Assembly: GCA_009842675.1 (NCBI GenBank)
Contig: VYEX01000065.1
Span: 1 to 64,000, forward strand
DNA length: 64,000 bases
Reading direction: 5' to 3'
From: Acidimicrobiia bacterium
GTDB taxonomy: Bacteria > Actinomycetota > Acidimicrobiia > Acidimicrobiales > Bin134
A program made the translations under genes and the position numbers. Under the pieces are notes generated by a model. The model saw nothing but the letters and a program-made list of their open reading frames with translations. It did not search any database and was not told the DNA's origin. Positions 1 to 64,000 of this stretch are shown here, piece by piece. Within the stretch, counting starts at the first letter, position 1; each line of letters opens with the position of its first letter.

Positions 1-600
1 TGTGCTTAGCCCACAAAATGCATCCTTCACCGTCATTCGTTGTTCGCACTGCGGCGGTTCACCGAGGGGAGGTAGCTCCCGGCGTCGACCGATCACTATT
101 GCCCGGCGTCGTCTTTGAGGCGCGCCGTAGAGTGACGAATCCAAGATGAAGAACTCGATTTCATAATCGCCTAGCTCACGGCTAGGTGTACACACAGCCC
201 TCAACCCATCGAATTGCTCAGATCTCAGAAACTCTCGCACGTTCTCAAGTACAAAAAACTTTGGCTGGAGGGTCTTGACAGCTTCTACGTATTGCCGCCA
301 AAGAGCGTTGCGCTCATCCGTTACTTCTTGCTTCCCGAGAGATGAGAAACCCTGGCAAGGTGGTCCACCCAGGACTACATCTGCGCTCTTCGGATGATGA
401 GCTCCCTGTAGCCATTCTTCAATGTCCCCATAGAACACATGGTCACCAATGTTGGTGGCATAGGTAGCTGCCGAGGCAAGGTCCGAGTCCACAGCGCTGA
501 CAGGTTGGAAACTCGCAATAGGGGAATTCGCGAGAAGGAATCCAGATGTCAGACCCCCGCAGCCCGAAAAAAGGTCGACGGTGCTGAATGCAGAACCCAT
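1..600 (-). CDS. DNA (cytosine-5)-methyltransferase, 3' part beyond the window edge
   Basis: Translating the minus strand from an ATG at 600 gives 200 open codons running off base 1; the ORF track lacks it because no stop is in the window. Hallmark C5-methyltransferase motifs appear in order: motif I DLFSGCGGL near residue 9, motif IV GGPPCQGFS with the catalytic Cys near residue 80, motif VI ENV, and motif VIII QRRRR. The target-recognition region and motifs IX-X lie outside. It should transfer a methyl group from SAM to C5 of cytosine in a specific site, as an orphan enzyme or part of a restriction-modification system. AGGGG lies 5 nt before ATG 600; an in-frame ATG at 639 is an alternative start. 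The stretch is less GC-rich and has softer codon usage than the core genes to its right, suggesting transfer. Confidence 0.9.
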   Translation of the reverse strand, partial: MGSAFSTVDLFSGCGGLTSGFLLANSPIASFQPVSAVDSDLASAATYATNIGDHVFYGDIEEWLQGAHHPKSADVVLGGPPCQGFSSLGKQEVTDERNALWRQYVEAVKTLQPKFFVLENVREFLRSEQFDGLRAVCTPSRELGDYEIEFFILDSSLYGAPQRRRRAIVIGRRRELPPLGEPPQCEQRMTVKDAFCGLST

Positions 601-1146
601 GGCATCCCCTGCCGGCCCAGAGGAAGGGCGGTGTTGCATGATCAGTCCCTACCCTTTGCGGCACCACAGGGACGCCCAGCCCATTCAAGAGTGAGCACAC
701 GGACGGTTGCAGTCTGATCGCGATGAGAGCCAACAAGCGCCTGACGTGTCATTTTCATGTATTTGACTCTCATAGTCCCAAACCTTATACGCAACTGGTT
801 GTATCGGGCCTGCCCGTGTGACTCAAACCCACCGGAAGCACGCATCCTGTGAAGCCTGCGCACTGAGAACTCGTACTGACTTGTTCCAGTATGCATCCTG
901 GTTGTGACAGTTGGCATCAGGCGGACAGTCGCAGACTAAGGATGCATGCCAAGTCTCCTCCCGCCACTCTGACCATCTCCATGGGCAAGATGACCATCAA
1001 CGAAGTAGGTGGGACTCGACTTGCGAACCACGACGGCTGCCTGCACAGCGCGCGGCTCTCCTAGGAGCAGCCAAATAAGATGTATGGGAACCGTTGAGAG
1101 AGCTAGTGGGCTGGGGAAATCTCCCTGGATTTGGTAGAACACTGCG
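601..1146. other. Intergenic stretch without a convincing gene
   Basis: About 0.5 kb between the methyltransferase and the acyl-CoA reductase, AT-richer than the rest of the window. A 91-codon minus-strand ORF (642-917) ends in TGA two bases before the alternative methyltransferase ATG at 639, so it could be a coupled leader gene, but I recognise no family in it. GACT-N5-AGTC occurs at 765-777, resembling the boxes bound by restriction-modification controller proteins. ATGCATCC occurs at 18-25 and 891-898 with an inverted copy at 940-947. No tRNA, integrase or insertion sequence is visible here. Confidence 0.4.
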
Positions 1147-3459
1147 GTGATCTCTGATGCGCTGGCCGGCAAGCGGCTGGCGATCACCGGCACGACCGGT
1201 TTCCTGGGCACCGCTCTCGTAGAGCGGCTGCTGCGCTGCGTGCCCGACGTGGAGCTGGTGCTGCTGGTGCGCCCCGCCCGCCGAGGCGTGGAGCAGCGGA
1301 TCCGGCGGGAGATAATCCGCAATGACGTATTCGATCGACTGCGCGACCAACTGGGCAACGACGAGTTCGAGCGGCTGTGCCAGGAGCGGATCACCGGCGT
1401 GGCCGGCGACGTGGGCATCGACGGACTGGGGCTCGACGACGCCGGCCGGGAGCTGATCGCCGGCTGCGACATCGTTGTCCACTCGGCCGCCGCGGTGGCG
1501 TTCGACAACCCGCTGGACACCGCAGTGGAAGTCAACCTCATGGGGCCGGTTCGCCTGGTGCAGATGCTCAACGATATGGGAGCGTCACCCCACTTCATCG
1601 CGGTGTCCACCTGCTATGTGGCCGGCAGCCGCCGGGGCAACGCCCCCGAGGAGCCCTTGGCCGACGGCCCCATGTACGTGCCGGTGTCGTGGCAGGACGA
1701 AGCCGACGCCAGCCGCCGCCGTCGCATCACCACCGAGACCGAGAGCCGCGACCCCGCCCGCCTGGAGGAGTTCCGCAGCCGGGCCCGCCACGAGCTAGGC
1801 GCGGCCGGCACCCCGGCACTGGCGGCCAAGACCGAGCAGCTCCGCAGCCGCTGGGTAAACGACCAGATGGTTGAAGCCGGCCGGTCCCGGGCCGCCTCGC
1901 TGGGCTTCCCCGACGCCTACGCCTTCACCAAGGCGCTGGCCGAGACCGCGGTGACCGAGATCAAGGGCGACTTGAGGGTCTCCACCGTGCGGCCCTCGAT
2001 CATCGAGTCGGCCTATGCAGAGCCCTTCCCGGGATGGATCCGGGGCTTCCGCATGGCCGAGCCCATCATCATCGGCTACGGCCGGGGGCTGCTCACCGAC
2101 TTCCCCGGCATCCCCCAGGGGGTGCTTGACGTGATCCCGGTAGACCTGGTGGCCGCGGCCATCTGCGCGGTGGCGGCCCGTGGGCATGACCCCGACCAGG
2201 AGATCATCCAGGTTGCGTCGGGGGCAATAAACCCGTTCCGCTTCAACCAGCTAGTGGACCTGGCCCACCGATGGTTCAGCGAGAACCCCATATACGACGA
2301 CCGGGACCAGCCCATCCCCCCGCCCAACTGGACCTATCCGGGCCGGGGCCGAGTGGTCCGCCAGCTGAAACGGCTGCGCACTGGTCTGAACGCCACCGAG
2401 CGGGTGCTGGGTCGGCTGCCCATCCGGGGCCGCCAAGCCGAGATCACCGCCGATTTGGACGAGCGTCGCGATCAGGTTGAGCGGGCGCTGGGCTATGTGG
2501 AGCTCTACGGCGCGTACACCGAATGCGAGGCCCTGTTCGGAGTCGACCGCCTGCTGGAACTGTGGGACAGCCTGGATGGCGCCGACCAGCAGGAGTACTG
2601 CTTCGACCCCCGGATCATCGACTGGCCCCACTATGTGGGCGACATCCACCTGCCCACCGTGGTGGCCCAGGGCCGGGTCAAGACCGCTCCGTCGGGGCGG
2701 TCGGGGCCGTCTCGCAAGAGCCGCCAGCGTGCCCAGGTGCTCTCCCCCGACCGCCACATTGCAGCGTTCGACCTGGAGAACACCGTCATCGCCGCCAACG
2801 TGGTCATGTCTTACGGCTGGCTGGCCACCCGGCGGCTGCCAATGGACGAGCGGGCCAGACTGGTGGCCAAGATCCTGCTGGAGGCCCCATCGCTTCTGGC
2901 GCTGGATCACCGCGACCGCAGCGACTTCCTCCGCCATTTCTACCGCCGCTACCAGGGGGCGCCAATCGAGCAGATGGCCGAGGACTCCGGCGAGATGTTC
3001 AGCGACCTGATCTTGACCCAGTCCTACCCCGCCGCCATCCGCCGGGTGCGCCAGCACCGGGCCGCCGGGCACACCACCGTGCTCATCACCGGGGCGCTGG
3101 ACTTCATCGTGGAACCGCTGCGCCCGCTGTTCGACCACATCGTGTGCGCCGAGCTGGCCCAATCCCACGGCACCTACACCGGCCAGCTGGCCGAGGTGCC
3201 GCCCACCAGCGAGTCCCGGGCCGAGGTGCTGCGGGACTTCGCCAACGCCGAGGGGCTGCTCATGTCGGAGTCGGTGGCCTATGCCGACTCAGCCAGCGAC
3301 CTGGCCCTTCTAGAGGCGGTGGGCTACCCGGTGGCAGTGAACCCCGAGCCCAAGCTGGCCATGCTGGCCCGAAAGCGGGGCTGGCTCATCGAGTACTTCG
3401 ACAAGGCCCCCGGCGGCCCCCGCAAGCTGCTGCCCATCGGATCCCGGAAGGCGTCATGA
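1147..3459 (+). CDS. Fatty acyl-CoA reductase-like SDR fused to a HAD-IB phosphatase-like domain
   Basis: 770 aa with two modules. Residues 1 to about 480 are an extended SDR of the male-sterility/fatty acyl-CoA reductase type: nucleotide-binding GTTGFLG near residue 15 and active-site YAFTK at about 258-262. Such domains reduce acyl-CoA or acyl-ACP to aldehyde or alcohol with NAD(P)H. From about residue 535 a HAD-IB domain follows: motif I FDLENTV (about 541), motif II LITG, motif IV ADSASD (about 714). The second acidic residue of motif I is Glu rather than the usual Asp, so phosphatase activity is uncertain. Start is GTG 1147; no strong ribosome site is seen. The stop TGA overlaps an ATG (ATGA) that opens a five-codon mini-ORF leading to the next gene. 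The neighbouring PlsC points to lipid synthesis; the substrate is unknown. Confidence 0.82.
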   Translation: MISDALAGKRLAITGTTGFLGTALVERLLRCVPDVELVLLVRPARRGVEQRIRREIIRNDVFDRLRDQLGNDEFERLCQERITGVAGDVGIDGLGLDDAGRELIAGCDIVVHSAAAVAFDNPLDTAVEVNLMGPVRLVQMLNDMGASPHFIAVSTCYVAGSRRGNAPEEPLADGPMYVPVSWQDEADASRRRRITTETESRDPARLEEFRSRARHELGAAGTPALAAKTEQLRSRWVNDQMVEAGRSRAASLGFPDAYAFTKALAETAVTEIKGDLRVSTVRPSIIESAYAEPFPGWIRGFRMAEPIIIGYGRGLLTDFPGIPQGVLDVIPVDLVAAAICAVAARGHDPDQEIIQVASGAINPFRFNQLVDLAHRWFSENPIYDDRDQPIPPPNWTYPGRGRVVRQLKRLRTGLNATERVLGRLPIRGRQAEITADLDERRDQVERALGYVELYGAYTECEALFGVDRLLELWDSLDGADQQEYCFDPRIIDWPHYVGDIHLPTVVAQGRVKTAPSGRSGPSRKSRQRAQVLSPDRHIAAFDLENTVIAANVVMSYGWLATRRLPMDERARLVAKILLEAPSLLALDHRDRSDFLRHFYRRYQGAPIEQMAEDSGEMFSDLILTQSYPAAIRRVRQHRAAGHTTVLITGALDFIVEPLRPLFDHIVCAELAQSHGTYTGQLAEVPPTSESRAEVLRDFANAEGLLMSESVAYADSASDLALLEAVGYPVAVNPEPKLAMLARKRGWLIEYFDKAPGGPRKLLPIGSRKAS

Positions 3460-3473
3460 AGGTCCGGGCATGA
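3456..3473 (+). other. Relay mini-ORF (5 codons) with duplicated start
   Basis: ATG 3456 overlaps the stop of the reductase (ATGA). It reads MKVRA and stops at TGA 3471-3473, which overlaps the ATG of the next gene at 3470. The first codons resemble the real start (ATGAAGG in both; MKVR against MKDR), 14 nt apart. This may pass a terminating ribosome to the next gene. No other function is implied; a chance origin is possible for so short a match. Confidence 0.45.
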
Positions 3474-5083
3474 AGGATCGAGTTAGGCCCACTCCCCGTC
3501 CGGGCATGGTGCTGGAGGTAGACCGCTCCACCCCGCCCATCCTGTTCCACCACGGAGAGGGGTTCCGCACCGAGAAGCTCCCGGCCGGGCGCAGCCGTGT
3601 GATCTATCCGGCCGAGCCGCTGCTGGGCCTGGCCGATCCCGAGGGCGCCATCCGCCGGGCGCTGCTCAACCCCATAGACCAAGATCCGCTGCCCGCCCAG
3701 CTGCGCCCGGGCATGAAGCTCACCATCGCCTTCGACGACATCTCTTTGCCGCTGCCCCCCATGCGCCGCCCCGATATCCGCCAGATGGTGATCGAACAGG
3801 TGCTGGAGATGGCCGCGGCGGCCGGGGTGGACGACGTCCACATCATCGCCGCGCTGGCCCTGCACCGGCGCATGACCGAGGACGAGCTGCGCTACTGCCT
3901 GGGCGACCGCACCTACGACGCCTTCGCCCCCTCGGGCTGCCTCTACAACCACGACGCCGAGGACCCCGACGGCATGGTGGTGCTGGGCACCACGCCCCAC
4001 GGCGAGGAGGTGCAGTTCTCCAAGCGGGCCGCGGAGAGCGACCTGGTGGTGTACGTGAACATCAACCTGGTGGCCATGGACGGCGGCCACAAGAGCACCG
4101 CCACCGGGCTGGCCGGCTACCAGGGGCTGCGCCACCACCACAACGTCAAGACCATGCAGGAGTCCAAGTCGTTCATGGACCAGCACCGCTCCGAGCTGCA
4201 TGCCTCCAACTGGCGCATGGGCAAGGTGCTGCGCGACTCCGGGGTGAAGATCTTCCAGATCGAGACCACGGTCAACAACAACACCTTCGGGGTGGACGGC
4301 CCGCTGGCCATGCTCCAAAAGCGCGAGTGGGAGTGGACCGCCAAAGACCGGGCCGCTTTCGTGGCCATGACCACCGGGCTGAAGTACAGCCCGCCCCAGA
4401 TGGCCCGGCAGATCTTCCAGTCGTGGCGGGCACCCTATGAGCTGACTTCGGTGCAGGCCGGCGAGGTGGAGGCCGTCCACAAGGTGACCACCGAGAACGT
4501 GTACGCCCAGCACTTGGTGCCCGTCGAGGGCCAGACCGACATCTTGACCATGGGCCTGCCCTACATCTGCCCCTACAACGTGAACTCGGTGATGAACCCC
4601 ATTCTGGTGATGTGCCTGGGGCTGGGCTACTTCTTCAACCTGTATCGGGGCCGCCCGCTTGTGCGGGAGGGTGGCGTGGTCATCATGGGCCACCCCACCC
4701 GCTGGGAGTTCCACCCGGTACACCACCCCAGCTACATCGACTTCTTCGAGCAGGTGCTGGCCGACACCACCGACCCGGTGGAGATCGAGGCCCGCTACGA
4801 ACGCCAGTTCGCCGAGGACGAGTGGTACATCCACCTGTACCGCACGTCGTACGCCTACCACGGCGTCCACCCCTTCTACATGTGGTACTGGGGGGCGCAC
4901 GCCCTTCAGCACCTGGGCGAGGTCATCATCGTTGGCGGCGACACTCGGGCAGTACAGCGGATGGGCTTCCGCCCCGCCTCCACCCTCCAAGACGCCTTGG
5001 AGATCGCCAGCGACACGGTGGGCCGCCAGCCCACCGTCACCCACCTTCACAACCCCCCCATCCTGATGGCCGATGTCAGCTAG
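3470..5083 (+). CDS. LarA-like DUF2088 protein (nickel-pincer racemase family N-terminal fold)
   Basis: 537 aa. Residues about 80-200 match the LarA N-terminal (DUF2088) pattern: IAFDDISLPLPP corresponds to the family's DDxTRP loop, and ALALHRRMTEDEL to the conserved 'THR.MT' segment with its histidine. LarA uses a nickel-pincer nucleotide to racemise or epimerise 2-hydroxy acids. The protein is over 100 residues longer than classical lactate racemases (about 425 aa), and no larB, larC or larE is visible, so the substrate and even cofactor use are unproven. It lies between the acyl-CoA reductase fusion and PlsC and overlaps PlsC by 11 nt, so the three genes are almost certainly co-transcribed. 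A lipid-linked hydroxy acid substrate is inference only. Confidence 0.7.
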   Translation: MKDRVRPTPRPGMVLEVDRSTPPILFHHGEGFRTEKLPAGRSRVIYPAEPLLGLADPEGAIRRALLNPIDQDPLPAQLRPGMKLTIAFDDISLPLPPMRRPDIRQMVIEQVLEMAAAAGVDDVHIIAALALHRRMTEDELRYCLGDRTYDAFAPSGCLYNHDAEDPDGMVVLGTTPHGEEVQFSKRAAESDLVVYVNINLVAMDGGHKSTATGLAGYQGLRHHHNVKTMQESKSFMDQHRSELHASNWRMGKVLRDSGVKIFQIETTVNNNTFGVDGPLAMLQKREWEWTAKDRAAFVAMTTGLKYSPPQMARQIFQSWRAPYELTSVQAGEVEAVHKVTTENVYAQHLVPVEGQTDILTMGLPYICPYNVNSVMNPILVMCLGLGYFFNLYRGRPLVREGGVVIMGHPTRWEFHPVHHPSYIDFFEQVLADTTDPVEIEARYERQFAEDEWYIHLYRTSYAYHGVHPFYMWYWGAHALQHLGEVIIVGGDTRAVQRMGFRPASTLQDALEIASDTVGRQPTVTHLHNPPILMADVS

Positions 5084-5972
5084 AAGGGTGATCTCGAAGC
5101 TGGACTTCCCCTATCGGGCGGCTCGACCGCCCGCGGGGGTACCGCCTGCGCCCGAGCTCAAGAATCGGGGGGCCGACTACGACACCGACTGGGCCCGCAA
5201 GCCAGCGGCTCGGGCCGCCCGGCGGGTGATCACCGAAGTAGTGATGCAGCCGGCCATGGCGGCCCTGGCTCGGCCCCAGCGCCGGGGCCTCGACCGGATC
5301 GAGCGCCTGGAAGGCCCGGTGATCTTTGCCGCCAACCACCACAGCCACATCGACACTCCGCTGTTGTTCACCTCCATCCCGACCCGGTGGCGCAACCGGC
5401 TGGTGGTGGGCGCGGCAGCCGACTACTTCTTCACCGGGGCAGTCAAGTCAGCTGCATCAGCGCTGGTTATCGGGGCCATCCCCGTCGAGCGATCCAAGGT
5501 GGGGCGGCGCTCGGCCCGCCTGGCCGCGTCGCTCATCGAGGACGGCTGGAGCCTGCTCATCTTCCCCGAGGGCGGTCGCAGTCCCGACGGATGGGGCCAG
5601 CCCTTCCTAGGTGGGGCTGGCTACTTGGCAGTGCGCTGCGGCGTGCCGGTGGTGCCGGTCCACGTGGAGGGCACCGACCGGATCCTGCCCAAGGGCCGCA
5701 ACGTGCCCAAGGTGTCGGCCACCACCGTCACCTTCGGCGACCCCTTGGTGCCTACCGAGGAGGACAACGCCCGGCGGTTCGCGGCCCGCATCGAGGTGGC
5801 GGTGGCCACCCTGGCCGACGAGTGCGCCACCGACTGGTACCAGGCCCGCCGCCGAGCCCACGCCGGAACCACCCCCGGCCTCACCGGCCCCAACATCTCC
5901 CCCTGGCGCCGGGCCTGGGCCCTCGGCGACCGCTCTCCCCGCTCCCGCCGCCAACACCGCCGCTGGCCCTAA
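5073..5972 (+). CDS. plsC: PlsC-type lysophospholipid acyltransferase
   Basis: 299 aa. The acyltransferase motif HxxxxD is visible as NHHSHID near residues 88-94, and the acceptor-binding motif as FPEGGRS near residue 165. Family members transfer an acyl chain to lysophosphatidic acid or a related glycerolipid at the inner membrane face. The last 45 or so residues are rich in Arg and Pro and fall outside the conserved domain. The ATG at 5073 lies inside the end of the LarA-like gene, implying translational coupling. Together with the upstream fatty acyl-CoA reductase it may assemble an unusual lipid; it could instead be a general 1-acylglycerol-3-phosphate acyltransferase. Confidence 0.83.
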   Translation: MSARRVISKLDFPYRAARPPAGVPPAPELKNRGADYDTDWARKPAARAARRVITEVVMQPAMAALARPQRRGLDRIERLEGPVIFAANHHSHIDTPLLFTSIPTRWRNRLVVGAAADYFFTGAVKSAASALVIGAIPVERSKVGRRSARLAASLIEDGWSLLIFPEGGRSPDGWGQPFLGGAGYLAVRCGVPVVPVHVEGTDRILPKGRNVPKVSATTVTFGDPLVPTEEDNARRFAARIEVAVATLADECATDWYQARRRAHAGTTPGLTGPNISPWRRAWALGDRSPRSRRQHRRWP

Positions 5973-5981
5973 GTTCTGGCG

Positions 5982-6836
5982 ATGAGTGAGTCCGACCGCC
6001 AACTCGCCCTGGTAACCGGCGGTGCCTACGGATTCGGGCTAGCGCTGTCGCGCCACCTCCTGGCAACGGGCTACGACGTGCTCGCCTGCGGGCGCACGGA
6101 AGCGCGGCTCGAAGACGCCCAAGCCCGCGAGCCTGACCTCCGGGTTGTGCGCGCCGACATCACCGATGCCGCTGACCTTGATCGGCTCTGCGCAGAAGTC
6201 TTGAGCATCGGCAAGCCCTTGGACATGCTCGTGAACAACGCCGGGGTCAGCTACGCCTGCGACTACACCAGCGACACGACCCTGTCTCGCGATCTGGCGC
6301 GCGCCGAGATTGAGACAAACTTCGCCGCGCCGGTAGAACTCACCCGCCGCTTCTTGTGGATGCGCCGCGAACAAGGCTGGGAGGACCGACCCGCCACAAT
6401 CGCCAACATTGGAACACCCGGGGCCCTATTCCCGCTCGAACCCAACCCGCTCTACTCCGCATCAAAGGCGGGATTCCACATGTTCACGATGGGCCTTCGT
6501 CGGCAGCTAGGCGACACACCGGTAACGGTCGTGGAGGTTTACCCACCCCTTCTCGACACGGGATTGGGGCCCGACCTGGACCTTCCGGGCAAAGAGCACT
6601 TCGGGGATCAAGCCATAGACCGATTCGCTCGCTTCACCGTTGACGGAATCCTTGCCGGAGAGCACAACATCCACCCCGCCCAGATCGACTTCGTCGCCGA
6701 TTTGGTCCAGAGAACCGAAGCGGTCGCCGACCAGATCAATCCCTATCTAGGCCGAGCCGACGGGTGGGAGGAAAGCGTGGTTCAACGCCAATCCCTGCCA
6801 TTCCGCGACAAGGCCATTTTGCCGGGAAGCCCGTAG
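5982..6836 (+). CDS. Short-chain dehydrogenase/reductase (SDR)
   Basis: 284 aa classical SDR. The N-terminal Rossmann motif TGGAYGFG is at residues 11-18, NNAG near 85, and the catalytic YSASK near 157. It should oxidise or reduce a hydroxyl/carbonyl substrate with NAD(P)(H). It starts 10 nt after plsC and ends 10 nt before aconitase, so it may be read with either. Its codon usage is slightly less GC-biased than the flanking genes. Substrate cannot be inferred. Confidence 0.8.
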
Positions 6837-6846
6837 GATCAGAGGT

Positions 6847-9120
6847 ATGCCCGTTGCCGCCTCCACCCCAATAGAGCTGATCGAAAACGTGTATTCCACC
6901 CTGGACGAGCGGGTTGGCGCCGCCCGGGAGCGCTTTGGGCGAGAGCTCACGCTGGCAGAGAAAATCCTGGTCAACCACCTCGACGACCCCACCGTCACCC
7001 CGGAACGGGGGGCAACCTACGTGGATCTGCGGCCCGATCGGGTGGCCATGCAGGACGCCACCGCCCAGATGGCCTGGCTCCAGTTCATGACCGCCGGGCT
7101 CGATGAGGTGCAGGTGCCCACCACCACCCACTGCGACCACCTCATCTCGGCCCGCATCGATGCCCAGCGCGACCTGGCCGCCGCCCTCGACAACAACGAG
7201 GAGGTGTACGACTTTCTGGAGTCGGTGTGCGCCCGCTACGGCGCCGGATTCTGGAAGCCGGGCTCGGGGATCATCCACCAAGTGGTGCTGGAGCAGTACG
7301 CCTTCCCCGGCGGCATGATGATCGGCACCGACAGCCACACCCCCAACGCCGGCGGCCTGGCCATGGTAGCGGTGGGCGTGGGCGGCGCCGACGCGGTGGA
7401 CGTGATGACCGGATTCCCCTGGAACGTGCGCTGGCCCAAGCTGATCGGCGTGCACCTCACCGGCGAACTCGACGGCTGGGCCGCCCCCAAAGACGTGATC
7501 TTGAAGGTGGCCGAGATCCTGACCGTGGCCGGCGGAACCGGCGCCATCGTGGAGTACTTCGGTGAGGGGGCCCACTCGCTGTCAGCCACGGGCAAGGCGA
7601 CCATCTGCAACATGGGGGCCGAAATCGGCGCCACCACCTCGCTGTTCGCCTACGACGACGCCATCGCCCGATATCTCAAGGCCACCGGCCGCGAGGCAGT
7701 GGCCGATGCGGCCAACGCCGCCGCCCACAACCTGCGGGCCGACGACGCCGTGCTGGCCGACCCCGGCCACTACTTCGACCGGGTGGTGGAGATCGACCTG
7801 TCCAAGCTGGGACCGCACATCAACGGCCCCCACACCCCCGACCGGGCCCGCCCGGTGGCCGAACTGGGGGCCGAGGCCAAGCTCAACGGCTGGCCCTTGG
7901 AGGTGAGCGCCGCGCTGGTGGGGTCGTGCACCAACTCCAGCTACGAGGACATCACCCGGGCGGCCAGCATCGCCCGCCACGCCGCCGCCAACGGGCTCAC
8001 CGCCAAGTCGCCCCTCATGGTCACTCCCGGTTCTGAGCAGGTGCGGGCCACCATCGAGCGCGACGGGCTTTTGGCCGACCTGGAGTCCATCGGGGCCACT
8101 GTTTTGGCCAACGCCTGCGGTCCGTGCATCGGCCAGTGGAACCGCGACGACGTGGCCGAGGGCACCCCCAACAGCATCGTCACCAGCTACAACCGCAACT
8201 TCCCCAAGCGCAACGACGGCTACGCCTCCACCAACGCCTTTGTGACCTCGCCGGAAACGGTGGTGGCTTTGGCCCTAGCCGGCACACTGGACTTCGACCC
8301 GGCCAACGACACCATCACCGCCCCCGACGGCACCGAGGTGGCCCTCATGGTGGGACCGGGCACCGAGCTTCCCGACCAGGGCTTCGACCCCGGCGCCAGC
8401 GGGTTCGTCGCCCCGCCCGACGACGGCAGCGGCGTGGACGTGCGGGTGTCGCCCGACTCCGAGCGGCTCCAGCTGCTCGAACCGTTCTCCCCGTGGGACG
8501 GCGAGGACTTCCGCGGCCTTCCGGTGCTGCTCAAGGCCCAGGGCAAGTGCACCACCGACCACATCTCCATGGCCGGGCCGTGGCTGCGCTACCGGGGGCA
8601 CTTGGAGAACATCTCCGGCAACCTCTACCTGGGAGCGGTGAACGCCTTCACTGGGGCGGTGGGCGAGGGCAAGAACCAGCTTGACGGCAGCACCGGGTCG
8701 TACCCCGACGTGGCCGCCGCCTACCACGCTGCTGGACAGCGCTGGGTGGTGGTGGGCGACCGCAACATCGGCGAGGGCTCATCCCGGGAGCACGCCGCCA
8801 TGGAGCCCCGCTTCCGAGGGTGCGCGGCAGTGATCGCCCGGTCGTTCGCTCGCATCCATGAGACCAACCTGAAGAAGCAGGGCGTGTTGGCCCTGACCTT
8901 CGCCGACCCCGACGACTACGACCGCATCGACGAGGACGACCGCATCTCGATCCTCGGCCTGGCCGATCTGGCCCCCGGCGAGCCGGTGCAGGTGCAGGTG
9001 GCCAAGCCCGACGGATCGACCGTGGACATCACCGCCGAGCACACCCTGTCGCACGACCAGATCGAGTGGTTCCAAGCGGGCAGCGCCCTGAACCTGATCC
9101 GCCAGCGAACCTCGGGCTGA
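6847..9120 (+). CDS. acn: Aconitate hydratase, mitochondrial-type
   Basis: 757 aa, the length of mitochondrial-type aconitases rather than the roughly 900 aa of bacterial AcnA/IRP1. It isomerises citrate to isocitrate in the TCA cycle using a [4Fe-4S] cluster. Visible landmarks are [12 protein letters not shown] near residue 158, cluster cysteines in SCTNSSYED (about residue 359) and ACGPCIGQW (about 424-427), and the C-terminal swivelling domain with [10 protein letters not shown]. Citrate synthase (gltA) lies about 2.5 kb downstream, so two consecutive TCA enzymes are close by. The ATG at 6847 follows AGAGG at a short distance. Confidence 0.93.
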
Positions 9121-9140
9121 CCGACAACGCCAGCCGCTAG

Positions 9141-9199
9141 GCCCCATGGACATCCGCTCCTCCTGCTGACCATAGATTTGCAGCCATGGACATCCGCCA
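9141..9199 (+). repeat. Duplicated gene-start segment before the LysR gene (40-nt period)
   Basis: The 14-nt string CCATGGACATCCGC occurs at 9144 and again at 9184, the second at the LysR start. The upstream copy (ATG 9146) opens a mini-ORF, MDIRSSC, ending at TGA 9167-9169, 16 nt before the real ATG 9186 (MDIRQL...). It is one of several start duplications in this window. Confidence 0.6.
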
Positions 9200-10088
9200 G
9201 CTCGATGCCCTGTTGGCAATAGCCGAGCACAAGACGTTCTCCAAGGCGGCCCGGTCGCTTCACACCGTGCAGTCCAACGTGTCCAAGCACATCGCGCGGC
9301 TGGAGGAGGAACTGGGTGCCATCCTGGTGGACCGCGACGCCGGCACACTCACCGAGGAGGGGGAGGCGGTGGTGGCCCGAGCCCGGCGAATCCGGGCCGA
9401 GACCGACGCCATCGCCCTGGACATGGCGGCCATGCGCGACGACATCTCCGGGGTCACCCGTTTGGGCACCATCGACTCCACCGCCCGGTGGCTGATTCCC
9501 ATCGTTCTGCCCGCTCTGGAGGCCAAGTACCCCAACGTCCGCCTTGAGGTGCTGACCGCCACCACCACCAGCCTTCTACCCCAGGTGATCGCCGGGGACC
9601 TGCACAGCGCGGTTGTCAACCTGCCGCTGCGCGACTCTGAGATCCGGGCCGAGGAGCTGTTCGCCGAAGACCGTTTGCTCATAGCCCCGCCCGACCATCC
9701 GCTGGCCCGCAAATCCTCGGTTACCCCTGCCGAGCTGAGCCGTCACGAACTGCTGCTGCCTCCCCCGGGCACTGCCTTTCGAGACGAGATCGACTCCGAG
9801 CTCAAGAACCAGGGCGTGGAGCTCACCACCCGGGCCGAGGTTGACGGCATGAGGATGATCGCCACCCTGGTGCTCACCGGGTTCGGCGCGGCCATTCTGC
9901 CCGCCACCGCCGCCCCCGACGACGGCCCGTGGCGGCGAATCCCCATCACCGGCCTGGTGCGGCGCTCGGTGGGCCTGATCGTCAGCCGCCGGGTGGCGCC
10001 TTCAGCCGTCACCCGAGCGGTGCGAGACGTGATCTTCGAAGTGGTGGGCACCCACGGCTACGACCAGGCCGGGGTGTACCCCAGCTGA
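9186..10088 (+). CDS. LysR-family transcriptional regulator
   Basis: 300 aa. Residues 1-60 form the LysR winged helix-turn-helix (MDIRQLDALLAIAEHKTFSK, then SNVSKHIARLEEELG); residues about 90-295 form the periplasmic-binding-protein-like effector domain. LysR proteins usually regulate a neighbouring gene in response to a small metabolite. Here aconitase lies upstream and a carboxyltransferase downstream, both on the same strand, so there is no classical divergent target. Central carbon control is a guess. The start is marked by the duplicated segment described separately. Confidence 0.88.
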   Translation: MDIRQLDALLAIAEHKTFSKAARSLHTVQSNVSKHIARLEEELGAILVDRDAGTLTEEGEAVVARARRIRAETDAIALDMAAMRDDISGVTRLGTIDSTARWLIPIVLPALEAKYPNVRLEVLTATTTSLLPQVIAGDLHSAVVNLPLRDSEIRAEELFAEDRLLIAPPDHPLARKSSVTPAELSRHELLLPPPGTAFRDEIDSELKNQGVELTTRAEVDGMRMIATLVLTGFGAAILPATAAPDDGPWRRIPITGLVRRSVGLIVSRRVAPSAVTRAVRDVIFEVVGTHGYDQAGVYPS

Positions 10089-10116
10089 GCCCGGCGCGAG
10101 ACTGACAGCACCGCAT

Positions 10117-11496
10117 ATGACTGACGCCATGACCACCACCGGGAACCGACCCGACCGGGTTCCGCTGCGAGCCGGGTCGCCGGGATCGGCACGGGCCTGG
10201 CTGGACTCCTACGACGGCCGGGAGTGCGTGGTCTTCGAGGTGGAAGACAACGAGGCCGACCGGGGAGCGCTCAGTCCGGCCGACAGCGAGACGCTGGAGC
10301 GGGCTGCCCAGGAAGCCCTTTTGCGGCGGATTCCCCTGGTGGGGTTCATCGCCTCATCCGGCGCTGACATCGACTCGGGCATCGCCGCCACCATGGGCTG
10401 GGGCCGGGTGGCCAAGTCAGTGGTTGACTGCTCGGGCCAGGTGCCCACCATCTTCTGCGCCACCGGCCCGGCCGTGTCAGGGCCGGCCCTGCTGCTGGGT
10501 CTAGCCGACATCGCAATCGCCACCGAGGACAGCTACGCCTTCGTGACCGGTCCGCGCATGGTCAGCCAGTACACCGGCGAAGTCATCAGCAACCAGACCC
10601 TGGGCGGCGCCGGCCAGCTCTCCCGGCGCAGCGGGGTGGCCGCCTTCTTGGTTGAGGACAAGGACGCCGCCTCCGACCTGGTGGGCGCACTGTTGAGCCT
10701 GCTCCCCGCCCACGCCGACGAACTGCCTCCCCGATATCCGGTGGACGACCCCGTCGACCGGCCCACCCCTGAGCTGCGCGACATTCTGCCCGAATCGCCC
10801 TTGGGCAGCTACGACATCCGAGATGTTGTCCGGGCGGTGGCCGACGACGGCGACCTGCTGGAATACAAGGCCGATTGGGCCGCCAACCTGGTGTGCGCCT
10901 TCGCCACCGTGGCCGGACGGCCAGTGGGGATGCTGGCCAATCAACCCCAGACCCTGGCCGGAACCCTCGACATTGCGTGCAGCCAGAAGGGGGCCCGGTT
11001 CGTGTCGTTCTGCGACGCCTTCAACCTGCCGCTGGTCACCTTCGTGGACACCTCGGGCTTCCAGCCGGGAAAGGACTTGGAGTGGAGGGGCATCATCCGC
11101 CACGGCGCCCAGCTGGCCTTCGCCTACGCCCGGGCCACGGTGGGCCGGGTGAACGTGACCTTGCGCAAGTCCTACGGCGGGGCCTACATCGTGATGGACT
11201 CCCGCCACATGGGCAACGACATCGCGCTGGCCTGGCCCTCGGCTGAGGTCGCGGTGATGGGGGCCCGGGGCGCGGTGGAGATCGTCCACCGCCGGGCCAG
11301 TCCCGAGGAGCGGGCCGAGCTGGAGACCGCCTACGAAGAGCGCTACCTCAATCCCTACATCGCGGCGGAGCGGGGCTCCATCGACGCGGTGATCGACCCA
11401 GCCGACACCCGGGCCGAGGTGGCCGCGGCCTTGGAGGTCTTGGAGTCCAAGCGGGAGACCCTCCCCCGTCGCCGCCACGACAACACCCCTCTCTGA
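10117..11496 (+). CDS. Acyl-CoA carboxylase carboxyltransferase (beta) subunit-like protein
   Basis: 459 aa, shorter than typical PccB/AccD proteins (about 510-540 aa), mainly at the N-terminus. The C-terminal carboxyltransferase half is clear: SYGGAYIVMDSRHMGND and AWPSAEVAVMGARGAVEI match the family's signature segments for biotin and acyl-CoA handling. The enzyme class moves carboxyl from biotin to acetyl-, propionyl- or other acyl-CoA. No biotin carboxylase alpha subunit is in the window. A carboxybiotin-dependent acyl-CoA role is likely; the exact substrate is not readable from sequence. A second ATG lies five codons downstream of the chosen one. Confidence 0.82.
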   Translation: MTDAMTTTGNRPDRVPLRAGSPGSARAWLDSYDGRECVVFEVEDNEADRGALSPADSETLERAAQEALLRRIPLVGFIASSGADIDSGIAATMGWGRVAKSVVDCSGQVPTIFCATGPAVSGPALLLGLADIAIATEDSYAFVTGPRMVSQYTGEVISNQTLGGAGQLSRRSGVAAFLVEDKDAASDLVGALLSLLPAHADELPPRYPVDDPVDRPTPELRDILPESPLGSYDIRDVVRAVADDGDLLEYKADWAANLVCAFATVAGRPVGMLANQPQTLAGTLDIACSQKGARFVSFCDAFNLPLVTFVDTSGFQPGKDLEWRGIIRHGAQLAFAYARATVGRVNVTLRKSYGGAYIVMDSRHMGNDIALAWPSAEVAVMGARGAVEIVHRRASPEERAELETAYEERYLNPYIAAERGSIDAVIDPADTRAEVAAALEVLESKRETLPRRRHDNTPL

Positions 11497-11605
11497 GCAG
11501 CAGGATCGCCTCACTCTGACCGGGGGCAGCCGTCTCTCTGGGGCGAATGCAGCGACCTGATGTAAGCTGCGACAGCGCCGGAGGGAGCAGGGAAAGGAGC
11601 CGTGC

Positions 11606-12877
11606 GTGCCTGAGTCCATAACGATCACCGACAATCGGACCGGTGAGTCTATTGAGGTTCCGATTGTCGACGGTGGTGTGGATGCCGCAGCCTGGCGCAA
11701 GCTCCTTCCCAACGTCTGGTTTCTCGACCCCTCCTTCAGCACCACCGCGGCCACCACCAGCGCCGTCAGCGAGGTGGACGGCGAGAACGGCATCCTGCGC
11801 TACCGGGGCTACCCCATCGAGCAACTCGCCGAGCACTCCACCTTCCTGGAAGTGGCCTACCTGCTGCTTCACGGCGAGCTGCCCACCCCCGGCGAGTACG
11901 ACAAGTGGGTGTACGACATCACCCACCACACCTTCATTCACGAGCGCTTCCGCAAGCGGTTCATGGAGTCGTTCCTCCATGATGCCCATCCGATGGGAAT
12001 GTTCGTATCCACCATCGCCGCGCTGTCCACCTTCTACCCGGAGGCCAAGGACATCGATGATTCCGAGAACCGCATGCACCAGATCGTGCGGCTCATCGCC
12101 AAGGTGCCGACGGTGGCCGCCGCGGGCTCCCGCTTCAATTCCGGGCTGCCGTTCGTCTACCCGGACAACAACCTGGACTTTGCCACCAATTTCTTGTCGA
12201 TGATGTTCAAGATCGCCGAGCCCACCTACCAGTGCGATCCGGCGATGAGCCGGGCGCTCGATCTGCTGCTCATCACCCACGCCGACCACGGCCAGAATTG
12301 CTCCACCAGCACCGCACGAGTGGTGGGCAGCGCCCACACCGATCCCTACTCGGTTATCGCCGCGGCCGCCTGCTCGCTGTACGGTCCCCGCCACGGCGGG
12401 GCCAACCAGGCCGTCATGGAGATGCTCTACGAGATCGGCAGCTACGAGAACATCGACCCGTTCATCAAGGCGGTCAAGGCCGGGGAAACCCGCCTGATGG
12501 GGTTCGGCCACCGGGTGTACAAGAACTACGACCCCCGGGCCCGCATCATCAAGGATGCGGCCTACGACGTGTTCGAGGTGACCGGGTCCAACCCGCTGCT
12601 CGACATCGCCCTCAAGCTGGAAGAAGTGGCGCTGGGCGACGACTACTTCGTGAGCCGCCGCCTGTACCCCAACGTGGACTTCTACTCCGGGCTGATCTAC
12701 CAGTCGATGGGATTCCCCACCGACATGTTCACCGTGCTGTTCGCCATCGCCCGCACCGCCGGCTGGCTGGCCCACTGGGTAGAGCTCCTCGAGCAAGACA
12801 GCCGCATTGCCCGACCCCGCCAGGTCTACACCGGCTCCACCGAACGCACCTACACCCCCATCACCGAGCGTTCCTAG
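11606..12877 (+). CDS. gltA: Citrate synthase
   Basis: 423 aa, type II bacterial length. It condenses acetyl-CoA and oxaloacetate to citrate. Catalytic segments are visible: HGGANQAVMEML with a catalytic His near 265, FGHRVYKNYDPRA with His/Arg near 304, and NVDFYSGLIY with the catalytic Asp near 360. The GTG start at 11606 follows an AAAGGAG ribosome site. Its TAG stop overlaps the rsmE stop on the other strand (12874-12877, palindromic CTAG), so the two convergent genes share their ends and have no room for a terminator between them. Confidence 0.96.
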   Translation: MPESITITDNRTGESIEVPIVDGGVDAAAWRKLLPNVWFLDPSFSTTAATTSAVSEVDGENGILRYRGYPIEQLAEHSTFLEVAYLLLHGELPTPGEYDKWVYDITHHTFIHERFRKRFMESFLHDAHPMGMFVSTIAALSTFYPEAKDIDDSENRMHQIVRLIAKVPTVAAAGSRFNSGLPFVYPDNNLDFATNFLSMMFKIAEPTYQCDPAMSRALDLLLITHADHGQNCSTSTARVVGSAHTDPYSVIAAAACSLYGPRHGGANQAVMEMLYEIGSYENIDPFIKAVKAGETRLMGFGHRVYKNYDPRARIIKDAAYDVFEVTGSNPLLDIALKLEEVALGDDYFVSRRLYPNVDFYSGLIYQSMGFPTDMFTVLFAIARTAGWLAHWVELLEQDSRIARPRQVYTGSTERTYTPITERS

Positions 12878-13569
12878 CCAGCGGAAATGACCTCGTCGCG
12901 GAGGGCGGTGAGGAGGGCGGCGGCACCAATGGCGGCTGTCTCGGAGCGCAGGACTGACGAGCTGATGCGAATGGCACCGAGTTGGTGGCGCTCGGCCTCG
13001 GACCAGCCGCCTTCGGGGCCGATGAGGACGGTAGGGTGATCCAGGGATGTGGGGTTGCCGGTGATATCGGCTCGCACGGCTCCCGGACCAGCGGCTAGAT
13101 CGGCAAACTCGGCTACTTCGCCAATTTCGGGGATTCGCACTTGGCGGCTTTGCATGGCGGCTTCCCGGGCTACTCGGCGCAATCGCTCGACATGACGGAC
13201 ACCCCGGTCGGCGTCCCAGCGCACCACGCTGTGTTCGGCGGTGAACGGGACTATGGCGTCCACCCCCAATTCGGTGAGCTTCTGAACCACCAGCTCGGGC
13301 CGTCCGCCCTTGATAAGGGCGAAGCCGATGGTGAGCTTGGGGTGGGGAGCCTCGACGTACACCAATTCGCCGTCGGCCTCAGCATCGCCTCGGGGGCCGG
13401 ATCCCAGGCGGCACACCCGCCACGAACCGGCGCCATCTGAGGCGGTGAAGGTATCTCCGGGCCGCAGCCGCAGCGACCGGGTGAGGTGATGGCCGTCTTC
13501 GTCGCGCAGCTCGGGGTGTTCTAGGTCATCGACAAAGACGTGGGGGCCGTTATCGCCGCCGGGCTTCAC
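12874..13569 (-). CDS. rsmE: 16S rRNA (uracil-1498-N3)-methyltransferase
   Basis: About 231 aa from GTG 13569. The SPOUT-family knot is visible as [13 protein letters not shown] and the C-terminal [10 protein letters not shown] segment, which bind SAM. It methylates U1498 in the 30S decoding region. The track's start at 13605 would add 12 residues lying inside dnaJ; GTG 13569 overlaps the dnaJ stop by 20 nt and gives the usual N-terminus leading into the PUA-like domain. It is the last gene of hrcA-dnaJ-rsmE. Confidence 0.93.
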
Positions 13570-14677
13570 GACGTCGCTTCCTGGTCGTGGGCGCCACCTC
13601 TTCACCCCGCAGCTCAGCGAGCTGGTGGAGCAGGTCGATCTCGTCGTCGCTCAGCCCAGTGGGTGTTTCCACCATGGCCTGCACCAGCAAATCGCCCCGG
13701 CCCCGGCCCTCCAATCGGGGAACACCCCGGCCTCTGATGCGAAACACATCGCCGGTCTGGGTGCCGGCGGGAATCTCCAGGTCTTCCACGCTGTCCAGCG
13801 TCTCGTACTTCAAGTCGGCGCCCAGGGCGGCTTGGACCATGGTCAGGTGCAGCCGGTCCACCAGGTTGTCGCCGTCGCGTTGGAAGCGGGGATGGGGCCG
13901 CACGTCGATATGCACGTACAGGTCGCCAGGGGGACCGCCCCGGGGCCCTGCCGCGCCCCGACGGGCCACCCGCAGCGTGGACCCCTGGCCCACGCCAGCG
14001 GGGACAGTGACCGTGTAGTCCCGGTCGCCCACCACCCGGCCGTCGCCCTGGCATTCTCGGCACGGGTCGGCGATCACCTCGCCGCTGCCCGAGCAGGTCT
14101 CGCACACCGTGCGGGTGACCATCTGGCCGAGGATCGACTGTCGCACCCGCTGCACCTGGCCCATACCGTCGCAGGTGCCGCAGGTGATGGGCTGGGTTCC
14201 CTCGGCCGCGCCCCGGCCCTCGCACTGCTCGCATACCGTGGCGGTGCGCACGGTCACCTCGGCGTCGCTGCCCAGCACCGCGTCTTCAAAGTCAAGCGTC
14301 AGCACCGCCTCCAGGTCGGCACCGCGCTGCGGACCGGTCCGGGTTCTCCCGCCGGCAGTACCGAACGGGCTGGACCCAAACGGGCTCGACCCCCCGAAGA
14401 AGGCGTCGAAGATGTCGCTCAGGTTCATGCCCGAGAACGGATCGCCCCCGCCGGCTGCCCCCGGCGCGGAGCCGAAGCGGTCGTAGTGGGCCCGCTTCTG
14501 GGGGTCGCTCAGCGTCTCGTAGGCCAGAGCGATCTCTTTGAACCGGGCCTCGGCATCGGCGTTGTCAGGGTTGGCATCGGGGTGGTACTGGCGGGCCAGC
14601 TTGCGGAACGCCTTCTTGAGGTCGTCCTCGGAAGCGTCTCGGCCCACGCCGAGCAGCTCGTAGAAGTCAGCGGCCAT
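13550..14677 (-). CDS. dnaJ: Chaperone protein DnaJ
   Basis: 375 aa with full type I architecture: J domain at residues 1-70 including HPD in QYHPDAN, a Gly/Phe-rich linker, then four CxxCxGxG zinc-binding repeats ([32 protein letters not shown]) at about 145-210, and the substrate-binding C-terminal domains. It stimulates DnaK ATPase and delivers unfolded clients. It directly follows hrcA (4 nt gap), as in many Gram-positive heat-shock operons, but dnaK and grpE are not in the window. Confidence 0.97.
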
Positions 14678-14681
14678 CGAA

Positions 14682-15695
14682 CTAAGGGGCTGACAGTCTG
14701 TCGCCCAGGTTCTGGCTGACCACCGCCACTGCGGCCAGCGCCTGGGGATAGTTCATGCGGGTGGGGCCCAGCACCCCGATAGAGCCCACCGGTTGACCGG
14801 CCACCTCGTAGGGGGCCACGATCAGCGAGCACTCGGCCAGGGGGGCCACCCCGGTTTCTGAGCCGATGGCCACCGTGAGACCTCGATCCAGGATGTCTCT
14901 CACCAACGAAACAACCACCAACTGCTTCTCAAGTATTCCCAGAACCGAGCGAACCGTCTCGGTGGCGTCGAACAACCCAGCCACGCTGGCCGCCCCGCCC
15001 ACGTAGAGCTGCTCCTCGGCATCGCTCAGATCAGCCAGTGAGTCCAGCACCCGGGCCGCCAGCGGAGTCAGGGCATAGGCCACCCCGCGATCTCTCAGGG
15101 CACTGGCCGGGCTTCCGGCCAACAGGTCGGTGAGCTGGGTGGACGCCCGGGCCATCTCCAACGAGTCGGCGGGCCGGTCCGTCTCGATGGTGCGCTTGTC
15201 CACCGACCCGTTTTCGTACACCACCAGGGCCATCACCAGTCGCTCCGACAAATCCACCAAGCTCACCGACCGGATGGTGGCGCTGGAGTGCTGGGGGGCC
15301 ACCACCAGTGCGGCATAGGCGGTGAGGTCGGCCAGAAGGGCGCTGGTGTCGGCCAGCATCTGCTCTAGCTCGCTGTGCGTGGTGTCGAAGAAGGAGCGCA
15401 CCTGCTGGCGCTCGGTGCGGCCCAGGGTGCCCGACACGTCGGTGAGGGAGTCCACAAAGTGGCGGTAGCCCTTCTCGGTGGGAATTCGGCCCGCGCTGGT
15501 GTGGGGCTGGCTCAGGTATCCGGCCTGCTCCAGGGCCAGCATCTCGTTGCGCACCGTGGCTGGGGAGACGCCCAAGTCGGCGATCTCGGAGACATGGGAG
15601 GAACCCACGGGCTGAGTGGTGGAGATGTATCCCTCCACCACGGCCCGCAGCACCGCGGCCTTGCGGGCCGACAGCGTCTCGGCTTGGCTTCCCAT
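14682..15695 (-). CDS. hrcA: Heat-inducible transcription repressor HrcA
   Basis: 337 aa. An N-terminal winged helix (about 1-80, with [20 protein letters not shown]) is followed by the GAF-like dimer domain typical of HrcA. HrcA represses chaperone operons by binding CIRCE elements (TTAGCACTC-N9-GAGTGCTAA). I could not find a CIRCE copy upstream of this gene. A GC-rich hairpin (15714-15734) lies between lepA and hrcA. The upstream strand also has TTGAATACTAC just before the start, which may be promoter material. Confidence 0.95.
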
Positions 15696-15713
15696 AAAAC
15701 TTGAATACTACCG

Positions 15714-15734
15714 GGGTGGCCTGATGCGCCACCC
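15714..15734 (-). promoter_or_regulatory. GC-rich hairpin in the lepA-hrcA gap
   Basis: GGGTGGC-CTGATGC-GCCACCC is a perfect 7-bp stem with a 7-nt loop between the lepA stop and the hrcA start. There is no following T-run on the minus strand, so it is not a standard intrinsic terminator. It may protect or attenuate the transcript between the two genes. It does not match CIRCE. Confidence 0.4.
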
Positions 15735-15756
15735 AGCAGACGTCAGACGGGCGGCC

Positions 15757-17540
<1,784 letters not shown>

Positions 17541-17541
<1 letters not shown>

Positions 17542-17583
17542 GGGAACCGAGTAACGCTACCGCCCTTATTCACTAGGTTCCCA
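17541..17583. promoter_or_regulatory. Inverted repeat in the divergent lepA/rpsT promoter region
   Basis: TGGGAACC at 17541-17548 and its exact reverse complement GGTTCCCA at 17576-17583 flank 27 nt in the 83-bp gap between the divergent lepA and rpsT starts. One arm begins at the first base of the lepA ATG. It could be a binding site acting on both genes. No known motif is recognised. Confidence 0.35.
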
Positions 17584-17624
17584 TGTGGTTACCGGGGTTT
17601 GAGTGACGGTAGAGTGGTCATTCT

Positions 17625-17894
17625 GTGGCAAACATCAAGAGCCAGATAAAGCGCAACCGCCAGAACGAGAAGCGCCGCCTGCGCAATCGGGCCGTTCGCT
17701 CGGAGATCATCACCCGCACTCGCACCGCGGAGGCCGCCGCCCAGCACGGGGATGGCGAGGAGACCGCCGAAGCCGCCCGCCAGGCCATCAAGCGCATCGA
17801 CAAGGCCGCCACCAAGGGTGTGCTGCACCCCAACGCCGCCGCCAGGAAGAAGTCCCGCCTGATGAAGCGCCTGGCCCGCCTCCAAGCCGAGTAG
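17625..17894 (+). CDS. rpsT: 30S ribosomal protein S20
   Basis: 89 aa, rich in Lys and Arg, beginning MANIKSQIKRNRQNEKRR as in S20 proteins. It binds 16S rRNA in the 30S body early in assembly. The start is GTG 17625. It is the only plus-strand gene in the competence/chaperone block, lying between lepA and holA, the usual place in actinobacteria. Confidence 0.97.
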   Translation: MANIKSQIKRNRQNEKRRLRNRAVRSEIITRTRTAEAAAQHGDGEETAEAARQAIKRIDKAATKGVLHPNAAARKKSRLMKRLARLQAE

Positions 17895-17915
17895 TCCGCG
17901 CTGAATCCCCCGCTT

Positions 17916-18929
17916 CTAGCGGTTCAGCTGGGTCAGGCGGGCCACCAGCACCTCTAATACCCCCTCTGGCGGCACCGCGGAGGCGCCCCGGAGATCCAGA
18001 TCGGCTTGAGCCAGCAGCTCAATCGATCGGGCAACCCTCTTGGGCCCCAGTTTTCGGGCCTGGCGCAGCGCCTTTCGAGCCGGAAAGGTGGAGCCCTTCA
18101 GGCCCAGCAGTTCGGCCGCCTCCTTCTCGTCGGCCGCATCCGCGCCGTCGAGGCGCAGCAGCCGGTTGTGGTGGTTGTAAAGGGTGGAGAGCACCTGCAT
18201 CTCGTTGCGGCCCCCGGCGTGGAGCATCCGGCGCAGTTTGTCCAAGGCGTCGGCGATGTTGCCCGACTCCACCGCATCGGTCAACTCCCAGGGGGGAACC
18301 GACCCGGCCTCCCAGATGAACGGGGCGACATCGTCGGCCTCCAATGCCCGATCCGGGCCATAGGCCGATGCCAGGGTGGTGAGCACCGCGGGCAAGCGGC
18401 TCATGTCCTCCCCCAGGTGGTCGGCCAGCAGCCGCTTGGCCCCAGGCCTAAGCCGGAGCCCCGCGGCGGCGATCTGGGTGTCCATCCATTTGGCGGCGCC
18501 GTCGCGACCCCGGGGAATGCCAGCGCCGACCACCTCTCCGCCGGCTTCGGCCACCGCCTCCGACAGGCGCTTGGGCACGGCGTTCAGCCTCTGAAGCGCC
18601 GGACCCTTCTCCCACACCAACACCAGGTCGGTGGTCTCCAGGGGGTTCTCCAGATAGCCGAGCAGCGGGCTGAGCGAATCGACGGTGGAGAATCGGCCCA
18701 TCTCCCGGCCCACCACCACCCGCCGCTCGGTGAGGAACGGCGGGGTCTGGGCCGCGTCCACCAGCGGGGCGATGTGGTAGTCCTCGTCTTCCAGGTAGGC
18801 GGCCTCGGTCAGCTCGGCCACCATCAGTGACCGGTCGCCGTCGCCCACCAACTGGACTACCCGGTCGCGCACCGCGTTGGACAACAGCACCTCATCGTCT
18901 CCGTGCAAAAGGACCACCGTGGCGCTCAT
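17916..18929 (-). CDS. holA: DNA polymerase III subunit delta
   Basis: 337 aa, the usual length for HolA. The N-terminus (VLLHGDDEVLLSNAVRDRVV) resembles the degenerate P-loop AAA+ fold, followed by helical lid and collar domains. Delta opens the beta sliding clamp within the clamp loader. It lies downstream of folP2-like with a 31-nt gap that contains a duplicated copy of its own start (see 18923-18964). It ends convergently with rpsT, 21 nt apart. Confidence 0.9.
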   Translation of the reverse strand: MSATVVLLHGDDEVLLSNAVRDRVVQLVGDGDRSLMVAELTEAAYLEDEDYHIAPLVDAAQTPPFLTERRVVVGREMGRFSTVDSLSPLLGYLENPLETTDLVLVWEKGPALQRLNAVPKRLSEAVAEAGGEVVGAGIPRGRDGAAKWMDTQIAAAGLRLRPGAKRLLADHLGEDMSRLPAVLTTLASAYGPDRALEADDVAPFIWEAGSVPPWELTDAVESGNIADALDKLRRMLHAGGRNEMQVLSTLYNHHNRLLRLDGADAADEKEAAELLGLKGSTFPARKALRQARKLGPKRVARSIELLAQADLDLRGASAVPPEGVLEVLVARLTQLNR

Positions 18930-18964
18930 CGCCGGACCCTAAGGCGCTCAACGGTCGCGCTCAT
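18923..18964 (-). repeat. Duplicated holA start and 12-codon relay mini-ORF
   Basis: On the minus strand ATG 18964 overlaps the folP2-like stop (ATGA) and reads MSATVERLRVRR, stopping at a TGA that overlaps the holA ATG at 18929. The holA protein begins MSATVVLLHG, so the first five residues are shared. The two starts are 35 nt apart (ATGAGCGCGACCGTTG against ATGAGCGCCACGGTGG, 13 of 16 bases). This is both a start duplication and an exact ATGA...ATGA relay. Confidence 0.6.
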
Positions 18965-19803
18965 GCACACTCCCGCTGGTGTTGGAGGAGGGCGCTCATG
19001 AAGTCGGCCACCCGGCGGGTGCCGGCAACATCGTGGGCCCGCAAGATCCGACAGCCCAGCCCGACGCCGAGGGCATGGGCCGCCAGCGTGGCCTCCCGCC
19101 GGTCCCCCACCTCGGTGTCGGTGAGCGCCCCCAAGAAGCCCTTGTTGGACACTGACAGGAAGATCGGATAGCCCAATCCCACCAGCTCGTCGGCTCGGCG
19201 CAGCAGCTCCGTCGACATTTCGGGGGTCTTGCCCAGATCGTGGCCGGCGTCGAGCATGACCCGCTGCGGGGGAATGCCCGCGTCAACGGCCCACTGGGCC
19301 CGCTCGGCCAGAAACCGGCCCACCTCTCCCATCAGGTCGTCGTATTCCGGATCGGGGTCGGCCACCCTCGGCGCCAACCGCACATGGCAGGCCACCACTG
19401 ATGCCCCTGCCTCTGCGGCCTCATGGAGGAAGTCGGGATCGGCGAACCCGCTGATGTCGTTGCCCACCACCGCCCCGGCGGCGTAGCTCTCCCGGGCCAC
19501 CGAGGCCCGCCAAGTGTCCACCGATATGGGCAGGTCGAAGCGCTTGCGCAGTGCCTCAATGGCAGGCACCACCCGGTCCATCTCCTCGGCCTCGGTCACA
19601 TCGGGGCCGGGACCGGCCTTCACCCCGCCCACGTCCAAGAAATCGGCCCCCTGGGCCACCAGCTCATCCGCCTTGGCCAAGAAATCGTCAAAATCCCAGT
19701 ACTGACCGGCGTCGTAGAACGAGTCAGGGGTGCGGTTCAATATCCCCATGACCAGAGCCCGGGTCGTCACGTCATAGCGATGCGGCCCCAACTCCACAAT
19801 CAC
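18961..19803 (-). CDS. Dihydropteroate synthase-like protein, FolP2 type
   Basis: 280 aa TIM-barrel of the DHPS family. Conserved parts include ILNRTPDSFYD near residue 22, SVDTWRA near 113 and the final HDVAGTRRV. Two substrate loops are not canonical: DVGGVKAGPG stands where active enzymes carry GGESTRPGA, and SNKGFLG where they carry SRKxF. These are the replacements seen in mycobacterial FolP2, which is reported to lack DHPS activity. It may have a different pterin-related role. The GTG 19803 start follows comEC by 10 nt; it lies between comEC and holA, which are often direct neighbours. Confidence 0.8.
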   Translation of the reverse strand: MIVELGPHRYDVTTRALVMGILNRTPDSFYDAGQYWDFDDFLAKADELVAQGADFLDVGGVKAGPGPDVTEAEEMDRVVPAIEALRKRFDLPISVDTWRASVARESYAAGAVVGNDISGFADPDFLHEAAEAGASVVACHVRLAPRVADPDPEYDDLMGEVGRFLAERAQWAVDAGIPPQRVMLDAGHDLGKTPEMSTELLRRADELVGLGYPIFLSVSNKGFLGALTDTEVGDRREATLAAHALGVGLGCRILRAHDVAGTRRVADFMSALLQHQRECA

Positions 19804-19813
19804 ACCGGCGACG

Positions 19814-21601
19814 CTACACCGCGCTGGTGTCAGTTTGGGGTGCTGACGGGGTGACCGCCACCGCGAGACGGGGGTTGTGGGAGGTCACCTCTACTATGAG
19901 GCCTCCGATCAGGACTTGTTGGCCGGTGCGGATGGTAGTGGCGCCTCCAACCTGGTGGCCGGGCGGGGCGATGACCGTCCCCACCCACATCCGCTCTTTG
20001 AGCGAGAGGATCTGGTCGCGCTGGGCACGGGTGCCCCGGTCGGCCACTGCTACATCCACGGCTTCGACGCCAGCCCGGCGCAAGTCCTCGAGCAGCCGCT
20101 CGGTCGACCGGTTGGCGCCCAGCACGGCCACCGTCGCATCGTGATGGCGCCAAACTTCGACGCCGGAGTCGAGCACTGTGTGGAACGGAGGATCGGCGAT
20201 CCGCAGGGCCACCGCCGGCACCAATAGCGCCATGGCCAATCCCCCGGCGGCCGCGGCCCGCAGCAGTCGGCGCCGGGCCAGCCACCAGATGACCGCGCCA
20301 ATGGCCACTGCGACCAGATGCGGGATTTGCAGCTCACCCAGTCGAGCCGAGGCCCCCCAGCCGGCCACCGCCTGGATCCAGCCGATGCCCACGCTGGTGG
20401 GCCAATGGATGGCCTGGGCCAGCGGACCGCCCACCAAACCTGCGGCAACCCCGGCCGAAAGGCTCCACATCATGATCGGCCCGGCCACCGGGGCGGCCAG
20501 CAGGTTGGCGGGCAAAGAGGCCACCGGCACCCCGCCGAAGGTGGCGATCAGCAAGGGTGACACGGCCAACTGGGCTGAGCCGGTAACGGCCATTGCGTCG
20601 GCCAATATCCGAGGGCCCGGCAGGCGCTCGGCGAGGCGGGGAGCCCACAAGATGATGCCCGTCGAAGCGGCCACTGACAGCCGGAAAGCCACCGAATGGA
20701 CCAACAGCGGATCAACCAGCACCAACAGGGCCACGGCCAAGGCCAGCACTCGGCGGCTGGACGCCTCGCGCCCCATAAGGGTGGCGGTGGCGGCAATGGC
20801 CGCCATGACGGAGGCCCGCAGCACTGACGGCTCGAACCGGGTGACCAGGGCGAAGAAGCCGATGGCCCCCAGGGTGAGCACCCAGCGGCCCCGGTAGTCG
20901 AACCGCTCGATCAGCGGCCGGGCCAGGATAAGCACGAAGGCCACGTTCTGGCCCGATACGGCCAGCAGATGGGTGAGGCCCGAGGCCCGAAAGTCGTCCG
21001 ACACCACCGGCGACTGGTGGCGGTCGTCGCCGTACGACAGCCCGGTGAACAGGGCGAGGCGGTCGTCATCGAGCGACTCGGCGCCCCGGGCGATGGTTCG
21101 TCGCAGCCAATTGGCCAGCCGATAGGGAACTGGTCCATCCCGATGACCGTGGATGCGGTCGATGTTCAGCCGGTTGGCGATGTGGCGGGCCGCTTGGTAG
21201 TCGGGAAGCGGCAGGATCGGTCGGGCGCTGCCGGTGACGCTGACGCGGTCCCCGGCCAATCGGTCGCTCAGGTCTCGGGCGGCGCGGCCGTAGGCCCATG
21301 CCTCATAGCGCCGACCGTCCGCCCGCACGAACACCCGCATCCCCTCGCCCACCGGCACCGGATCGGACACCAGGGTGGCTTCGCCATCAAACGCTGATGG
21401 CTCGAGGGGATCGAGGCCGGCCCAGGCTCGCGCACCCAGAAACGAGCTCAGCAGCAAGACCGCAGCCACCAACAGCCACGGCCGGCGGACGGCCAGGGCA
21501 ACAACCCCCAGGATGATCGCCGGAACCAGCGGGACGGCCGTTGACCACCAGGCACCGGCCAGAGCGGCGACGGCCAACGCCACCGCGTGGCGATCGCTCA
21601 T
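19814..21601 (-). CDS. comEC: ComEC/Rec2 DNA-uptake channel with degenerate C-terminal domain
   Basis: 595 aa polytopic membrane protein. The N-terminus has two or three helices and an OB-like DUF4131 region; the central competence domain includes LTHLLAVSGQNVAFVL near residue 206 and several further membrane segments. ComEC conducts single-stranded DNA across the inner membrane in natural transformation. The C-terminal metallo-beta-lactamase-like domain (from about 480) lacks the HxHxDH metal motif of nuclease-competent ComEC proteins, so strand degradation would need another enzyme. comEA is directly upstream. Confidence 0.9.
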   Translation of the reverse strand: MSDRHAVALAVAALAGAWWSTAVPLVPAIILGVVALAVRRPWLLVAAVLLLSSFLGARAWAGLDPLEPSAFDGEATLVSDPVPVGEGMRVFVRADGRRYEAWAYGRAARDLSDRLAGDRVSVTGSARPILPLPDYQAARHIANRLNIDRIHGHRDGPVPYRLANWLRRTIARGAESLDDDRLALFTGLSYGDDRHQSPVVSDDFRASGLTHLLAVSGQNVAFVLILARPLIERFDYRGRWVLTLGAIGFFALVTRFEPSVLRASVMAAIAATATLMGREASSRRVLALAVALLVLVDPLLVHSVAFRLSVAASTGIILWAPRLAERLPGPRILADAMAVTGSAQLAVSPLLIATFGGVPVASLPANLLAAPVAGPIMMWSLSAGVAAGLVGGPLAQAIHWPTSVGIGWIQAVAGWGASARLGELQIPHLVAVAIGAVIWWLARRRLLRAAAAGGLAMALLVPAVALRIADPPFHTVLDSGVEVWRHHDATVAVLGANRSTERLLEDLRRAGVEAVDVAVADRGTRAQRDQILSLKERMWVGTVIAPPGHQVGGATTIRTGQQVLIGGLIVEVTSHNPRLAVAVTPSAPQTDTSAV

Positions 21602-21614
21602 CGTGCTCTGGGGC

Positions 21615-22304
21615 TCACACGGCTACCAGGGCGCGAATCAACTCGAGCTTGCTGGGACCGATGCCCGATACCGCCAACAGCCCATCGACAGAGGAGAACC
21701 CGCCGATCCGCTGGCGGTGCTCGATGATGGCCGCGGCGATGGCAGGCCCAACTCCAGGAAGCGACTCAAGCTGCTCGGCGGTGGCGGTGTTGATGTTGAG
21801 GGGCCCCGAGCGGGCGGCCGGTGAGTCGGCGCCAGCACTGCTTCCGCCCACCGGAGCGGGCAAGGCGGTTTGGCCAATTCGAGGGAAGTACACCCACTGC
21901 TCGTCGGCGAGCGCGGCTGCCAGGTTTACCCGGTCGAAGTCGGCGTCAGGGGTCAGTCCCCCGGCTGCCTGCACCAAGTCGTGGACTCGAGCCTCCCCCC
22001 GGAATAGGTACACGCCCGGGACATGGACCGCGCCAGCGGCGTGAACCAGGATCGGCGGAGGCTCAGCAATTTGTGTCGGGGCAACCGGCAGCGGCGTGGC
22101 CATGGGAATCACCGCTTCGGAGCGGGGAGCGCCGTTGGCCCCGACCATCATGTAGGCGGCCACCGCAATGGCGATCACCAGTCCAGCCCCCGCCATCAGC
22201 AACCGGGGGACGGTGATCAGATAGCGGTAGTCATCCCACATCTCCCGGACCCTCTCCGCGGGAGTCAGCCGGGGAGGGGGCAGCGACGAGTCTTCCATGG
22301 CCAC
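21615..22304 (-). CDS. comEA: ComEA-like helix-hairpin-helix DNA receptor
   Basis: 229 aa. After a cytoplasmic N-terminus of about 30 residues there is a single membrane helix (LLMAGAGLVIAIAVAAYMM), then a SLBB domain (VHVPGVYLFRGEARVHDLV), a linker, and a C-terminal double helix-hairpin-helix (NINTATAEQLESLPGVGPAI, then GIGPSKLELI). ComEA binds incoming double-stranded DNA outside the membrane and passes it to ComEC, encoded 13 nt downstream. GTG 22304 or ATG 22298 could be the start. Confidence 0.92.
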   Translation of the reverse strand: MAMEDSSLPPPRLTPAERVREMWDDYRYLITVPRLLMAGAGLVIAIAVAAYMMVGANGAPRSEAVIPMATPLPVAPTQIAEPPPILVHAAGAVHVPGVYLFRGEARVHDLVQAAGGLTPDADFDRVNLAAALADEQWVYFPRIGQTALPAPVGGSSAGADSPAARSGPLNINTATAEQLESLPGVGPAIAAAIIEHRQRIGGFSSVDGLLAVSGIGPSKLELIRALVAV

Positions 22305-22427
22305 TTCCGGGCGCGACGCGCCGTGCCGGCGGCGGGGGAAGTGGCGTCAGGGTATCAGCCCGGAGGCGGCATCAACAGGGGCGGCATCAACAGGGGGCAA
22401 TTCCGGCACCCCGAATTGAAAAGTGGC

Positions 22428-23135
22428 TCAGTAGAGCTGGGTGGTGAGGCGCCGACGATAGACCGAGGTGCGGGGATCGTCGGACCCCATGATCTCCAAC
22501 AGGTCGACAAACTCCTGGCGGGCGTCCGGATCGGCCTTTACCCGGCCCAGCAGATCGTCGAGGCGGGCCTCGACATTTCCGTTGTCGGCGGCCCCTGGGC
22601 CGGTGCGGGCCAATGCGGCGATCCGGCGGACCTCGGCGGTCTCGGGAATCCGCTCCAGCAGATCGAGGGCCTCCTCGCCCCGGCCATCGGCCACCAGCAA
22701 GTCGGCCAGCCCCAACACGGCACCCTCGTGGTCGGCGTCAAGTTCCAACGCCCGCCGCAAAGAGTCCTCGTCGCCGGCGGCCACTAGAGCCTCCACTTCG
22801 CTCTCCTGTTCGGTGGGAATCAGACGCTGCACGAACTCAGCCACCGCCGCCTCTCCTTGGGCGCCGATGAATCCGTCCACCACCTTGCCGTCTCGCATGG
22901 CGTACACCGCGGGGATGCTCTGCACCTGGAAGGCCTGGGCAGTCTGCGGGTTGTCGTCCACGTTCACCTTGGCCAGCTCCACCGCTCCATTGGTGGCTGC
23001 CACCACCTGCTCCAGGATCGGCCCCAGGGTCTTGCACGGCCCGCACCACGGCGCCCACAAGTCCACCACCACCGCCACGGCGTGGGAGCGCTCGACTACC
23101 TCAGTCGCAAACGTCGCATCAGTCACATCGGCCAT
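22428..23135 (-). CDS. Thioredoxin-domain protein with TPR-like C-terminus (CnoX/YbbN-like)
   Basis: 235 aa. Residues 1-110 are a thioredoxin fold with an intact WCGPC active site near residue 31 and the conserved SIPAVYAMRDGKVV segment. The C-terminal half is helical with repeated LxxALELDxDHxGAxLGLADL-like units, as in the tetratricopeptide CnoX/YbbN proteins that act as holdases and redox partners of chaperones. It stands apart from comEA (123-nt gap) and is divergent from the phosphotransferase. Redox activity is likely because CxxC is retained, unlike in E. coli YbbN. Confidence 0.86.
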   Translation of the reverse strand: MADVTDATFATEVVERSHAVAVVVDLWAPWCGPCKTLGPILEQVVAATNGAVELAKVNVDDNPQTAQAFQVQSIPAVYAMRDGKVVDGFIGAQGEAAVAEFVQRLIPTEQESEVEALVAAGDEDSLRRALELDADHEGAVLGLADLLVADGRGEEALDLLERIPETAEVRRIAALARTGPGAADNGNVEARLDDLLGRVKADPDARQEFVDLLEIMGSDDPRTSVYRRRLTTQLY

Positions 23136-23182
23136 CGGCTACCTCTCATCCAACCAGATTGAACGCTACCCTCAACACTCGC

Positions 23183-24217
23183 ATGGACCACATCAGAGGC
23201 ATCCAGCACGACGCGGTCAGCGCATGGTTCGAGGCCAATGTGCCGAATGTGGCCTTGCCGCTGACGTTCGAGTTGATCGCCGGCGGGCACTCCAACCTCA
23301 CCTTCAAGGCCACTGATGCCAAGGGCCAGTGCTACGTGCTGCGCCGACCCCCGCTGTATCAGGTGCTGGCCACCGCCCACGACATGGGCCGAGAGCACAA
23401 GATCATCGCCGCCCTAGCCGATACCGACGTGCCGGTGCCCAAAACCCATGGGCTGTGCGAAGACGAGGCGGTCAACGAGCGCCCGTTCTACGTCATGGAA
23501 TTTGTGGATGGCAGGGTGGTGCGCAACCGCAACCACGCGGCCGCTCTGGCCCCCGAGGTGCGCCGGGCCGCCTCCACCTCGATCGCCGAGACGCTGGCCC
23601 ACATCCACGCGGTGGACGTGGACGAGGTTGGGCTAGGCGATCTGGGCCGCAAGGAGGACTACATAGCCCGCCAGCTCCGGCGCTGGCTGCGCCAGTTCGA
23701 GGAGTCCAAGACCCAGGACCGCCCTCAGATCCAAGAAGTCCACGACCACCTGGTGGCCCGCATCCCCGAACAGGGAGAAGCCGGCATCGTCCACGGCGAC
23801 TACCGCCTGGACAACTGCATCCTCGGCAGCCAAGGCCAGGTAATGGCAGTACTCGATTGGGAGCTGTGCACCCTGGGCGACCGCAACGCCGACGTGGCCC
23901 AGCTTCTGGTGTATTGGGCCGAGCCCGACGATCCCGAATCCGCGTTGGACGATCCCCCCACCTCTGAGGCCGGATTCGCCAGCCGAGCCGAGATGTTCGA
24001 CCTCTATTCCGAGGCGTCCGGGCGCGAAATCGACAGCTTCGAGTTCTACATGGCCTTCGGCTACTGGAAGCTGGCGTGCATCCTCGAGGGCGTGTACAGC
24101 CGATACGTGGGCGGGGCGATGGGCGACAAGGCGCCGCCGCAAGGGGCCGAGAGCTTCGTTGCCCGGGTGGACGCGCTGGTTGAGATGGCTACTTCAGCCG
24201 CGGAGCAAGTGGCATGA
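23183..24217 (+). CDS. Phosphotransferase of the APH/ACAD10-11 type
   Basis: 344 aa from ATG 23183; the track's TTG 23159 is less likely. It is an aminoglycoside-phosphotransferase-like kinase fold with catalytic loop HGDYRLDN and metal-binding VLDWELCTLGD. Members of this branch, common in actinobacteria, resemble the kinase part of human ACAD10/ACAD11, which phosphorylates 4-hydroxyacyl-CoAs before beta-oxidation. No acyl-CoA dehydrogenase is adjacent here. The stop overlaps a duplicated start (ATGA) leading to the PAC2 gene. Substrate assignment is inference. Confidence 0.85.
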   Translation: MDHIRGIQHDAVSAWFEANVPNVALPLTFELIAGGHSNLTFKATDAKGQCYVLRRPPLYQVLATAHDMGREHKIIAALADTDVPVPKTHGLCEDEAVNERPFYVMEFVDGRVVRNRNHAAALAPEVRRAASTSIAETLAHIHAVDVDEVGLGDLGRKEDYIARQLRRWLRQFEESKTQDRPQIQEVHDHLVARIPEQGEAGIVHGDYRLDNCILGSQGQVMAVLDWELCTLGDRNADVAQLLVYWAEPDDPESALDDPPTSEAGFASRAEMFDLYSEASGREIDSFEFYMAFGYWKLACILEGVYSRYVGGAMGDKAPPQGAESFVARVDALVEMATSAAEQVA

Positions 24218-24284
24218 GCAGCGAATTGGCCATTGTCCACCGGGAGCAACGTTCATGAGCAGCGAGTTGGTCATTGTCCACCGG
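24203..24284 (+). repeat. 41-bp tandem duplication spanning the PAC2 gene start
   Basis: Two adjacent 41-bp units, 24203-24243 and 24244-24284, share about 35 of 41 bases. Each contains CATGAGCAGCGA(A/G)TTGG(C/T)CATTGTCCACCGG. The first unit carries the stop of the upstream phosphotransferase in an ATGA overlap; the second carries the real PAC2 start. Because 41 is not a multiple of three, the first ATG reads a separate short frame. Confidence 0.85.
24214..24258 (+). other. 14-codon relay mini-ORF before the PAC2 gene
   Basis: ATG 24214 overlaps the phosphotransferase TGA. It reads MSSELAIVHREQRS and ends at TGA 24256-24258, overlapping the PAC2 ATG at 24255. The PAC2 protein begins MSSELVIVHREF, so the mini-ORF is a near-copy of its N-terminus. 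A ribosome could terminate and restart twice in succession. Whether the peptide itself matters is unknown. Confidence 0.6.
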
Positions 24285-25124
24285 GAGTTCGACTTGGCCG
24301 ATCCCGTCCTGGTGGTGGCCTTGGACGGGTGGGTGGATGCCGGTTTCGGCATGCGCAATGCCACCGAGATCATGGTGAAGGCAGACGATGCAGCTCTGGT
24401 GGCCAGCTTCGACGCCGATCTGCTGGTGGACCACCGAGCCCGCCGCCCCACCATGACGGTGCGGGAAGGCCGGGTAGATGACATCAGCTGGCCGGCCATC
24501 CGCCTCCAGCAGGTGAGCGACTTGGACCAGCGCCCGTTCCTGGTGCTCCACGGGCCGGAACCCGATTTCCGCTGGCAGGCGTTCTGCACCGCGGTCGACG
24601 AACTGGTACAGCGGTTGGGGGTGTCCCGAGTGGTAGCACTGGGGGCCTATCCCGCCGCGGTGCCCCACACCCGCCCGGTGCGTTTGTCGGCCACCGGCAC
24701 TTCCCAGGATCTGATCGAGCAGTTCGGCTCCCCGGCAGGAACCCTGGAGGTTCCCGCAGGGATCAGCGCGGCATTGGCCAAGCGATTCGAGGCCGCCGGC
24801 CTGGAAACGGTGTCGGTGTGGGCCCAAGTACCCCACTATGCGTCCGGTTCCCCGTTCCCGGCTGCCACCGCGGCGCTGTTCCAGGGTCTGCGAGCTGTGG
24901 CCGACCTGAGATTCGATCCGGCGCCGCTGATCGCCGAAGGCCTGGAGGTGTCCCGTCGGCTCGACACCATGATCGCCCAGAATTCCAGCCACAAACGCCT
25001 GCTCGGCCAGCTGGAAAGCGCCTATGACACCAGCATGGGAGATCAGGGCGAGGAGATCCCCACCGGGGACGAATTGGCCGAAGAGCTTGAGCGATTCTTG
25101 CGCGACCAGGACGAGTCAAAATGA
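24255..25124 (+). CDS. PAC2-family protein
   Basis: 289 aa from ATG 24255; the track begins 32 codons earlier in DNA that belongs to the upstream gene. The sequence fits the PAC2 (proteasome assembly chaperone-like) family: LVVALDGWVDAGFGM near the N-terminus and RVVALGAYPAAVPHTRPVRL in the middle, with an acidic C-terminus (ELAEELERFLRDQDES). In actinobacteria such proteins are widespread; their role in proteasome biology is not firmly established. It is coupled to the phosphotransferase upstream and, by another relay mini-ORF, to the LLM oxidoreductase downstream. Confidence 0.86.
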   Translation: MSSELVIVHREFDLADPVLVVALDGWVDAGFGMRNATEIMVKADDAALVASFDADLLVDHRARRPTMTVREGRVDDISWPAIRLQQVSDLDQRPFLVLHGPEPDFRWQAFCTAVDELVQRLGVSRVVALGAYPAAVPHTRPVRLSATGTSQDLIEQFGSPAGTLEVPAGISAALAKRFEAAGLETVSVWAQVPHYASGSPFPAATAALFQGLRAVADLRFDPAPLIAEGLEVSRRLDTMIAQNSSHKRLLGQLESAYDTSMGDQGEEIPTGDELAEELERFLRDQDESK

Positions 25125-25147
25125 CCACCAAGGAGGACCAGACATGA
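25121..25147 (+). other. 8-codon relay mini-ORF before the LLM oxidoreductase
   Basis: ATG 25121 overlaps the PAC2 stop (ATGA). It reads MTTKEDQT and ends at TGA 25145-25147, overlapping the next gene's ATG at 25144. The AAGGAGG ribosome site of that gene lies inside the mini-ORF. Unlike the neighbouring case at 24214, its sequence does not resemble the downstream N-terminus. Confidence 0.5.
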
Positions 25148-26196
25148 AACTCGACGGAGGACTGGTGGCAAGAGCAGCCCGAAAGGGCTCGGTTGGACCC
25201 CTGGCCGATGTTGCCGATTCGGCCCGCAGCTTGGAGGCCGCCGGCTACGACGGGGTCTGGTCGGCCGAGCTCGACCACGACCCGTTCCTGCCGTTGGTGC
25301 TGGCCGCCGAGCACACCAACCGCATCCAGATCGGAACCTCGATTGCGGTGGCATTCGCCCGCAACCCCATGATCCTGGCCAATTTGGGATGGGATCTACA
25401 GGCCTATTCCGGGGGGCGCTTCATCCTCGGTTTGGGCTCGCAGATAAAGCCCCACATCACCAAGCGATTCTCCATGCCCTGGTCTCATCCCGCAGCCCGC
25501 ATGAAGGAGATGATCGACGGCATCAAGGCCATATGGGAAAGCTGGGAAACCGGAGAGCGCCTGAGCTTTCGGGGTGAGTTCTACCAGCACACCCTCATGA
25601 CGCCGATGTTCAGCCCCGGCGCCAATCCTTTCGGCCCTCCCCCCATCCATCTGGCCGCGGTGGGCGATCTCATGACCGAGGTGGCCGGTGAATCGGCCGA
25701 CGGCTGGATCAGCCACGGGTTCACCACCCCAAGTTATGTGCGGGATGTGTCGCTGCCGGCCCTCGAGCGCGGGGCCGCCCGAGCGGGCCGCAATCCGATG
25801 GACATAGAAGTGTCGATGCCCGTGTTCATAATCACCGGCGAGACCGAGGAGGAGATGGCGTCGTCGGCCCAAGCGGCCCGCCAGCAACTGGCCTTCTACG
25901 GCTCCACACCCGCCTATCGCCCGGTGCTGGAGCACCACGGCTGGGGCGACGCCCAAGACGATCTGAACCGAATGTCCAAACAGGGCCAGTGGGTGGAGAT
26001 GGCCGATGTGATCGACGACACCATGCTGGGAACCTTCGGCGTTGTGGCCGAGCCCCAGAACCTGGCCACCGGCGTCGCAGCCAGCTACGGAGGCCTCATC
26101 GACCGCCTGTCGTTTGGCCATGGCCTCCGTCCTGAAGGGCCCTGGGCCGAGGTGCGGGAAGCACTTCGAGCTCTTCCGGGGCGGTCGCCCGAATAG
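25144..26196 (+). CDS. LLM-class F420-dependent oxidoreductase (TIGR03617-like)
   Basis: 350 aa from ATG 25144, preceded by AAGGAGG; the track's earlier start lies inside the PAC2 gene. It is a luciferase-like TIM barrel: AAGYDGVWSAELDHDPFLPL, then IQIGTSIAVAFARNP, and GRFILGLGSQ. The protein resembles the MSMEG_2256 subgroup of F420-using enzymes. It would transfer hydride between F420H2 and an unidentified substrate in the cytoplasm. It lies in a run with a phosphotransferase and a P450, consistent with catabolism of a lipophilic compound. Confidence 0.87.
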   Translation: MKLDGGLVARAARKGSVGPLADVADSARSLEAAGYDGVWSAELDHDPFLPLVLAAEHTNRIQIGTSIAVAFARNPMILANLGWDLQAYSGGRFILGLGSQIKPHITKRFSMPWSHPAARMKEMIDGIKAIWESWETGERLSFRGEFYQHTLMTPMFSPGANPFGPPPIHLAAVGDLMTEVAGESADGWISHGFTTPSYVRDVSLPALERGAARAGRNPMDIEVSMPVFIITGETEEEMASSAQAARQQLAFYGSTPAYRPVLEHHGWGDAQDDLNRMSKQGQWVEMADVIDDTMLGTFGVVAEPQNLATGVAASYGGLIDRLSFGHGLRPEGPWAEVREALRALPGRSPE

Positions 26197-26207
26197 AGTC
26201 TTCAATT

Positions 26208-27395
26208 ATGGAGGCGCAGGATCCGTCGGACTTCCACGAGGGCTTGGCCCAGGCCGAAGAGGCGGCCATCAACCCCCACAAGGAGTGGGACCGTGGCCGG
26301 GCTGGGCCCCCGGAGGTTCGCGACGACGGCTTTGGCGGGCGCATCCTGAACCTGTATCGCCGCAACCACACCGAGTCGGTGCTGCGCAATAGCGCGGTGT
26401 TCTCCACCCGGGTGGTGGCCGAGTCGATGACCCCGTTCATGGGGCCGCTCATGCTGGGTATGGACGGAGACGAGCACACCGCCTACCGGGGGCTGGTGTC
26501 TCGTGCCTTCCGATCCTCGGCACTGGCCCGCTGGGAGACCGAACTCGTGGCGCCCATCGTCGACGAGCTGCTGGACGACATTGCGCCTCGGGGGAAGGCC
26601 GATCTGGTGGCCGAGCTCACCCAGCGGTTCCCCACCCGGGTGATCGCCGGGATCATGGGAGTGCCGATGGACGACGCCGACCAGTTCCGGCTGTGGTCCG
26701 AGCAGGTGAGCGCCGGACCCCTCTACCCCGAGCAAGGCCATGCCGCCTCGCAGGCCATGCGGGACTATCTCCACCCCATTGTGGAGGATCGCAAGCAAAG
26801 CCCCCGCGACGATCTGATCAGCGACATCATCCACGCTGAGATCGACGGACAGCGCCTCGACGATGAGCACATCTACGGTTTCCTGCTGCTGCTCATGCCC
26901 GCCGGAGCAGAGACCACCTCCCGGGAGATGGGCATCGCATTGACGGCCCTGTTGACCGACGAGGGATGGATCGACCGGTTGACGGCCGACTGGTCACTGC
27001 TGGACCAGGTGATAGAGGAGACCCTGCGATGGGAGAGCTCGGCGCCTTTGGCCACCCGTGAGGCCACCGAGGACACCGAGGTGGACGGCTGCCCCATACC
27101 GGCCGGCACCCGGCTGATGATGACCATGACGTCGGCCAACCGGGACGAACAGGTGTACTCCGATGGCGACCGCTGGGACCCCGACCGCGAGCAGCCTGTG
27201 CCCCACATGGCCTTCGGCTGGGGCCGGCACCTGTGCTTGGGCATGCACCTGGCCCGCCTAGAGATGCGGGTGGCCTTGCGGGCCATTTTCGAGCGGCTCC
27301 CGGGTCTGCGACTCGACCCCGACGCCGATCCTCCGCTCATTCGGGGGGTGGTCTTCCGGGGCCCCGACGAGCTCCACGTGGTTTGGGACGTCTAG
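26208..27395 (+). CDS. Cytochrome P450
   Basis: 395 aa soluble bacterial P450. Diagnostic motifs: I-helix AGAETTSRE near residue 226, K-helix EETLRWE (ExxR) near 271, and heme-binding FGWGRHLCLGMHLARLE near residues 334-350 with the axial Cys. It hydroxylates or otherwise oxidises a small substrate using electrons from a ferredoxin, which is not encoded nearby. It starts 11 nt after the LLM oxidoreductase. A second P450 (47730-48926) is only distantly similar. Confidence 0.93.
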   Translation: MEAQDPSDFHEGLAQAEEAAINPHKEWDRGRAGPPEVRDDGFGGRILNLYRRNHTESVLRNSAVFSTRVVAESMTPFMGPLMLGMDGDEHTAYRGLVSRAFRSSALARWETELVAPIVDELLDDIAPRGKADLVAELTQRFPTRVIAGIMGVPMDDADQFRLWSEQVSAGPLYPEQGHAASQAMRDYLHPIVEDRKQSPRDDLISDIIHAEIDGQRLDDEHIYGFLLLLMPAGAETTSREMGIALTALLTDEGWIDRLTADWSLLDQVIEETLRWESSAPLATREATEDTEVDGCPIPAGTRLMMTMTSANRDEQVYSDGDRWDPDREQPVPHMAFGWGRHLCLGMHLARLEMRVALRAIFERLPGLRLDPDADPPLIRGVVFRGPDELHVVWDV

Positions 27396-27402
27396 CGGGC
27401 CG

Positions 27403-29874
27403 CTATACCACCACATTGACCAGTTTGGGCGGGCGGGCAATGACCCGCCGGGGGTCTCCGCCGTCCAGGTATTGCTGCACCCGCTCTGACGCCAGGGCTA
27501 GCGCCTCGGCATCGGATTCGGCGATGTCGGCGGCCACCTCGATGCGGTCGCGCACCTTCCCGTTCACCTGCACCACCATGGTCACTGTCTCCAGCACCAG
27601 CTTGGCCTCGTCCGCAGTCGGCCACGGCTCGGCGTGGATGTTTCCGCCCCGGCGCATCTCCCACAGCTCGGCGCAGATGTGGGGCACCATGGGCGCCATC
27701 ACCAGCAGCAGGGAGTCGACGGCAAAGGCCAGCGTGTCGTGGTGGGGGCCGTCGTCTGATTGCACGTAGCGGTACAGCTCGTTGGTGAATTCCATGCAGC
27801 CAGCCACGGCGGTGTTGTACGACCAGCGGTCGAACTCCGAGGTGATGCGGTCGATGAGCCGGTGGGTGGCGGCGTCAATGGCGAGATCGGCCTCGGTCAC
27901 AGGGCCTGATCGGGCCGGATTGGCCCGCTCCGCGGTGCCCGCGGCCAGCCGCCACAGCCGGCCCAAGAAGCGGTTACAGCCCTCGAGACCGAAGTCCTCC
28001 CAGTCCACATCCTCGGCAGGGGGCTTGACCTGCAAAATGGCCAACCGCAGCGCGTCGGCGCCATGGGCGTCGATGAAGTCCTCGGGGGCCACCAAATTGC
28101 CCCGCGATTTGGACATCTTCCCCCCGCCCATACGCACCATGCCCTGGGTAAACAGCCGCTGGAAGGGCTCCCGCAGACCGGCGGGGGCCACCCCCAAATC
28201 GGACAGCGCCCGGGTGAAGAACCGGGCGTACATCAAGTGCAAGATGGCGTGCTCCACCCCGCCGATGTACTGGTCCACCGGCAGCCACCGTTCCAGCGCC
28301 TCCTGGCTGAACGGCAGCTCTTGGTTGTGGGGATCGGCGAAGCGCAGGAAATACCACGAGGAGTCCACGAAGGTGTCCATGGTGTCTGTCTCCCGGCGGG
28401 CCGGGCCGCCGCAGGCAGGGCAGGTGGTGTTCAAAAAGCCGGGGTGATCCACCAGCGGAGAGCGGCCGGTGGGCATGAAGGCCACGTCGTCGGGCAAACC
28501 CACCGGCAGGTCTTCGTAGGGCACCGGCACCGCCCCGCACGCGTCGCAGTACACAATGGGGATAGGACATCCCCAATAGCGCTGACGGGACAGCAGCCAG
28601 TCGCGCAGCCGATAGTTCACCTTGCGCTCGCCGATGCCCTGGTCTTCCAGCCAGTCGATGGCCGCGGCCTTGGCCTCGTCCATCCACAGGCCGTTTAGCC
28701 ACTCGCTATTTATGGACGGGCCGTCGCCGGTGTAGGCCTCACCGTCGAAGTCCTCAGGGGGCTGCACGGTGCGGATGATGGGCAAGCCGTAGGCGGTGGC
28801 GAATTCCCAGTCGCGCTGGTCCTCGCCAGGCACAGCCATGATTGCTCCGGTGCCGTAGGTGGTGAGCACGTAGTCGGCCAAGAAAAGCGGGATGGGCTGG
28901 CCGGTGAATGGGTTGACCACCCGTGTGCCGGTGTCCACCCCTCGCTTGTCGGCCGGCCCGGCCACCGACAGCCGCTCAACTTCGCTGCGGGCCGCCACCG
29001 TGGCGATAAACGTCTCTACCTCAGCCCGGCGTTCCTCGGTCACCAGCTCGGGCACCCTGACATGCTCGGGAGACATGACGGCGAAGGTCATTCCGAAGCT
29101 GGTGTCGGGCCGGGTGGTGAATACCGCGATCCCATCGACGTCGTCGCGGGGATTGCCGTCTTCGTCGGCGATCGGCAAGGTGAAATCGGCGCCCTCGGAG
29201 CGGCCTATCCAGTTGCGCTGCATCGTCTTGACCCGGTTGGGCCAGTCCAAACCGTCGAGGCCGTCGAGCAGTTCCTCAGCGTAAGCGGTAATGCGGTAGA
29301 ACCACTGCTCTAGCTCTCTCTGCTGGGCCAAGTTGCTACAGCGCTCGCAGGTTCCGTCGGCCAACACCTGCTCGTTGGCCAGCACCGTCTGGCAGCCGGG
29401 GCACCAGTTCACCGGAGCTGTGGCCCGGTACACCAGCCCGGCCTCGTAGAACTTCAGGAAGATCCACTGGGTGAAGCGGATGTAGTCGGGGTCGTGGCTG
29501 CTCAGTGTGCGACGCCAGTCGTACACCGCGCCGATGCGACGCAACGACGAAGAGAGCCGCTCGATATTGGCTTCGGTGTGGACCCGTGGGTGGGTGCCGG
29601 TCTTGATGGCGGCGTTCTCCGCGGGCAGGCCGAAGCTGTCGAAGCCGATGGGCGAGAGCACGCCGTCGCCCTGCATGGTGCGGTAGCGCACCAGCAGGTC
29701 GCCGAAGGTGTAGTTGCGGACGTGGCCGATGTGGGCGGGGCCGCTGGGATACGGGTACATGCTCAGCACGTAGTAGGGCGGGCGGGAGTCGTCGTTGTCG
29801 ATGTCGTAGGTGGCGTCGTCGATCCAGCGCTGCTGCCATTTGGGCTCGATAGCCGCCGGTTCGTAGCCGTCCAT
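27403..29874 (-). CDS. leuS: Leucyl-tRNA synthetase
   Basis: 823 aa class I synthetase. The HIGH motif appears as PAHIGH near residue 47, the editing domain as [18 protein letters not shown] near 340, and KMSKS as [11 protein letters not shown] near 575, with an anticodon-binding C-terminal domain. It charges tRNA-Leu and edits mischarged products. The gene ends 7 nt from the convergent P450 stop and is divergent from tRNA-Ala. Confidence 0.97.
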
Positions 29875-29965
29875 CGCCGCTCAATCTACCGACCTTCCGG
29901 CAACAGCCAATAACCATTACCTATGTGGGTCAGCACTATGGCGGCTGTTAGAGTTCCCTCTTCGC

Positions 29966-30042
<77 letters not shown>

Positions 30043-30061
30043 CCTGTACGGGCACCAGGGG

Positions 30062-30430
30062 TCAGCTTGCCGCTCGGTACATGATGATATCGGAGGGAAC
30101 CAGCCGCTCTTTCGCCGGGTCCACGGCCAAGGCCAACCCCTGTAGTGTGTAAGCCCCCAACAGCACCGGACCATCGTCCTCGCCAAATGCCACCAAGGTC
30201 CCCTCACTCTCGCCTTCCACCGTCACCCACGCCCGGCCGTAGTTCATGAGTATCCGCCGTCCGTCAGCCAGATGGATTCGCCGCGTACCGACAGGCTTCA
30301 CCCCCAGTTCGCGCAGCAGACGGTCGGGCAGCATGGTGTAGAAGGAACCGGTATCCACCATCTCCTCGACCTCCATGGACTCCCCGCCTTCTGCCGCTGA
30401 GATCTGGATTGGCACTGTGAAGATTCCCAT
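30062..30430 (-). CDS. Retropepsin-like (clan AA) aspartic protease
   Basis: 122 aa, the size of a single-domain retroviral-type aspartic protease that works as a dimer. The catalytic triad is visible as VDTGSFYTMLP near residue 25, and the second conserved segment as VLLGAYTLQG near 91. Bacterial members are poorly characterised; some are membrane-linked regulators, but this one has no signal or membrane helix. It stands alone next to tRNA-Ala, behind an AT-rich gap with a palindrome that contains TTGACA. Confidence 0.82.
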   Translation of the reverse strand: MGIFTVPIQISAAEGGESMEVEEMVDTGSFYTMLPDRLLRELGVKPVGTRRIHLADGRRILMNYGRAWVTVEGESEGTLVAFGEDDGPVLLGAYTLQGLALAVDPAKERLVPSDIIMYRAAS

Positions 30431-30460
30431 GCCGGAACGCTATTAGAACGCAATCCAGGT

Positions 30461-30480
30461 TGTCAATCAACAGATTGACA
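30461..30480. promoter_or_regulatory. Palindrome containing a -35-like TTGACA upstream of the aspartic protease
   Basis: TGTCAATC-AACA-GATTGACA is a perfect 8-bp inverted repeat in an unusually AT-rich gap. On the minus strand the proximal arm gives TTGACA, followed after about 15 nt by TAATAG, close to a sigma-70 promoter for the protease gene. The palindrome could therefore be an operator overlapping the -35 box. It could instead stabilise the 3' end of the beta-glucosidase transcript, whose stop is 5 nt away. Confidence 0.45.
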
Positions 30481-30484
30481 TGAT

Positions 30485-33016
30485 TTATATTGTAAGTTCA
30501 TTAAGCTGCACCTCGGCGGCATGGACGAGGTTGGCGCTGGAGCGGGCGATCCAGATGGTGTAAGTGCCGGGGTCGACGTACCAGCCAGGATCGGTGCGCT
30601 TCTCTGATTCGCCCGCGGGAACCGGGCTGCCGATGGCGAGGCCCTGAGGCGACTGGTCACCGGGGTCGTAGTAGGCGAAGGCCCGGCGGGTGAGCACGAT
30701 GCGGGCGGTGGTGCGCTCGCCGGGGGCCAGGTGGACCTTGGCGAACCCCTTCAACTCCCGAACCGGGCGGTGCAGCAGCGACGGAGGCGGTTCCACATAC
30801 ACCTGCACCACATCGCTGCCTGACCGGTCGCTGGTGTTGACCACGTCGACCTCCACGATCACCGGGTCGGCCATTTCGGCATCGCCTCCGCCCGTCACCC
30901 GGGGCGCAGACCATTCGAATGCGGCGTAGGAAAGGCCGTGTCCGAAGGGCACAGCTGGCTCAATGGCCCGGGCGTCAAACCAGCGGTGGCCGATATGCAA
31001 ACCCTCGCCGTAGCGAACAACCCCGTTTTCGCCCGGATAGTTCAGGTACGCGGGGTTGTGCTCGTAGCGGGCGGGAACGGTCATGGTCATACGCCCGCCG
31101 GGGTCGGCCTGGCCGAACAGCACGTCGGCCACCGCGTTCCCCATCTCCTGGCCGCCGAAGCCAGCCACCAGCACCCCGGCCACCTCATCAGCCCAGTCCA
31201 GATTGCACGCTCCCCCGGTGTTCACCACCACCACGGTGTTCGGATTGGCCGCGGCCACCTGTTTGATCAGTTCAGGCTGGTCACCAGGCAAGTCGAAAGA
31301 GTCACGGTCGCGGCCCTCGGTCTCCCAGTCAGAGTTGGTGCCCACCACCACCACGGCGACATCAGCGGCGGTCGCCGCCTCCACTGCTTCGCCGATCAGA
31401 TCCCGATCAACCTGCGACTTGAGGCCCACTCGGGCCCCGCACAGCATGAAGCTGTCCCGGCTCGAGTACTCGATGACGATGGGCGCCTCGCGGCCGGCGG
31501 TTAGCTGGACCGGCGAGGTGATCACCTCCGAGCCCATCCCGAAGAAGTCATCGCCCTTGGCGTATTCCCCCTCAGTGGCGTCCAAAACCACCTGGCCGTC
31601 GAGCAGAACCCGACAGCGTCCGAGCTGGACGAGTCCCAGGGAGTACTCCCCGGTGTCCTCGGCCACCAGCACGCCCGACGCCCGAACCGAGAACGCCTCG
31701 GGGTTCACACCTGGTCCCGGCTCGCCAAAGAAGACCATCTCAGCCGACGCCGATTCTCGAGTGTGCACCACCGGGCCCGACCAGTCGTGGCCGTTGAAGT
31801 ACTCCAACCGGAGCTTTCCCTTCAGCATCGGGGCCGATAGCGCAATCAGGGAGCGCTCGATGTCGCAGCCCTGGGAATAGCTGATGTCCAAATGGCCGTA
31901 CTCCTCGCCCAGTGCATCCATCAAGCTCACATTGCGATAGGCCTGCACGGTGGCCGATCCGCCGCCCATGATCTGGGCCTTGCGAGCGTTGGGGCCAATC
32001 ACCGCCAGCGTCCCCGACATGGACGGATCCAGGGGCAGCACCCCGTTGTTGGCCACCAACACCGTCCCCGCCGCGGCCGCCTGCCGCACCAACGCTCGGT
32101 CCTCGGGGCGATCCAGCTCGTCCTCTCGCCCGGGCTCGCAGCCATCGGGCCCGTCGAAGGCTCCGGTTCGCTCCAACAAGCGCAGCACATCGCCGGCAAT
32201 GCGATCGAGATGGCCCTCGTCCATCTCCCCCGCCGCCAGTGCCTCACTGATCGGGCCACGGTTGTACCACTGGCCCGGCCCGGGCATCTCCAAACTCAAG
32301 CCGGCCCGGGCCGATGCCGCGGTGGACCGGGCCGCGAACCAGTCGGAGACCACGAAACCGTCGAAGCCCCACTCTTGGCGCAGCACCTGGTTGAGCAGCC
32401 ATTCGTTTTCGGAGCAGAAGGTCCCGTTGAGCCGGTTGTAGGCGCTCATCAGCCCCCATGTGCCGCCTTCTATCACCGCATACTCGAACGGCACCAGGTA
32501 CAGCTCCCTCAGCGTGCGCTCGTCCACCTGCGAGTCGATGGTGTTGCGCTCGAATTCAGAGTCGTTGGCCGCAAAGTGCTTGGGCGTGGTGGCCACTCCC
32601 CGCGACTGCACGCCCCGCACGAATGCGGCGGCCACCAAACCGGACAGGATCGGATCCTCGCTGTAGCACTCGAAGTTGCGTCCTCCCAGCGGGTTGCGGT
32701 GCAGGTTGATAGTGGGGGCCAACAGCACTCGGCACCCCTTGGCCCGGGCCTCGTCTCCCAAGAGCCCGCCCAACCGTTCGACCAGCTCAGGATCCCATGT
32801 GGCCCCCAGCACTGCCCCGGCCGGAATACACGCCGTGGCAGTGCCGGTGCCCAGCAGCCCACCGCCCCGGGCCCCGTTGGGCCCATCGGTGACGCCGATA
32901 GCTGGGATGCCCGCGGCCGGAAAGCTCTTCGTGGTCCAGATGGCCTCGCCGGCCACCAGGTCAGCCTTCTCTTCGGTGGTCAGCGCAGCTAGTCGCGTCT
33001 CGATTGATTCCGACAT
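30485..33016 (-). CDS. Glycoside hydrolase family 3 beta-glucosidase with PA14 insertion
   Basis: 843 aa without a clear signal peptide, so probably cytoplasmic. The GH3 N-terminal barrel includes KHFAANDSE and the nucleophile region GFVVSDWFA near residue 240. The second domain is interrupted by a PA14-like beta-barrel (about 395-535; YFNGHDWSG and later segments), and a fibronectin III-like domain closes the protein. This layout is that of fungal and bacterial PA14-type beta-glucosidases that trim plant or algal oligosaccharides. The MFS gene lies directly upstream on the same strand (4-nt gap), suggesting a transport-hydrolysis pair, although MFS DHA2 members are usually exporters. Confidence 0.92.
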   Translation of the reverse strand: MSESIETRLAALTTEEKADLVAGEAIWTTKSFPAAGIPAIGVTDGPNGARGGGLLGTGTATACIPAGAVLGATWDPELVERLGGLLGDEARAKGCRVLLAPTINLHRNPLGGRNFECYSEDPILSGLVAAAFVRGVQSRGVATTPKHFAANDSEFERNTIDSQVDERTLRELYLVPFEYAVIEGGTWGLMSAYNRLNGTFCSENEWLLNQVLRQEWGFDGFVVSDWFAARSTAASARAGLSLEMPGPGQWYNRGPISEALAAGEMDEGHLDRIAGDVLRLLERTGAFDGPDGCEPGREDELDRPEDRALVRQAAAAGTVLVANNGVLPLDPSMSGTLAVIGPNARKAQIMGGGSATVQAYRNVSLMDALGEEYGHLDISYSQGCDIERSLIALSAPMLKGKLRLEYFNGHDWSGPVVHTRESASAEMVFFGEPGPGVNPEAFSVRASGVLVAEDTGEYSLGLVQLGRCRVLLDGQVVLDATEGEYAKGDDFFGMGSEVITSPVQLTAGREAPIVIEYSSRDSFMLCGARVGLKSQVDRDLIGEAVEAATAADVAVVVVGTNSDWETEGRDRDSFDLPGDQPELIKQVAAANPNTVVVVNTGGACNLDWADEVAGVLVAGFGGQEMGNAVADVLFGQADPGGRMTMTVPARYEHNPAYLNYPGENGVVRYGEGLHIGHRWFDARAIEPAVPFGHGLSYAAFEWSAPRVTGGGDAEMADPVIVEVDVVNTSDRSGSDVVQVYVEPPPSLLHRPVRELKGFAKVHLAPGERTTARIVLTRRAFAYYDPGDQSPQGLAIGSPVPAGESEKRTDPGWYVDPGTYTIWIARSSANLVHAAEVQLNELTI

Positions 33017-33020
33017 GGCC

Positions 33021-34441
33021 TTAGGGTCTCACACCGGGTCGACTGCCTCGCAGTCCACGTCGAACAAGGGCGGTGCCGGAGGGGAAGGCGACCACAATCA
33101 CTATCGCGGAGGCCGCATAGGTGGCGATGACCCAGATCCAGGCCCGCTGGAAACCGCCCAGCGGGTCGCCGCTGGGCACCGAGTTGAACAGGGCAATCAC
33201 CACGGCAATGCCCAGCGCGAAGCACACCTGCTGAACGGTGCGGGTGGTGGCGTTGGCGATGGCGAAGCGAGCCGGCGGCACGTCGCTCAACGCCGCGCTA
33301 ACGAACGTGGCGATGGACAGCCCCACGCCGATACCAAGGATCACGTTGGCGGGCAGGAATACCGAGAAGTAGGCCGACGACTCCCCAGCACCCACTAGCA
33401 GCAGCAGGTACGACAGCCCGCACAGCACAACCCCCGAGGTGAGCAGCCAACGGTGCCCCCATCGATCGGCCAACCGCCCAATGGGAACGGACAGCGCCGA
33501 TGCGATGATCGGCCCCGGTGTGAGTCCGAGACCGGCTTCCAGCACCGTGAGCCCCCACAGGTCTTGGAGCAATAGCGAGCTCATCAAGAACCCCGGCACG
33601 AACCCCAGCGCGTACAGCCCGAACGAGGCGGTGGCCGCCCAGAACGACCGGTGGCTGAACAGGCTGAGGTCGAGCAGCGGATTGGGGTGCGACCGCGACC
33701 GCCAGATCACAAACGGCAACAAGACGACTCCCAGCAACGCGAAGACGATGATGCGGTAGTCGCCATAGCCCCAGCCCTCGCCCTGGACGATGGCCACCAT
33801 GACCAGCGCCAAGGCCAGGGTGCCAATCGGCACCCCCACCACATCGAGGCGGCCTTCGGCTTCCTCGTCGCGCGACTCCCGCACCAAGCGGGCGGTAGCT
33901 GCGAACACCAGCGCGGCGATGGGCAAATTGACGTAGAAGATCCACCGCCAGCCCAGGCCCTCTATCAACAGCGCGCCGATGGACGGGCCGAACGCCGCCC
34001 CCAGCGCGCCCATCGCCCCCCCCACATGCCGATTGCCGCCGAGCGGCGGGATACTGGGAACTCCGGCAGCACCATGGCCAACGACGACGGCATGATCAGC
34101 GATCCGCCCATGGCCTGCACCACTCGGGCGGCGATAAGAATCTCCACTCGGGGGGCCACTCCGCTGAGCAGCGAGCCGATAGCGAAGATCACCAAGCCGA
34201 GATTGAACATCTTGCGCCGACCCTGGCGGTCGGCCAGCCGCCCCGAAAGCAGCAGGAACGACCCCACCGTGATGGAGTAGCCGCTCACGATCCATGACAG
34301 CGCGGCGTTGGAGGCATCCAGAGATCTCTGGATCGACGGGAAGGCCACGTTGACGATGGACACGTCCACCACCACCATGAACGCCGCCGCAGTGGCCGCC
34401 CCCAGCGCCAGCCAGGAGCGGCGCTCGACCGGCTCTACCAC
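33021..34441 (-). pseudogene. MFS transporter (DHA2/EmrB-type), frameshifted
   Basis: Two overlapping ORFs carry the two parts of one protein. The N-terminal frame (34441 downwards) gives VVVDVSIVNVAFPSIQ, LSGRLADRQGRRK and IGMWGG, then loses homology. The C-terminal frame (to 33021) resumes with AMGALGAAFGPSIGALL and GWRWIFYVNLP. The switch lies at a run of eight G on the coding strand (34016-34023). Nine would restore one reading frame of about 473 residues with 14 predicted helices. DHA2 proteins export drugs or metabolites by proton antiport. The break may be a sequencing error, phase variation or real decay. Confidence 0.85.
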
Positions 34442-34558
34442 AAGGCGCCTTCCATCGGGGCCACGGTAGCGGTCTGCTGCAAATTGGTCAGAACACTGGA
34501 ATTATCGGGGTCGTGCCCTTTCGGTAAGCTGAGCAAGGCCGCATACCAGGGGGACGAA

Positions 34559-36259
34559 ATGACGACGTACGACACGATCATTGCCGGCGGAATGGTGGTC
34601 GACGGGACCAGGGCCCAGCGGCTCCGGGCCGATGTGGGCATCAAGGACGGGCATATCGCCAAGATCGGCCGACTCCGGGCCTCCGATGCCGACGAGGTGC
34701 TGGACGCCGATGGGATGATCGTGGCTCCGGGCCACATCGACCTTCACACGCACTACGACGCCCAGCTCTTCTGGGATCCTTACTGCACGCTGTCGGGCTG
34801 GCACGGGGTGACCTCGATCGTCATCGGCAACTGCGGCTTTGGATTCGCACCGGTTGCCCCCGAGGATCGGGACCGGGCCATGCTGACCATGACCCGCACC
34901 GAGGCCATCCCGTTCGACGCCATGGCGGCGGGCATGCCCTGGGACTGGGTCACCTACCCCGAGTTCCTGGACGCGGTGGACCGCACCCCCAAGGCGGTCA
35001 ACATGCGGTCGTTCTTCCCGCTGAATCCGGCGCTGAACTGGGTGTTGGGCTACGAGCGGGCCAAGGCCGGCGAGATGCCCACCGACGAGGAGCATGCCCA
35101 GCTAAAGGCGCTGCTGCACGAGGCCATGGACGTGGGGGCCGGCGGCTGGTCGGTACAGCGGCTGCGGGACTCAAACGTTCAGCGTGACCACGACGGCAAC
35201 CCCATGAACACCGACGTGATGCCCAATGAGACGCTGTTCCAGCTGGCCGAAGTGCTGGCCGAGCGCAACCAGGGTTTCATCCAGGCAACATTTGCCCCCG
35301 ACCCCGCCGACGAAACCCGAACCGAGCACCGCCGCACCTACGAGCGTCTGGCCGACATCAGCGGCCGGCCGGTGCTGTTCAACGTGATCACCCCCAACGC
35401 CCAGCGTCCCGAGCAGCATCTCAAGCAGATCGAGTGGGTGGAGAGCTGCCGCCTCCGAGGCCTGCCGATCTACGGCCAGGCGGTGACCACCGATGTCGGG
35501 TTGGCCTTCACCTTTGAGGAGTGGAACCTCTGGGACGACATGGAGGCCTGGCGGGAAGCAACGCTGGGCACCGTCGAGGAGCGCCTGGCCAAGCTGGCCG
35601 ACCCCGCCCGCCGTCCCGCCCTGAGGGATTCGGAGTCGGTGGCGGTCACCTGCCCCATCGCCGACATCGTGTTGCTGGAAGCGTCCAGCCCGCAGTACCA
35701 GCGCTACGCCGAAACCCGGGTGGGCGACATCGCCGTCGATCTGGGAGTGCACCCGGTAGACGCCATGTTGGACATTGCGGTGGCAGACAATCTGGCGGCC
35801 ACGTTCTACGCCAGCGGATCATTCAACAATCCGGACCACCTGGTCGACTTGCTGAACTACCAGTGGGCCCTGCCCGGTGTGTCCGACGGCGGTGCCCACA
35901 CCCGCTTCCTCACCGCGGGGCGGTGGCCCACGGAACTGCTCATCAACGGGGTGCGAGACCGGGAGATCATCTCGCTGGAGGACGCCCACTGGCGCATGGC
36001 CGGACTGCCCGCTCAGTGCGCCGGGTTCACCGACCGGGGAACCCTGACTCCGGGCCAGGCCGCCGATGTGATCGTCTACGACTTAGACAGCCTGACCATC
36101 GGCCCGAGCGAGAAGGTCCACGACATGCCCGCCGGCGAGTGGCGCCGGGTGCAGCGGGCCTCGGGTTACCAATACGTGCTGGTCAACGGTGAAATCACCA
36201 TCCAAGAGGACAAGGAAACCGGCACCTCCCCCGGCCGCCTCCTACGGGAAACGCTCTGA
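34559..36259 (+). CDS. N-acyl-D-amino-acid deacylase-like amidohydrolase
   Basis: 566 aa from ATG 34559, which follows AGGGGGA; the track's start 25 codons upstream is less likely. It is an amidohydrolase-superfamily protein of the D-aminoacylase branch: GHIDLHTHYDAQ carries the HxH metal motif near residue 60, VIGNCGFGFAP near 90, and SDGGAHTRF near 440 with the catalytic Asp and His. Members hydrolyse N-acyl-D-amino acids or related cyclic amides using zinc. It is divergent from the broken MFS gene. Substrate is not readable from the sequence. Confidence 0.85.
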   Translation: MTTYDTIIAGGMVVDGTRAQRLRADVGIKDGHIAKIGRLRASDADEVLDADGMIVAPGHIDLHTHYDAQLFWDPYCTLSGWHGVTSIVIGNCGFGFAPVAPEDRDRAMLTMTRTEAIPFDAMAAGMPWDWVTYPEFLDAVDRTPKAVNMRSFFPLNPALNWVLGYERAKAGEMPTDEEHAQLKALLHEAMDVGAGGWSVQRLRDSNVQRDHDGNPMNTDVMPNETLFQLAEVLAERNQGFIQATFAPDPADETRTEHRRTYERLADISGRPVLFNVITPNAQRPEQHLKQIEWVESCRLRGLPIYGQAVTTDVGLAFTFEEWNLWDDMEAWREATLGTVEERLAKLADPARRPALRDSESVAVTCPIADIVLLEASSPQYQRYAETRVGDIAVDLGVHPVDAMLDIAVADNLAATFYASGSFNNPDHLVDLLNYQWALPGVSDGGAHTRFLTAGRWPTELLINGVRDREIISLEDAHWRMAGLPAQCAGFTDRGTLTPGQAADVIVYDLDSLTIGPSEKVHDMPAGEWRRVQRASGYQYVLVNGEITIQEDKETGTSPGRLLRETL

Positions 36260-36303
36260 CCACCGCCGGATCGGGGACCCGTGGCCACTGTATCGGGCTG
36301 TAT

Positions 36304-36684
36304 CTAAGACGGCAACGGGTTTGCGGCCAGGGTGGGGCAGTCTTTCCAGAGGAGGTCGAGGGCGTAGTACTCCCGGGCTGACGAAGAGAAGATGTGAACT
36401 ACGAAGTCGCCGTAGTCCATCAGCACCCACTCGTGGTCAGTGAGACCCTCGATACAGATTGGCTTGGGACCCCCGCAGATGTCTACTGCCTCTTCGATCC
36501 GCTCGGTCAGTGCCCGAACCGCCCGAGTATTCGGCCCACTGGTGATTACAAAGTGATCGGTGATGACCAACACGTCGCCCACATCGATGATGACGGTGTC
36601 AAACCCGGGGCCCTCTTCTGCCGCGGCCGCTGCGGCCTTTACCCAATCCCACACGACCGTTGCGTCAGCGGTGCTGACGCTCAT
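36304..36684 (-). CDS. rsfS: Ribosomal silencing factor RsfS
   Basis: 126 aa. It has the RsfS core: DTVIIDVGDVLVITDHFVI, then EGLTDHEWVLMDYGDFVVHIF and AREYYALDLLW. RsfS binds ribosomal protein L14 and blocks subunit joining when nutrients are short. It is the last gene of nadD - LytR_C - rsfS, a usual actinobacterial order. Its start lies in a 19-nt near-repeat (36679-36697 and 36731-36749). Confidence 0.95.
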   Translation of the reverse strand: MSVSTADATVVWDWVKAAAAAAEEGPGFDTVIIDVGDVLVITDHFVITSGPNTRAVRALTERIEEAVDICGGPKPICIEGLTDHEWVLMDYGDFVVHIFSSSAREYYALDLLWKDCPTLAANPLPS

Positions 36685-36749
36685 GTGGCGATCACGTCAT
36701 CATCCGCGATTGTCGGGGGACGGGTATGGCGCTCATGCGGGCATCACGT
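36679..36749 (-). repeat. Duplicated rsfS start segment (52-nt period)
   Basis: GCTCATGTGGCGATCACGT (36679-36697, plus strand) and GCTCATGCGGGCATCACGT (36731-36749) agree at 16 of 19 positions. The first contains the rsfS ATG; the second contains another ATGAGCG that opens MSAIPVPRQSRMMT and stops 11 nt before the real ATG. It fits the start-duplication pattern seen elsewhere here, without an ATGA overlap on the upstream stop. Confidence 0.55.
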
Positions 36750-36756
36750 TCTCACT

Positions 36757-37926
36757 CTAACCATCCCCGGTCATCAGTTGTGAGAAATCTGCTCCGAAGG
36801 TCACCGTGATGTCGACGGAGATGTCGGGCAGTTCTTCGGCAATCACCGTGCCGGTTCCGAGAGCATCTCGAAATGCCTCAGCATGGGGGGCGAAACCAGT
36901 GTCGTGGTAGGCGACCCTGGTGGTCTCCCAGCCGAACTCCGCGGCGTTGCCAATTCGGGTGATGTGCGCTCCGGCCCGGCTGAGCTCTCGGGCCGCGGCC
37001 TTGGTGAGCTCAAGGTCGCCAACGCCGTTGAGCAGCCGGACTTTGGGCAGGCTCCCGTCCACCGCCGAGATGGGAAACGGGATGATCTCGTTCACCTGCC
37101 TGCGAACGAACTCCGGATTCAATACCACCGATCCGCTGTCATCCACCTGCCCGACAATCGTGCTCAGCAGACTCTCTCCCTCAGCCAGGGCCCGTCCGAA
37201 TCGACCCATCCCTCGGTCAGTCTCACCAGGGATCACGTCGGGCGCTGCTGACTCCTCCACTTTCACCAGCCATCCCGTCCAGAAAGACAAGTGGCGGGTC
37301 AGTGCTTCTAGAGGCGACTCCGCCGGGCTTCGCCCCGCCAGATAGGGCCCGACATCAGCGGGGGCCAAGGTCACCAAGCCAGCCCCGTGCAGAGTCTCCC
37401 CGTCAGGACCAAGCAGTGGAACAGCACTCATGAGATCAACCGGCGCCACCGCTGACACCAGCGCCGCCCAGCCAGCGTCGTCCACGACCTGTGTCTCGCC
37501 GGGGCGGACCCCCAGAAGCTCAGCCACCGAATCGGCCACTCCAGTACTACCGGACTCGGCCCAGCGGTCCCTGAGGAGTCCGTTGGAGGTCATCGTTTCG
37601 GGGGGAATGAACAGAACCGCCCCCTCAGTCCCTTCGTCGGTCAGCACCAGCAGCGTGACCCCATGGAGGCGGTCGCCATTGGCATGAACCAACAGCAGCG
37701 TGGGTGTCGGGTCTACGAATGCCTCATACCCGGGCGCGGCAGGATCGATCGGGTCGCCGACCACGGTGCCGTCACTGCTGCCTGATATGGCCGACCACCC
37801 CAGCCAGACCAAAAGCGGCACCGCAGCGGCCAGCACCAGAAGCAGCAGTGGCCAACCCCAACGCCACCAGCGGGGCAGGCTTCCCTTTGGCGCAGCGCCT
37901 TCCGCGCTCGGCGGGGAATCACCCAT
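36757..37926 (-). CDS. Membrane-anchored LytR_C-domain protein
   Basis: 389 aa from ATG 37926; the track's longer start runs into nadD. A short cytoplasmic tail is followed by one membrane helix (about 20-42, WWRWGWPLLLLVLAAAVPLL), an extracellular region resembling a diverged LytR-CpsA-Psr domain, and a C-terminal LytR_C domain (KVRLLNGVGDLELTKAAARE). LCP enzymes attach glycopolymers to peptidoglycan, but I could not find the usual LCP arginine/aspartate signature, so catalysis is uncertain. The gene overlaps the nadD end by 8 nt. Confidence 0.82.
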   Translation of the reverse strand: MGDSPPSAEGAAPKGSLPRWWRWGWPLLLLVLAAAVPLLVWLGWSAISGSSDGTVVGDPIDPAAPGYEAFVDPTPTLLLVHANGDRLHGVTLLVLTDEGTEGAVLFIPPETMTSNGLLRDRWAESGSTGVADSVAELLGVRPGETQVVDDAGWAALVSAVAPVDLMSAVPLLGPDGETLHGAGLVTLAPADVGPYLAGRSPAESPLEALTRHLSFWTGWLVKVEESAAPDVIPGETDRGMGRFGRALAEGESLLSTIVGQVDDSGSVVLNPEFVRRQVNEIIPFPISAVDGSLPKVRLLNGVGDLELTKAAARELSRAGAHITRIGNAAEFGWETTRVAYHDTGFAPHAEAFRDALGTGTVIAEELPDISVDITVTFGADFSQLMTGDG

Positions 37927-38491
37927 ACAGGCCCTTGTGGCGGCAGTAGGCCAGCGCGGCCGGGGGAACCAAGCCGTCAAGCGGCCGTCCCGCGTCGGCC
38001 CACTCCCGCACTTGCGTACTGGACAAGTCGAGCAGCGGGCAGACCACCACCCGGTGGGCCACCGGCGGGCGCTGCCCCACCGCACCGGGGCGGTCCACCA
38101 CTACCAATTCGGCCAATCCATTTATCTCCTCAAAGCGGTGCCAGGTATCCAGGCCGCCAGCGGCATCGCTGCCCATTATGAGGAAGAGCGAGTCGTCGGG
38201 GTTGTGGGCCCGGTAAGCCGCCAAGGTGTCCACGGTGTAGGTAAGGCCGCCGCGGTCGATCTCCACCGATGAGGCCACCACCCCTTCGATCCCGTCCACG
38301 GCCGCTTGCACCATGGCAAGTCGATCCTGTGCGGGGCTGAGCAGTGGCCGATCCAGCTTCTGCCACGGCTCGTTGGCCACCACCAACTCCACCCGGCTGA
38401 GATCCAACTCCGCCCGCACCCAGACCGCCACGGCGAGGTGGCCGACGTGAATTGGGTCGAATGTGCCCCCGAGAATCCCGATGCGACTCAC
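37919..38491 (-). CDS. nadD: Nicotinate-nucleotide adenylyltransferase
   Basis: 190 aa from GTG 38491 (VSRIGILGGTFDP); the track's extra 31 residues are not conserved. The nucleotidyltransferase motif GGTFDPIHVGHL and C-terminal SSTQVR are intact. It makes nicotinate adenine dinucleotide from NaMN and ATP in NAD synthesis. It is first of the nadD - LytR_C - rsfS cluster. In many relatives proA precedes nadD directly; here 13.6 kb of other genes lie between. Confidence 0.95.
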   Translation of the reverse strand: MSRIGILGGTFDPIHVGHLAVAVWVRAELDLSRVELVVANEPWQKLDRPLLSPAQDRLAMVQAAVDGIEGVVASSVEIDRGGLTYTVDTLAAYRAHNPDDSLFLIMGSDAAGGLDTWHRFEEINGLAELVVVDRPGAVGQRPPVAHRVVVCPLLDLSSTQVREWADAGRPLDGLVPPAALAYCRHKGLYG

Positions 38492-38676
38492 TGTTGGCAG
38501 TGTACGAAACAAAGTGCTGGCATCCTTGCCACCCTTGACGCGGCCGCCATCCAAGAAAATCGTGCGAGATTCAACGCAACCCAACGGTAATTTCGCGAGT
38601 CAATAGTGAAAGGCAACCGGGAACAAATCAGAGGGCGGATTGGTTGCAATTCACGAAGACAACAAGACAGGGACAA

Positions 38677-39510
38677 ATGGACGATTCAACAGGCCAGTAT
38701 CTCAACGCAATCGGCTTGGTGCCGCTCCTCACCAAAGAAGACGAAATCAAACTATCCCAGGCAATCGAGCGGGGGCGCGAGGCCCAAGCCCGTTTAGATG
38801 CCGGAGAAAACACTCCCCGGCTGCACAGCCAAGTGCGGGAAGCAGCCAGGGCCAAGGAGCGATTCATTAGAGCCAATCTCCGTTTGGTCGTAAGCGTGGC
38901 CAAGAAATACCCCCTGCCCACCGGCATGGAACTGCTGGATCTGGTGCAGGAGGGCAATCTGGGCCTGGACCGAGCGGTGGAGAAGTTCGACTGGCGCAAA
39001 GGGTTCAAATTCTCCACCTACGCAACTTTCTGGATCCGCCAGTCCATCGGCCGGGCGCTTGACCAAAAGGCCAACCTGATCCGGCTTCCCGGTGAGCGGG
39101 CTGCCAGTCTGAGGGCCGCGGTGCGCCAAGCCTCCGGTGGCGGCGAAGAGCTGGACTCCGAGCATGCCCTGCTGCACCGGCTCACCTCGCTCACATCGTT
39201 GAACACCACGGTGGGCGACGACAACAACAGCGAGCTGGTTGATCTTCAGCCCGATGGCGGTCCCGGCCCAGAAGATCTGGCTTTGGCCGCCGATCAGTCG
39301 GCCACGCTGGCCGGGCTGCTCAACGAACTGGACGATAGGTCCCGGTTCGCAGTGGAAATGCGCTACGGGCTCATCGATGGGGAAAAACACAGCTACCGGG
39401 AGATCGGGGAGGCGCTGGGGCTGACCTCAGAGGCCATTCGCCGCATCATCGGCCGTTCGCTGGACTCGGTGCGGGCTCGGGCCGAACTGCTCGATATCGA
39501 CGCCGCGTAG
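38677..39510 (+). CDS. RNA polymerase sigma factor, sigma-70 group 2-like
   Basis: 277 aa from ATG 38677 (AGGGAC 5 nt upstream); the track start is 11 codons earlier. Region 1.2 begins QYLNAIGLVPLLTKEDE. Region 2 is strongly conserved (RLVVSVAKKY, LDLVQEGNLGLDRAVEKFD, YATFWIRQSI), and region 4 ends with YREIGEALGLTSEAIRRI. Region 3 is short and diverged. This layout suits an alternative, non-essential sigma factor that recognises near-consensus promoters, such as one used in stationary phase or stress. No anti-sigma factor is adjacent. Confidence 0.9.
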   Translation: MDDSTGQYLNAIGLVPLLTKEDEIKLSQAIERGREAQARLDAGENTPRLHSQVREAARAKERFIRANLRLVVSVAKKYPLPTGMELLDLVQEGNLGLDRAVEKFDWRKGFKFSTYATFWIRQSIGRALDQKANLIRLPGERAASLRAAVRQASGGGEELDSEHALLHRLTSLTSLNTTVGDDNNSELVDLQPDGGPGPEDLALAADQSATLAGLLNELDDRSRFAVEMRYGLIDGEKHSYREIGEALGLTSEAIRRIIGRSLDSVRARAELLDIDAA

Positions 39511-39565
39511 CCGCCCGCCAGTAATTGGTTTTGCCCCATAGTCGGCGACAGGCGACCATTTTGCT

Positions 39566-40939
39566 ATGAGTTCGGCCCCAGTCGAAGCGGCCAGCACGCC
39601 TCCGGTTGCCTGGCACCCCGCGTCCTGGCATGACCGGTCCGCAGCCCAGCAACCGCAATGGCCCGACCAGGGCACGCTGGACCAGGTGCTCAAGACTCTG
39701 AGCGAACTGCCTCCGCTGGTCTTCGCCGGGGAGGCCCGCCAGCTACAAGATCAGCTCGCGGAGGCCGCCGCAGGCCGGGCCTTCGTTCTTCAGGCTGGTG
39801 ACTGCGCCGAGTCCTTTGACGGTGTGACCGCCGACAGTATCCGAGACAAGCTCAAAGTCATCCTTCAAATGGCGGTGGTACTGGCCTTCTCAGCCGGGGT
39901 GCCCACGGTGAAGATCGGCCGGATCGCCGGCCAGTTCGCCAAACCCCGGTCGTCGTCAACCGAGGTGGTCGACGATGTGGAACTCCCCTCCTTCCGGGGC
40001 CACATGGTCAACGACATCAGCTTCTCCGAGCACTCTCGCACCGCTGACGCCGAGCGCCTGGTTCGGGCCTACCACCAGTCGGCGTCCACCCTCAACCTGC
40101 TGCGGGCCTTCACCAAGGGGGGCTACGCCGATCTCCGCCAGGTCCACATGTGGAATCAGGAATTCATCGCCGCCAGCCCCGAGGGACGGCGCTACGAGAA
40201 GGTGGCCGACGGCATCGAAGCCGCTTTGCGGTTCATGGCCGCCTGTGGAATCTCTACCGATGCCCCTGAGCTGCACCAGGTGGACTTCTTCACCAGCCAC
40301 GAGGCGCTGGTGCTCGACTACGAACAGGCCCTCACCCGCCAAGACTCCATTACCGGCCAGTGGTACGACTGCTCGGCCCACATGTTGTGGATCGGCGAGC
40401 GCACCCGCCAGCTTGACGGGGCCCACGTGGAGTTCATGCGGGGCATCAAGAATCCGTTGGGCTGCAAGCTGGGACCAACCACCACTCCCGCCGAAGTACT
40501 CGAGCTTTGCCAGATCCTCAACCCCGACCGCATTCCCGGCCGGCTCACCCTCATCAGTCGCATGGGCGCCGACAAAGTATCTGAGGCCCTGCCTCCGCTA
40601 CTGACCGCGGTGCGCGATGCCGACCATCCGGTGGTGTGGGAATGCGACCCCATGCATGGCAATACCTACACCACTGCCGGCGGGCGAAAGACCCGCCACT
40701 TTGAGGACGTGATGGCCGAGATCGACCGCTACTTCACAGCCCACGCCGAAGCTGGAACCTGGCCAGGAGGAATCCACGTGGAGATCACCGGCGACGACGT
40801 TACCGAATGCGTGGGCGGCGCCGAGGCAATCAGCGACGACGACTTGGAGCGCCGCTACGAGACCATGTGCGATCCCCGCCTCAACGGCGCTCAGAGCCTG
40901 GAATTGGCCTTCCGGGTAGCTGAGCGTCTCAGCTCTTGA
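39566..40939 (+). CDS. aroG: Class II DAHP synthase (3-deoxy-7-phosphoheptulonate synthase)
   Basis: 457 aa, the length of plant/actinobacterial class II enzymes. Landmarks are AFVLQAGDCAESF, KIGRIAGQFAKPRS, the metal/substrate region WIGERTRQLDGAHVEF, and WECDPMHGNT near the C-terminus. It joins phosphoenolpyruvate and erythrose-4-phosphate, the first step of aromatic amino acid synthesis. It is not in an aro cluster; the sulfur-reduction genes follow on the same strand after 153 nt. Confidence 0.95.
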   Translation: MSSAPVEAASTPPVAWHPASWHDRSAAQQPQWPDQGTLDQVLKTLSELPPLVFAGEARQLQDQLAEAAAGRAFVLQAGDCAESFDGVTADSIRDKLKVILQMAVVLAFSAGVPTVKIGRIAGQFAKPRSSSTEVVDDVELPSFRGHMVNDISFSEHSRTADAERLVRAYHQSASTLNLLRAFTKGGYADLRQVHMWNQEFIAASPEGRRYEKVADGIEAALRFMAACGISTDAPELHQVDFFTSHEALVLDYEQALTRQDSITGQWYDCSAHMLWIGERTRQLDGAHVEFMRGIKNPLGCKLGPTTTPAEVLELCQILNPDRIPGRLTLISRMGADKVSEALPPLLTAVRDADHPVVWECDPMHGNTYTTAGGRKTRHFEDVMAEIDRYFTAHAEAGTWPGGIHVEITGDDVTECVGGAEAISDDDLERRYETMCDPRLNGAQSLELAFRVAERLSS

Positions 40940-40956
40940 CGCTGCGACAATCCTGT

Positions 40957-41048
40957 ATTCGGATTATTCGGACCAAAACACTCGGAATTTGATTTCAGGT
41001 CGCTATCCTGATAAACAACTAATCGGATCAAAGTAGTCCGAATTAGTG
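40957..41048 (+). promoter_or_regulatory. Repeated TCGGA motifs upstream of the sulfite reductase
   Basis: In this AT-richer 150-nt gap TATTCGGAT, TATTCGGAC, ACTCGGAAT and AATCGGATC follow one another, then the inverted GTCCGAATT. AATCGGATC and GTCCGAATT form an imperfect inverted pair. Such spacing suggests several sites for one regulator controlling sulfur assimilation. I do not recognise a known CysB-, CymR- or Rrf2-type consensus. TTCCGAAT occurs again just before the cysH start. Confidence 0.45.
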
Positions 41049-41092
41049 GTTGCCTGAACCCCACCACCTGCTCCAATTCCAAAGAAGGTCCG

Positions 41093-42877
41093 ATGGTCAC
41101 GGTCCAAATCGACAACACCGCAGTAATCGATCCCGCCCAGCAAGCCGACATCGACAAGTTCGAGCGGATGCTGGTCCGCTACAAGGCCGGTGAGATACCT
41201 GAGGACGTGATGCGGGTGTTCCGTCTGAACAACGGCATCTACGGGCAGCGTCAGGGCGGCACCAACCAGATGGTGCGGGTCAAGATCCCCGCCGGCATCG
41301 CCCACCCCGAGCACTTCGAGGCCCTGGCCCACATCGCCCGCACCTACTCCCGGGGCTGGGGCCACATCACTACCCGCCAGAACATTCAATTCCACTACGT
41401 GCAGATCGACGACGTCCCCGACGTGATGCGAACCCTGGCCTTGGTGGGGCTCACTACCCGGGAGGCTTGCGGCGACACCGTCCGCAACGTGCAGGGCTGC
41501 CACCTGGCCGGTGCCTGCCCCCACGAGGTGCTGGACATCACCGCCTGGGCCCGGGCCACCGCACTGCACTTCTTGCGCCATCCCTACGCCCAGCGCCTGC
41601 CCCGCAAGTTCAAGATCAACTTCTCGGGCTGCGCCACCGACTGCGGCCAGGCCATGTTCAACGATGTGGGCATAATCGCCGCCACCCGGGAGGTGGACGG
41701 CGGGGTCGAGGCCGGATTCCGGGTGTTCGTGGCCGGCGGTTTGGGGGCCAACCCCCATCCGGCACTGGCACTGGAAGACTTCACCTCCCGCGAGGACCTG
41801 CTCCCCACCATCGAGGCCTGCCTGCGGGTGTTCGACCACGACGGCTACCGGGACAACAAGCTCCGGGCCCGGATGAAGTGGCTGGTGGAGAAGCTGGGCT
41901 TCGAGGAGCTTCAGCGCCGCATTTTCCGGGAGCGCAAGTTCTTGCTGGCCTCCTCCAGCTGGCCCGGAGGCATTCCCGACCTGGTGAAGATTCACGGCGA
42001 CGCCCCTGCTGGGCGCCACGCTGAAGTCGAGGTCACGCCGGTGGGTCAAGGGGTGGCGGTCTCCATCGGCGGCCGGGCGCCGTACGAGCGGTGGGAGCAA
42101 GCCAACGTGGTGCGGGGCGCGGCCAAGGGCACGGTGTCGGCCTACGCCTGGGCCCGCTTGGGCGACATCACCGCCGACCAATTCGACGCCCTGGCCGACA
42201 TCCAGCGGGAGCTGGGAGCGGAGTGCCGGATCACCAACCGCCAGAACATCGTCTTCCGCGACTTGGCCGAGCACCAGCTGTCCCGGCTGTTCGAGTCGTT
42301 GTCGGCTATAGGTATGGCCGAGCCCGGCGCCGAGCTGCTGCGCGACGTGGTGGCCTGCCCCGGCGCCGACACCTGCAACCTGGCCGTCACCCAGTCTCGG
42401 GGATTGGCCGACGCCATTGGCAACCGCTTGGACGAGGAAGGCCTCGCCGAGGTGGGCGGTTTGCGAATCAACATCTCGGGCTGCACCAATTCGTGCGGCC
42501 AGCACCACGCCTCCGACATCGGTTTCTTCGGCGCGGAGCGCAGGGCGCATGGGCGGTCGGCACCGGGCTACCAGATGCTTCTCGGCGGCTATGTGGGCGA
42601 CTCCCAGATCCACTTCGGTACCAAGGCCCTGCGTCTGCCGGCCCGCAATGCCCCTGAAGCGGTGGTGCGGGTGGTGCGCCAGTTCACCGCCGAGCGGGAG
42701 GCCGGCGAGGAGTTCCGCCACTGGCTGGAGCGCAAAGGCGGATCGCGAGAAGTGGGTAAGACTCTGACCGACTTGGACGAGTTCCCCTTGCCTGACGATG
42801 GACCCGAGTTCTACGTCGACTACGACGAGACCGGTCCCTACGAAGCGGTAATCGGCGACTCTGAGTGCGCAACCTGA
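41093..42877 (+). CDS. sir: Ferredoxin-type sulfite (nitrite/sulfite) reductase
   Basis: 594 aa siroheme enzyme with two repeated ferrodoxin-like halves. The siroheme/[4Fe-4S] cysteines are likely those in CPGADTCNLAV (about residues 420-430) and NISGCTNSCGQHHASD (about 460-475); the N-terminal half carries a matching but partly degenerate pair. It reduces sulfite to sulfide by six electrons, usually from ferredoxin. Nitrite reductase activity cannot be excluded, but cysH lies next to it, so sulfite is favoured. It is preceded by a motif-rich promoter region. Confidence 0.9.
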   Translation: MVTVQIDNTAVIDPAQQADIDKFERMLVRYKAGEIPEDVMRVFRLNNGIYGQRQGGTNQMVRVKIPAGIAHPEHFEALAHIARTYSRGWGHITTRQNIQFHYVQIDDVPDVMRTLALVGLTTREACGDTVRNVQGCHLAGACPHEVLDITAWARATALHFLRHPYAQRLPRKFKINFSGCATDCGQAMFNDVGIIAATREVDGGVEAGFRVFVAGGLGANPHPALALEDFTSREDLLPTIEACLRVFDHDGYRDNKLRARMKWLVEKLGFEELQRRIFRERKFLLASSSWPGGIPDLVKIHGDAPAGRHAEVEVTPVGQGVAVSIGGRAPYERWEQANVVRGAAKGTVSAYAWARLGDITADQFDALADIQRELGAECRITNRQNIVFRDLAEHQLSRLFESLSAIGMAEPGAELLRDVVACPGADTCNLAVTQSRGLADAIGNRLDEEGLAEVGGLRINISGCTNSCGQHHASDIGFFGAERRAHGRSAPGYQMLLGGYVGDSQIHFGTKALRLPARNAPEAVVRVVRQFTAEREAGEEFRHWLERKGGSREVGKTLTDLDEFPLPDDGPEFYVDYDETGPYEAVIGDSECAT

Positions 42878-42927
42878 GGCCCTCGGCAAGTTTCATACCG
42901 ATCGGCAATTCCGAATGCGCAACCTGA
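42851..42927 (+). repeat. Duplicated sir-stop/cysH-start junction (50-nt period)
   Basis: ATCGGCGACTCTGAGTGCGC (42851) continuing AACCTGA matches ATCGGCAATTCCGAATGCGC (42901) continuing AACCTGA at 23 of 27 positions. The first unit holds the sir stop and a GTG at 42865; from it a 20-codon frame begins MRNL, as cysH does, and ends IGNSECAT, as sir does (IGDSECAT). The second unit holds the real cysH ATG 42915. Confidence 0.7.
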
Positions 42928-43589
42928 CCGTACCGTCGTTCACCGACGAAGAACTGGCCGCTCTCAACGAGGAGTTCGAGGATCTCCCCGCGGAGAAGGT
43001 CATCCAGTGGGGGGTGGACAACTTCTCACCCCACCTGGCCCTAGCTGCGTCGATGACCGACGCGGTGCTGATTGATTTGGCCGTGAAGGTGGACCCAGCC
43101 ATCGAGGTGGTGTTCATCGACACCGGCTTCCACTTCCCCGAGACGCTGGAGACGGTGGAGCGGGTGCGACGCCACTACGGCCTGAACCTGCGGTTGATGA
43201 CGGTGGCCCGCCACGACCCAGAACTGTGGAACATGGATCCGGAGAACTGCTGCTCAGCGGTCAAAGCGGGCCAGCTCGACCGGGCCCTGGCCGGCAAAGA
43301 GGCGTGGATGAGCGGCCTGCGCCGAGTGGAGGCCGTCACCCGGGCATCAGCTCCCATCGTGGTGCGCGACCTGAGGGGTCTGGTGAAGCTGAATCCCATC
43401 GCCACTTGGACCGACGAGCAGGTGGCCGACTACATGGCCGAGCACCGGGTACCGTTCAATCCCCTCTTGGAGCGTGGCTACCCCTCCATCGGCTGCATGC
43501 CCTGTACCAAGCCCGTGGCCCCCGGCAACGACCCCCGCTCCGGCCGCTGGGCTGGCACCGACAAGACCGAGTGCGGCCTGCACGACTAG
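42915..43589 (+). CDS. cysH: Assimilatory APS reductase (CysH)
   Basis: 224 aa. The PAPS-reductase fold has FIDTGFHFPETLE near residue 70 and the C-terminal catalytic KTECGLH. Two cysteine pairs, ENCC and GCMPCT, ligate a [4Fe-4S] cluster and mark the enzyme as an adenylylsulfate (APS) reductase rather than the cluster-free PAPS type. It makes sulfite from APS using thioredoxin, which sir then reduces. ATP sulfurylase is not in the window. Confidence 0.94.
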   Translation: MRNLTVPSFTDEELAALNEEFEDLPAEKVIQWGVDNFSPHLALAASMTDAVLIDLAVKVDPAIEVVFIDTGFHFPETLETVERVRRHYGLNLRLMTVARHDPELWNMDPENCCSAVKAGQLDRALAGKEAWMSGLRRVEAVTRASAPIVVRDLRGLVKLNPIATWTDEQVADYMAEHRVPFNPLLERGYPSIGCMPCTKPVAPGNDPRSGRWAGTDKTECGLHD

Positions 43590-43649
43590 GCGCTCTCAGC
43601 CTGTCGATCGAAGTCATCCTCTCGCCTGCCACCGCATAGGGTGGCCGCC

Positions 43650-44417
43650 ATGTCTGCATTGGAGATGTCACCGACCACTGGTGTGGTGGTCACGGGAGGA
43701 GCGTCGGGGATTGGACGAGCTTGCGCTCGCGCCTTGGCCGAGGTGGGGCGACCGGTGTCGCTGTGGGACCTCAACGGCGAGGGGGCCGCGGAGGCAGCGG
43801 CCTCGATTACCGCCGACTGCGGGGTCGCGACCCACTCGGTCGGCCTGGACGTGACTGATCGCGCCAGTGTTGACGACGCGGTGGTCGCCGCCCGTGAGGC
43901 GCTGGGCGACATCGGCGGAGTGGTCCACGCCGCGGGGATCGTGTCCTCCATGGACATCGACCAACTCACCGAGGAGATCTGGGACTCGGTGATTGGAGTG
44001 AATCTGCGGGCCGAAGTGTTTGTGGTTCAGGCACTGCTGGGCGACCTGAGAAGCCATGAGGGGTCGGCCATTGTGGGCATCGGCTCCATCATGTCGGTGG
44101 TGGGCAATGCGTTGATCCCGTCGTACACCGCCTCCAAGCACGGCGTGGTGGGCATCACAAAGTCGCTGGCCAACCACCTCGGCCCCGACGGCATCCGGGT
44201 GAACGCCGTGTGCCCCGGCTACATCGAGACGCCGATGACGGCCGCGATGATGGACGACCTCCCGACCAAGGCTGCCTGTGTGGAGAAGTCCCCGCTCGGC
44301 CGGGTGGGTGCCCCCACCGACATCGCCAAGGCGGTCCGCTTTCTCATGTCTGACGAGGCCGGTTTCGTGACCGGAACCACCCTCATCGTCGACGGCGGCG
44401 TCACCAGCCACGACTAA
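43650..44417 (+). CDS. FabG-like short-chain dehydrogenase/reductase
   Basis: 255 aa from ATG 43650; GTG 43641 is three codons earlier in frame. Classical [13 protein letters not shown] near the N-terminus, HAAGI near residue 90, catalytic [20 protein letters not shown] with YxxxK, and the C-terminal signature [17 protein letters not shown]. It may reduce a 3-oxoacyl or a steroid-like substrate. It begins a plus-strand run with an acyl-CoA ligase, sulfotransferase, VOC protein and P450, suggesting lipid or terpenoid metabolism. Confidence 0.88.
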
Positions 44418-44431
44418 GGCGGCGTTCCGAA

Positions 44432-46078
44432 GTGGAAGGGGCAGTGCTGTCATCGGCTTCCGGGCCCACTGACATTCCCCTGCTCGACGAGACCATTCCG
44501 GAGAATCTGGCCCGGACAGTGGCTGCCTATGGCGGTCGGGACGCGCTGGTATCTGCCGAACAAGGGCTCCGCTACAACTACGGGGAGTTTGCGGACGCGG
44601 TCGAGGATGTGGCCGCGGGGCTGATTGCGCTGAATGTGCAGGTGGGCGATCGGGTGGGGATTTGGAGTCCAAACTGTGCCGAGTGGGTATTGGTGCAGTA
44701 CGCCACGGCCCAAATAGGCGCGATCTTGGTCACCATCAACCCGGCCTACCGAAAAGCCGAGTTGGAGTACGTGCTCAACCAGTCGGGCATCAGCGTGCTG
44801 GTGGCCGCGGAGTCGTTCTCCCACAGCGACTACCGGGGCATGGTCGAGGAGGTGTGGGACCGGGTGCCGGCCCGGCAGGCGGTGTACCTCCAGACTTCGG
44901 ATTGGGATGAGCTTCTGGCCGGTGGGGCCGCGGTTTCTTCTGATCGGCTGGTGAAGCGAGCAGCGGGACTGCGACCGGATGATCCGATCAATATCCAGTA
45001 CACCAGCGGGACCACCGGATTCCCCAAGGGGGCCACGCTCAGCCACCGCAACATATTGAACAACGGCTTTTTCGTGGGTGAGGCCTGCGGCTACACCCCC
45101 GCCGACCGAGTGTGCATTCCGGTGCCGTTCTACCACTGCTTCGGCATGGTGCTGGGCAATCTGGCCTGCACCACCCACGGTGCGGCCATGGTGGTCCCCT
45201 CCGCGGGATTCGACGCCGCGGCCGCTCTGCGGACTTGCGAGCAGGAACGTTGCACCAGCTTGTACGGGGTGCCGACCATGTTCATCGCTGAGCTGGGCGA
45301 GCCTGATCTCGACGATTACGACCTGTCGTCGCTGCGCACCGGGATCATGGCCGGCTCGCCCTGCCCGGTGGAGGTGATGAAGCAAGTGGTGGACCGAATG
45401 AACATGAACCAGGTGACCATTGCCTACGGCATGACCGAAACCTCCCCGGTGTCCACCCAGACCTCCGCTAACGACTCGCTCGACAAGCGAGTAGCCACCG
45501 TGGGCCGGACCCATCCCCACGTGGAAGTCCGCATTGCCGATCCTGAGTCCGGCGACACTGTTCCCCGGGGCCAAGCCGGAGAGCTCATGACCCGGGGCTA
45601 CTCGGTGATGCTGGGCTATTGGGACGACGATGCCCGCACCGCCGAGGCCATCGACGACGAAGGCTGGATGCATACCGGCGACCTCGCCACCATGGACGAC
45701 GACGGCTACATCAATATCGTCGGGCGCATCAAGGACATGATCATCCGGGGCGGCGAGAACGTCTACCCCCGCGAAATCGAGGAGTACCTCTACCGCCATC
45801 CCGACGTAGTAGAGGTGCAGGTGATCGGGGTGCCCGATGCCCGATATGGCGAGGAGGTCATGGCCTGGCTACAGCTGCGGGACGGGGCTGCGCTAGACGC
45901 CGACGACATCAAGGAGTTCTGCCGGGGCCAAATCGCCCACTACAAGATCCCCCGCTACATCAAGTTCACTGACGAGTTCCCCATGACCATCACCGGCAAG
46001 ATCCAGAAGTACCTGATGCGGGAGCAGTCGATTCAAGAACTCGGTTTGGGCGAAACAGCCCAAGAGCGACACGCTTGA
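44432..46078 (+). CDS. AMP-binding acyl-CoA synthetase (ACSF2/FadD-like)
   Basis: 548 aa adenylate-forming enzyme. The phosphate loop is [16 protein letters not shown] near residue 190, then AYGMTETSP near 330, the hinge [20 protein letters not shown] near 430, and the C-terminal catalytic Lys in [11 protein letters not shown]. It activates a medium- or long-chain acid to acyl-AMP and then acyl-CoA. Start is GTG 44432. The stop TGA is directly followed by the ATG of the sulfotransferase, implying coupled translation. Confidence 0.9.
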
Positions 46079-47347
46079 ATGGGTAGTCAAGCGAGAAAGC
46101 ACAACATGGAGCACACCGGCCATCTGCCGCGACCGGACTGGGTACGGCGGATCAACCTATTTGGCACCGCGGTGGGCGATCCGGCCCGCATGGTGAGTCT
46201 GGACGCCGACGAGATGCTGACGGTGGCTGCCGAGTCGGTGGGGCTCTCAGACTTCGGCGACGAACCGGGCTGGGAGGCCGGCTATCGGGCTTTGTGCGAT
46301 GCAATGAATGAGGAGGCCCAGCTGAATGTGGTCGGGCGGCTGAGCGTCCGGGGGGAGATCATTCGCAACCTGCAAAACCGGCTGCGGATGGTGGACTATT
46401 GGCGGGCCAATCCCGATGCCCTTGCTGCTGAGGTCACCGCTCCGGTGTTTGTTTCCGGGCCGCCTCGCACCGGGACCACCATCTTGTTGGAGCTGCTAGC
46501 ACTGGACCCCAATTTGCGGGGGGTGCGAGGATTCGAGGCCCACTTCCCGCTGGGCACTCTGCCAGGGACGGGGGCTGACGCTCTGGCGTGCAGCGAGCCT
46601 GAGCAGGAGTTTTGGGCCGACATCCAGCCCGAGTTCATGACGATGCACGAGCTGCGCAGCGACCTGCCTGTGGAGTGCATCCACTTCTGCCAGCCCGAGT
46701 TCCGCAGCTGGCATTGGCCGATGATGCACTCCATTGGCGATCTGGCCGCTCGGGGGGCGGATCTTGACTTCGGGGCGGTGTACCGCTGGCACAAGAACTT
46801 CCTGCGGACCTTGCAGCACATCGATTGCGCTCCGGCGCAGTTCCTGTTGAAGTCGCCGGCCCACATGGGAACGCTTCCGGACCTGTTTGCCGCCTACCCC
46901 GATGCCCGGGTCATCCTCACCCATCGCGATCCGATCAGGTTCTTGGGCTCGGTGGCCAACCTCACCACCACCCTCCACTGGATGCGAAGCGATTCAGTTA
47001 CCCCGAGTGAGAATGGTCCGGTAATGCTGTTCATCTACCAGATGATGATGGACATGGTTATGGGCCAGCGGGCATCCGGAGAGGTTCCCGACAACCAGAT
47101 TGCCGACCTGTTGTTCCGCGACTTGGTGAGTGACCCAGTGCCGGCGGTGCGGGCCGTGTACGACCACCTGGGCCTGGAATTCTCCGACGAACTGGCCACC
47201 GCCATCCCGGCCTATCTGGCCGACAAGCCCAAGGATAAGTTCGGCAAGCACGTGTACGACCCAGCCTCCCTCGGCCTCGACGAATCTGTAGTCCGCGATC
47301 AGTTCACCGACTACATCGCCCACCACAACATCCCACTCGAAGACTGA
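46079..47347 (+). CDS. Sulfotransferase-family protein
   Basis: 422 aa. The 5'-phosphosulfate-binding loop appears as SGPPRTGTTILLELL near residue 125 and the 3'-phosphate segment as VILTHRDPIRFLGS near 280, as in PAPS-dependent sulfotransferases of the Sulfotransfer_3 type, common in actinobacteria. It would sulfate a hydroxyl on a lipid or small molecule. PAPS needs APS kinase, which is not seen here, and the local sulfur pathway goes through APS. ATG 46106, nine codons in, is an alternative start. Confidence 0.83.
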   Translation: MGSQARKHNMEHTGHLPRPDWVRRINLFGTAVGDPARMVSLDADEMLTVAAESVGLSDFGDEPGWEAGYRALCDAMNEEAQLNVVGRLSVRGEIIRNLQNRLRMVDYWRANPDALAAEVTAPVFVSGPPRTGTTILLELLALDPNLRGVRGFEAHFPLGTLPGTGADALACSEPEQEFWADIQPEFMTMHELRSDLPVECIHFCQPEFRSWHWPMMHSIGDLAARGADLDFGAVYRWHKNFLRTLQHIDCAPAQFLLKSPAHMGTLPDLFAAYPDARVILTHRDPIRFLGSVANLTTTLHWMRSDSVTPSENGPVMLFIYQMMMDMVMGQRASGEVPDNQIADLLFRDLVSDPVPAVRAVYDHLGLEFSDELATAIPAYLADKPKDKFGKHVYDPASLGLDESVVRDQFTDYIAHHNIPLED

Positions 47348-47350
47348 GCT

Positions 47351-47737
47351 GTGAACGAGGGCACAAAACCGCTGGTCAGGTCAATCCTGCATGTGCAGGT
47401 CGCCATCCCGGTTGGCGGAGAGGACAAGGCTCGGGCGTTCTATGGCGGGCTGCTGGGGTTGGTTGAAGTCCCCAAGCCGCCCGAACTGGCCAAGCGGGGC
47501 GGATGCTGGTTCGAACTGCCGGAGGGGACGTGCGGGCAGTTGCACTTAGGAGCCGACCCAGACTTCCGACCAGCCCGAAAGGCGCACGTGGCTTTCCAAG
47601 CCACCGATCTGGCTGAATTGGCCGACGCCGCCCGATCTCAGGAATATGAAGTGGTCAACGACGCAGCCGATGGTACTGAGCGCGTCTACGTTTACGACCC
47701 ATTTGGCAACCGCCTAGAGTTCTGCGCCCATGATTGA
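47351..47737 (+). CDS. VOC/glyoxalase-fold protein
   Basis: 128 aa, one pair of beta-alpha-beta-beta-beta units typical of the vicinal oxygen chelate fold. LHVQVAIPVGGEDKARAFYG begins the first unit, and ERVYVYDPFGNRLEFCA ends the second with a likely metal-binding Glu. Members bind a divalent metal and act on vicinal oxygens or serve in resistance. It overlaps the following P450 by 8 nt and starts 3 nt after the sulfotransferase. Confidence 0.8.
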   Translation: MNEGTKPLVRSILHVQVAIPVGGEDKARAFYGGLLGLVEVPKPPELAKRGGCWFELPEGTCGQLHLGADPDFRPARKAHVAFQATDLAELADAARSQEYEVVNDAADGTERVYVYDPFGNRLEFCAHD

Positions 47738-48926
47738 CGCGGCGCCGCTGGACGATCCCGACACGTTTGTCGCCGGGCTGCCGCTGGAGTTGCTGGCCCA
47801 GCTTCGGGAAGAGGAACCAGTGCACTGGGTCGCCCACCGGCGGGGCGGAGGGCGCTATGTGGTCACCAGCTACCGGTATGTGCGGGAGTTCAACCGGGAC
47901 TGGCGGCAGTTCTCCTCCTCCCAGCTGGCCGTTTCCGGGGGCGAGGGCGAGCACCGCGGCCAAGGGGCCATCACCTTGCTGGAGTTCGACCCGCCGGACC
48001 ACACCGCGCTGCGTCTGTTGGTGAACCGGGGATTCACTCCCCGGGCCATCCGCCGACTGGAGGAGAGCGCCCACCGCATCGCCGGAGAGCTGGTCGACAA
48101 ATTCATAACCGAGGGTGGGGGCGACGCCGCCGAGTTGCTGGCCGCCCAACTGCCCCTCCAGGTGACGGGTGAGATGCTGGGCATCCCGGTTTCCGACCGG
48201 AACGACATCTTGACCTGGACCAACACCGCCATCGGGGCTTTCGACCCCGAGATGTGCCCAACGATGGACGATGCCCGAGCCGCCATGACCAACTTCGCCG
48301 AATACGGCCAAGCCCACATCGCCCGACGGAAGGCCGAGCCCGGCGACGACGTGTTCAGCAGCCTCGTCCACGCCGAATACGAGGGGCGTCGGCTCACCGA
48401 TGAGGAATTGGGCGGATGGTGGCAGCTCCTAGTCACCGGCAGCACCGAGACCACCCGCAACCTGCTGAGCAGCGGGCTGATGCTGCTGTTGGACCATCCC
48501 GACCAGGCCGCTGCTCTGGCCGCCGATGAGTCGTTGCTCGACGGGGCCATCGACGAGATGCTGCGAGTGGTAACCCCGGTCATGCACCACCAGCGCCGGG
48601 TGACCGCCCCGATGGAGCACGAAAGCGGGGTCAGCTTCGAGTCTGGGCAGATCGTGGACCTCTGGATGACTTCGGCCAACCGCGATCCCGAAGTGTTCGA
48701 CAACCCCGATGTCTTCAATATCCGCAGAGACGCCAGCGACCATCTGTCGCTCGGCTCAGGCGGTCCCCATTACTGCCTGGGCGCCAACCTGGCCAAGACC
48801 GAGGCCCGGGCCTACTTCTCGGCCCTGGTCCCCCACCTGGAACGCATGGAGAGGACCGGTGCTGAGTCAAGGCTTCGCACCACCCACTTCAACAGCCTCA
48901 AGCATTTGCCGGTGGTGGTGAAATAG
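47730..48926 (+). CDS. Cytochrome P450
   Basis: 398 aa bacterial P450. I-helix LVTGSTETTRN near residue 232, K-helix IDEMLRVV near 272, and heme-binding LGSGGPHYCLGANLAKTEA near 343-360, with Leu at the usual Phe position of the Cys loop. The early EHRGQGAITLLEFDPPDHT matches the CYP heme-propionate region. The ATG lies inside the VOC gene, so the two are translated together. It probably oxidises the same hydrophobic compound handled by the SDR, ligase and sulfotransferase upstream. Confidence 0.93.
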   Translation: MIDAAPLDDPDTFVAGLPLELLAQLREEEPVHWVAHRRGGGRYVVTSYRYVREFNRDWRQFSSSQLAVSGGEGEHRGQGAITLLEFDPPDHTALRLLVNRGFTPRAIRRLEESAHRIAGELVDKFITEGGGDAAELLAAQLPLQVTGEMLGIPVSDRNDILTWTNTAIGAFDPEMCPTMDDARAAMTNFAEYGQAHIARRKAEPGDDVFSSLVHAEYEGRRLTDEELGGWWQLLVTGSTETTRNLLSSGLMLLLDHPDQAAALAADESLLDGAIDEMLRVVTPVMHHQRRVTAPMEHESGVSFESGQIVDLWMTSANRDPEVFDNPDVFNIRRDASDHLSLGSGGPHYCLGANLAKTEARAYFSALVPHLERMERTGAESRLRTTHFNSLKHLPVVVK

Positions 48927-49008
48927 TTCACGCACCTTGGGGGTTGCAGAACTTGAGGCTGTCGACTCGTGTTGTCGGCTATGAGAAGATGGTCCAAGAG
49001 GAGGCCCC

Positions 49009-49440
49009 ATGAGGTTGCAGCTGGCATTGAACGTGTCCGATCTAGAAGAGGCGGTGGACTTCTACTCCCGCCTCTTCGGCGTGGAGCCGGCCCGGCGGCG
49101 ACCGGGATATGCCAACTTCGCCATCGATGAACCGCCGCTCAAGCTGGTTTTGTTCGAGACCGGCCACGGGACAACGGAGGAAGAAGGATGCTGCAACGGC
49201 GCTGGCGGCACGATCAACCACCTGGGGGTGGAGGTCGAGACCACCGAGGAGGTGCTCGAGGCCGAACGCCGCATCAGCGAGTCGGGTTTAGCCACCTCCG
49301 GGGTGGACGACACCCAGTGCTGCTTCGCTGAGAAGACCGAGACCTGGATTACCGGCCCCGACGGCACCGCCTGGGAGTGGTATGTCCGCACCGGCGACAG
49401 CGAAGTCCTCGAAAACGTGGTGCTCACCACCCGAAGCTGA
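49009..49440 (+). CDS. CadI/ArsI-family metalloprotein
   Basis: 143 aa VOC-fold protein of the CadI/ArsI group: RLQLALNVSDLEEAVDFYSR, PGYANFAIDEPPLKLVLFE, INHLGVEVE, and the cysteine pair DDTQCCFAEKTETWITGPDG. ArsI members cleave the C-As bond of trivalent organoarsenicals; CadI was found as cadmium-inducible. An additional pair (GCCNG) sits in the loop before INHLG, which I do not recall in the standard sequences. There is no arsR, arsM or acr3 nearby. AGAGGAGG lies 6 nt before ATG 49009. Confidence 0.87.
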   Translation: MRLQLALNVSDLEEAVDFYSRLFGVEPARRRPGYANFAIDEPPLKLVLFETGHGTTEEEGCCNGAGGTINHLGVEVETTEEVLEAERRISESGLATSGVDDTQCCFAEKTETWITGPDGTAWEWYVRTGDSEVLENVVLTTRS

Positions 49441-49452
49441 GCCAGGGCTGTT

Positions 49453-50913
49453 TCAGACCAGGTTTTCGACGAAGCCTTCGAGTTGGCGGAGGTTGCGGAC
49501 TTCGAAGACTCCGTCGCAGTGGACGCCGTACTCGGAGACGATGGAGTCGCCGGTGTCCCAGTAGGCGCCGGGCTCGGGGTTGAGCCAGAACACTTTGCGG
49601 GCCCGGTGCTCGATCTCTTTGAGGATCCAGGCCTGCGAGGCGTGGTAGTTGTTGCGGGCGTCGCCCAGGATCATCACCGTGGTCTTGGGGCCGACGTCTT
49701 TCCCGTAGCGCTCCCAGAACACCTCGAAGGCGTGGCCGTAGTCGGAGTGGCCGTCCACCCACACCACGTCGGCCTCGGCGTTCACCCGGTGGACGGCCTC
49801 GCCGATGTCGTCCACCCCCTCGAAGAAGCTGGTCACCTCGTCGAGGCCGTCGATGAACACGAATGAGCGCACCTTGGAGAACTGGTTGCTGATGGCGTAC
49901 ACCAGATGCAGGGTGAACCGGGCGAAGGCGGCCACCGACCCGCTCACATCCGCCACCACCATGATCTCGGGCTTGGCCGGGCGGGGGTAGCGGAACTTGG
50001 GCTCGGCGGGCACTCCTCCGTAGGACAGGGAGTGGCGCATGGTGTTGCGGAAGTCCAGCGGTCCCTTGCGGCCGTGGCGGCGCTTGCGGGCTAGGCGCAC
50101 GGCCAGCTTGCGGGTGAGCGGGTAGATGGCCCGGCGCAGGGCCATCATCTCCTCCCGGCTGGCGTGCATGAAGTCCACGTCTTCGGGCAGGGGCTTGCGG
50201 AGCGTCTTGGCCATGGCCTCCACTCCCCTATCGGCCACCAGCCGGCGACGGATTTCGGCCTCCACCTCTTTGCGGAGCTGGTCGATGCGGGCCTCGAATT
50301 CGTCTCGTTCCAGCCGTTCTTCCAGGGGCGTCAGATCGCCGGGGGCGTCGTCTCGGGCTTGATCCATCAGCCGATCCAGCACGCCGTCGAGGTCGAGGTT
50401 TCGCAGCGTGCGATATAGGTAGTAGGTGCCGCCCACCGGCCGGCCGGGCTCCATGCCGGCATAGCGCTGCACCGCCTGGCGGGCGATGGCCCTCATGAGG
50501 GCGTCGTCGCCCCGCATGAGCGCCTGGAACAGCATCTCGGCTAGCTGCTCGGCCGACATGGCCTCGCCGCCTCCCCCGCCCTGGCGGCGCTGCTGTCCGT
50601 CCAAACCGTCGACGAAATCGGACAGGTCCATGCCCTCGGGCCATTCCCCGTCCACCAGGTCGTATTCGGCCCCCCGCAGCGAGAAGTACACCTCGAACAC
50701 CGTCTCAAAGGCCCGCCAGTGGGCGTGGTTCTTCACCAACGTGGCGGCCAGGGCGTACTTGAACGCATCCCGGTCCTCGATGGGGATGTGCTGGATGGCC
50801 TCCATGGCATCCAGGTTCTCGGTGAGGCTCACCGGCAGGCCCGCGGCCCGCAACTCAGAGATGAACCCGGCCAAAAGCGCCAGCAGTGGCGAGGTAGCGG
50901 GCTCGACTTTCAT
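49453..50913 (-). CDS. VWA-domain protein of the CoxE type
   Basis: 486 aa. The N-terminal half is helical and charged with a Gly/Gln-rich segment near residue 110; the C-terminal half is a von Willebrand factor A domain with MIDAS motif DVSGSVAAF near residue 320 and ILGDARNN further on. CoxE-like proteins work with MoxR ATPases to mature or activate metal enzymes or complexes. The partner ATPase is 21 nt upstream on the same strand. The client here is not evident; no CO-dehydrogenase gene is present. Confidence 0.88.
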   Translation of the reverse strand: MKVEPATSPLLALLAGFISELRAAGLPVSLTENLDAMEAIQHIPIEDRDAFKYALAATLVKNHAHWRAFETVFEVYFSLRGAEYDLVDGEWPEGMDLSDFVDGLDGQQRRQGGGGGEAMSAEQLAEMLFQALMRGDDALMRAIARQAVQRYAGMEPGRPVGGTYYLYRTLRNLDLDGVLDRLMDQARDDAPGDLTPLEERLERDEFEARIDQLRKEVEAEIRRRLVADRGVEAMAKTLRKPLPEDVDFMHASREEMMALRRAIYPLTRKLAVRLARKRRHGRKGPLDFRNTMRHSLSYGGVPAEPKFRYPRPAKPEIMVVADVSGSVAAFARFTLHLVYAISNQFSKVRSFVFIDGLDEVTSFFEGVDDIGEAVHRVNAEADVVWVDGHSDYGHAFEVFWERYGKDVGPKTTVMILGDARNNYHASQAWILKEIEHRARKVFWLNPEPGAYWDTGDSIVSEYGVHCDGVFEVRNLRQLEGFVENLV

Positions 50914-50934
50914 GGCAGCCTCAGCGCAGCACGA

Positions 50935-51849
50935 CTACGGAGTTGCGGCCGGGACGGCAAATTCCTCGTCGGAGGAAGCAAACTCCTTGAGCGCTTTTTC
51001 GATGTCACTGCGGTACTTGAGCAGTATGTTCACCGTCTCAGCCGCGGTGTCGGCGTCGATGTGCTCCACCCCCAGCAGTACCAGGGTGCGGGCCCAGTCC
51101 AGCGTCTCCGACACCGACGGGGCCTTCTTCAGCTCGATCTGGCGAACCGAGCGGACGATGCGGGCCACCTGGTCGGCCAGGCTCTCACCCACGCCGGGCA
51201 CCTTGGCCAGCACGATCTCCTTCTCTCTATCGAGATCGGGATAGTCGATGTGCAAGAACAGGCACCGCCGCTTGAGGGCTTCGGACAGCTCCCGGGTGTT
51301 GTTGGAGGTGAGGAACACCAGAGGGATCTGGCTGGCAGCCACCGTGCCCAACTCGGGGATGGACACCTGGTAGTCGGACAGGATCTCCAGCAGAAGCGCC
51401 TCGGTCTCGATCTCCACCCGATCGACCTCGTCGATTAGCAGCACCACGGGCTCGGCGGCGCGAATGGCCTCGAGCAGCGGCCGGGTGAGCAGGAATTCCT
51501 CGGAAAACAGGTCATCCTCGATCTGCTGCCACATGCCGTCGCCCTCGGGGTCTTCTCCCTGGCGCTCGGCTTGAATGCGCAGCAGCTGCTTCTTGTAGTT
51601 CCACTCGTACAGCGCCTTGGACTCGTCGAGGCCCTCGTAGCACTGGAGGCGGATGAGACGGGCGCCGGTGGCCTCGGCCACGCTCTTGGCCAACTGGGTC
51701 TTGCCTGTTCCCGCCGGACCCTCCACCAACACCGGTTTCTGTAGCCGTTCGGCCAGATAGACCACTCCGGCGATGCCCTCATCGGCCAAATACTGCACAC
51801 TGCTCAGGCCCTTGCGCACCGAGTCGACGTCGGCAAAGGAGAAGCTCAT
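50935..51849 (-). CDS. MoxR-family AAA+ ATPase
   Basis: 304 aa. Walker A VEGPAGTGKTQLAKS near residue 45, Walker B VVLLIDEVDR near 140, sensor 1 FLTSNNTRELSEALKRRC near 185 with the arginine finger. Proteins of this group remodel targets together with VWA partners. Followed by the CoxE-like gene in the same operon. The MITE-like element lies in its upstream region, ending about 60 nt before the start, and could affect its promoter. Confidence 0.92.
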   Translation of the reverse strand: MSFSFADVDSVRKGLSSVQYLADEGIAGVVYLAERLQKPVLVEGPAGTGKTQLAKSVAEATGARLIRLQCYEGLDESKALYEWNYKKQLLRIQAERQGEDPEGDGMWQQIEDDLFSEEFLLTRPLLEAIRAAEPVVLLIDEVDRVEIETEALLLEILSDYQVSIPELGTVAASQIPLVFLTSNNTRELSEALKRRCLFLHIDYPDLDREKEIVLAKVPGVGESLADQVARIVRSVRQIELKKAPSVSETLDWARTLVLLGVEHIDADTAAETVNILLKYRSDIEKALKEFASSDEEFAVPAATP

Positions 51850-51908
51850 GGCTGAAGGCTACGCCCAGCCTGTTCCGGCCCCGAAATCACGGATTCTTCG
51901 TGAACGGA

Positions 51909-52074
51909 TAGTGGTGTGTCTTGGGTTTAGCGCCGTGGATTGCGACGGCAGCGGGGTTCCTCGCAAGGCGCACCGACGCAGCCATACCCGGAGCGTACGG
52001 CAAGGAGGAGCAACGCCGCGAGGGGCGTCGATGCCTAGCAGGACACGCGCGATTAAACCCAAGACACACCACTA
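51909..52074. mobile_element. MITE-like element with TA target duplication
   Basis: The 162-bp core 51911-52072 has perfect 19-bp terminal inverted repeats, GTGGTGTGTCTTGGGTTTA and its exact complement. TA flanks both ends (51909-51910, 52073-52074), the target duplication of IS630/Tc1-mariner elements. Internal parts are also partly self-complementary (CTCGCAAGGCG against CGCCGCGAG). It has no transposase; the short ORFs drawn across it are artefacts. It lies between proA and moxR and forms the proA stop. Confidence 0.8.
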
Positions 52075-53328
52075 AGCGCGTACCTGGCCGTCACCCCGGA
52101 CCACGTACTTGGTAGTGGTGAGCTGGCGCAGGCCCATCGGGCCCCGAGCGTGCAGCTTCTGAGTACTGATGCCGATCTCGGCGCCGAAACCGAATTCCTC
52201 GCCGTCCACAAACCGGGTGGAGGCGTTGACCAGGACGGCAGCGGCGTCCACCTCGGTGCAGAATCGATCGGCAGCCTCCAGATCTGCGGTGATGATGGCC
52301 TCGCTGTGGCCGCTACCGGTGTCGTTCACGTGGACGATGGCCTCATCCAGACTGTCGACCACCTTCACCGACAATTTCAGATCTAGGAACTCGGTGAAGT
52401 AGTCGGCTTCGGTGGCCTCGCCGATGCGGTCTGGCCCCAAGATCGCCCGAGCGGCCTCGTCGCCCACAAGCTCCACACCAGCCAGGTCGTCGGCCAGAGG
52501 GGGCAGCAGATCGGCGGCCACCGACCGGTGCACCACAAGAGACTCGGCCGCATTGCACACCGACGGGCGCTGGGTTTTGGCGTTCACCACGATGCGACGA
52601 GCCATGTCCAGATCGGCCGAGGCGTCGACGTACACATGGCAGTTGCCGTCGCCGTCGATCACATAGGGCACGGTGGCGTTCTCCAGGATGGAAGCGATAA
52701 GCCCGGGCCCGCCCCGGGGGATGAGACAGTCGATCGTGTCTCGCAGCTGCATGAACTCGGCGGCTGCCTCATGGCTGGGGTCGGACACCAGCACCAGGGC
52801 GTCGCTGGGCAGACCGGCCTTCTCGTACGCGTCTCGCATCACCCCGGCTATGGCCAAGTTGGAGCCCAACGCGCTGGACGAGCCCCGCAAGAAGGCGGCG
52901 TTGCCCGACTTGAGGCACAGTCCGGCGGCATCGCTGGTCACGTTGGGGCGGCTCTCGTACACGATGGCCACCACGCCCAGCGGCACCCGGACCTGGCTGA
53001 TCCGCAGGCCGGTCGGCACCACCCAGCCGCTGACGATCTCCCCCACCGGGTCGGCCAGCCCGGCCACCTTGCGCAAACCCCCGGCCATACCCTCCAACCG
53101 GGAGTCGGTCAGCGTGAGCCGATCGACCAGGGTGGCGCTCATTCCCGAATCGGTGGCGGCATCCACATCGGCCCGGTTGGCCTCCAGTAGATCGTCGCGG
53201 GCCTGCTCAAGCTGGTCGGCGGCCAGCAATAGCGCGTGGTTCTTGGTCTCAGTGTCGGCAGTGGCCAGAACTCGGGCCGCGGCCTTGGCTCGGTCAGCCA
53301 GCTCGGCCATTGAGGTATCTGCGCTCAC
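52072..53328 (-). CDS. proA: Gamma-glutamyl phosphate reductase
   Basis: 418 aa from GTG 53328 (VSADTSMAELADRAKA), close to the 417 aa of most ProA; the track's longer start is not conserved. The catalytic Cys is in RPSVCNAAESLVV, and the NADPH-fold segments SGNAAFLRGSSSA and DSHEA-like region are present. It reduces glutamyl phosphate to the semialdehyde in proline synthesis. Its TAG stop is formed by the flanking TA and the first base of the MITE-like element. Without the insertion the frame would read seven more residues, YPFTKNP. Confidence 0.95.
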   Translation of the reverse strand: MSADTSMAELADRAKAAARVLATADTETKNHALLLAADQLEQARDDLLEANRADVDAATDSGMSATLVDRLTLTDSRLEGMAGGLRKVAGLADPVGEIVSGWVVPTGLRISQVRVPLGVVAIVYESRPNVTSDAAGLCLKSGNAAFLRGSSSALGSNLAIAGVMRDAYEKAGLPSDALVLVSDPSHEAAAEFMQLRDTIDCLIPRGGPGLIASILENATVPYVIDGDGNCHVYVDASADLDMARRIVVNAKTQRPSVCNAAESLVVHRSVAADLLPPLADDLAGVELVGDEAARAILGPDRIGEATEADYFTEFLDLKLSVKVVDSLDEAIVHVNDTGSGHSEAIITADLEAADRFCTEVDAAAVLVNASTRFVDGEEFGFGAEIGISTQKLHARGPMGLRQLTTTKYVVRGDGQVRA

Positions 53329-53443
53329 GGCGCGAGCGTACCCGACTGCACCCATTGCTCCGGTAGCGTGTTTTGGCATTCCACCGGTTGAACAGCAATT
53401 CGAAGGCCCCGAGGACACCCCGCGCCCCAGCGGCAAGGGTGCG

Positions 53444-55105
53444 GTGCTGGTGGGCGCGGGGATCTTCTTGTCCCGCGTCTCCGGCATCGGCCGAGAGGTG
53501 GCGGTGGCCGCGTTCATCGGCGCGGGCCGCATCGGCGACGCCTACCGGGCCGCTTTGACCATTCCCCGCCTTCTGCAAAACCTGCTGGGCGAAGGGGTGC
53601 TGTCGGCTTCCTTCATCCCCATCTACTCACAACTGGTTGAGCAGGGGCGGCGCAAAGACGCTGGACGGCTGGCCGGAGCGGTTTTCGGACTCCTGTCCGT
53701 GGTCACCGGGTTATTGGTGCTGGCCGGATGGTTGTTGGCCGAGCCGATCGTGTCCCTCCTGCTATGGCGGCTGTCGGACGACACGGCTGATCTGACCGTT
53801 GAGCTGGTGCGGGTGATGTTCGCCGGGATCGGCTTCATCGTGCTCGCGGCATGGACACTGGGGGTGCTCAGCGCCCACCGCCGCTTCTTCCTGTCCTTTG
53901 CCGCCCCAGTGATCTGGAACGCCACTCAGGTGGCATTCATGGTGGGGGCATGGCTGGTGTGGCACAACGTCGACCCCGCCACCCGGGCCTCCGATGTGGC
54001 CAAGATGGCGGCCTTAGGAGTGGTGCTGGGCGGAGCCCTCCAGTTCTTGGTGCAGGTGCCATTGGTGCTCCGGCTCGTTCCGTCGCTGCGGCTCAGCCTC
54101 AACTGGCGGCGCCCCGATGTCCGCACCGTGCTGAACCGGTTCGGCCCTGCGTTCATCGGCCGAGGAGTGGTGCAGGTATCGGCCTACGTGGACTTGGTCT
54201 TGGCCGGGCTGCTGGCCAGCGGGGCCATTGCCGCTTTGGGATTCGCCCAGGTGATCTACTTCCTGCCCATCAGCCTGTTCGCCATGAGCGTGGCGGCCAG
54301 CGAGCTTCCCGAGATGTCCCGAGAACAGGACAACCCCGAGGCGCTGAGACGGCGTCTGCAAACCGGTCTGGACCGCATTGGGTTCTACGTGCTGTTCTCG
54401 GCCGTGGCGTTCATCACCCTGGGCGGGCTGATCGTGGGGGCGCTGCTGGAGCGGGGGCAGTTCAACGGCGACCAGACCGTGCAGGTGTGGTGGATTCTGG
54501 CGGCCTACAGCCTGGGGCTGGTGGCTTCGGCATCGTCTCGGCTGTTGCAAAACGCTTGCTTCGCGGCTGGCGACGCCAAAGGGCCGGCCCGAGTGGCAGG
54601 GGTGCGGGTAGTGCTAGCCGCCGCGGTAGGAGTGGTGCTGATGTTCAGCTTCGACTCCTACGCCGTGGTCAATGGCAGCGTGGAGCGACTGGGCGACTTC
54701 CAAGTGTTGTCGCCGCTGTCAGATGCCGCGCGAGCCGAGGGAGCGGTTCGGTTGGGAGCGGTGGGCTTGGCCCTGGGCAGCACGGTGGCCGCTTGGGTGG
54801 AATACGGCATCTTGCGCCACCGGGTCCGCTACTTGCTGGGCCGAAGCCAGCCAGTCAAGGGGCCCACAGGGCGCCTGGCCGTTGCCGCCTTGTCCGCTGC
54901 CGTGCTGGGGGCTGTTCTGGCCTGGGGTCTAGAGCCGTTGCCGCTGCTGTTCGCCGCACCATTCGCCCTGCTGTTGACCGGAGTGGTCTATGTGGTGTTG
55001 GGCCGGGGCTCAGGGGTGGCCGCGGCCGAAGAGGCTGCGACGTTGATGGAGCAGGGCATAAGCCGAATAACTAAGGCAGCACGGTCAAAGAATCGCGGTG
55101 GATGA
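53444..55105 (+). CDS. murJ: MurJ lipid II flippase (MviN-like)
   Basis: 553 aa from GTG 53444, which follows AAGGG. The track's 810-aa frame is extended through the proA antisense region and its N-terminus is not real. It has about 14 membrane helices and the family's N-terminal pattern SRVSGIGREVAVAAFIGAGRIGDAYRAA and LLGEGVLSASFIPIYS. MurJ carries lipid-linked peptidoglycan precursors across the inner membrane. An ATT at 53378 is a less likely start. It sits on the opposite strand between proA and proB, and its end overlaps proB by 35 nt. Confidence 0.92.
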   Translation: MLVGAGIFLSRVSGIGREVAVAAFIGAGRIGDAYRAALTIPRLLQNLLGEGVLSASFIPIYSQLVEQGRRKDAGRLAGAVFGLLSVVTGLLVLAGWLLAEPIVSLLLWRLSDDTADLTVELVRVMFAGIGFIVLAAWTLGVLSAHRRFFLSFAAPVIWNATQVAFMVGAWLVWHNVDPATRASDVAKMAALGVVLGGALQFLVQVPLVLRLVPSLRLSLNWRRPDVRTVLNRFGPAFIGRGVVQVSAYVDLVLAGLLASGAIAALGFAQVIYFLPISLFAMSVAASELPEMSREQDNPEALRRRLQTGLDRIGFYVLFSAVAFITLGGLIVGALLERGQFNGDQTVQVWWILAAYSLGLVASASSRLLQNACFAAGDAKGPARVAGVRVVLAAAVGVVLMFSFDSYAVVNGSVERLGDFQVLSPLSDAARAEGAVRLGAVGLALGSTVAAWVEYGILRHRVRYLLGRSQPVKGPTGRLAVAALSAAVLGAVLAWGLEPLPLLFAAPFALLLTGVVYVVLGRGSGVAAAEEAATLMEQGISRITKAARSKNRGG

Positions 55106-56168
55106 CCTCGTCGGGCGCGCCCGCGGGCAAGGCGTCGGAGCGCAGGCCCACCACCGAGTCCATGTCGTCTGAGGAGACCTCCACCAAACCCCGGGCGAAG
55201 ATCTGATCGTCGGGCCCCCGCACGTCAACCGCATCGCCGGGCTGGAACACCCCCTCAAAGCCAGTGATGCCGATGGCCAGAAGCGAAGCACCCCGCTCCA
55301 CCATCGCCCGTCGGGCCCCGGAATCCACCTGCACCGTGCCGGTGGGGACCATGGCAAACCCGATCCACAGCTTGCGGGCACTCAACCGCTGGGGCTGGGG
55401 AGCCACCGTGGTCCCGACACCAGGCGCATGGGCCAGCGCGTCGGCGACCACGTCTTGGCGATCGGCAGCCGCGATCACCGTCCGGACCCCCGACCAACTG
55501 GCGATCCGGGCCGCGGCCAGCTTCGAGGCCATGCCGCCGCTGCCCCGGTCAGTGCCCGCTCCACCCGCGGCCGAGGTCAGCTCGTCTAGCAGACCCAGAT
55601 CGGTGATTTCCTCCACTATCCGGGCTTCGGCATCGGAGCGGGGGTCGGCGGTGTGAACCCCCTCGGTGTCAGTCAACAACACCAGCAGTTCGGCGCCCAC
55701 CATGTGGGCCACCAGAGCGGAAATGCGGTCGTTGTCCCCCCAGCGAATGGCGTCGTCGGCCACCGCGTCGTTCTCATTCACGATGGGGACGACGCCCAAC
55801 TTCAATAGCCGATTGAGGGTTCGCTGGGCGTGCAGGTATTGGGTGCGTTCCAAGAAATCCCGGGGGGCCAGCAGCACTTGGCCGCAGATCAGGCCGTAGC
55901 CGCCCAGGCGCTCTTGGTACAGGGCCATGAGCCGGCTCTGGCCCACCGCAGAGAGGGCTTGCAGGGTTACCGAGTCGCGGGGACGACCCTGGTCAAAGCC
56001 GAGCACGGGGAGCCCGGCACCAATCGCCCCGGAGCTGACCACCACCGCCTGATGCCCGTCGGCCACCGCGGCAGCCACCTCGCCGCTCAGCTTGGCCACC
56101 GCCTCGGCCCTGATGGTGCCATCGGTCTCGGTTATCGACGACGTGCCGATCTTCACCACCACGATCAC
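55071..56168 (-). CDS. proB: Glutamate 5-kinase
   Basis: 365 aa: an amino-acid-kinase domain (KIGTSSIT at the N-terminus, SSGAIGAG near 47, NENDAVADDAIRWGDND near 136) and a C-terminal PUA domain (FQPGDAVDVRGPDDQIFARG). It phosphorylates glutamate for proline synthesis and is normally feedback inhibited by proline. Its GTG start overlaps the obgE stop (GTGA). It is separated from proA by the inverted murJ. Confidence 0.96.
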   Translation of the reverse strand: MIVVVKIGTSSITETDGTIRAEAVAKLSGEVAAAVADGHQAVVVSSGAIGAGLPVLGFDQGRPRDSVTLQALSAVGQSRLMALYQERLGGYGLICGQVLLAPRDFLERTQYLHAQRTLNRLLKLGVVPIVNENDAVADDAIRWGDNDRISALVAHMVGAELLVLLTDTEGVHTADPRSDAEARIVEEITDLGLLDELTSAAGGAGTDRGSGGMASKLAAARIASWSGVRTVIAAADRQDVVADALAHAPGVGTTVAPQPQRLSARKLWIGFAMVPTGTVQVDSGARRAMVERGASLLAIGITGFEGVFQPGDAVDVRGPDDQIFARGLVEVSSDDMDSVVGLRSDALPAGAPDEVIHRDSLTVLP

Positions 56169-57451
56169 CGCGCCACCTCCTCATTGAGGTAATCGTCGTC
56201 ATCGTGATATTCGAATTCGAATTCGCCGATCCTGGCGGTGTCGCCTGACTTGATCCCCGCCCGAGCCAACGCCCGGTCGACTCCCAGCCGCTGAAGCCGG
56301 CGACGGGCAAAATCCCATGCACCGGGGGCATTGAGGTCCGACAGCGCCACAGTCCGCTCTGCCGCCCGACCCACCACCACGTAGGCACCGTCATCGGCCC
56401 GCTCCACGGTGAACCCCTCGGGGACCGGCCGGTGGATTACCACGTCTTCGGAGCGGCCCGCTATAGGGGCCAAAATGTCTTGGGCGCGGGCCTCTCCCAC
56501 CGCGTCGGCCATGGACCGGATCAGCTCGGGTAAGCCCTCCCCGGTCACCGCAGAGATGCGAAGGGCCCCTGGCGGCGGATCCAGTTGGGCGACGTCGGCC
56601 TTGGAGGCCGCCAAAATCCGGGGGCGCTCCAGCAACTCCGGCCGATACGCGCCAAGCTCTTCCAGTAACACCCGCTGCTGTTCGGCGGGGGAGGTCTCCT
56701 CCATCGAGGCCAGGTCGACCAATACGACCAACACCCGGGCGCGCTCAGTGTGGCGCAGAAAGCGGTGGCCAAGGCCGCGGCCGTCGCTGGCCCCGGCAAT
56801 GAGGCCCGGGATGTCGGCCACCACCATTTCGAAGTCGTCGTCGGTGCGAACCACTCCAAGGTTGGGCTCGAGAGTTGTAAACGGGTAGTCGGCGATCTTG
56901 GGGCGGGCCGCGGATATGCGGGAGATCAGCGTGCTCTTGCCGGCGTTGGGAAAGCCGATCAGCGCTACGTCGGCCAGCAGCTTCAATTCCAGCCTCAACC
57001 AGCGCTGCTCCCCCGTCTCCCCCTGTTCGGCGAACGCCGGAGCGCGGTTTTGACGAGTAGAGAAGCGGGCGTTGCCGTGGCCTCCCTGCCCGCCCGCGGC
57101 GGCCAGCCAGCGCTCCCCGTCAGCCGCGAGATCGGCCAGCATTTCCCCACTCTGGGCCCTTATGGCGGTTCCCACCGGCACCTGCACCATCGTGTCGCTG
57201 CCCGATGCGCCGTGCCGACGCTTGCCCTGGCCGTGGGTTCCGTTTCCCGCCCGCCGATGGGGATGGTCTTTGAACGCGATCAGAGAGGCCACATTGTGAT
57301 CGGCAACCAGCCAGACACTGCCGCCCTCACCGCCGTCGCCGCCGTCGGGTCCGCCTTTGGCCACATGGGCCTCACGGCGAAACGAAACGCACCCGGCACC
57401 GCCGTCGCCGCCCCGCACGTTCAGGCCGCACTCGTCTACGAACTGGGACAT
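56165..57451 (-). CDS. obgE: GTPase Obg
   Basis: 428 aa with all three domains: glycine-rich Obg fold (RGGDGGAGCVSFRREAH), G domain with GFPNAGKSTLIS near residue 166, and the C-terminal OCT domain (about 345-428). Obg binds the 50S subunit and links growth to GTP and ppGpp. The start codon lies in the loop of a 6-bp hairpin. It follows rplU-rpmA as in most bacteria. Confidence 0.96.
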   Translation of the reverse strand: MSQFVDECGLNVRGGDGGAGCVSFRREAHVAKGGPDGGDGGEGGSVWLVADHNVASLIAFKDHPHRRAGNGTHGQGKRRHGASGSDTMVQVPVGTAIRAQSGEMLADLAADGERWLAAAGGQGGHGNARFSTRQNRAPAFAEQGETGEQRWLRLELKLLADVALIGFPNAGKSTLISRISAARPKIADYPFTTLEPNLGVVRTDDDFEMVVADIPGLIAGASDGRGLGHRFLRHTERARVLVVLVDLASMEETSPAEQQRVLLEELGAYRPELLERPRILAASKADVAQLDPPPGALRISAVTGEGLPELIRSMADAVGEARAQDILAPIAGRSEDVVIHRPVPEGFTVERADDGAYVVVGRAAERTVALSDLNAPGAWDFARRRLQRLGVDRALARAGIKSGDTARIGEFEFEYHDDDDYLNEEVAR

Positions 57452-57461
57452 CGCATCCCAG
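57443..57461 (-). promoter_or_regulatory. Hairpin enclosing the obgE start codon
   Basis: On the minus strand CTGGGA-TGCGATG-TCCCAG forms a 6-bp stem with the obgE ATG in its loop, and the only plausible ribosome site (GGGA) in the 5' arm. It could limit initiation and tie translation to ribosomes leaving rpmA, whose stop is 18 nt upstream. This is structural inference only. Confidence 0.4.
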
Positions 57462-57469
57462 CCAGCCAG

Positions 57470-57721
57470 TCAATCGGTGATGACGTCGACGAGCTTGCGG
57501 CGGCGCCGATGGCCGAACTTGACCCGGCCATCCGCAGTGGCGAAGAGGGTGTCGTCGCGGCCGCGCCTGACGTTCTCACCGGGGTGAATGCGGGTTCCCC
57601 GCTGACGCACGATGATCGAGCCCGCCGTCACCTGGGTACCGTCAAACACTTTGACCCCGAGGCGCTTGGGATTGGAATCGCGGCCGTTGCGGGTTGAGCC
57701 GCCGCCTTTGGTCTTGGACAT
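57470..57721 (-). CDS. rpmA: 50S ribosomal protein L27
   Basis: 83 aa beginning [20 protein letters not shown], with [16 protein letters not shown] in the middle. L27 contacts tRNA near the peptidyl transferase centre. It lies 28 nt after rplU, preceded by AAGGGAG. Confidence 0.97.
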
Positions 57722-57749
57722 ATCCTGCTCCCTTCAGCGTTCCGACCGG

Positions 57750-58055
57750 CTATGCCTTGATGGCCGTGATCTGGATGCGGGACTTGCGCTGGCGGTGTCC
57801 CCACCGCCGACGCTGATTGCTCTTGTTCTTGTAGGTGAAGCCGTTGATCTTGCGGTCTTTGACCGAGTCCACCACCGTGGCGGTGACCTTGGCCTTGCCG
57901 AGCGCGTCGGGGGCAGCGGTCACCGAGTCGCCGTCCACCAGCAACAGGGGGGTCAGCTCCACCTTGGCACCGGGCTCGCCCAACAACTCAACGTCAAGGA
58001 CTTGGCCCTCTTCAACTTTGTACTGCTTTCCGCCTGTGCGGATGACGGCATACAC
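57750..58055 (-). CDS. rplU: 50S ribosomal protein L21
   Basis: 101 aa beginning YAVIRTGGKQYKVEEGQVLD after a GTG start at 58055, ending with RRRWGHRQRKSRIQITAI. L21 binds 23S rRNA and L20. First gene of rplU-rpmA-obgE-proB. The 98-nt gap to the upstream RNase gene probably holds the promoter; I see no clear boxes. Confidence 0.97.
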   Translation of the reverse strand: MYAVIRTGGKQYKVEEGQVLDVELLGEPGAKVELTPLLLVDGDSVTAAPDALGKAKVTATVVDSVKDRKINGFTYKNKSNQRRRWGHRQRKSRIQITAIKA

Positions 58056-58153
58056 CTGCTTGCGCCTCGCTCATTACTTGCCGGCAGGTCCGACGGACAA
58101 TTCTAGACGAACCATCCGGCACCAACCCCAACCGTTATGGCCCAGCCAAACGG

Positions 58154-59713
58154 CTATTTCTTCGAGGTGAGCGTCTTATCCAGCTCCAGGCCCCGCCCCT
58201 CGCAGGTCGGGCAGACCGATGAGCAAGACTCCAACAGGCCCTCGCCGATGCGCTTGCGGGTCATCTCCACCAATCCCAAATCGGAGATATCCAGCACCTG
58301 GGTACGGGTCTTGTCCCAGGCCAGCGACTCCCGGAATGCCTTCATGACCTCTTCCCGGTTGCCCCGCTTCTCCATGTCCACGAAGTCGATCACGATGATC
58401 CCGCCGATGTCGCGCAGGCGGAGTTGCCGGGGGATCTCCTGAGCTGCCTCCAGGTTGTTGCGGAAGACGGTCTCCTCCAGGTTGGAGTCGCCGACATTCT
58501 TGCCGGTATTCACATCGATGACGGTGAGAGCCTCGGTGCTCTCGATGATCAGCGATCCTCCGCCGGGCAGCCACACCTTCTTGTCCAGGGCCTTGAGAAA
58601 CTGCTCATGCACATGGTGGCGCTCCAGCAGGCTCAGGTGCTCGGCTTCGGCGTCGTAGTACTCCAGCCGCTCGCCCAGTTCGGGGGCCACGCTGGACACG
58701 TAGTCGTGCACTTGGTCGAACAGGCGCCGATCGTCTATCTGGACCGAGCGGAAGTCCTGGTTGAATTCCTCCCGGATGACCCGAACCGCCATCTCGGGCT
58801 CCCGGTACAAAAGTCCGGGCACCTTGGCCTTCTTGGACAGGGCCTCGATCTCCTCCCATTGCGAGACCAGCCGCTTCACGTCGCGCTCCAGTTCCTCTGC
58901 GGTGATCTTCTCGGCCGCGGTGCGGACGATGATCCCATGCTCCTCCGGCTTGCACCGGTCCAGCACCTTGCGGAGACGCTTGCGCTCCTTGTCGGGGAGC
59001 CGCTTGGAGATGCCGTAGGTCTTGGAGTTAGGCACCAGCACCACGAATCGGCCCGGCAACGACACTTCCTGGGTCAGCCGGGCCCCCTTGTGGGCTATTG
59101 GATTCTTGGTGACCTGGCACATGATGGTCTGGCGGGCCTCCAAGAGGTTCTCGATTCGGGGTGAGCCATCGGAGGTCTCCACATCGTCGGGGTCGAACAC
59201 GACATCGCCCCGGTACAGAACCGCATTCTTGGGAGTGCCAATGTCCACAAAGGCGGCCTCCATGCCGGGCAGCACGTTTTGGACTCGGCCCAGGTAGATG
59301 TTGCCGTGAATCTCGCCCACGTCGTCGGCCGGGCGGGAGACGTAGTGCTCGATCAGAGCCCGGCCTTCCAGCACCGCTATCTGGGTGGCCTCCGGGCGCA
59401 CTTGCACCAGCATCATGTAGCGGCCCACCGGGCGTCCCTTGCGACGGCGGCCCCGACGGCGCTCCAGCGTCTTCTCGTCGAGCTCTACCGGGCCGTCAGA
59501 CACCTTGTGCTCTACCGGCTGGATCGGGCGGCTCCCGGCGCCGCGGCCCCTCCCTCCCCGGCGGCGGCGGCGCTTGCGGCCCGAGCCCTCGGAAGAGCCC
59601 GAGCCCTCGGAAGAGCCCGAGCCCCCGGAAGAGCCCGAGCCCCCGGAAGTGCCCGATCCGTTCCCGCTCGGCGCGGGACGGGAATCGCCGATCTTGGGGC
59701 GACCTTCGGTCAT
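58154..59713 (-). CDS. rng: Ribonuclease E/G family protein
   Basis: 519 aa. Residues about 10-50 are low-complexity Gly/Ser/Glu, encoded by 18-bp tandem repeats, then an Arg-rich stretch (RKRRRRRGGRGRG). The catalytic core follows: S1 domain (NIYLGRVQNVLPGMEAAFVD), DNase I-like active site with TVIDVNTGKNVG and IIVIDFVDM, and the Zn-link CPTCEGRG. It cleaves single-stranded A/U-rich RNA in mRNA decay and rRNA processing. It lacks the long C-terminal scaffold of E. coli RNase E. It is in its usual place upstream of rplU. Confidence 0.94.
   Translation of the reverse strand: MTEGRPKIGDSRPAPSGNGSGTSGGSGSSGGSGSSEGSGSSEGSGRKRRRRRGGRGRGAGSRPIQPVEHKVSDGPVELDEKTLERRRGRRRKGRPVGRYMMLVQVRPEATQIAVLEGRALIEHYVSRPADDVGEIHGNIYLGRVQNVLPGMEAAFVDIGTPKNAVLYRGDVVFDPDDVETSDGSPRIENLLEARQTIMCQVTKNPIAHKGARLTQEVSLPGRFVVLVPNSKTYGISKRLPDKERKRLRKVLDRCKPEEHGIIVRTAAEKITAEELERDVKRLVSQWEEIEALSKKAKVPGLLYREPEMAVRVIREEFNQDFRSVQIDDRRLFDQVHDYVSSVAPELGERLEYYDAEAEHLSLLERHHVHEQFLKALDKKVWLPGGGSLIIESTEALTVIDVNTGKNVGDSNLEETVFRNNLEAAQEIPRQLRLRDIGGIIVIDFVDMEKRGNREEVMKAFRESLAWDKTRTQVLDISDLGLVEMTRKRIGEGLLESCSSVCPTCEGRGLELDKTLTSKK
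59581..59660 (-). repeat. 18-bp tandem repeats in the RNase E/G N-terminus
   Basis: Four copies of the unit CCGAGCCCTCGGAAGAGC (plus-strand view), with C/T and T/A changes in later copies, followed by a partial unit. They encode a Gly-Ser-Glu linker between the start and the Arg-rich segment. The repeat number could vary between strains. Confidence 0.85.
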
Positions 59714-59728
59714 CTGTGTAGTCCTTTC

Positions 59729-60460
59729 TCATTGCACACCAACCAGGGTGTGCTGAGCAGGGGCTGCGCCGACCTCAAGTGGCTCCAAGCGGGCGCCATC
59801 CTGCTCAATCCATTGACGAGTGCGCCGAATCAACACCGGGCGATGCACCGGTTCTTGAGCGGCCAAAAGCTCCGACGGGCGTGCTGCCCGCGGCTGGGTG
59901 CCCAGAGTGGCCAGGAGGCGAACCCCCCGGCTCGTCGGCTCACCGACCTCCAGGGCACGCACCTGTGGGGCCAGATCGTCGGTGATCTTTTGGCCTTTGC
60001 GTTCTCGCGTAACCATAAGCGTAGCCGCCCCAAGCACCTGATCTACCCATTGGGCGAGATCACCGGAGGCCACGTCCAACAATTCGATGTCCCAATCGCA
60101 GATAGTGACCGCCTGCTGCAACGACGTCGCCCCGGGCGCCAGAATCGCGCCCCCGGTGGCCTCGATCCCGTCGGGCAGCACGCCGACCAGGGCTTTCAGC
60201 ACCTCATCGACCGTCATCTCACCACTCTTGAAGTCGACGTCCAGGTATTCGGCGTCCGACTCGTATCCGGTGGCCAAGGCCAAGCCGAAGTGCAGCTTGG
60301 CCCGGGGTGAAAAACCCTCGGTCTGAGCCACCGGCAACCCGGTCCGCCGCAGCGAGCGCTCCCAGATGCGGGCCACATCCCGGTGGCTGGTGAAGCGGAT
60401 CCGCCCCATTTTCCTGTACCGCAGCCGAACCCGCGTGCGGGGTGCTTGATTCGGGTTCAT
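59729..60460 (-). CDS. TIGR03936-family protein (DUF2344)
   Basis: 243 aa from ATG 60460, which overlaps the upstream stop (ATGA); the track start is 49 codons too early. The N-terminus RVRLRYRKMGRIRFTSHRDVARIWERSLRR and SPRAKLHFGLALATGYES are typical of this radical-SAM-linked family. It always accompanies the TIGR03960 radical SAM protein; its exact role is not known to me, though an RNA or ribosome-related function has been suggested by its place next to RNase G and L21. Confidence 0.88.
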   Translation of the reverse strand: MNPNQAPRTRVRLRYRKMGRIRFTSHRDVARIWERSLRRTGLPVAQTEGFSPRAKLHFGLALATGYESDAEYLDVDFKSGEMTVDEVLKALVGVLPDGIEATGGAILAPGATSLQQAVTICDWDIELLDVASGDLAQWVDQVLGAATLMVTRERKGQKITDDLAPQVRALEVGEPTSRGVRLLATLGTQPRAARPSELLAAQEPVHRPVLIRRTRQWIEQDGARLEPLEVGAAPAQHTLVGVQ

Positions 60461-62415
60461 GCCGAGTTCCTCGCGCCGACGCCGGAGAGCTGCACGGCCA
60501 CCGCGGCAGGCGGCTGGTAGCCGGTGGGTACCTGGCCGGTGCCCTGGCTGCCCCCCGCGGGCGGTGTGGCAGAGGCCACGATGTGCTCGATGCTGTAGCC
60601 GGTGCAAGCCCCGCAGTCATAGCACGGGGTCCAACGGCAGTCCTCCAAACCCACCTCATTGAGGGCGTCCCTCCAGTCCTGCCACAGGAAGTCCTTGTGC
60701 AATCCGGCCGAAAGGTGGTCCCAGGGAAGAACTTCGTCCTCGGTGCGGTGTCGGTGTACATACCAGTCCACCGACAGCCCATGCTTGGCCATGGCCTGGG
60801 TCCAGCGGTCGTAGTCGAAGTGCTCCGACCATTCCTGGAATGTGCCCCCCTGGCGCCACACCTCCTCGATGACCCGGCCGATGCGGCGGTCGCCCCGGCT
60901 GGCGATTCCCTCCACCAAGCTGGCCTTGGGATCGTGCCACTTCATCTGGACGCCCCGGTTGCGCTTGATGTCATCGCGCAGCAAGAAGACCTTGCGCTGA
61001 AGCTCCGACACCGTGTTCTGGCCAAACCATTGGAACGGCGTGAACGGCTTGGGCACGAACCCGCCCAGCGAAACCGTCACCGACGGGTTCTTGGTGTGGG
61101 CCCTGCCCAGCTCCACACAATTGCGGGCCAGCTCTCCTATGGCCAGCGTGTCCACATCGGTCTCGGTGGGGAGACCGGTGAGGAAGTAGAGCTTCATGCG
61201 CCGCCAACCCTGGGAGAAGGCCGACTCCACCGCCCCGTAGAGGTCTCGCTCGTCGATGAGCTTGTTGATCACCTGGCGCATCCGCCACGACCCGGCCTCG
61301 GGGGCGAAGGTCAGGCCGGTGCGCCGAGCCCGTTGGATCTGGGCGGCCAGACCCACGGTGAAGGCGTCCACCCGCAGACTGGGCAGCGACACCGACACTT
61401 CTCCGGCGCCGCAGTCCATGGTGGCGGACACCACTTCGGTGATCCCGCTGAAATCGGCCGTGGACAATGAGGTGAGCGCCACCTCGTCATAGCCGGAGCG
61501 GGCCAGTCCGTCGGCCACCATGGTGCGAACCTGTTCGGCGGGGCGCTCCCGTACCGGACGGGTGATCATTCCCGCCTGGCAGAACCGGCACCCCCGGGTG
61601 CAGCCCCGGAACACCTCCACGTTGAGCCGGTCGTGGACCACCTCGGTGAGCGGCACCAGCTGCTGCTTGGGATAGGGCCACTCCGCCAGATCGGCCACCG
61701 TGCGCTTCTCCACCACGGCGGGAACATCGGCGAACCGGGGCGTTATCGACACCAGCGCCGGGCCGTCGTAGGCCACGTCATACAGCGACGGCACGTACAC
61801 GCCCTCAACCGCGGCCAGGGCCCGCAGCACCGACTGGCGCGACTTCTTGCCCGAACGCTTCCAGTCCCTGACCACTGCGTTAATCTCTGAAACCACCTCT
61901 TCGCCGTCGCCCAGCACGAAGAAGTCCACGAAGTCGGCTAGCGGCTCGGGGTTGTAGGTGCAGTGCCCGCCGGCGCCAATCAACAGGTCGTCGTCGGCCC
62001 GGTTTTCGGCCCGCACCGGGACTCCGGTCAGGTCGATGCAGTTGAGCAGGTTGGTATAGACCAGTTCGGCTGACAGGTTGAACGCCAGAACGTCGAAAAC
62101 TGCCGCCCGCCGGTGGGTGTCCACCGAGAACAGCGGGAGGCCCGCGGCCCGCATCTCGGCCTCCATGTCCACCCAGGGGGCATAGGCCCGCTCGGCCACC
62201 GAGTCATCTCGCTCGTTGAGGATCTCATAGAGGATCTGAAGGCCCTGGTTGGGCAGGCCGATCTCATAGGTGTCGGGATAGGCCAGCAGCCACGCCACTT
62301 TGGACGGATGATGCTCCGGCGTCGCCATCCCGCCTTCGCCGCCGATGTAGCGCGCCGGTTTCGACACGTCTGGCAACACCAGTTCCAATTCCGGCCAAAG
62401 CGACATTGTCACCAA
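60457..62415 (-). CDS. TIGR03960-family B12-binding radical SAM protein
   Basis: 652 aa. The N-terminal part is a B12-binding-like fold (WLLAYPDTYEIGLPNQGLQI), then a radical SAM barrel with the cluster motif CTRGCRFCQAG near residue 275. A C-terminal region has further Cys (YDCGACTGY). Members of this family stand next to TIGR03936 between rodA and rng in many bacteria; the substrate is not established. GTG 62415 and ATG 62406 are both possible starts. Confidence 0.9.
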   Translation of the reverse strand: MVTMSLWPELELVLPDVSKPARYIGGEGGMATPEHHPSKVAWLLAYPDTYEIGLPNQGLQILYEILNERDDSVAERAYAPWVDMEAEMRAAGLPLFSVDTHRRAAVFDVLAFNLSAELVYTNLLNCIDLTGVPVRAENRADDDLLIGAGGHCTYNPEPLADFVDFFVLGDGEEVVSEINAVVRDWKRSGKKSRQSVLRALAAVEGVYVPSLYDVAYDGPALVSITPRFADVPAVVEKRTVADLAEWPYPKQQLVPLTEVVHDRLNVEVFRGCTRGCRFCQAGMITRPVRERPAEQVRTMVADGLARSGYDEVALTSLSTADFSGITEVVSATMDCGAGEVSVSLPSLRVDAFTVGLAAQIQRARRTGLTFAPEAGSWRMRQVINKLIDERDLYGAVESAFSQGWRRMKLYFLTGLPTETDVDTLAIGELARNCVELGRAHTKNPSVTVSLGGFVPKPFTPFQWFGQNTVSELQRKVFLLRDDIKRNRGVQMKWHDPKASLVEGIASRGDRRIGRVIEEVWRQGGTFQEWSEHFDYDRWTQAMAKHGLSVDWYVHRHRTEDEVLPWDHLSAGLHKDFLWQDWRDALNEVGLEDCRWTPCYDCGACTGYSIEHIVASATPPAGGSQGTGQVPTGYQPPAAVAVQLSGVGARNSA

Positions 62416-62495
62416 TCTACCGCCGGCCCTTCGCCAGCCCGAACCAGTTCAGATGGACCGCCGACAGCCGCTGAAGTCAAAACCGGAATTCCCGG

Positions 62496-63656
62496 TCAGA
62501 CAAACCTGCGCATGCGAACGTTGAGAACCAGGCCGAGGCCGATGAGTGTGGCGATAGCCGAGGAACCGCCGTAGGAGACCAGAGGAAGGGGAATCCCAGT
62601 GATAGGGGTGATGCCCAGTGTCATGCCCACCGCCTCAAACATCTGGAACAGGATCATGGCGAACACGCCCGAGCAGATGAGGGCGCCGAATCGGTCCTTG
62701 GCCAGGCGGGCTGCCTGGAGAATCCGCAGCAGCAGCAGGGCGTAGAGACCCAGGGTGGCGGCCGAGCCCACGAATCCGAACTCCTCGCCGATGACGGTGA
62801 AGATGAAGTCGGTGTGCTGCTGGGGCACCAAACCGCTCAGCGTCTGGGAGCCCTCGCCATAGCCCTTGCCGCTCACCCCTCCGTTGCCGATGGCAATCTG
62901 GGCTTGGCGCTGTTGGAAGGCGGCGTCGGTGATGCCGGTAGTGGGGTCTACGAAGGTACGCAGCCGGTTGGTCTGGTACTCCTCCAGCATGTTGGAGTTG
63001 ATCATCAGCGCCACCACCGTGACCACGATCAGGGCGATTCCGATGACCTGTCGGAAGCGAATGCCGCCGATCAGCAGCAGGACGAAACCGATGAACACGT
63101 AGATGATCGCGGTGCCCACATCGGGCTGGAGAAGAACCAGCAATCCGGGCCACGCCACGATTCCTACGGCAAAGAACACCCGGGGGGCGCTCAAGTGGTC
63201 TTCGTAGCGCGACAAGAAATACGCCACTGCGACGATGATCGCCAGCTTGTGGAATTCAGATGGCTGAAGCTGGAAATCGCCGAACCGGAACCACGAACGG
63301 GCACCGTTGACCTCTTCGCCCAACGGTCCCAGCACCACGATCAGCGCCAGAATCCCCACTCCGTAGATAGCCACCGCGAACTTGGCCAGTTCCTGATACG
63401 GGAACCAGGCCGCAAAGATCATGAAAAGTGCGCCAGCCACGGCGAACAGCGATTGGCGCTCCAAGAAGAAGGAGTCGAAATTCTCCGGATCACGGCCCCG
63501 GGTGGTGCTGTAGATGGCCGCGATCCCTATGGCGGCCAGACCAGCCGCGGCCAGCACCAACAGCAGATCGATGTGCATCCACGGCGCGTAGGGGCTGCTC
63601 CGGGGATTGAACTCCCGGTCCTTCAAACGGCGTTCCTCCAGAGAAATGACTGCCAT
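62496..63656 (-). CDS. rodA: Rod-shape SEDS glycosyltransferase RodA
   Basis: 386 aa with about ten membrane helices. SEDS signatures include LLQPDVGTAIIYVF near residue 178, the FVGSAATLG region and VSYGGSSAIATL near the C-terminus. RodA polymerises lipid II into glycan strands during lateral wall growth with its partner PBP2, encoded directly upstream and overlapping by one base (TGATG). This implies a rod-like or elongating cell. Confidence 0.95.
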   Translation of the reverse strand: MAVISLEERRLKDREFNPRSSPYAPWMHIDLLLVLAAAGLAAIGIAAIYSTTRGRDPENFDSFFLERQSLFAVAGALFMIFAAWFPYQELAKFAVAIYGVGILALIVVLGPLGEEVNGARSWFRFGDFQLQPSEFHKLAIIVAVAYFLSRYEDHLSAPRVFFAVGIVAWPGLLVLLQPDVGTAIIYVFIGFVLLLIGGIRFRQVIGIALIVVTVVALMINSNMLEEYQTNRLRTFVDPTTGITDAAFQQRQAQIAIGNGGVSGKGYGEGSQTLSGLVPQQHTDFIFTVIGEEFGFVGSAATLGLYALLLLRILQAARLAKDRFGALICSGVFAMILFQMFEAVGMTLGITPITGIPLPLVSYGGSSAIATLIGLGLVLNVRMRRFV

Positions 63657-64000
63657 CAGGCCGCACTCTCCAGTTCTGCGTTCTCGGCGTCCGCCTCAGC
63701 CCCATCATCGCCGATCGACCCGCTCAACTCGGCCAAATCGTCGATGGTGCGGACCGCGGGCACCGAGTTGGTGGCGATGGGCTCCAGCACCCGGCGCACC
63801 GCGGGGGCAGCCACCGATGCCCCGAATCCCGACTCCTCCATGATCGCCACGACAACGTACTCGGGATTGGGATTGGGTCCGAAGGCCGCGAACAGCGAGT
63901 TGTCGGCTTGGCCCACGACCTCAGCCGTCCCGGTCTTGCCCGCCACCGGCCACTCCTCATGGGGGAAGCCGAAGAACGCCGAGTGGGCGGTACCCTCCAA
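63656..64000 (-). CDS. mrdA: Penicillin-binding protein 2 (MrdA), C-terminal part
   Basis: 114 codons at the window edge, the C-terminus of a transpeptidase. The KTG box is present as AGKTGTAEV near residue 21, followed by FAAFGPNPNPEYVVVAIMEE. The last 35 residues form an acidic tail. The N-terminal dimerisation domain and active-site SxxK lie outside. It pairs with RodA for side-wall peptidoglycan crosslinking. The track start (TTG 64000) is only the edge, not a true start. Confidence 0.92.
   Translation of the reverse strand: MEGTAHSAFFGFPHEEWPVAGKTGTAEVVGQADNSLFAAFGPNPNPEYVVVAIMEESGFGASVAAPAVRRVLEPIATNSVPAVRTIDDLAELSGSIGDDGAEADAENAELESAA

Follow-up and report, generated by a model that had tools for sequence, protein, structure and literature searches.

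A 41-bp tandem duplication over a gene overlap and the putative translational relay between the APH and PAC2 genes of a Candidatus Poriferisocius-like genome

A stretch of 64,000 nucleotides (the window) from a Candidatus Poriferisocius-like genome of the Acidimicrobiia (approximately 3.39 Mb in 81 contigs; G000 below) was analyzed. On its plus strand an APH-family phosphotransferase gene is followed by genes for a PAC2 protein, a luciferase-like monooxygenase and a cytochrome P450, and the first of these junctions raises the question of how two overlapping genes come apart and what is then left between them. The separation of overlapping genes has been less discussed than the origin of overlaps. 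A simulation paper on overlaps models point mutations only (PMC3887535), and no earlier report of tandem duplication over gene overlaps was found in the open-access literature, subscription papers lying outside the search. The genus is represented by 22 genomes in our collection; the closest named relatives are Acidimicrobiia metagenome genomes, including Candidatus Poriferisocius anaerobius, and the names of these relatives, as we read them, suggest that they are sponge symbionts. The answer which we consider probable is that a local duplication over a 4-bp overlap pulled the two genes apart and left a translational relay between them. Coordinates of the features are presented in Table 1.

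Table 1. Positions of the genes, repeat units and relay mini-ORFs, numbered within the window except where a locus is named.
Feature	Position	Strand	Remarks
APH-family phosphotransferase gene	23183-24217	+	upstream of the junction; gene call; PF01636, E 7e-49; TGA 24215-24217
PAC2 family gene	24255-25124	+	PF09754, E 2.7e-51; orthologues in the genus
Luciferase-like monooxygenase gene	25144-26196	+	PF00296, E 7.3e-65
Copy 1 of the 41-bp unit	24202-24242	+	GGAG, 8 nt, ATGA (upstream stop and first start), beginning of mini-ORF
Copy 2 of the 41-bp unit	24243-24283	+	G(G)GAG, 8 nt, ATGA (mini-ORF stop and PAC2 start)
APH/PAC2 mini-ORF	24214-24258	+	14 codons, MSSELAIVHREQRS and stop; ATGA at either end
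Second relay in the same gene row, PAC2 to luciferase-like gene	25121-25147	+	MTTKEDQT and stop
35-nt relay mini-ORF	18926-18964	-	MSATVERLRVRR and stop; 1, 2 or 3 units in relatives
50-bp duplication over reductase/cysH-like overlap	42851-42927	+	upstream gene sulfite/nitrite-reductase-like
Period-40 repeat	9144-9197; L058:8523-8654 (G007); L053:6844-6937 (G008)		

Two adjacent 41-bp units stand between the APH and PAC2 genes and are identical at 35 of 41 positions (85%), with a contiguous core, 24213-24246 against 24254-24287, which matches at 32/34. The first-pass annotation had given the period, an identity of about 85% and the coordinates correctly, with its frame shifted by 1. The repeat was detected by an ungapped period scan (Tandem Repeats Finder missed it) and was, the 18-bp array at 59579 excepted, the top-scoring repeat of period 15-150 in the window, with a score of 28 versus a maximum of 16 in 40 Markov-1 resamplings of the window. 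The 18-bp array itself (59579-59656, 4.3 copies) lies near the start of a minus-strand ORF (58154-59713). Each 41-bp unit contains a ribosome-binding site GGAG, an overlapping stop/start ATGA and approximately the first ten PAC2 codons. In the first copy, GGAG at 24202-24205 is followed after 8 nt by the ATG at 24214, with which the upstream TGA overlaps, while in the second copy GGGAG at 24242-24246 is followed after 8 nt by the ATG at 24255; the placing of the upstream stop and a start in copy 1 and of the true PAC2 start in copy 2 was confirmed. A third GGGAG (24283-24287) falls within PAC2 codons 10-11, and GGAG recurs at 41-nt steps (24202, 24243, 24284), bounding the unit on either side in G000. 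Four of the six mismatches between the copies fall in the 5 nt directly 5' of the second ATG.

The first ATG was likewise found, as had been claimed, to be out of the PAC2 frame: its ORF closes at TGA 24256-24258, forming ATGA with the PAC2 start, and the -4 stop/start overlap is present twice (ATGA 24214-24217 and 24255-24258). Because 41 is of the form 3n+2, the -4 overlap is reproduced on either side of a new 14-codon mini-cistron, and by the same arithmetic any 3n+2 duplication over a -4 overlap yields a mini-ORF that begins and ends in ATGA, unless an internal stop occurs. The mini-ORF holds the Shine-Dalgarno of PAC2 (GGGAG) and ends on the PAC2 start. Since the unit spans the whole overlap, neither protein is altered, the APH gene keeping copy 1 and the PAC2 gene copy 2. 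We propose that the 41-bp duplication became fixed over the 4-bp overlap, that the start left over in copy 1 would then be read to the TGA on the copy 2 start, and that a ribosome finishing the APH gene may pass by termination-reinitiation to the mini-cistron and from there to PAC2; termination-reinitiation is known from NTGA overlaps elsewhere among prokaryotes (PMC12548453, PMC6728339). The mini-ORF could instead control PAC2 as a regulatory leader, with attenuation that depends on the peptide or on structure, a role in which the small intergenic ORF mgtQ is known (PMC8092293). However, when an RNA attenuator was sought at the junction by folding, the junction RNA folded more weakly than shuffles; the peptide merely copies the PAC2 N-terminus, and relatives with a single unit have no such ORF. 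We regard a leader of this kind as very unlikely.

All 22 genomes of the genus were searched for the APH-PAC2 junction. Fourteen carry the gene pair with one unit, the stop and the start overlapping as ATGA or GTGA (for example G019, GGAGCAAGTGGC / ATGAGCAGCGAACTGGTC; G012 has GTGA at the contact), G010 has a different sequence upstream of PAC2, five have no close PAC2 orthologue, and only G000 and G018 have two units. The first-pass annotation had taken the repeat for a tandemly duplicated stop/start junction and had suggested that a single-unit ancestor be looked for in close relatives; the fourteen genomes bear this reading out, and adjacent copies together with a single-unit state in relatives are the features of a local tandem duplication. 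Insertion of a mobile MIRU-like element with a short ORF of its own would produce the same layout, in which a short ORF contacts the following gene at -4 nt (PMC12548453). The unit nevertheless copies the local junction, other junctions of the genus have different sequences, and the 99-nt junction, when used to look for MIRU-type dispersal, found only itself in G000, all of which makes such an insertion highly improbable. An assembly artefact deserves hardly any credence: the assemblies are draft metagenomes, but two different genomes have the duplication and the copies are diverged and non-identical.

The mini-ORF of G018 reads MSSELVTVHREQHP and stop, and its breakpoint, CACC / GGGAGCAAC, is identical to that of G000. 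A clade of G000 and G018 was rejected by the APH tree (AU p 3.5e-54) and was not rejected by the PAC2 tree (AU p 0.13). The two duplications may derive from one event with transfer or losses, or from two parallel events; we favour one event because period and breakpoint are identical. The copies are alike within each genome, with ATT in both copies of G000 and ACC in both copies of G018, a likeness that suggests either exchange between the copies or two independent events. In G000 the GGAG at either edge of the unit would fit an origin by slippage or illegitimate recombination at a short repeat; G018 has no GGAG at the right edge of the second copy, and its duplication is therefore not accounted for by its present sequence. 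With respect to the genes themselves (23183-25124), G000 groups with G008 by its APH gene (90.7% identity) but with another clade by its PAC2 gene (identity to G008 just 80.9%), and this discordance suggests recombination near the junction.

To place the locus within its genus, approximately 1.2 Mb from eight genomes was scanned, and tandem repeats with a period not a multiple of 3 were found mostly at gene edges. In an anchored test, the DNA around each start codon was scanned for a copy 15-120 nt upstream. A first count gave 25 of 734 codirectional starts duplicated upstream, and a larger sample gave 26 of 930 codirectional junctions, the 26 representing about 13 distinct junctions with orthologues in several genomes counted separately; the wider pattern of duplicated starts supposed at first reading therefore exists. 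By comparison, one of 384 codirectional junctions was positive in four control sets (two other families of the order, Rhodococcus pRHL1 and Sinorhizobium pSymB), none of 332 divergent starts had an upstream copy, and 6/2104 internal anchors did, all of them in-frame protein repeats, with 0/2104 at periods non-divisible by 3. No period in either count of codirectional starts was divisible by 3, and because gene starts were taken from a codon-usage caller which prefers in-frame upstream starts, such periods are hidden and the fair comparison of frames is that of 3n+1 with 3n+2, which stood at 20 versus 42, with double relays making up many of the 20. All six duplications over overlapping or NTGA-joined starts (35, 41, 44, 50, 68 and 23 nt) were 3n+2. 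The relay count was 55 versus 10.4 under a frameshift null and versus 37 under a composition-shuffle null, the latter a weak null which keeps spacer length. Since relay mini-ORFs also occurred in control replicons (6/35 and 4/25), the relay layout as such may be general, not specific to the genus; it is by start-region duplication that the genus stands out.

The same duplication route may lie behind other spacers of the genus. At the cysH junction, seven genomes have a single-unit state in which the genes overlap by 13 nt, and ten have 50 bp extra which repeat the overlap; the first start then gives a 20-codon ORF, open in 10/10 and with the same endpoint in the next copy. At the 35-bp junction all 18 mini-ORFs are of 12 codons and open, though the inner sequence diverges widely, and G010 has instead a separate near-perfect 44-bp duplication (3n+2). 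This 35-bp series is VNTR-like (L057:17807-17888 in G007; 18926-18964 in the window), with two consecutive relays in five genomes. The 68-bp junction carries a 6-codon relay in 17/17 genomes read and a further 23-codon relay in 11 of the 17, all open. Between PAC2 and the luciferase-like gene, 15 of 16 genomes have an open relay mini-ORF in spacers of 11, 23, 29, 32 or 35 nt, with at least four length changes, every one a multiple of 3. Double relays between genes were also observed (L152, L158, L160 and L163 in G015; L128 in G007), built of equal or unequal units (23+23, 41+17, 23+20, 11+35 and 41+26 nt). Spacers of 73 nt in four genomes (L056, L049, L052, L055) have a conserved end, CGCTGAG(C/G)CTGCCATGA, and differ in the remainder; here a long mini-ORF stops a few nt before the next start.

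Length differences between orthologous spacers were then compared. Among unequal relay pairs the difference was a multiple of 3 in 33 of 44, several of the other 11 being whole added units, while for other spacers this was so in 169 of 522 unequal pairs (169 versus 353). Because these pairs are non-independent, with length changes at only about nine distinct relay junctions, the frame-keeping changes are good but not overwhelming evidence that the mini-ORFs are translated. In such spacers the frame and the ends of the relay mini-ORFs persist, although much of the sequence turns over.

These data bear on whether the relay is used at all. The duplication could be a neutral by-product, tolerated because neither protein is changed, with the mini-ORF and its ATGA end a passive and unused outcome of period 41. 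In keeping with this, the APH/PAC2 duplication is present in two genomes only and all others do without it, and a start-region repeat of period 40 (3n+1) runs from one to four copies between species with no relay frame, the upstream stop at 9186 not being joined to the start; junction duplications can thus persist without a relay. Against it, frames at other junctions remain open in many species and are preserved when lengths change, and every one of the six duplications over overlapping or NTGA-joined starts is 3n+2. We therefore consider a purely neutral origin rather unlikely for the layout, while the 14-codon APH/PAC2 mini-ORF itself may be young and unselected, because the duplication spares both proteins in any case; known from two copies, it is little informative on constraint. 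The APH/PAC2 case is best read as a young example of a process that recurs in the genus, separating overlapping genes and leaving relay mini-cistrons, on which selection for the relay would then act.

The frame rule is testable within the genus, whose junctions form a gradation: the 41-bp and 44-bp duplications are near-perfect, those of 50 bp and 68 bp are intermediate, and at the far end stand relays without a visible repeat. A more tentative and wider proposal is that frame-filtered tandem duplication is a general means of separating overlapping genes in bacteria, 3n+2 periods being kept because a coupling relay remains. If this were true, some short spacers of compact operons would be decayed relays and not untranslated linkers, and translation of the mini-ORFs would mean that some short 'intergenic' operon gaps are tiny cistrons omitted by annotation.

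The junction resembles several known systems. ATGA contacts between consecutive ORFs are those of NTGA translational coupling, but the known contacts run from gene to gene, whereas here two such contacts flank a mini-cistron that arose by duplication (PMC6728339, PMC10666635). As in coupled uORFs and engineered bicistronic designs, a short ORF holds the next Shine-Dalgarno and ends on the next start; the present arrangement differs in that it is natural, lies between cistrons, is at times doubled and can be traced to tandem duplication (PMC12548453). The Salmonella ORF mgtQ, between mgtC and mgtB, is also a small ORF at an operon junction which promotes translation of the next gene, although it acts through RNA structure and translation abortion and involves no duplication (PMC8092293). 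There is also a likeness to the mycobacterial MIRUs (Supply et al. 1997), described in a review as a repeated, apparently mobile family with an ORF coupled at -4 nt at the insertion site (PMC12548453). Both are intercistronic repeats with a short ORF at -4 to the next gene, and MIRU insertion at a start codon is there said hardly to disturb expression (PMC12548453). MIRUs are described as a repeated and apparently mobile family, whereas here each junction copies its own start region. Membership in the MIRU family was rejected, there being no dispersed copies and the unit being, as judged from the single-unit relatives, copied from the local junction and not foreign. By analogy, the APH/PAC2 relay would work like a mycobacterial MIRU without being one, the same layout having been reached by local duplication.
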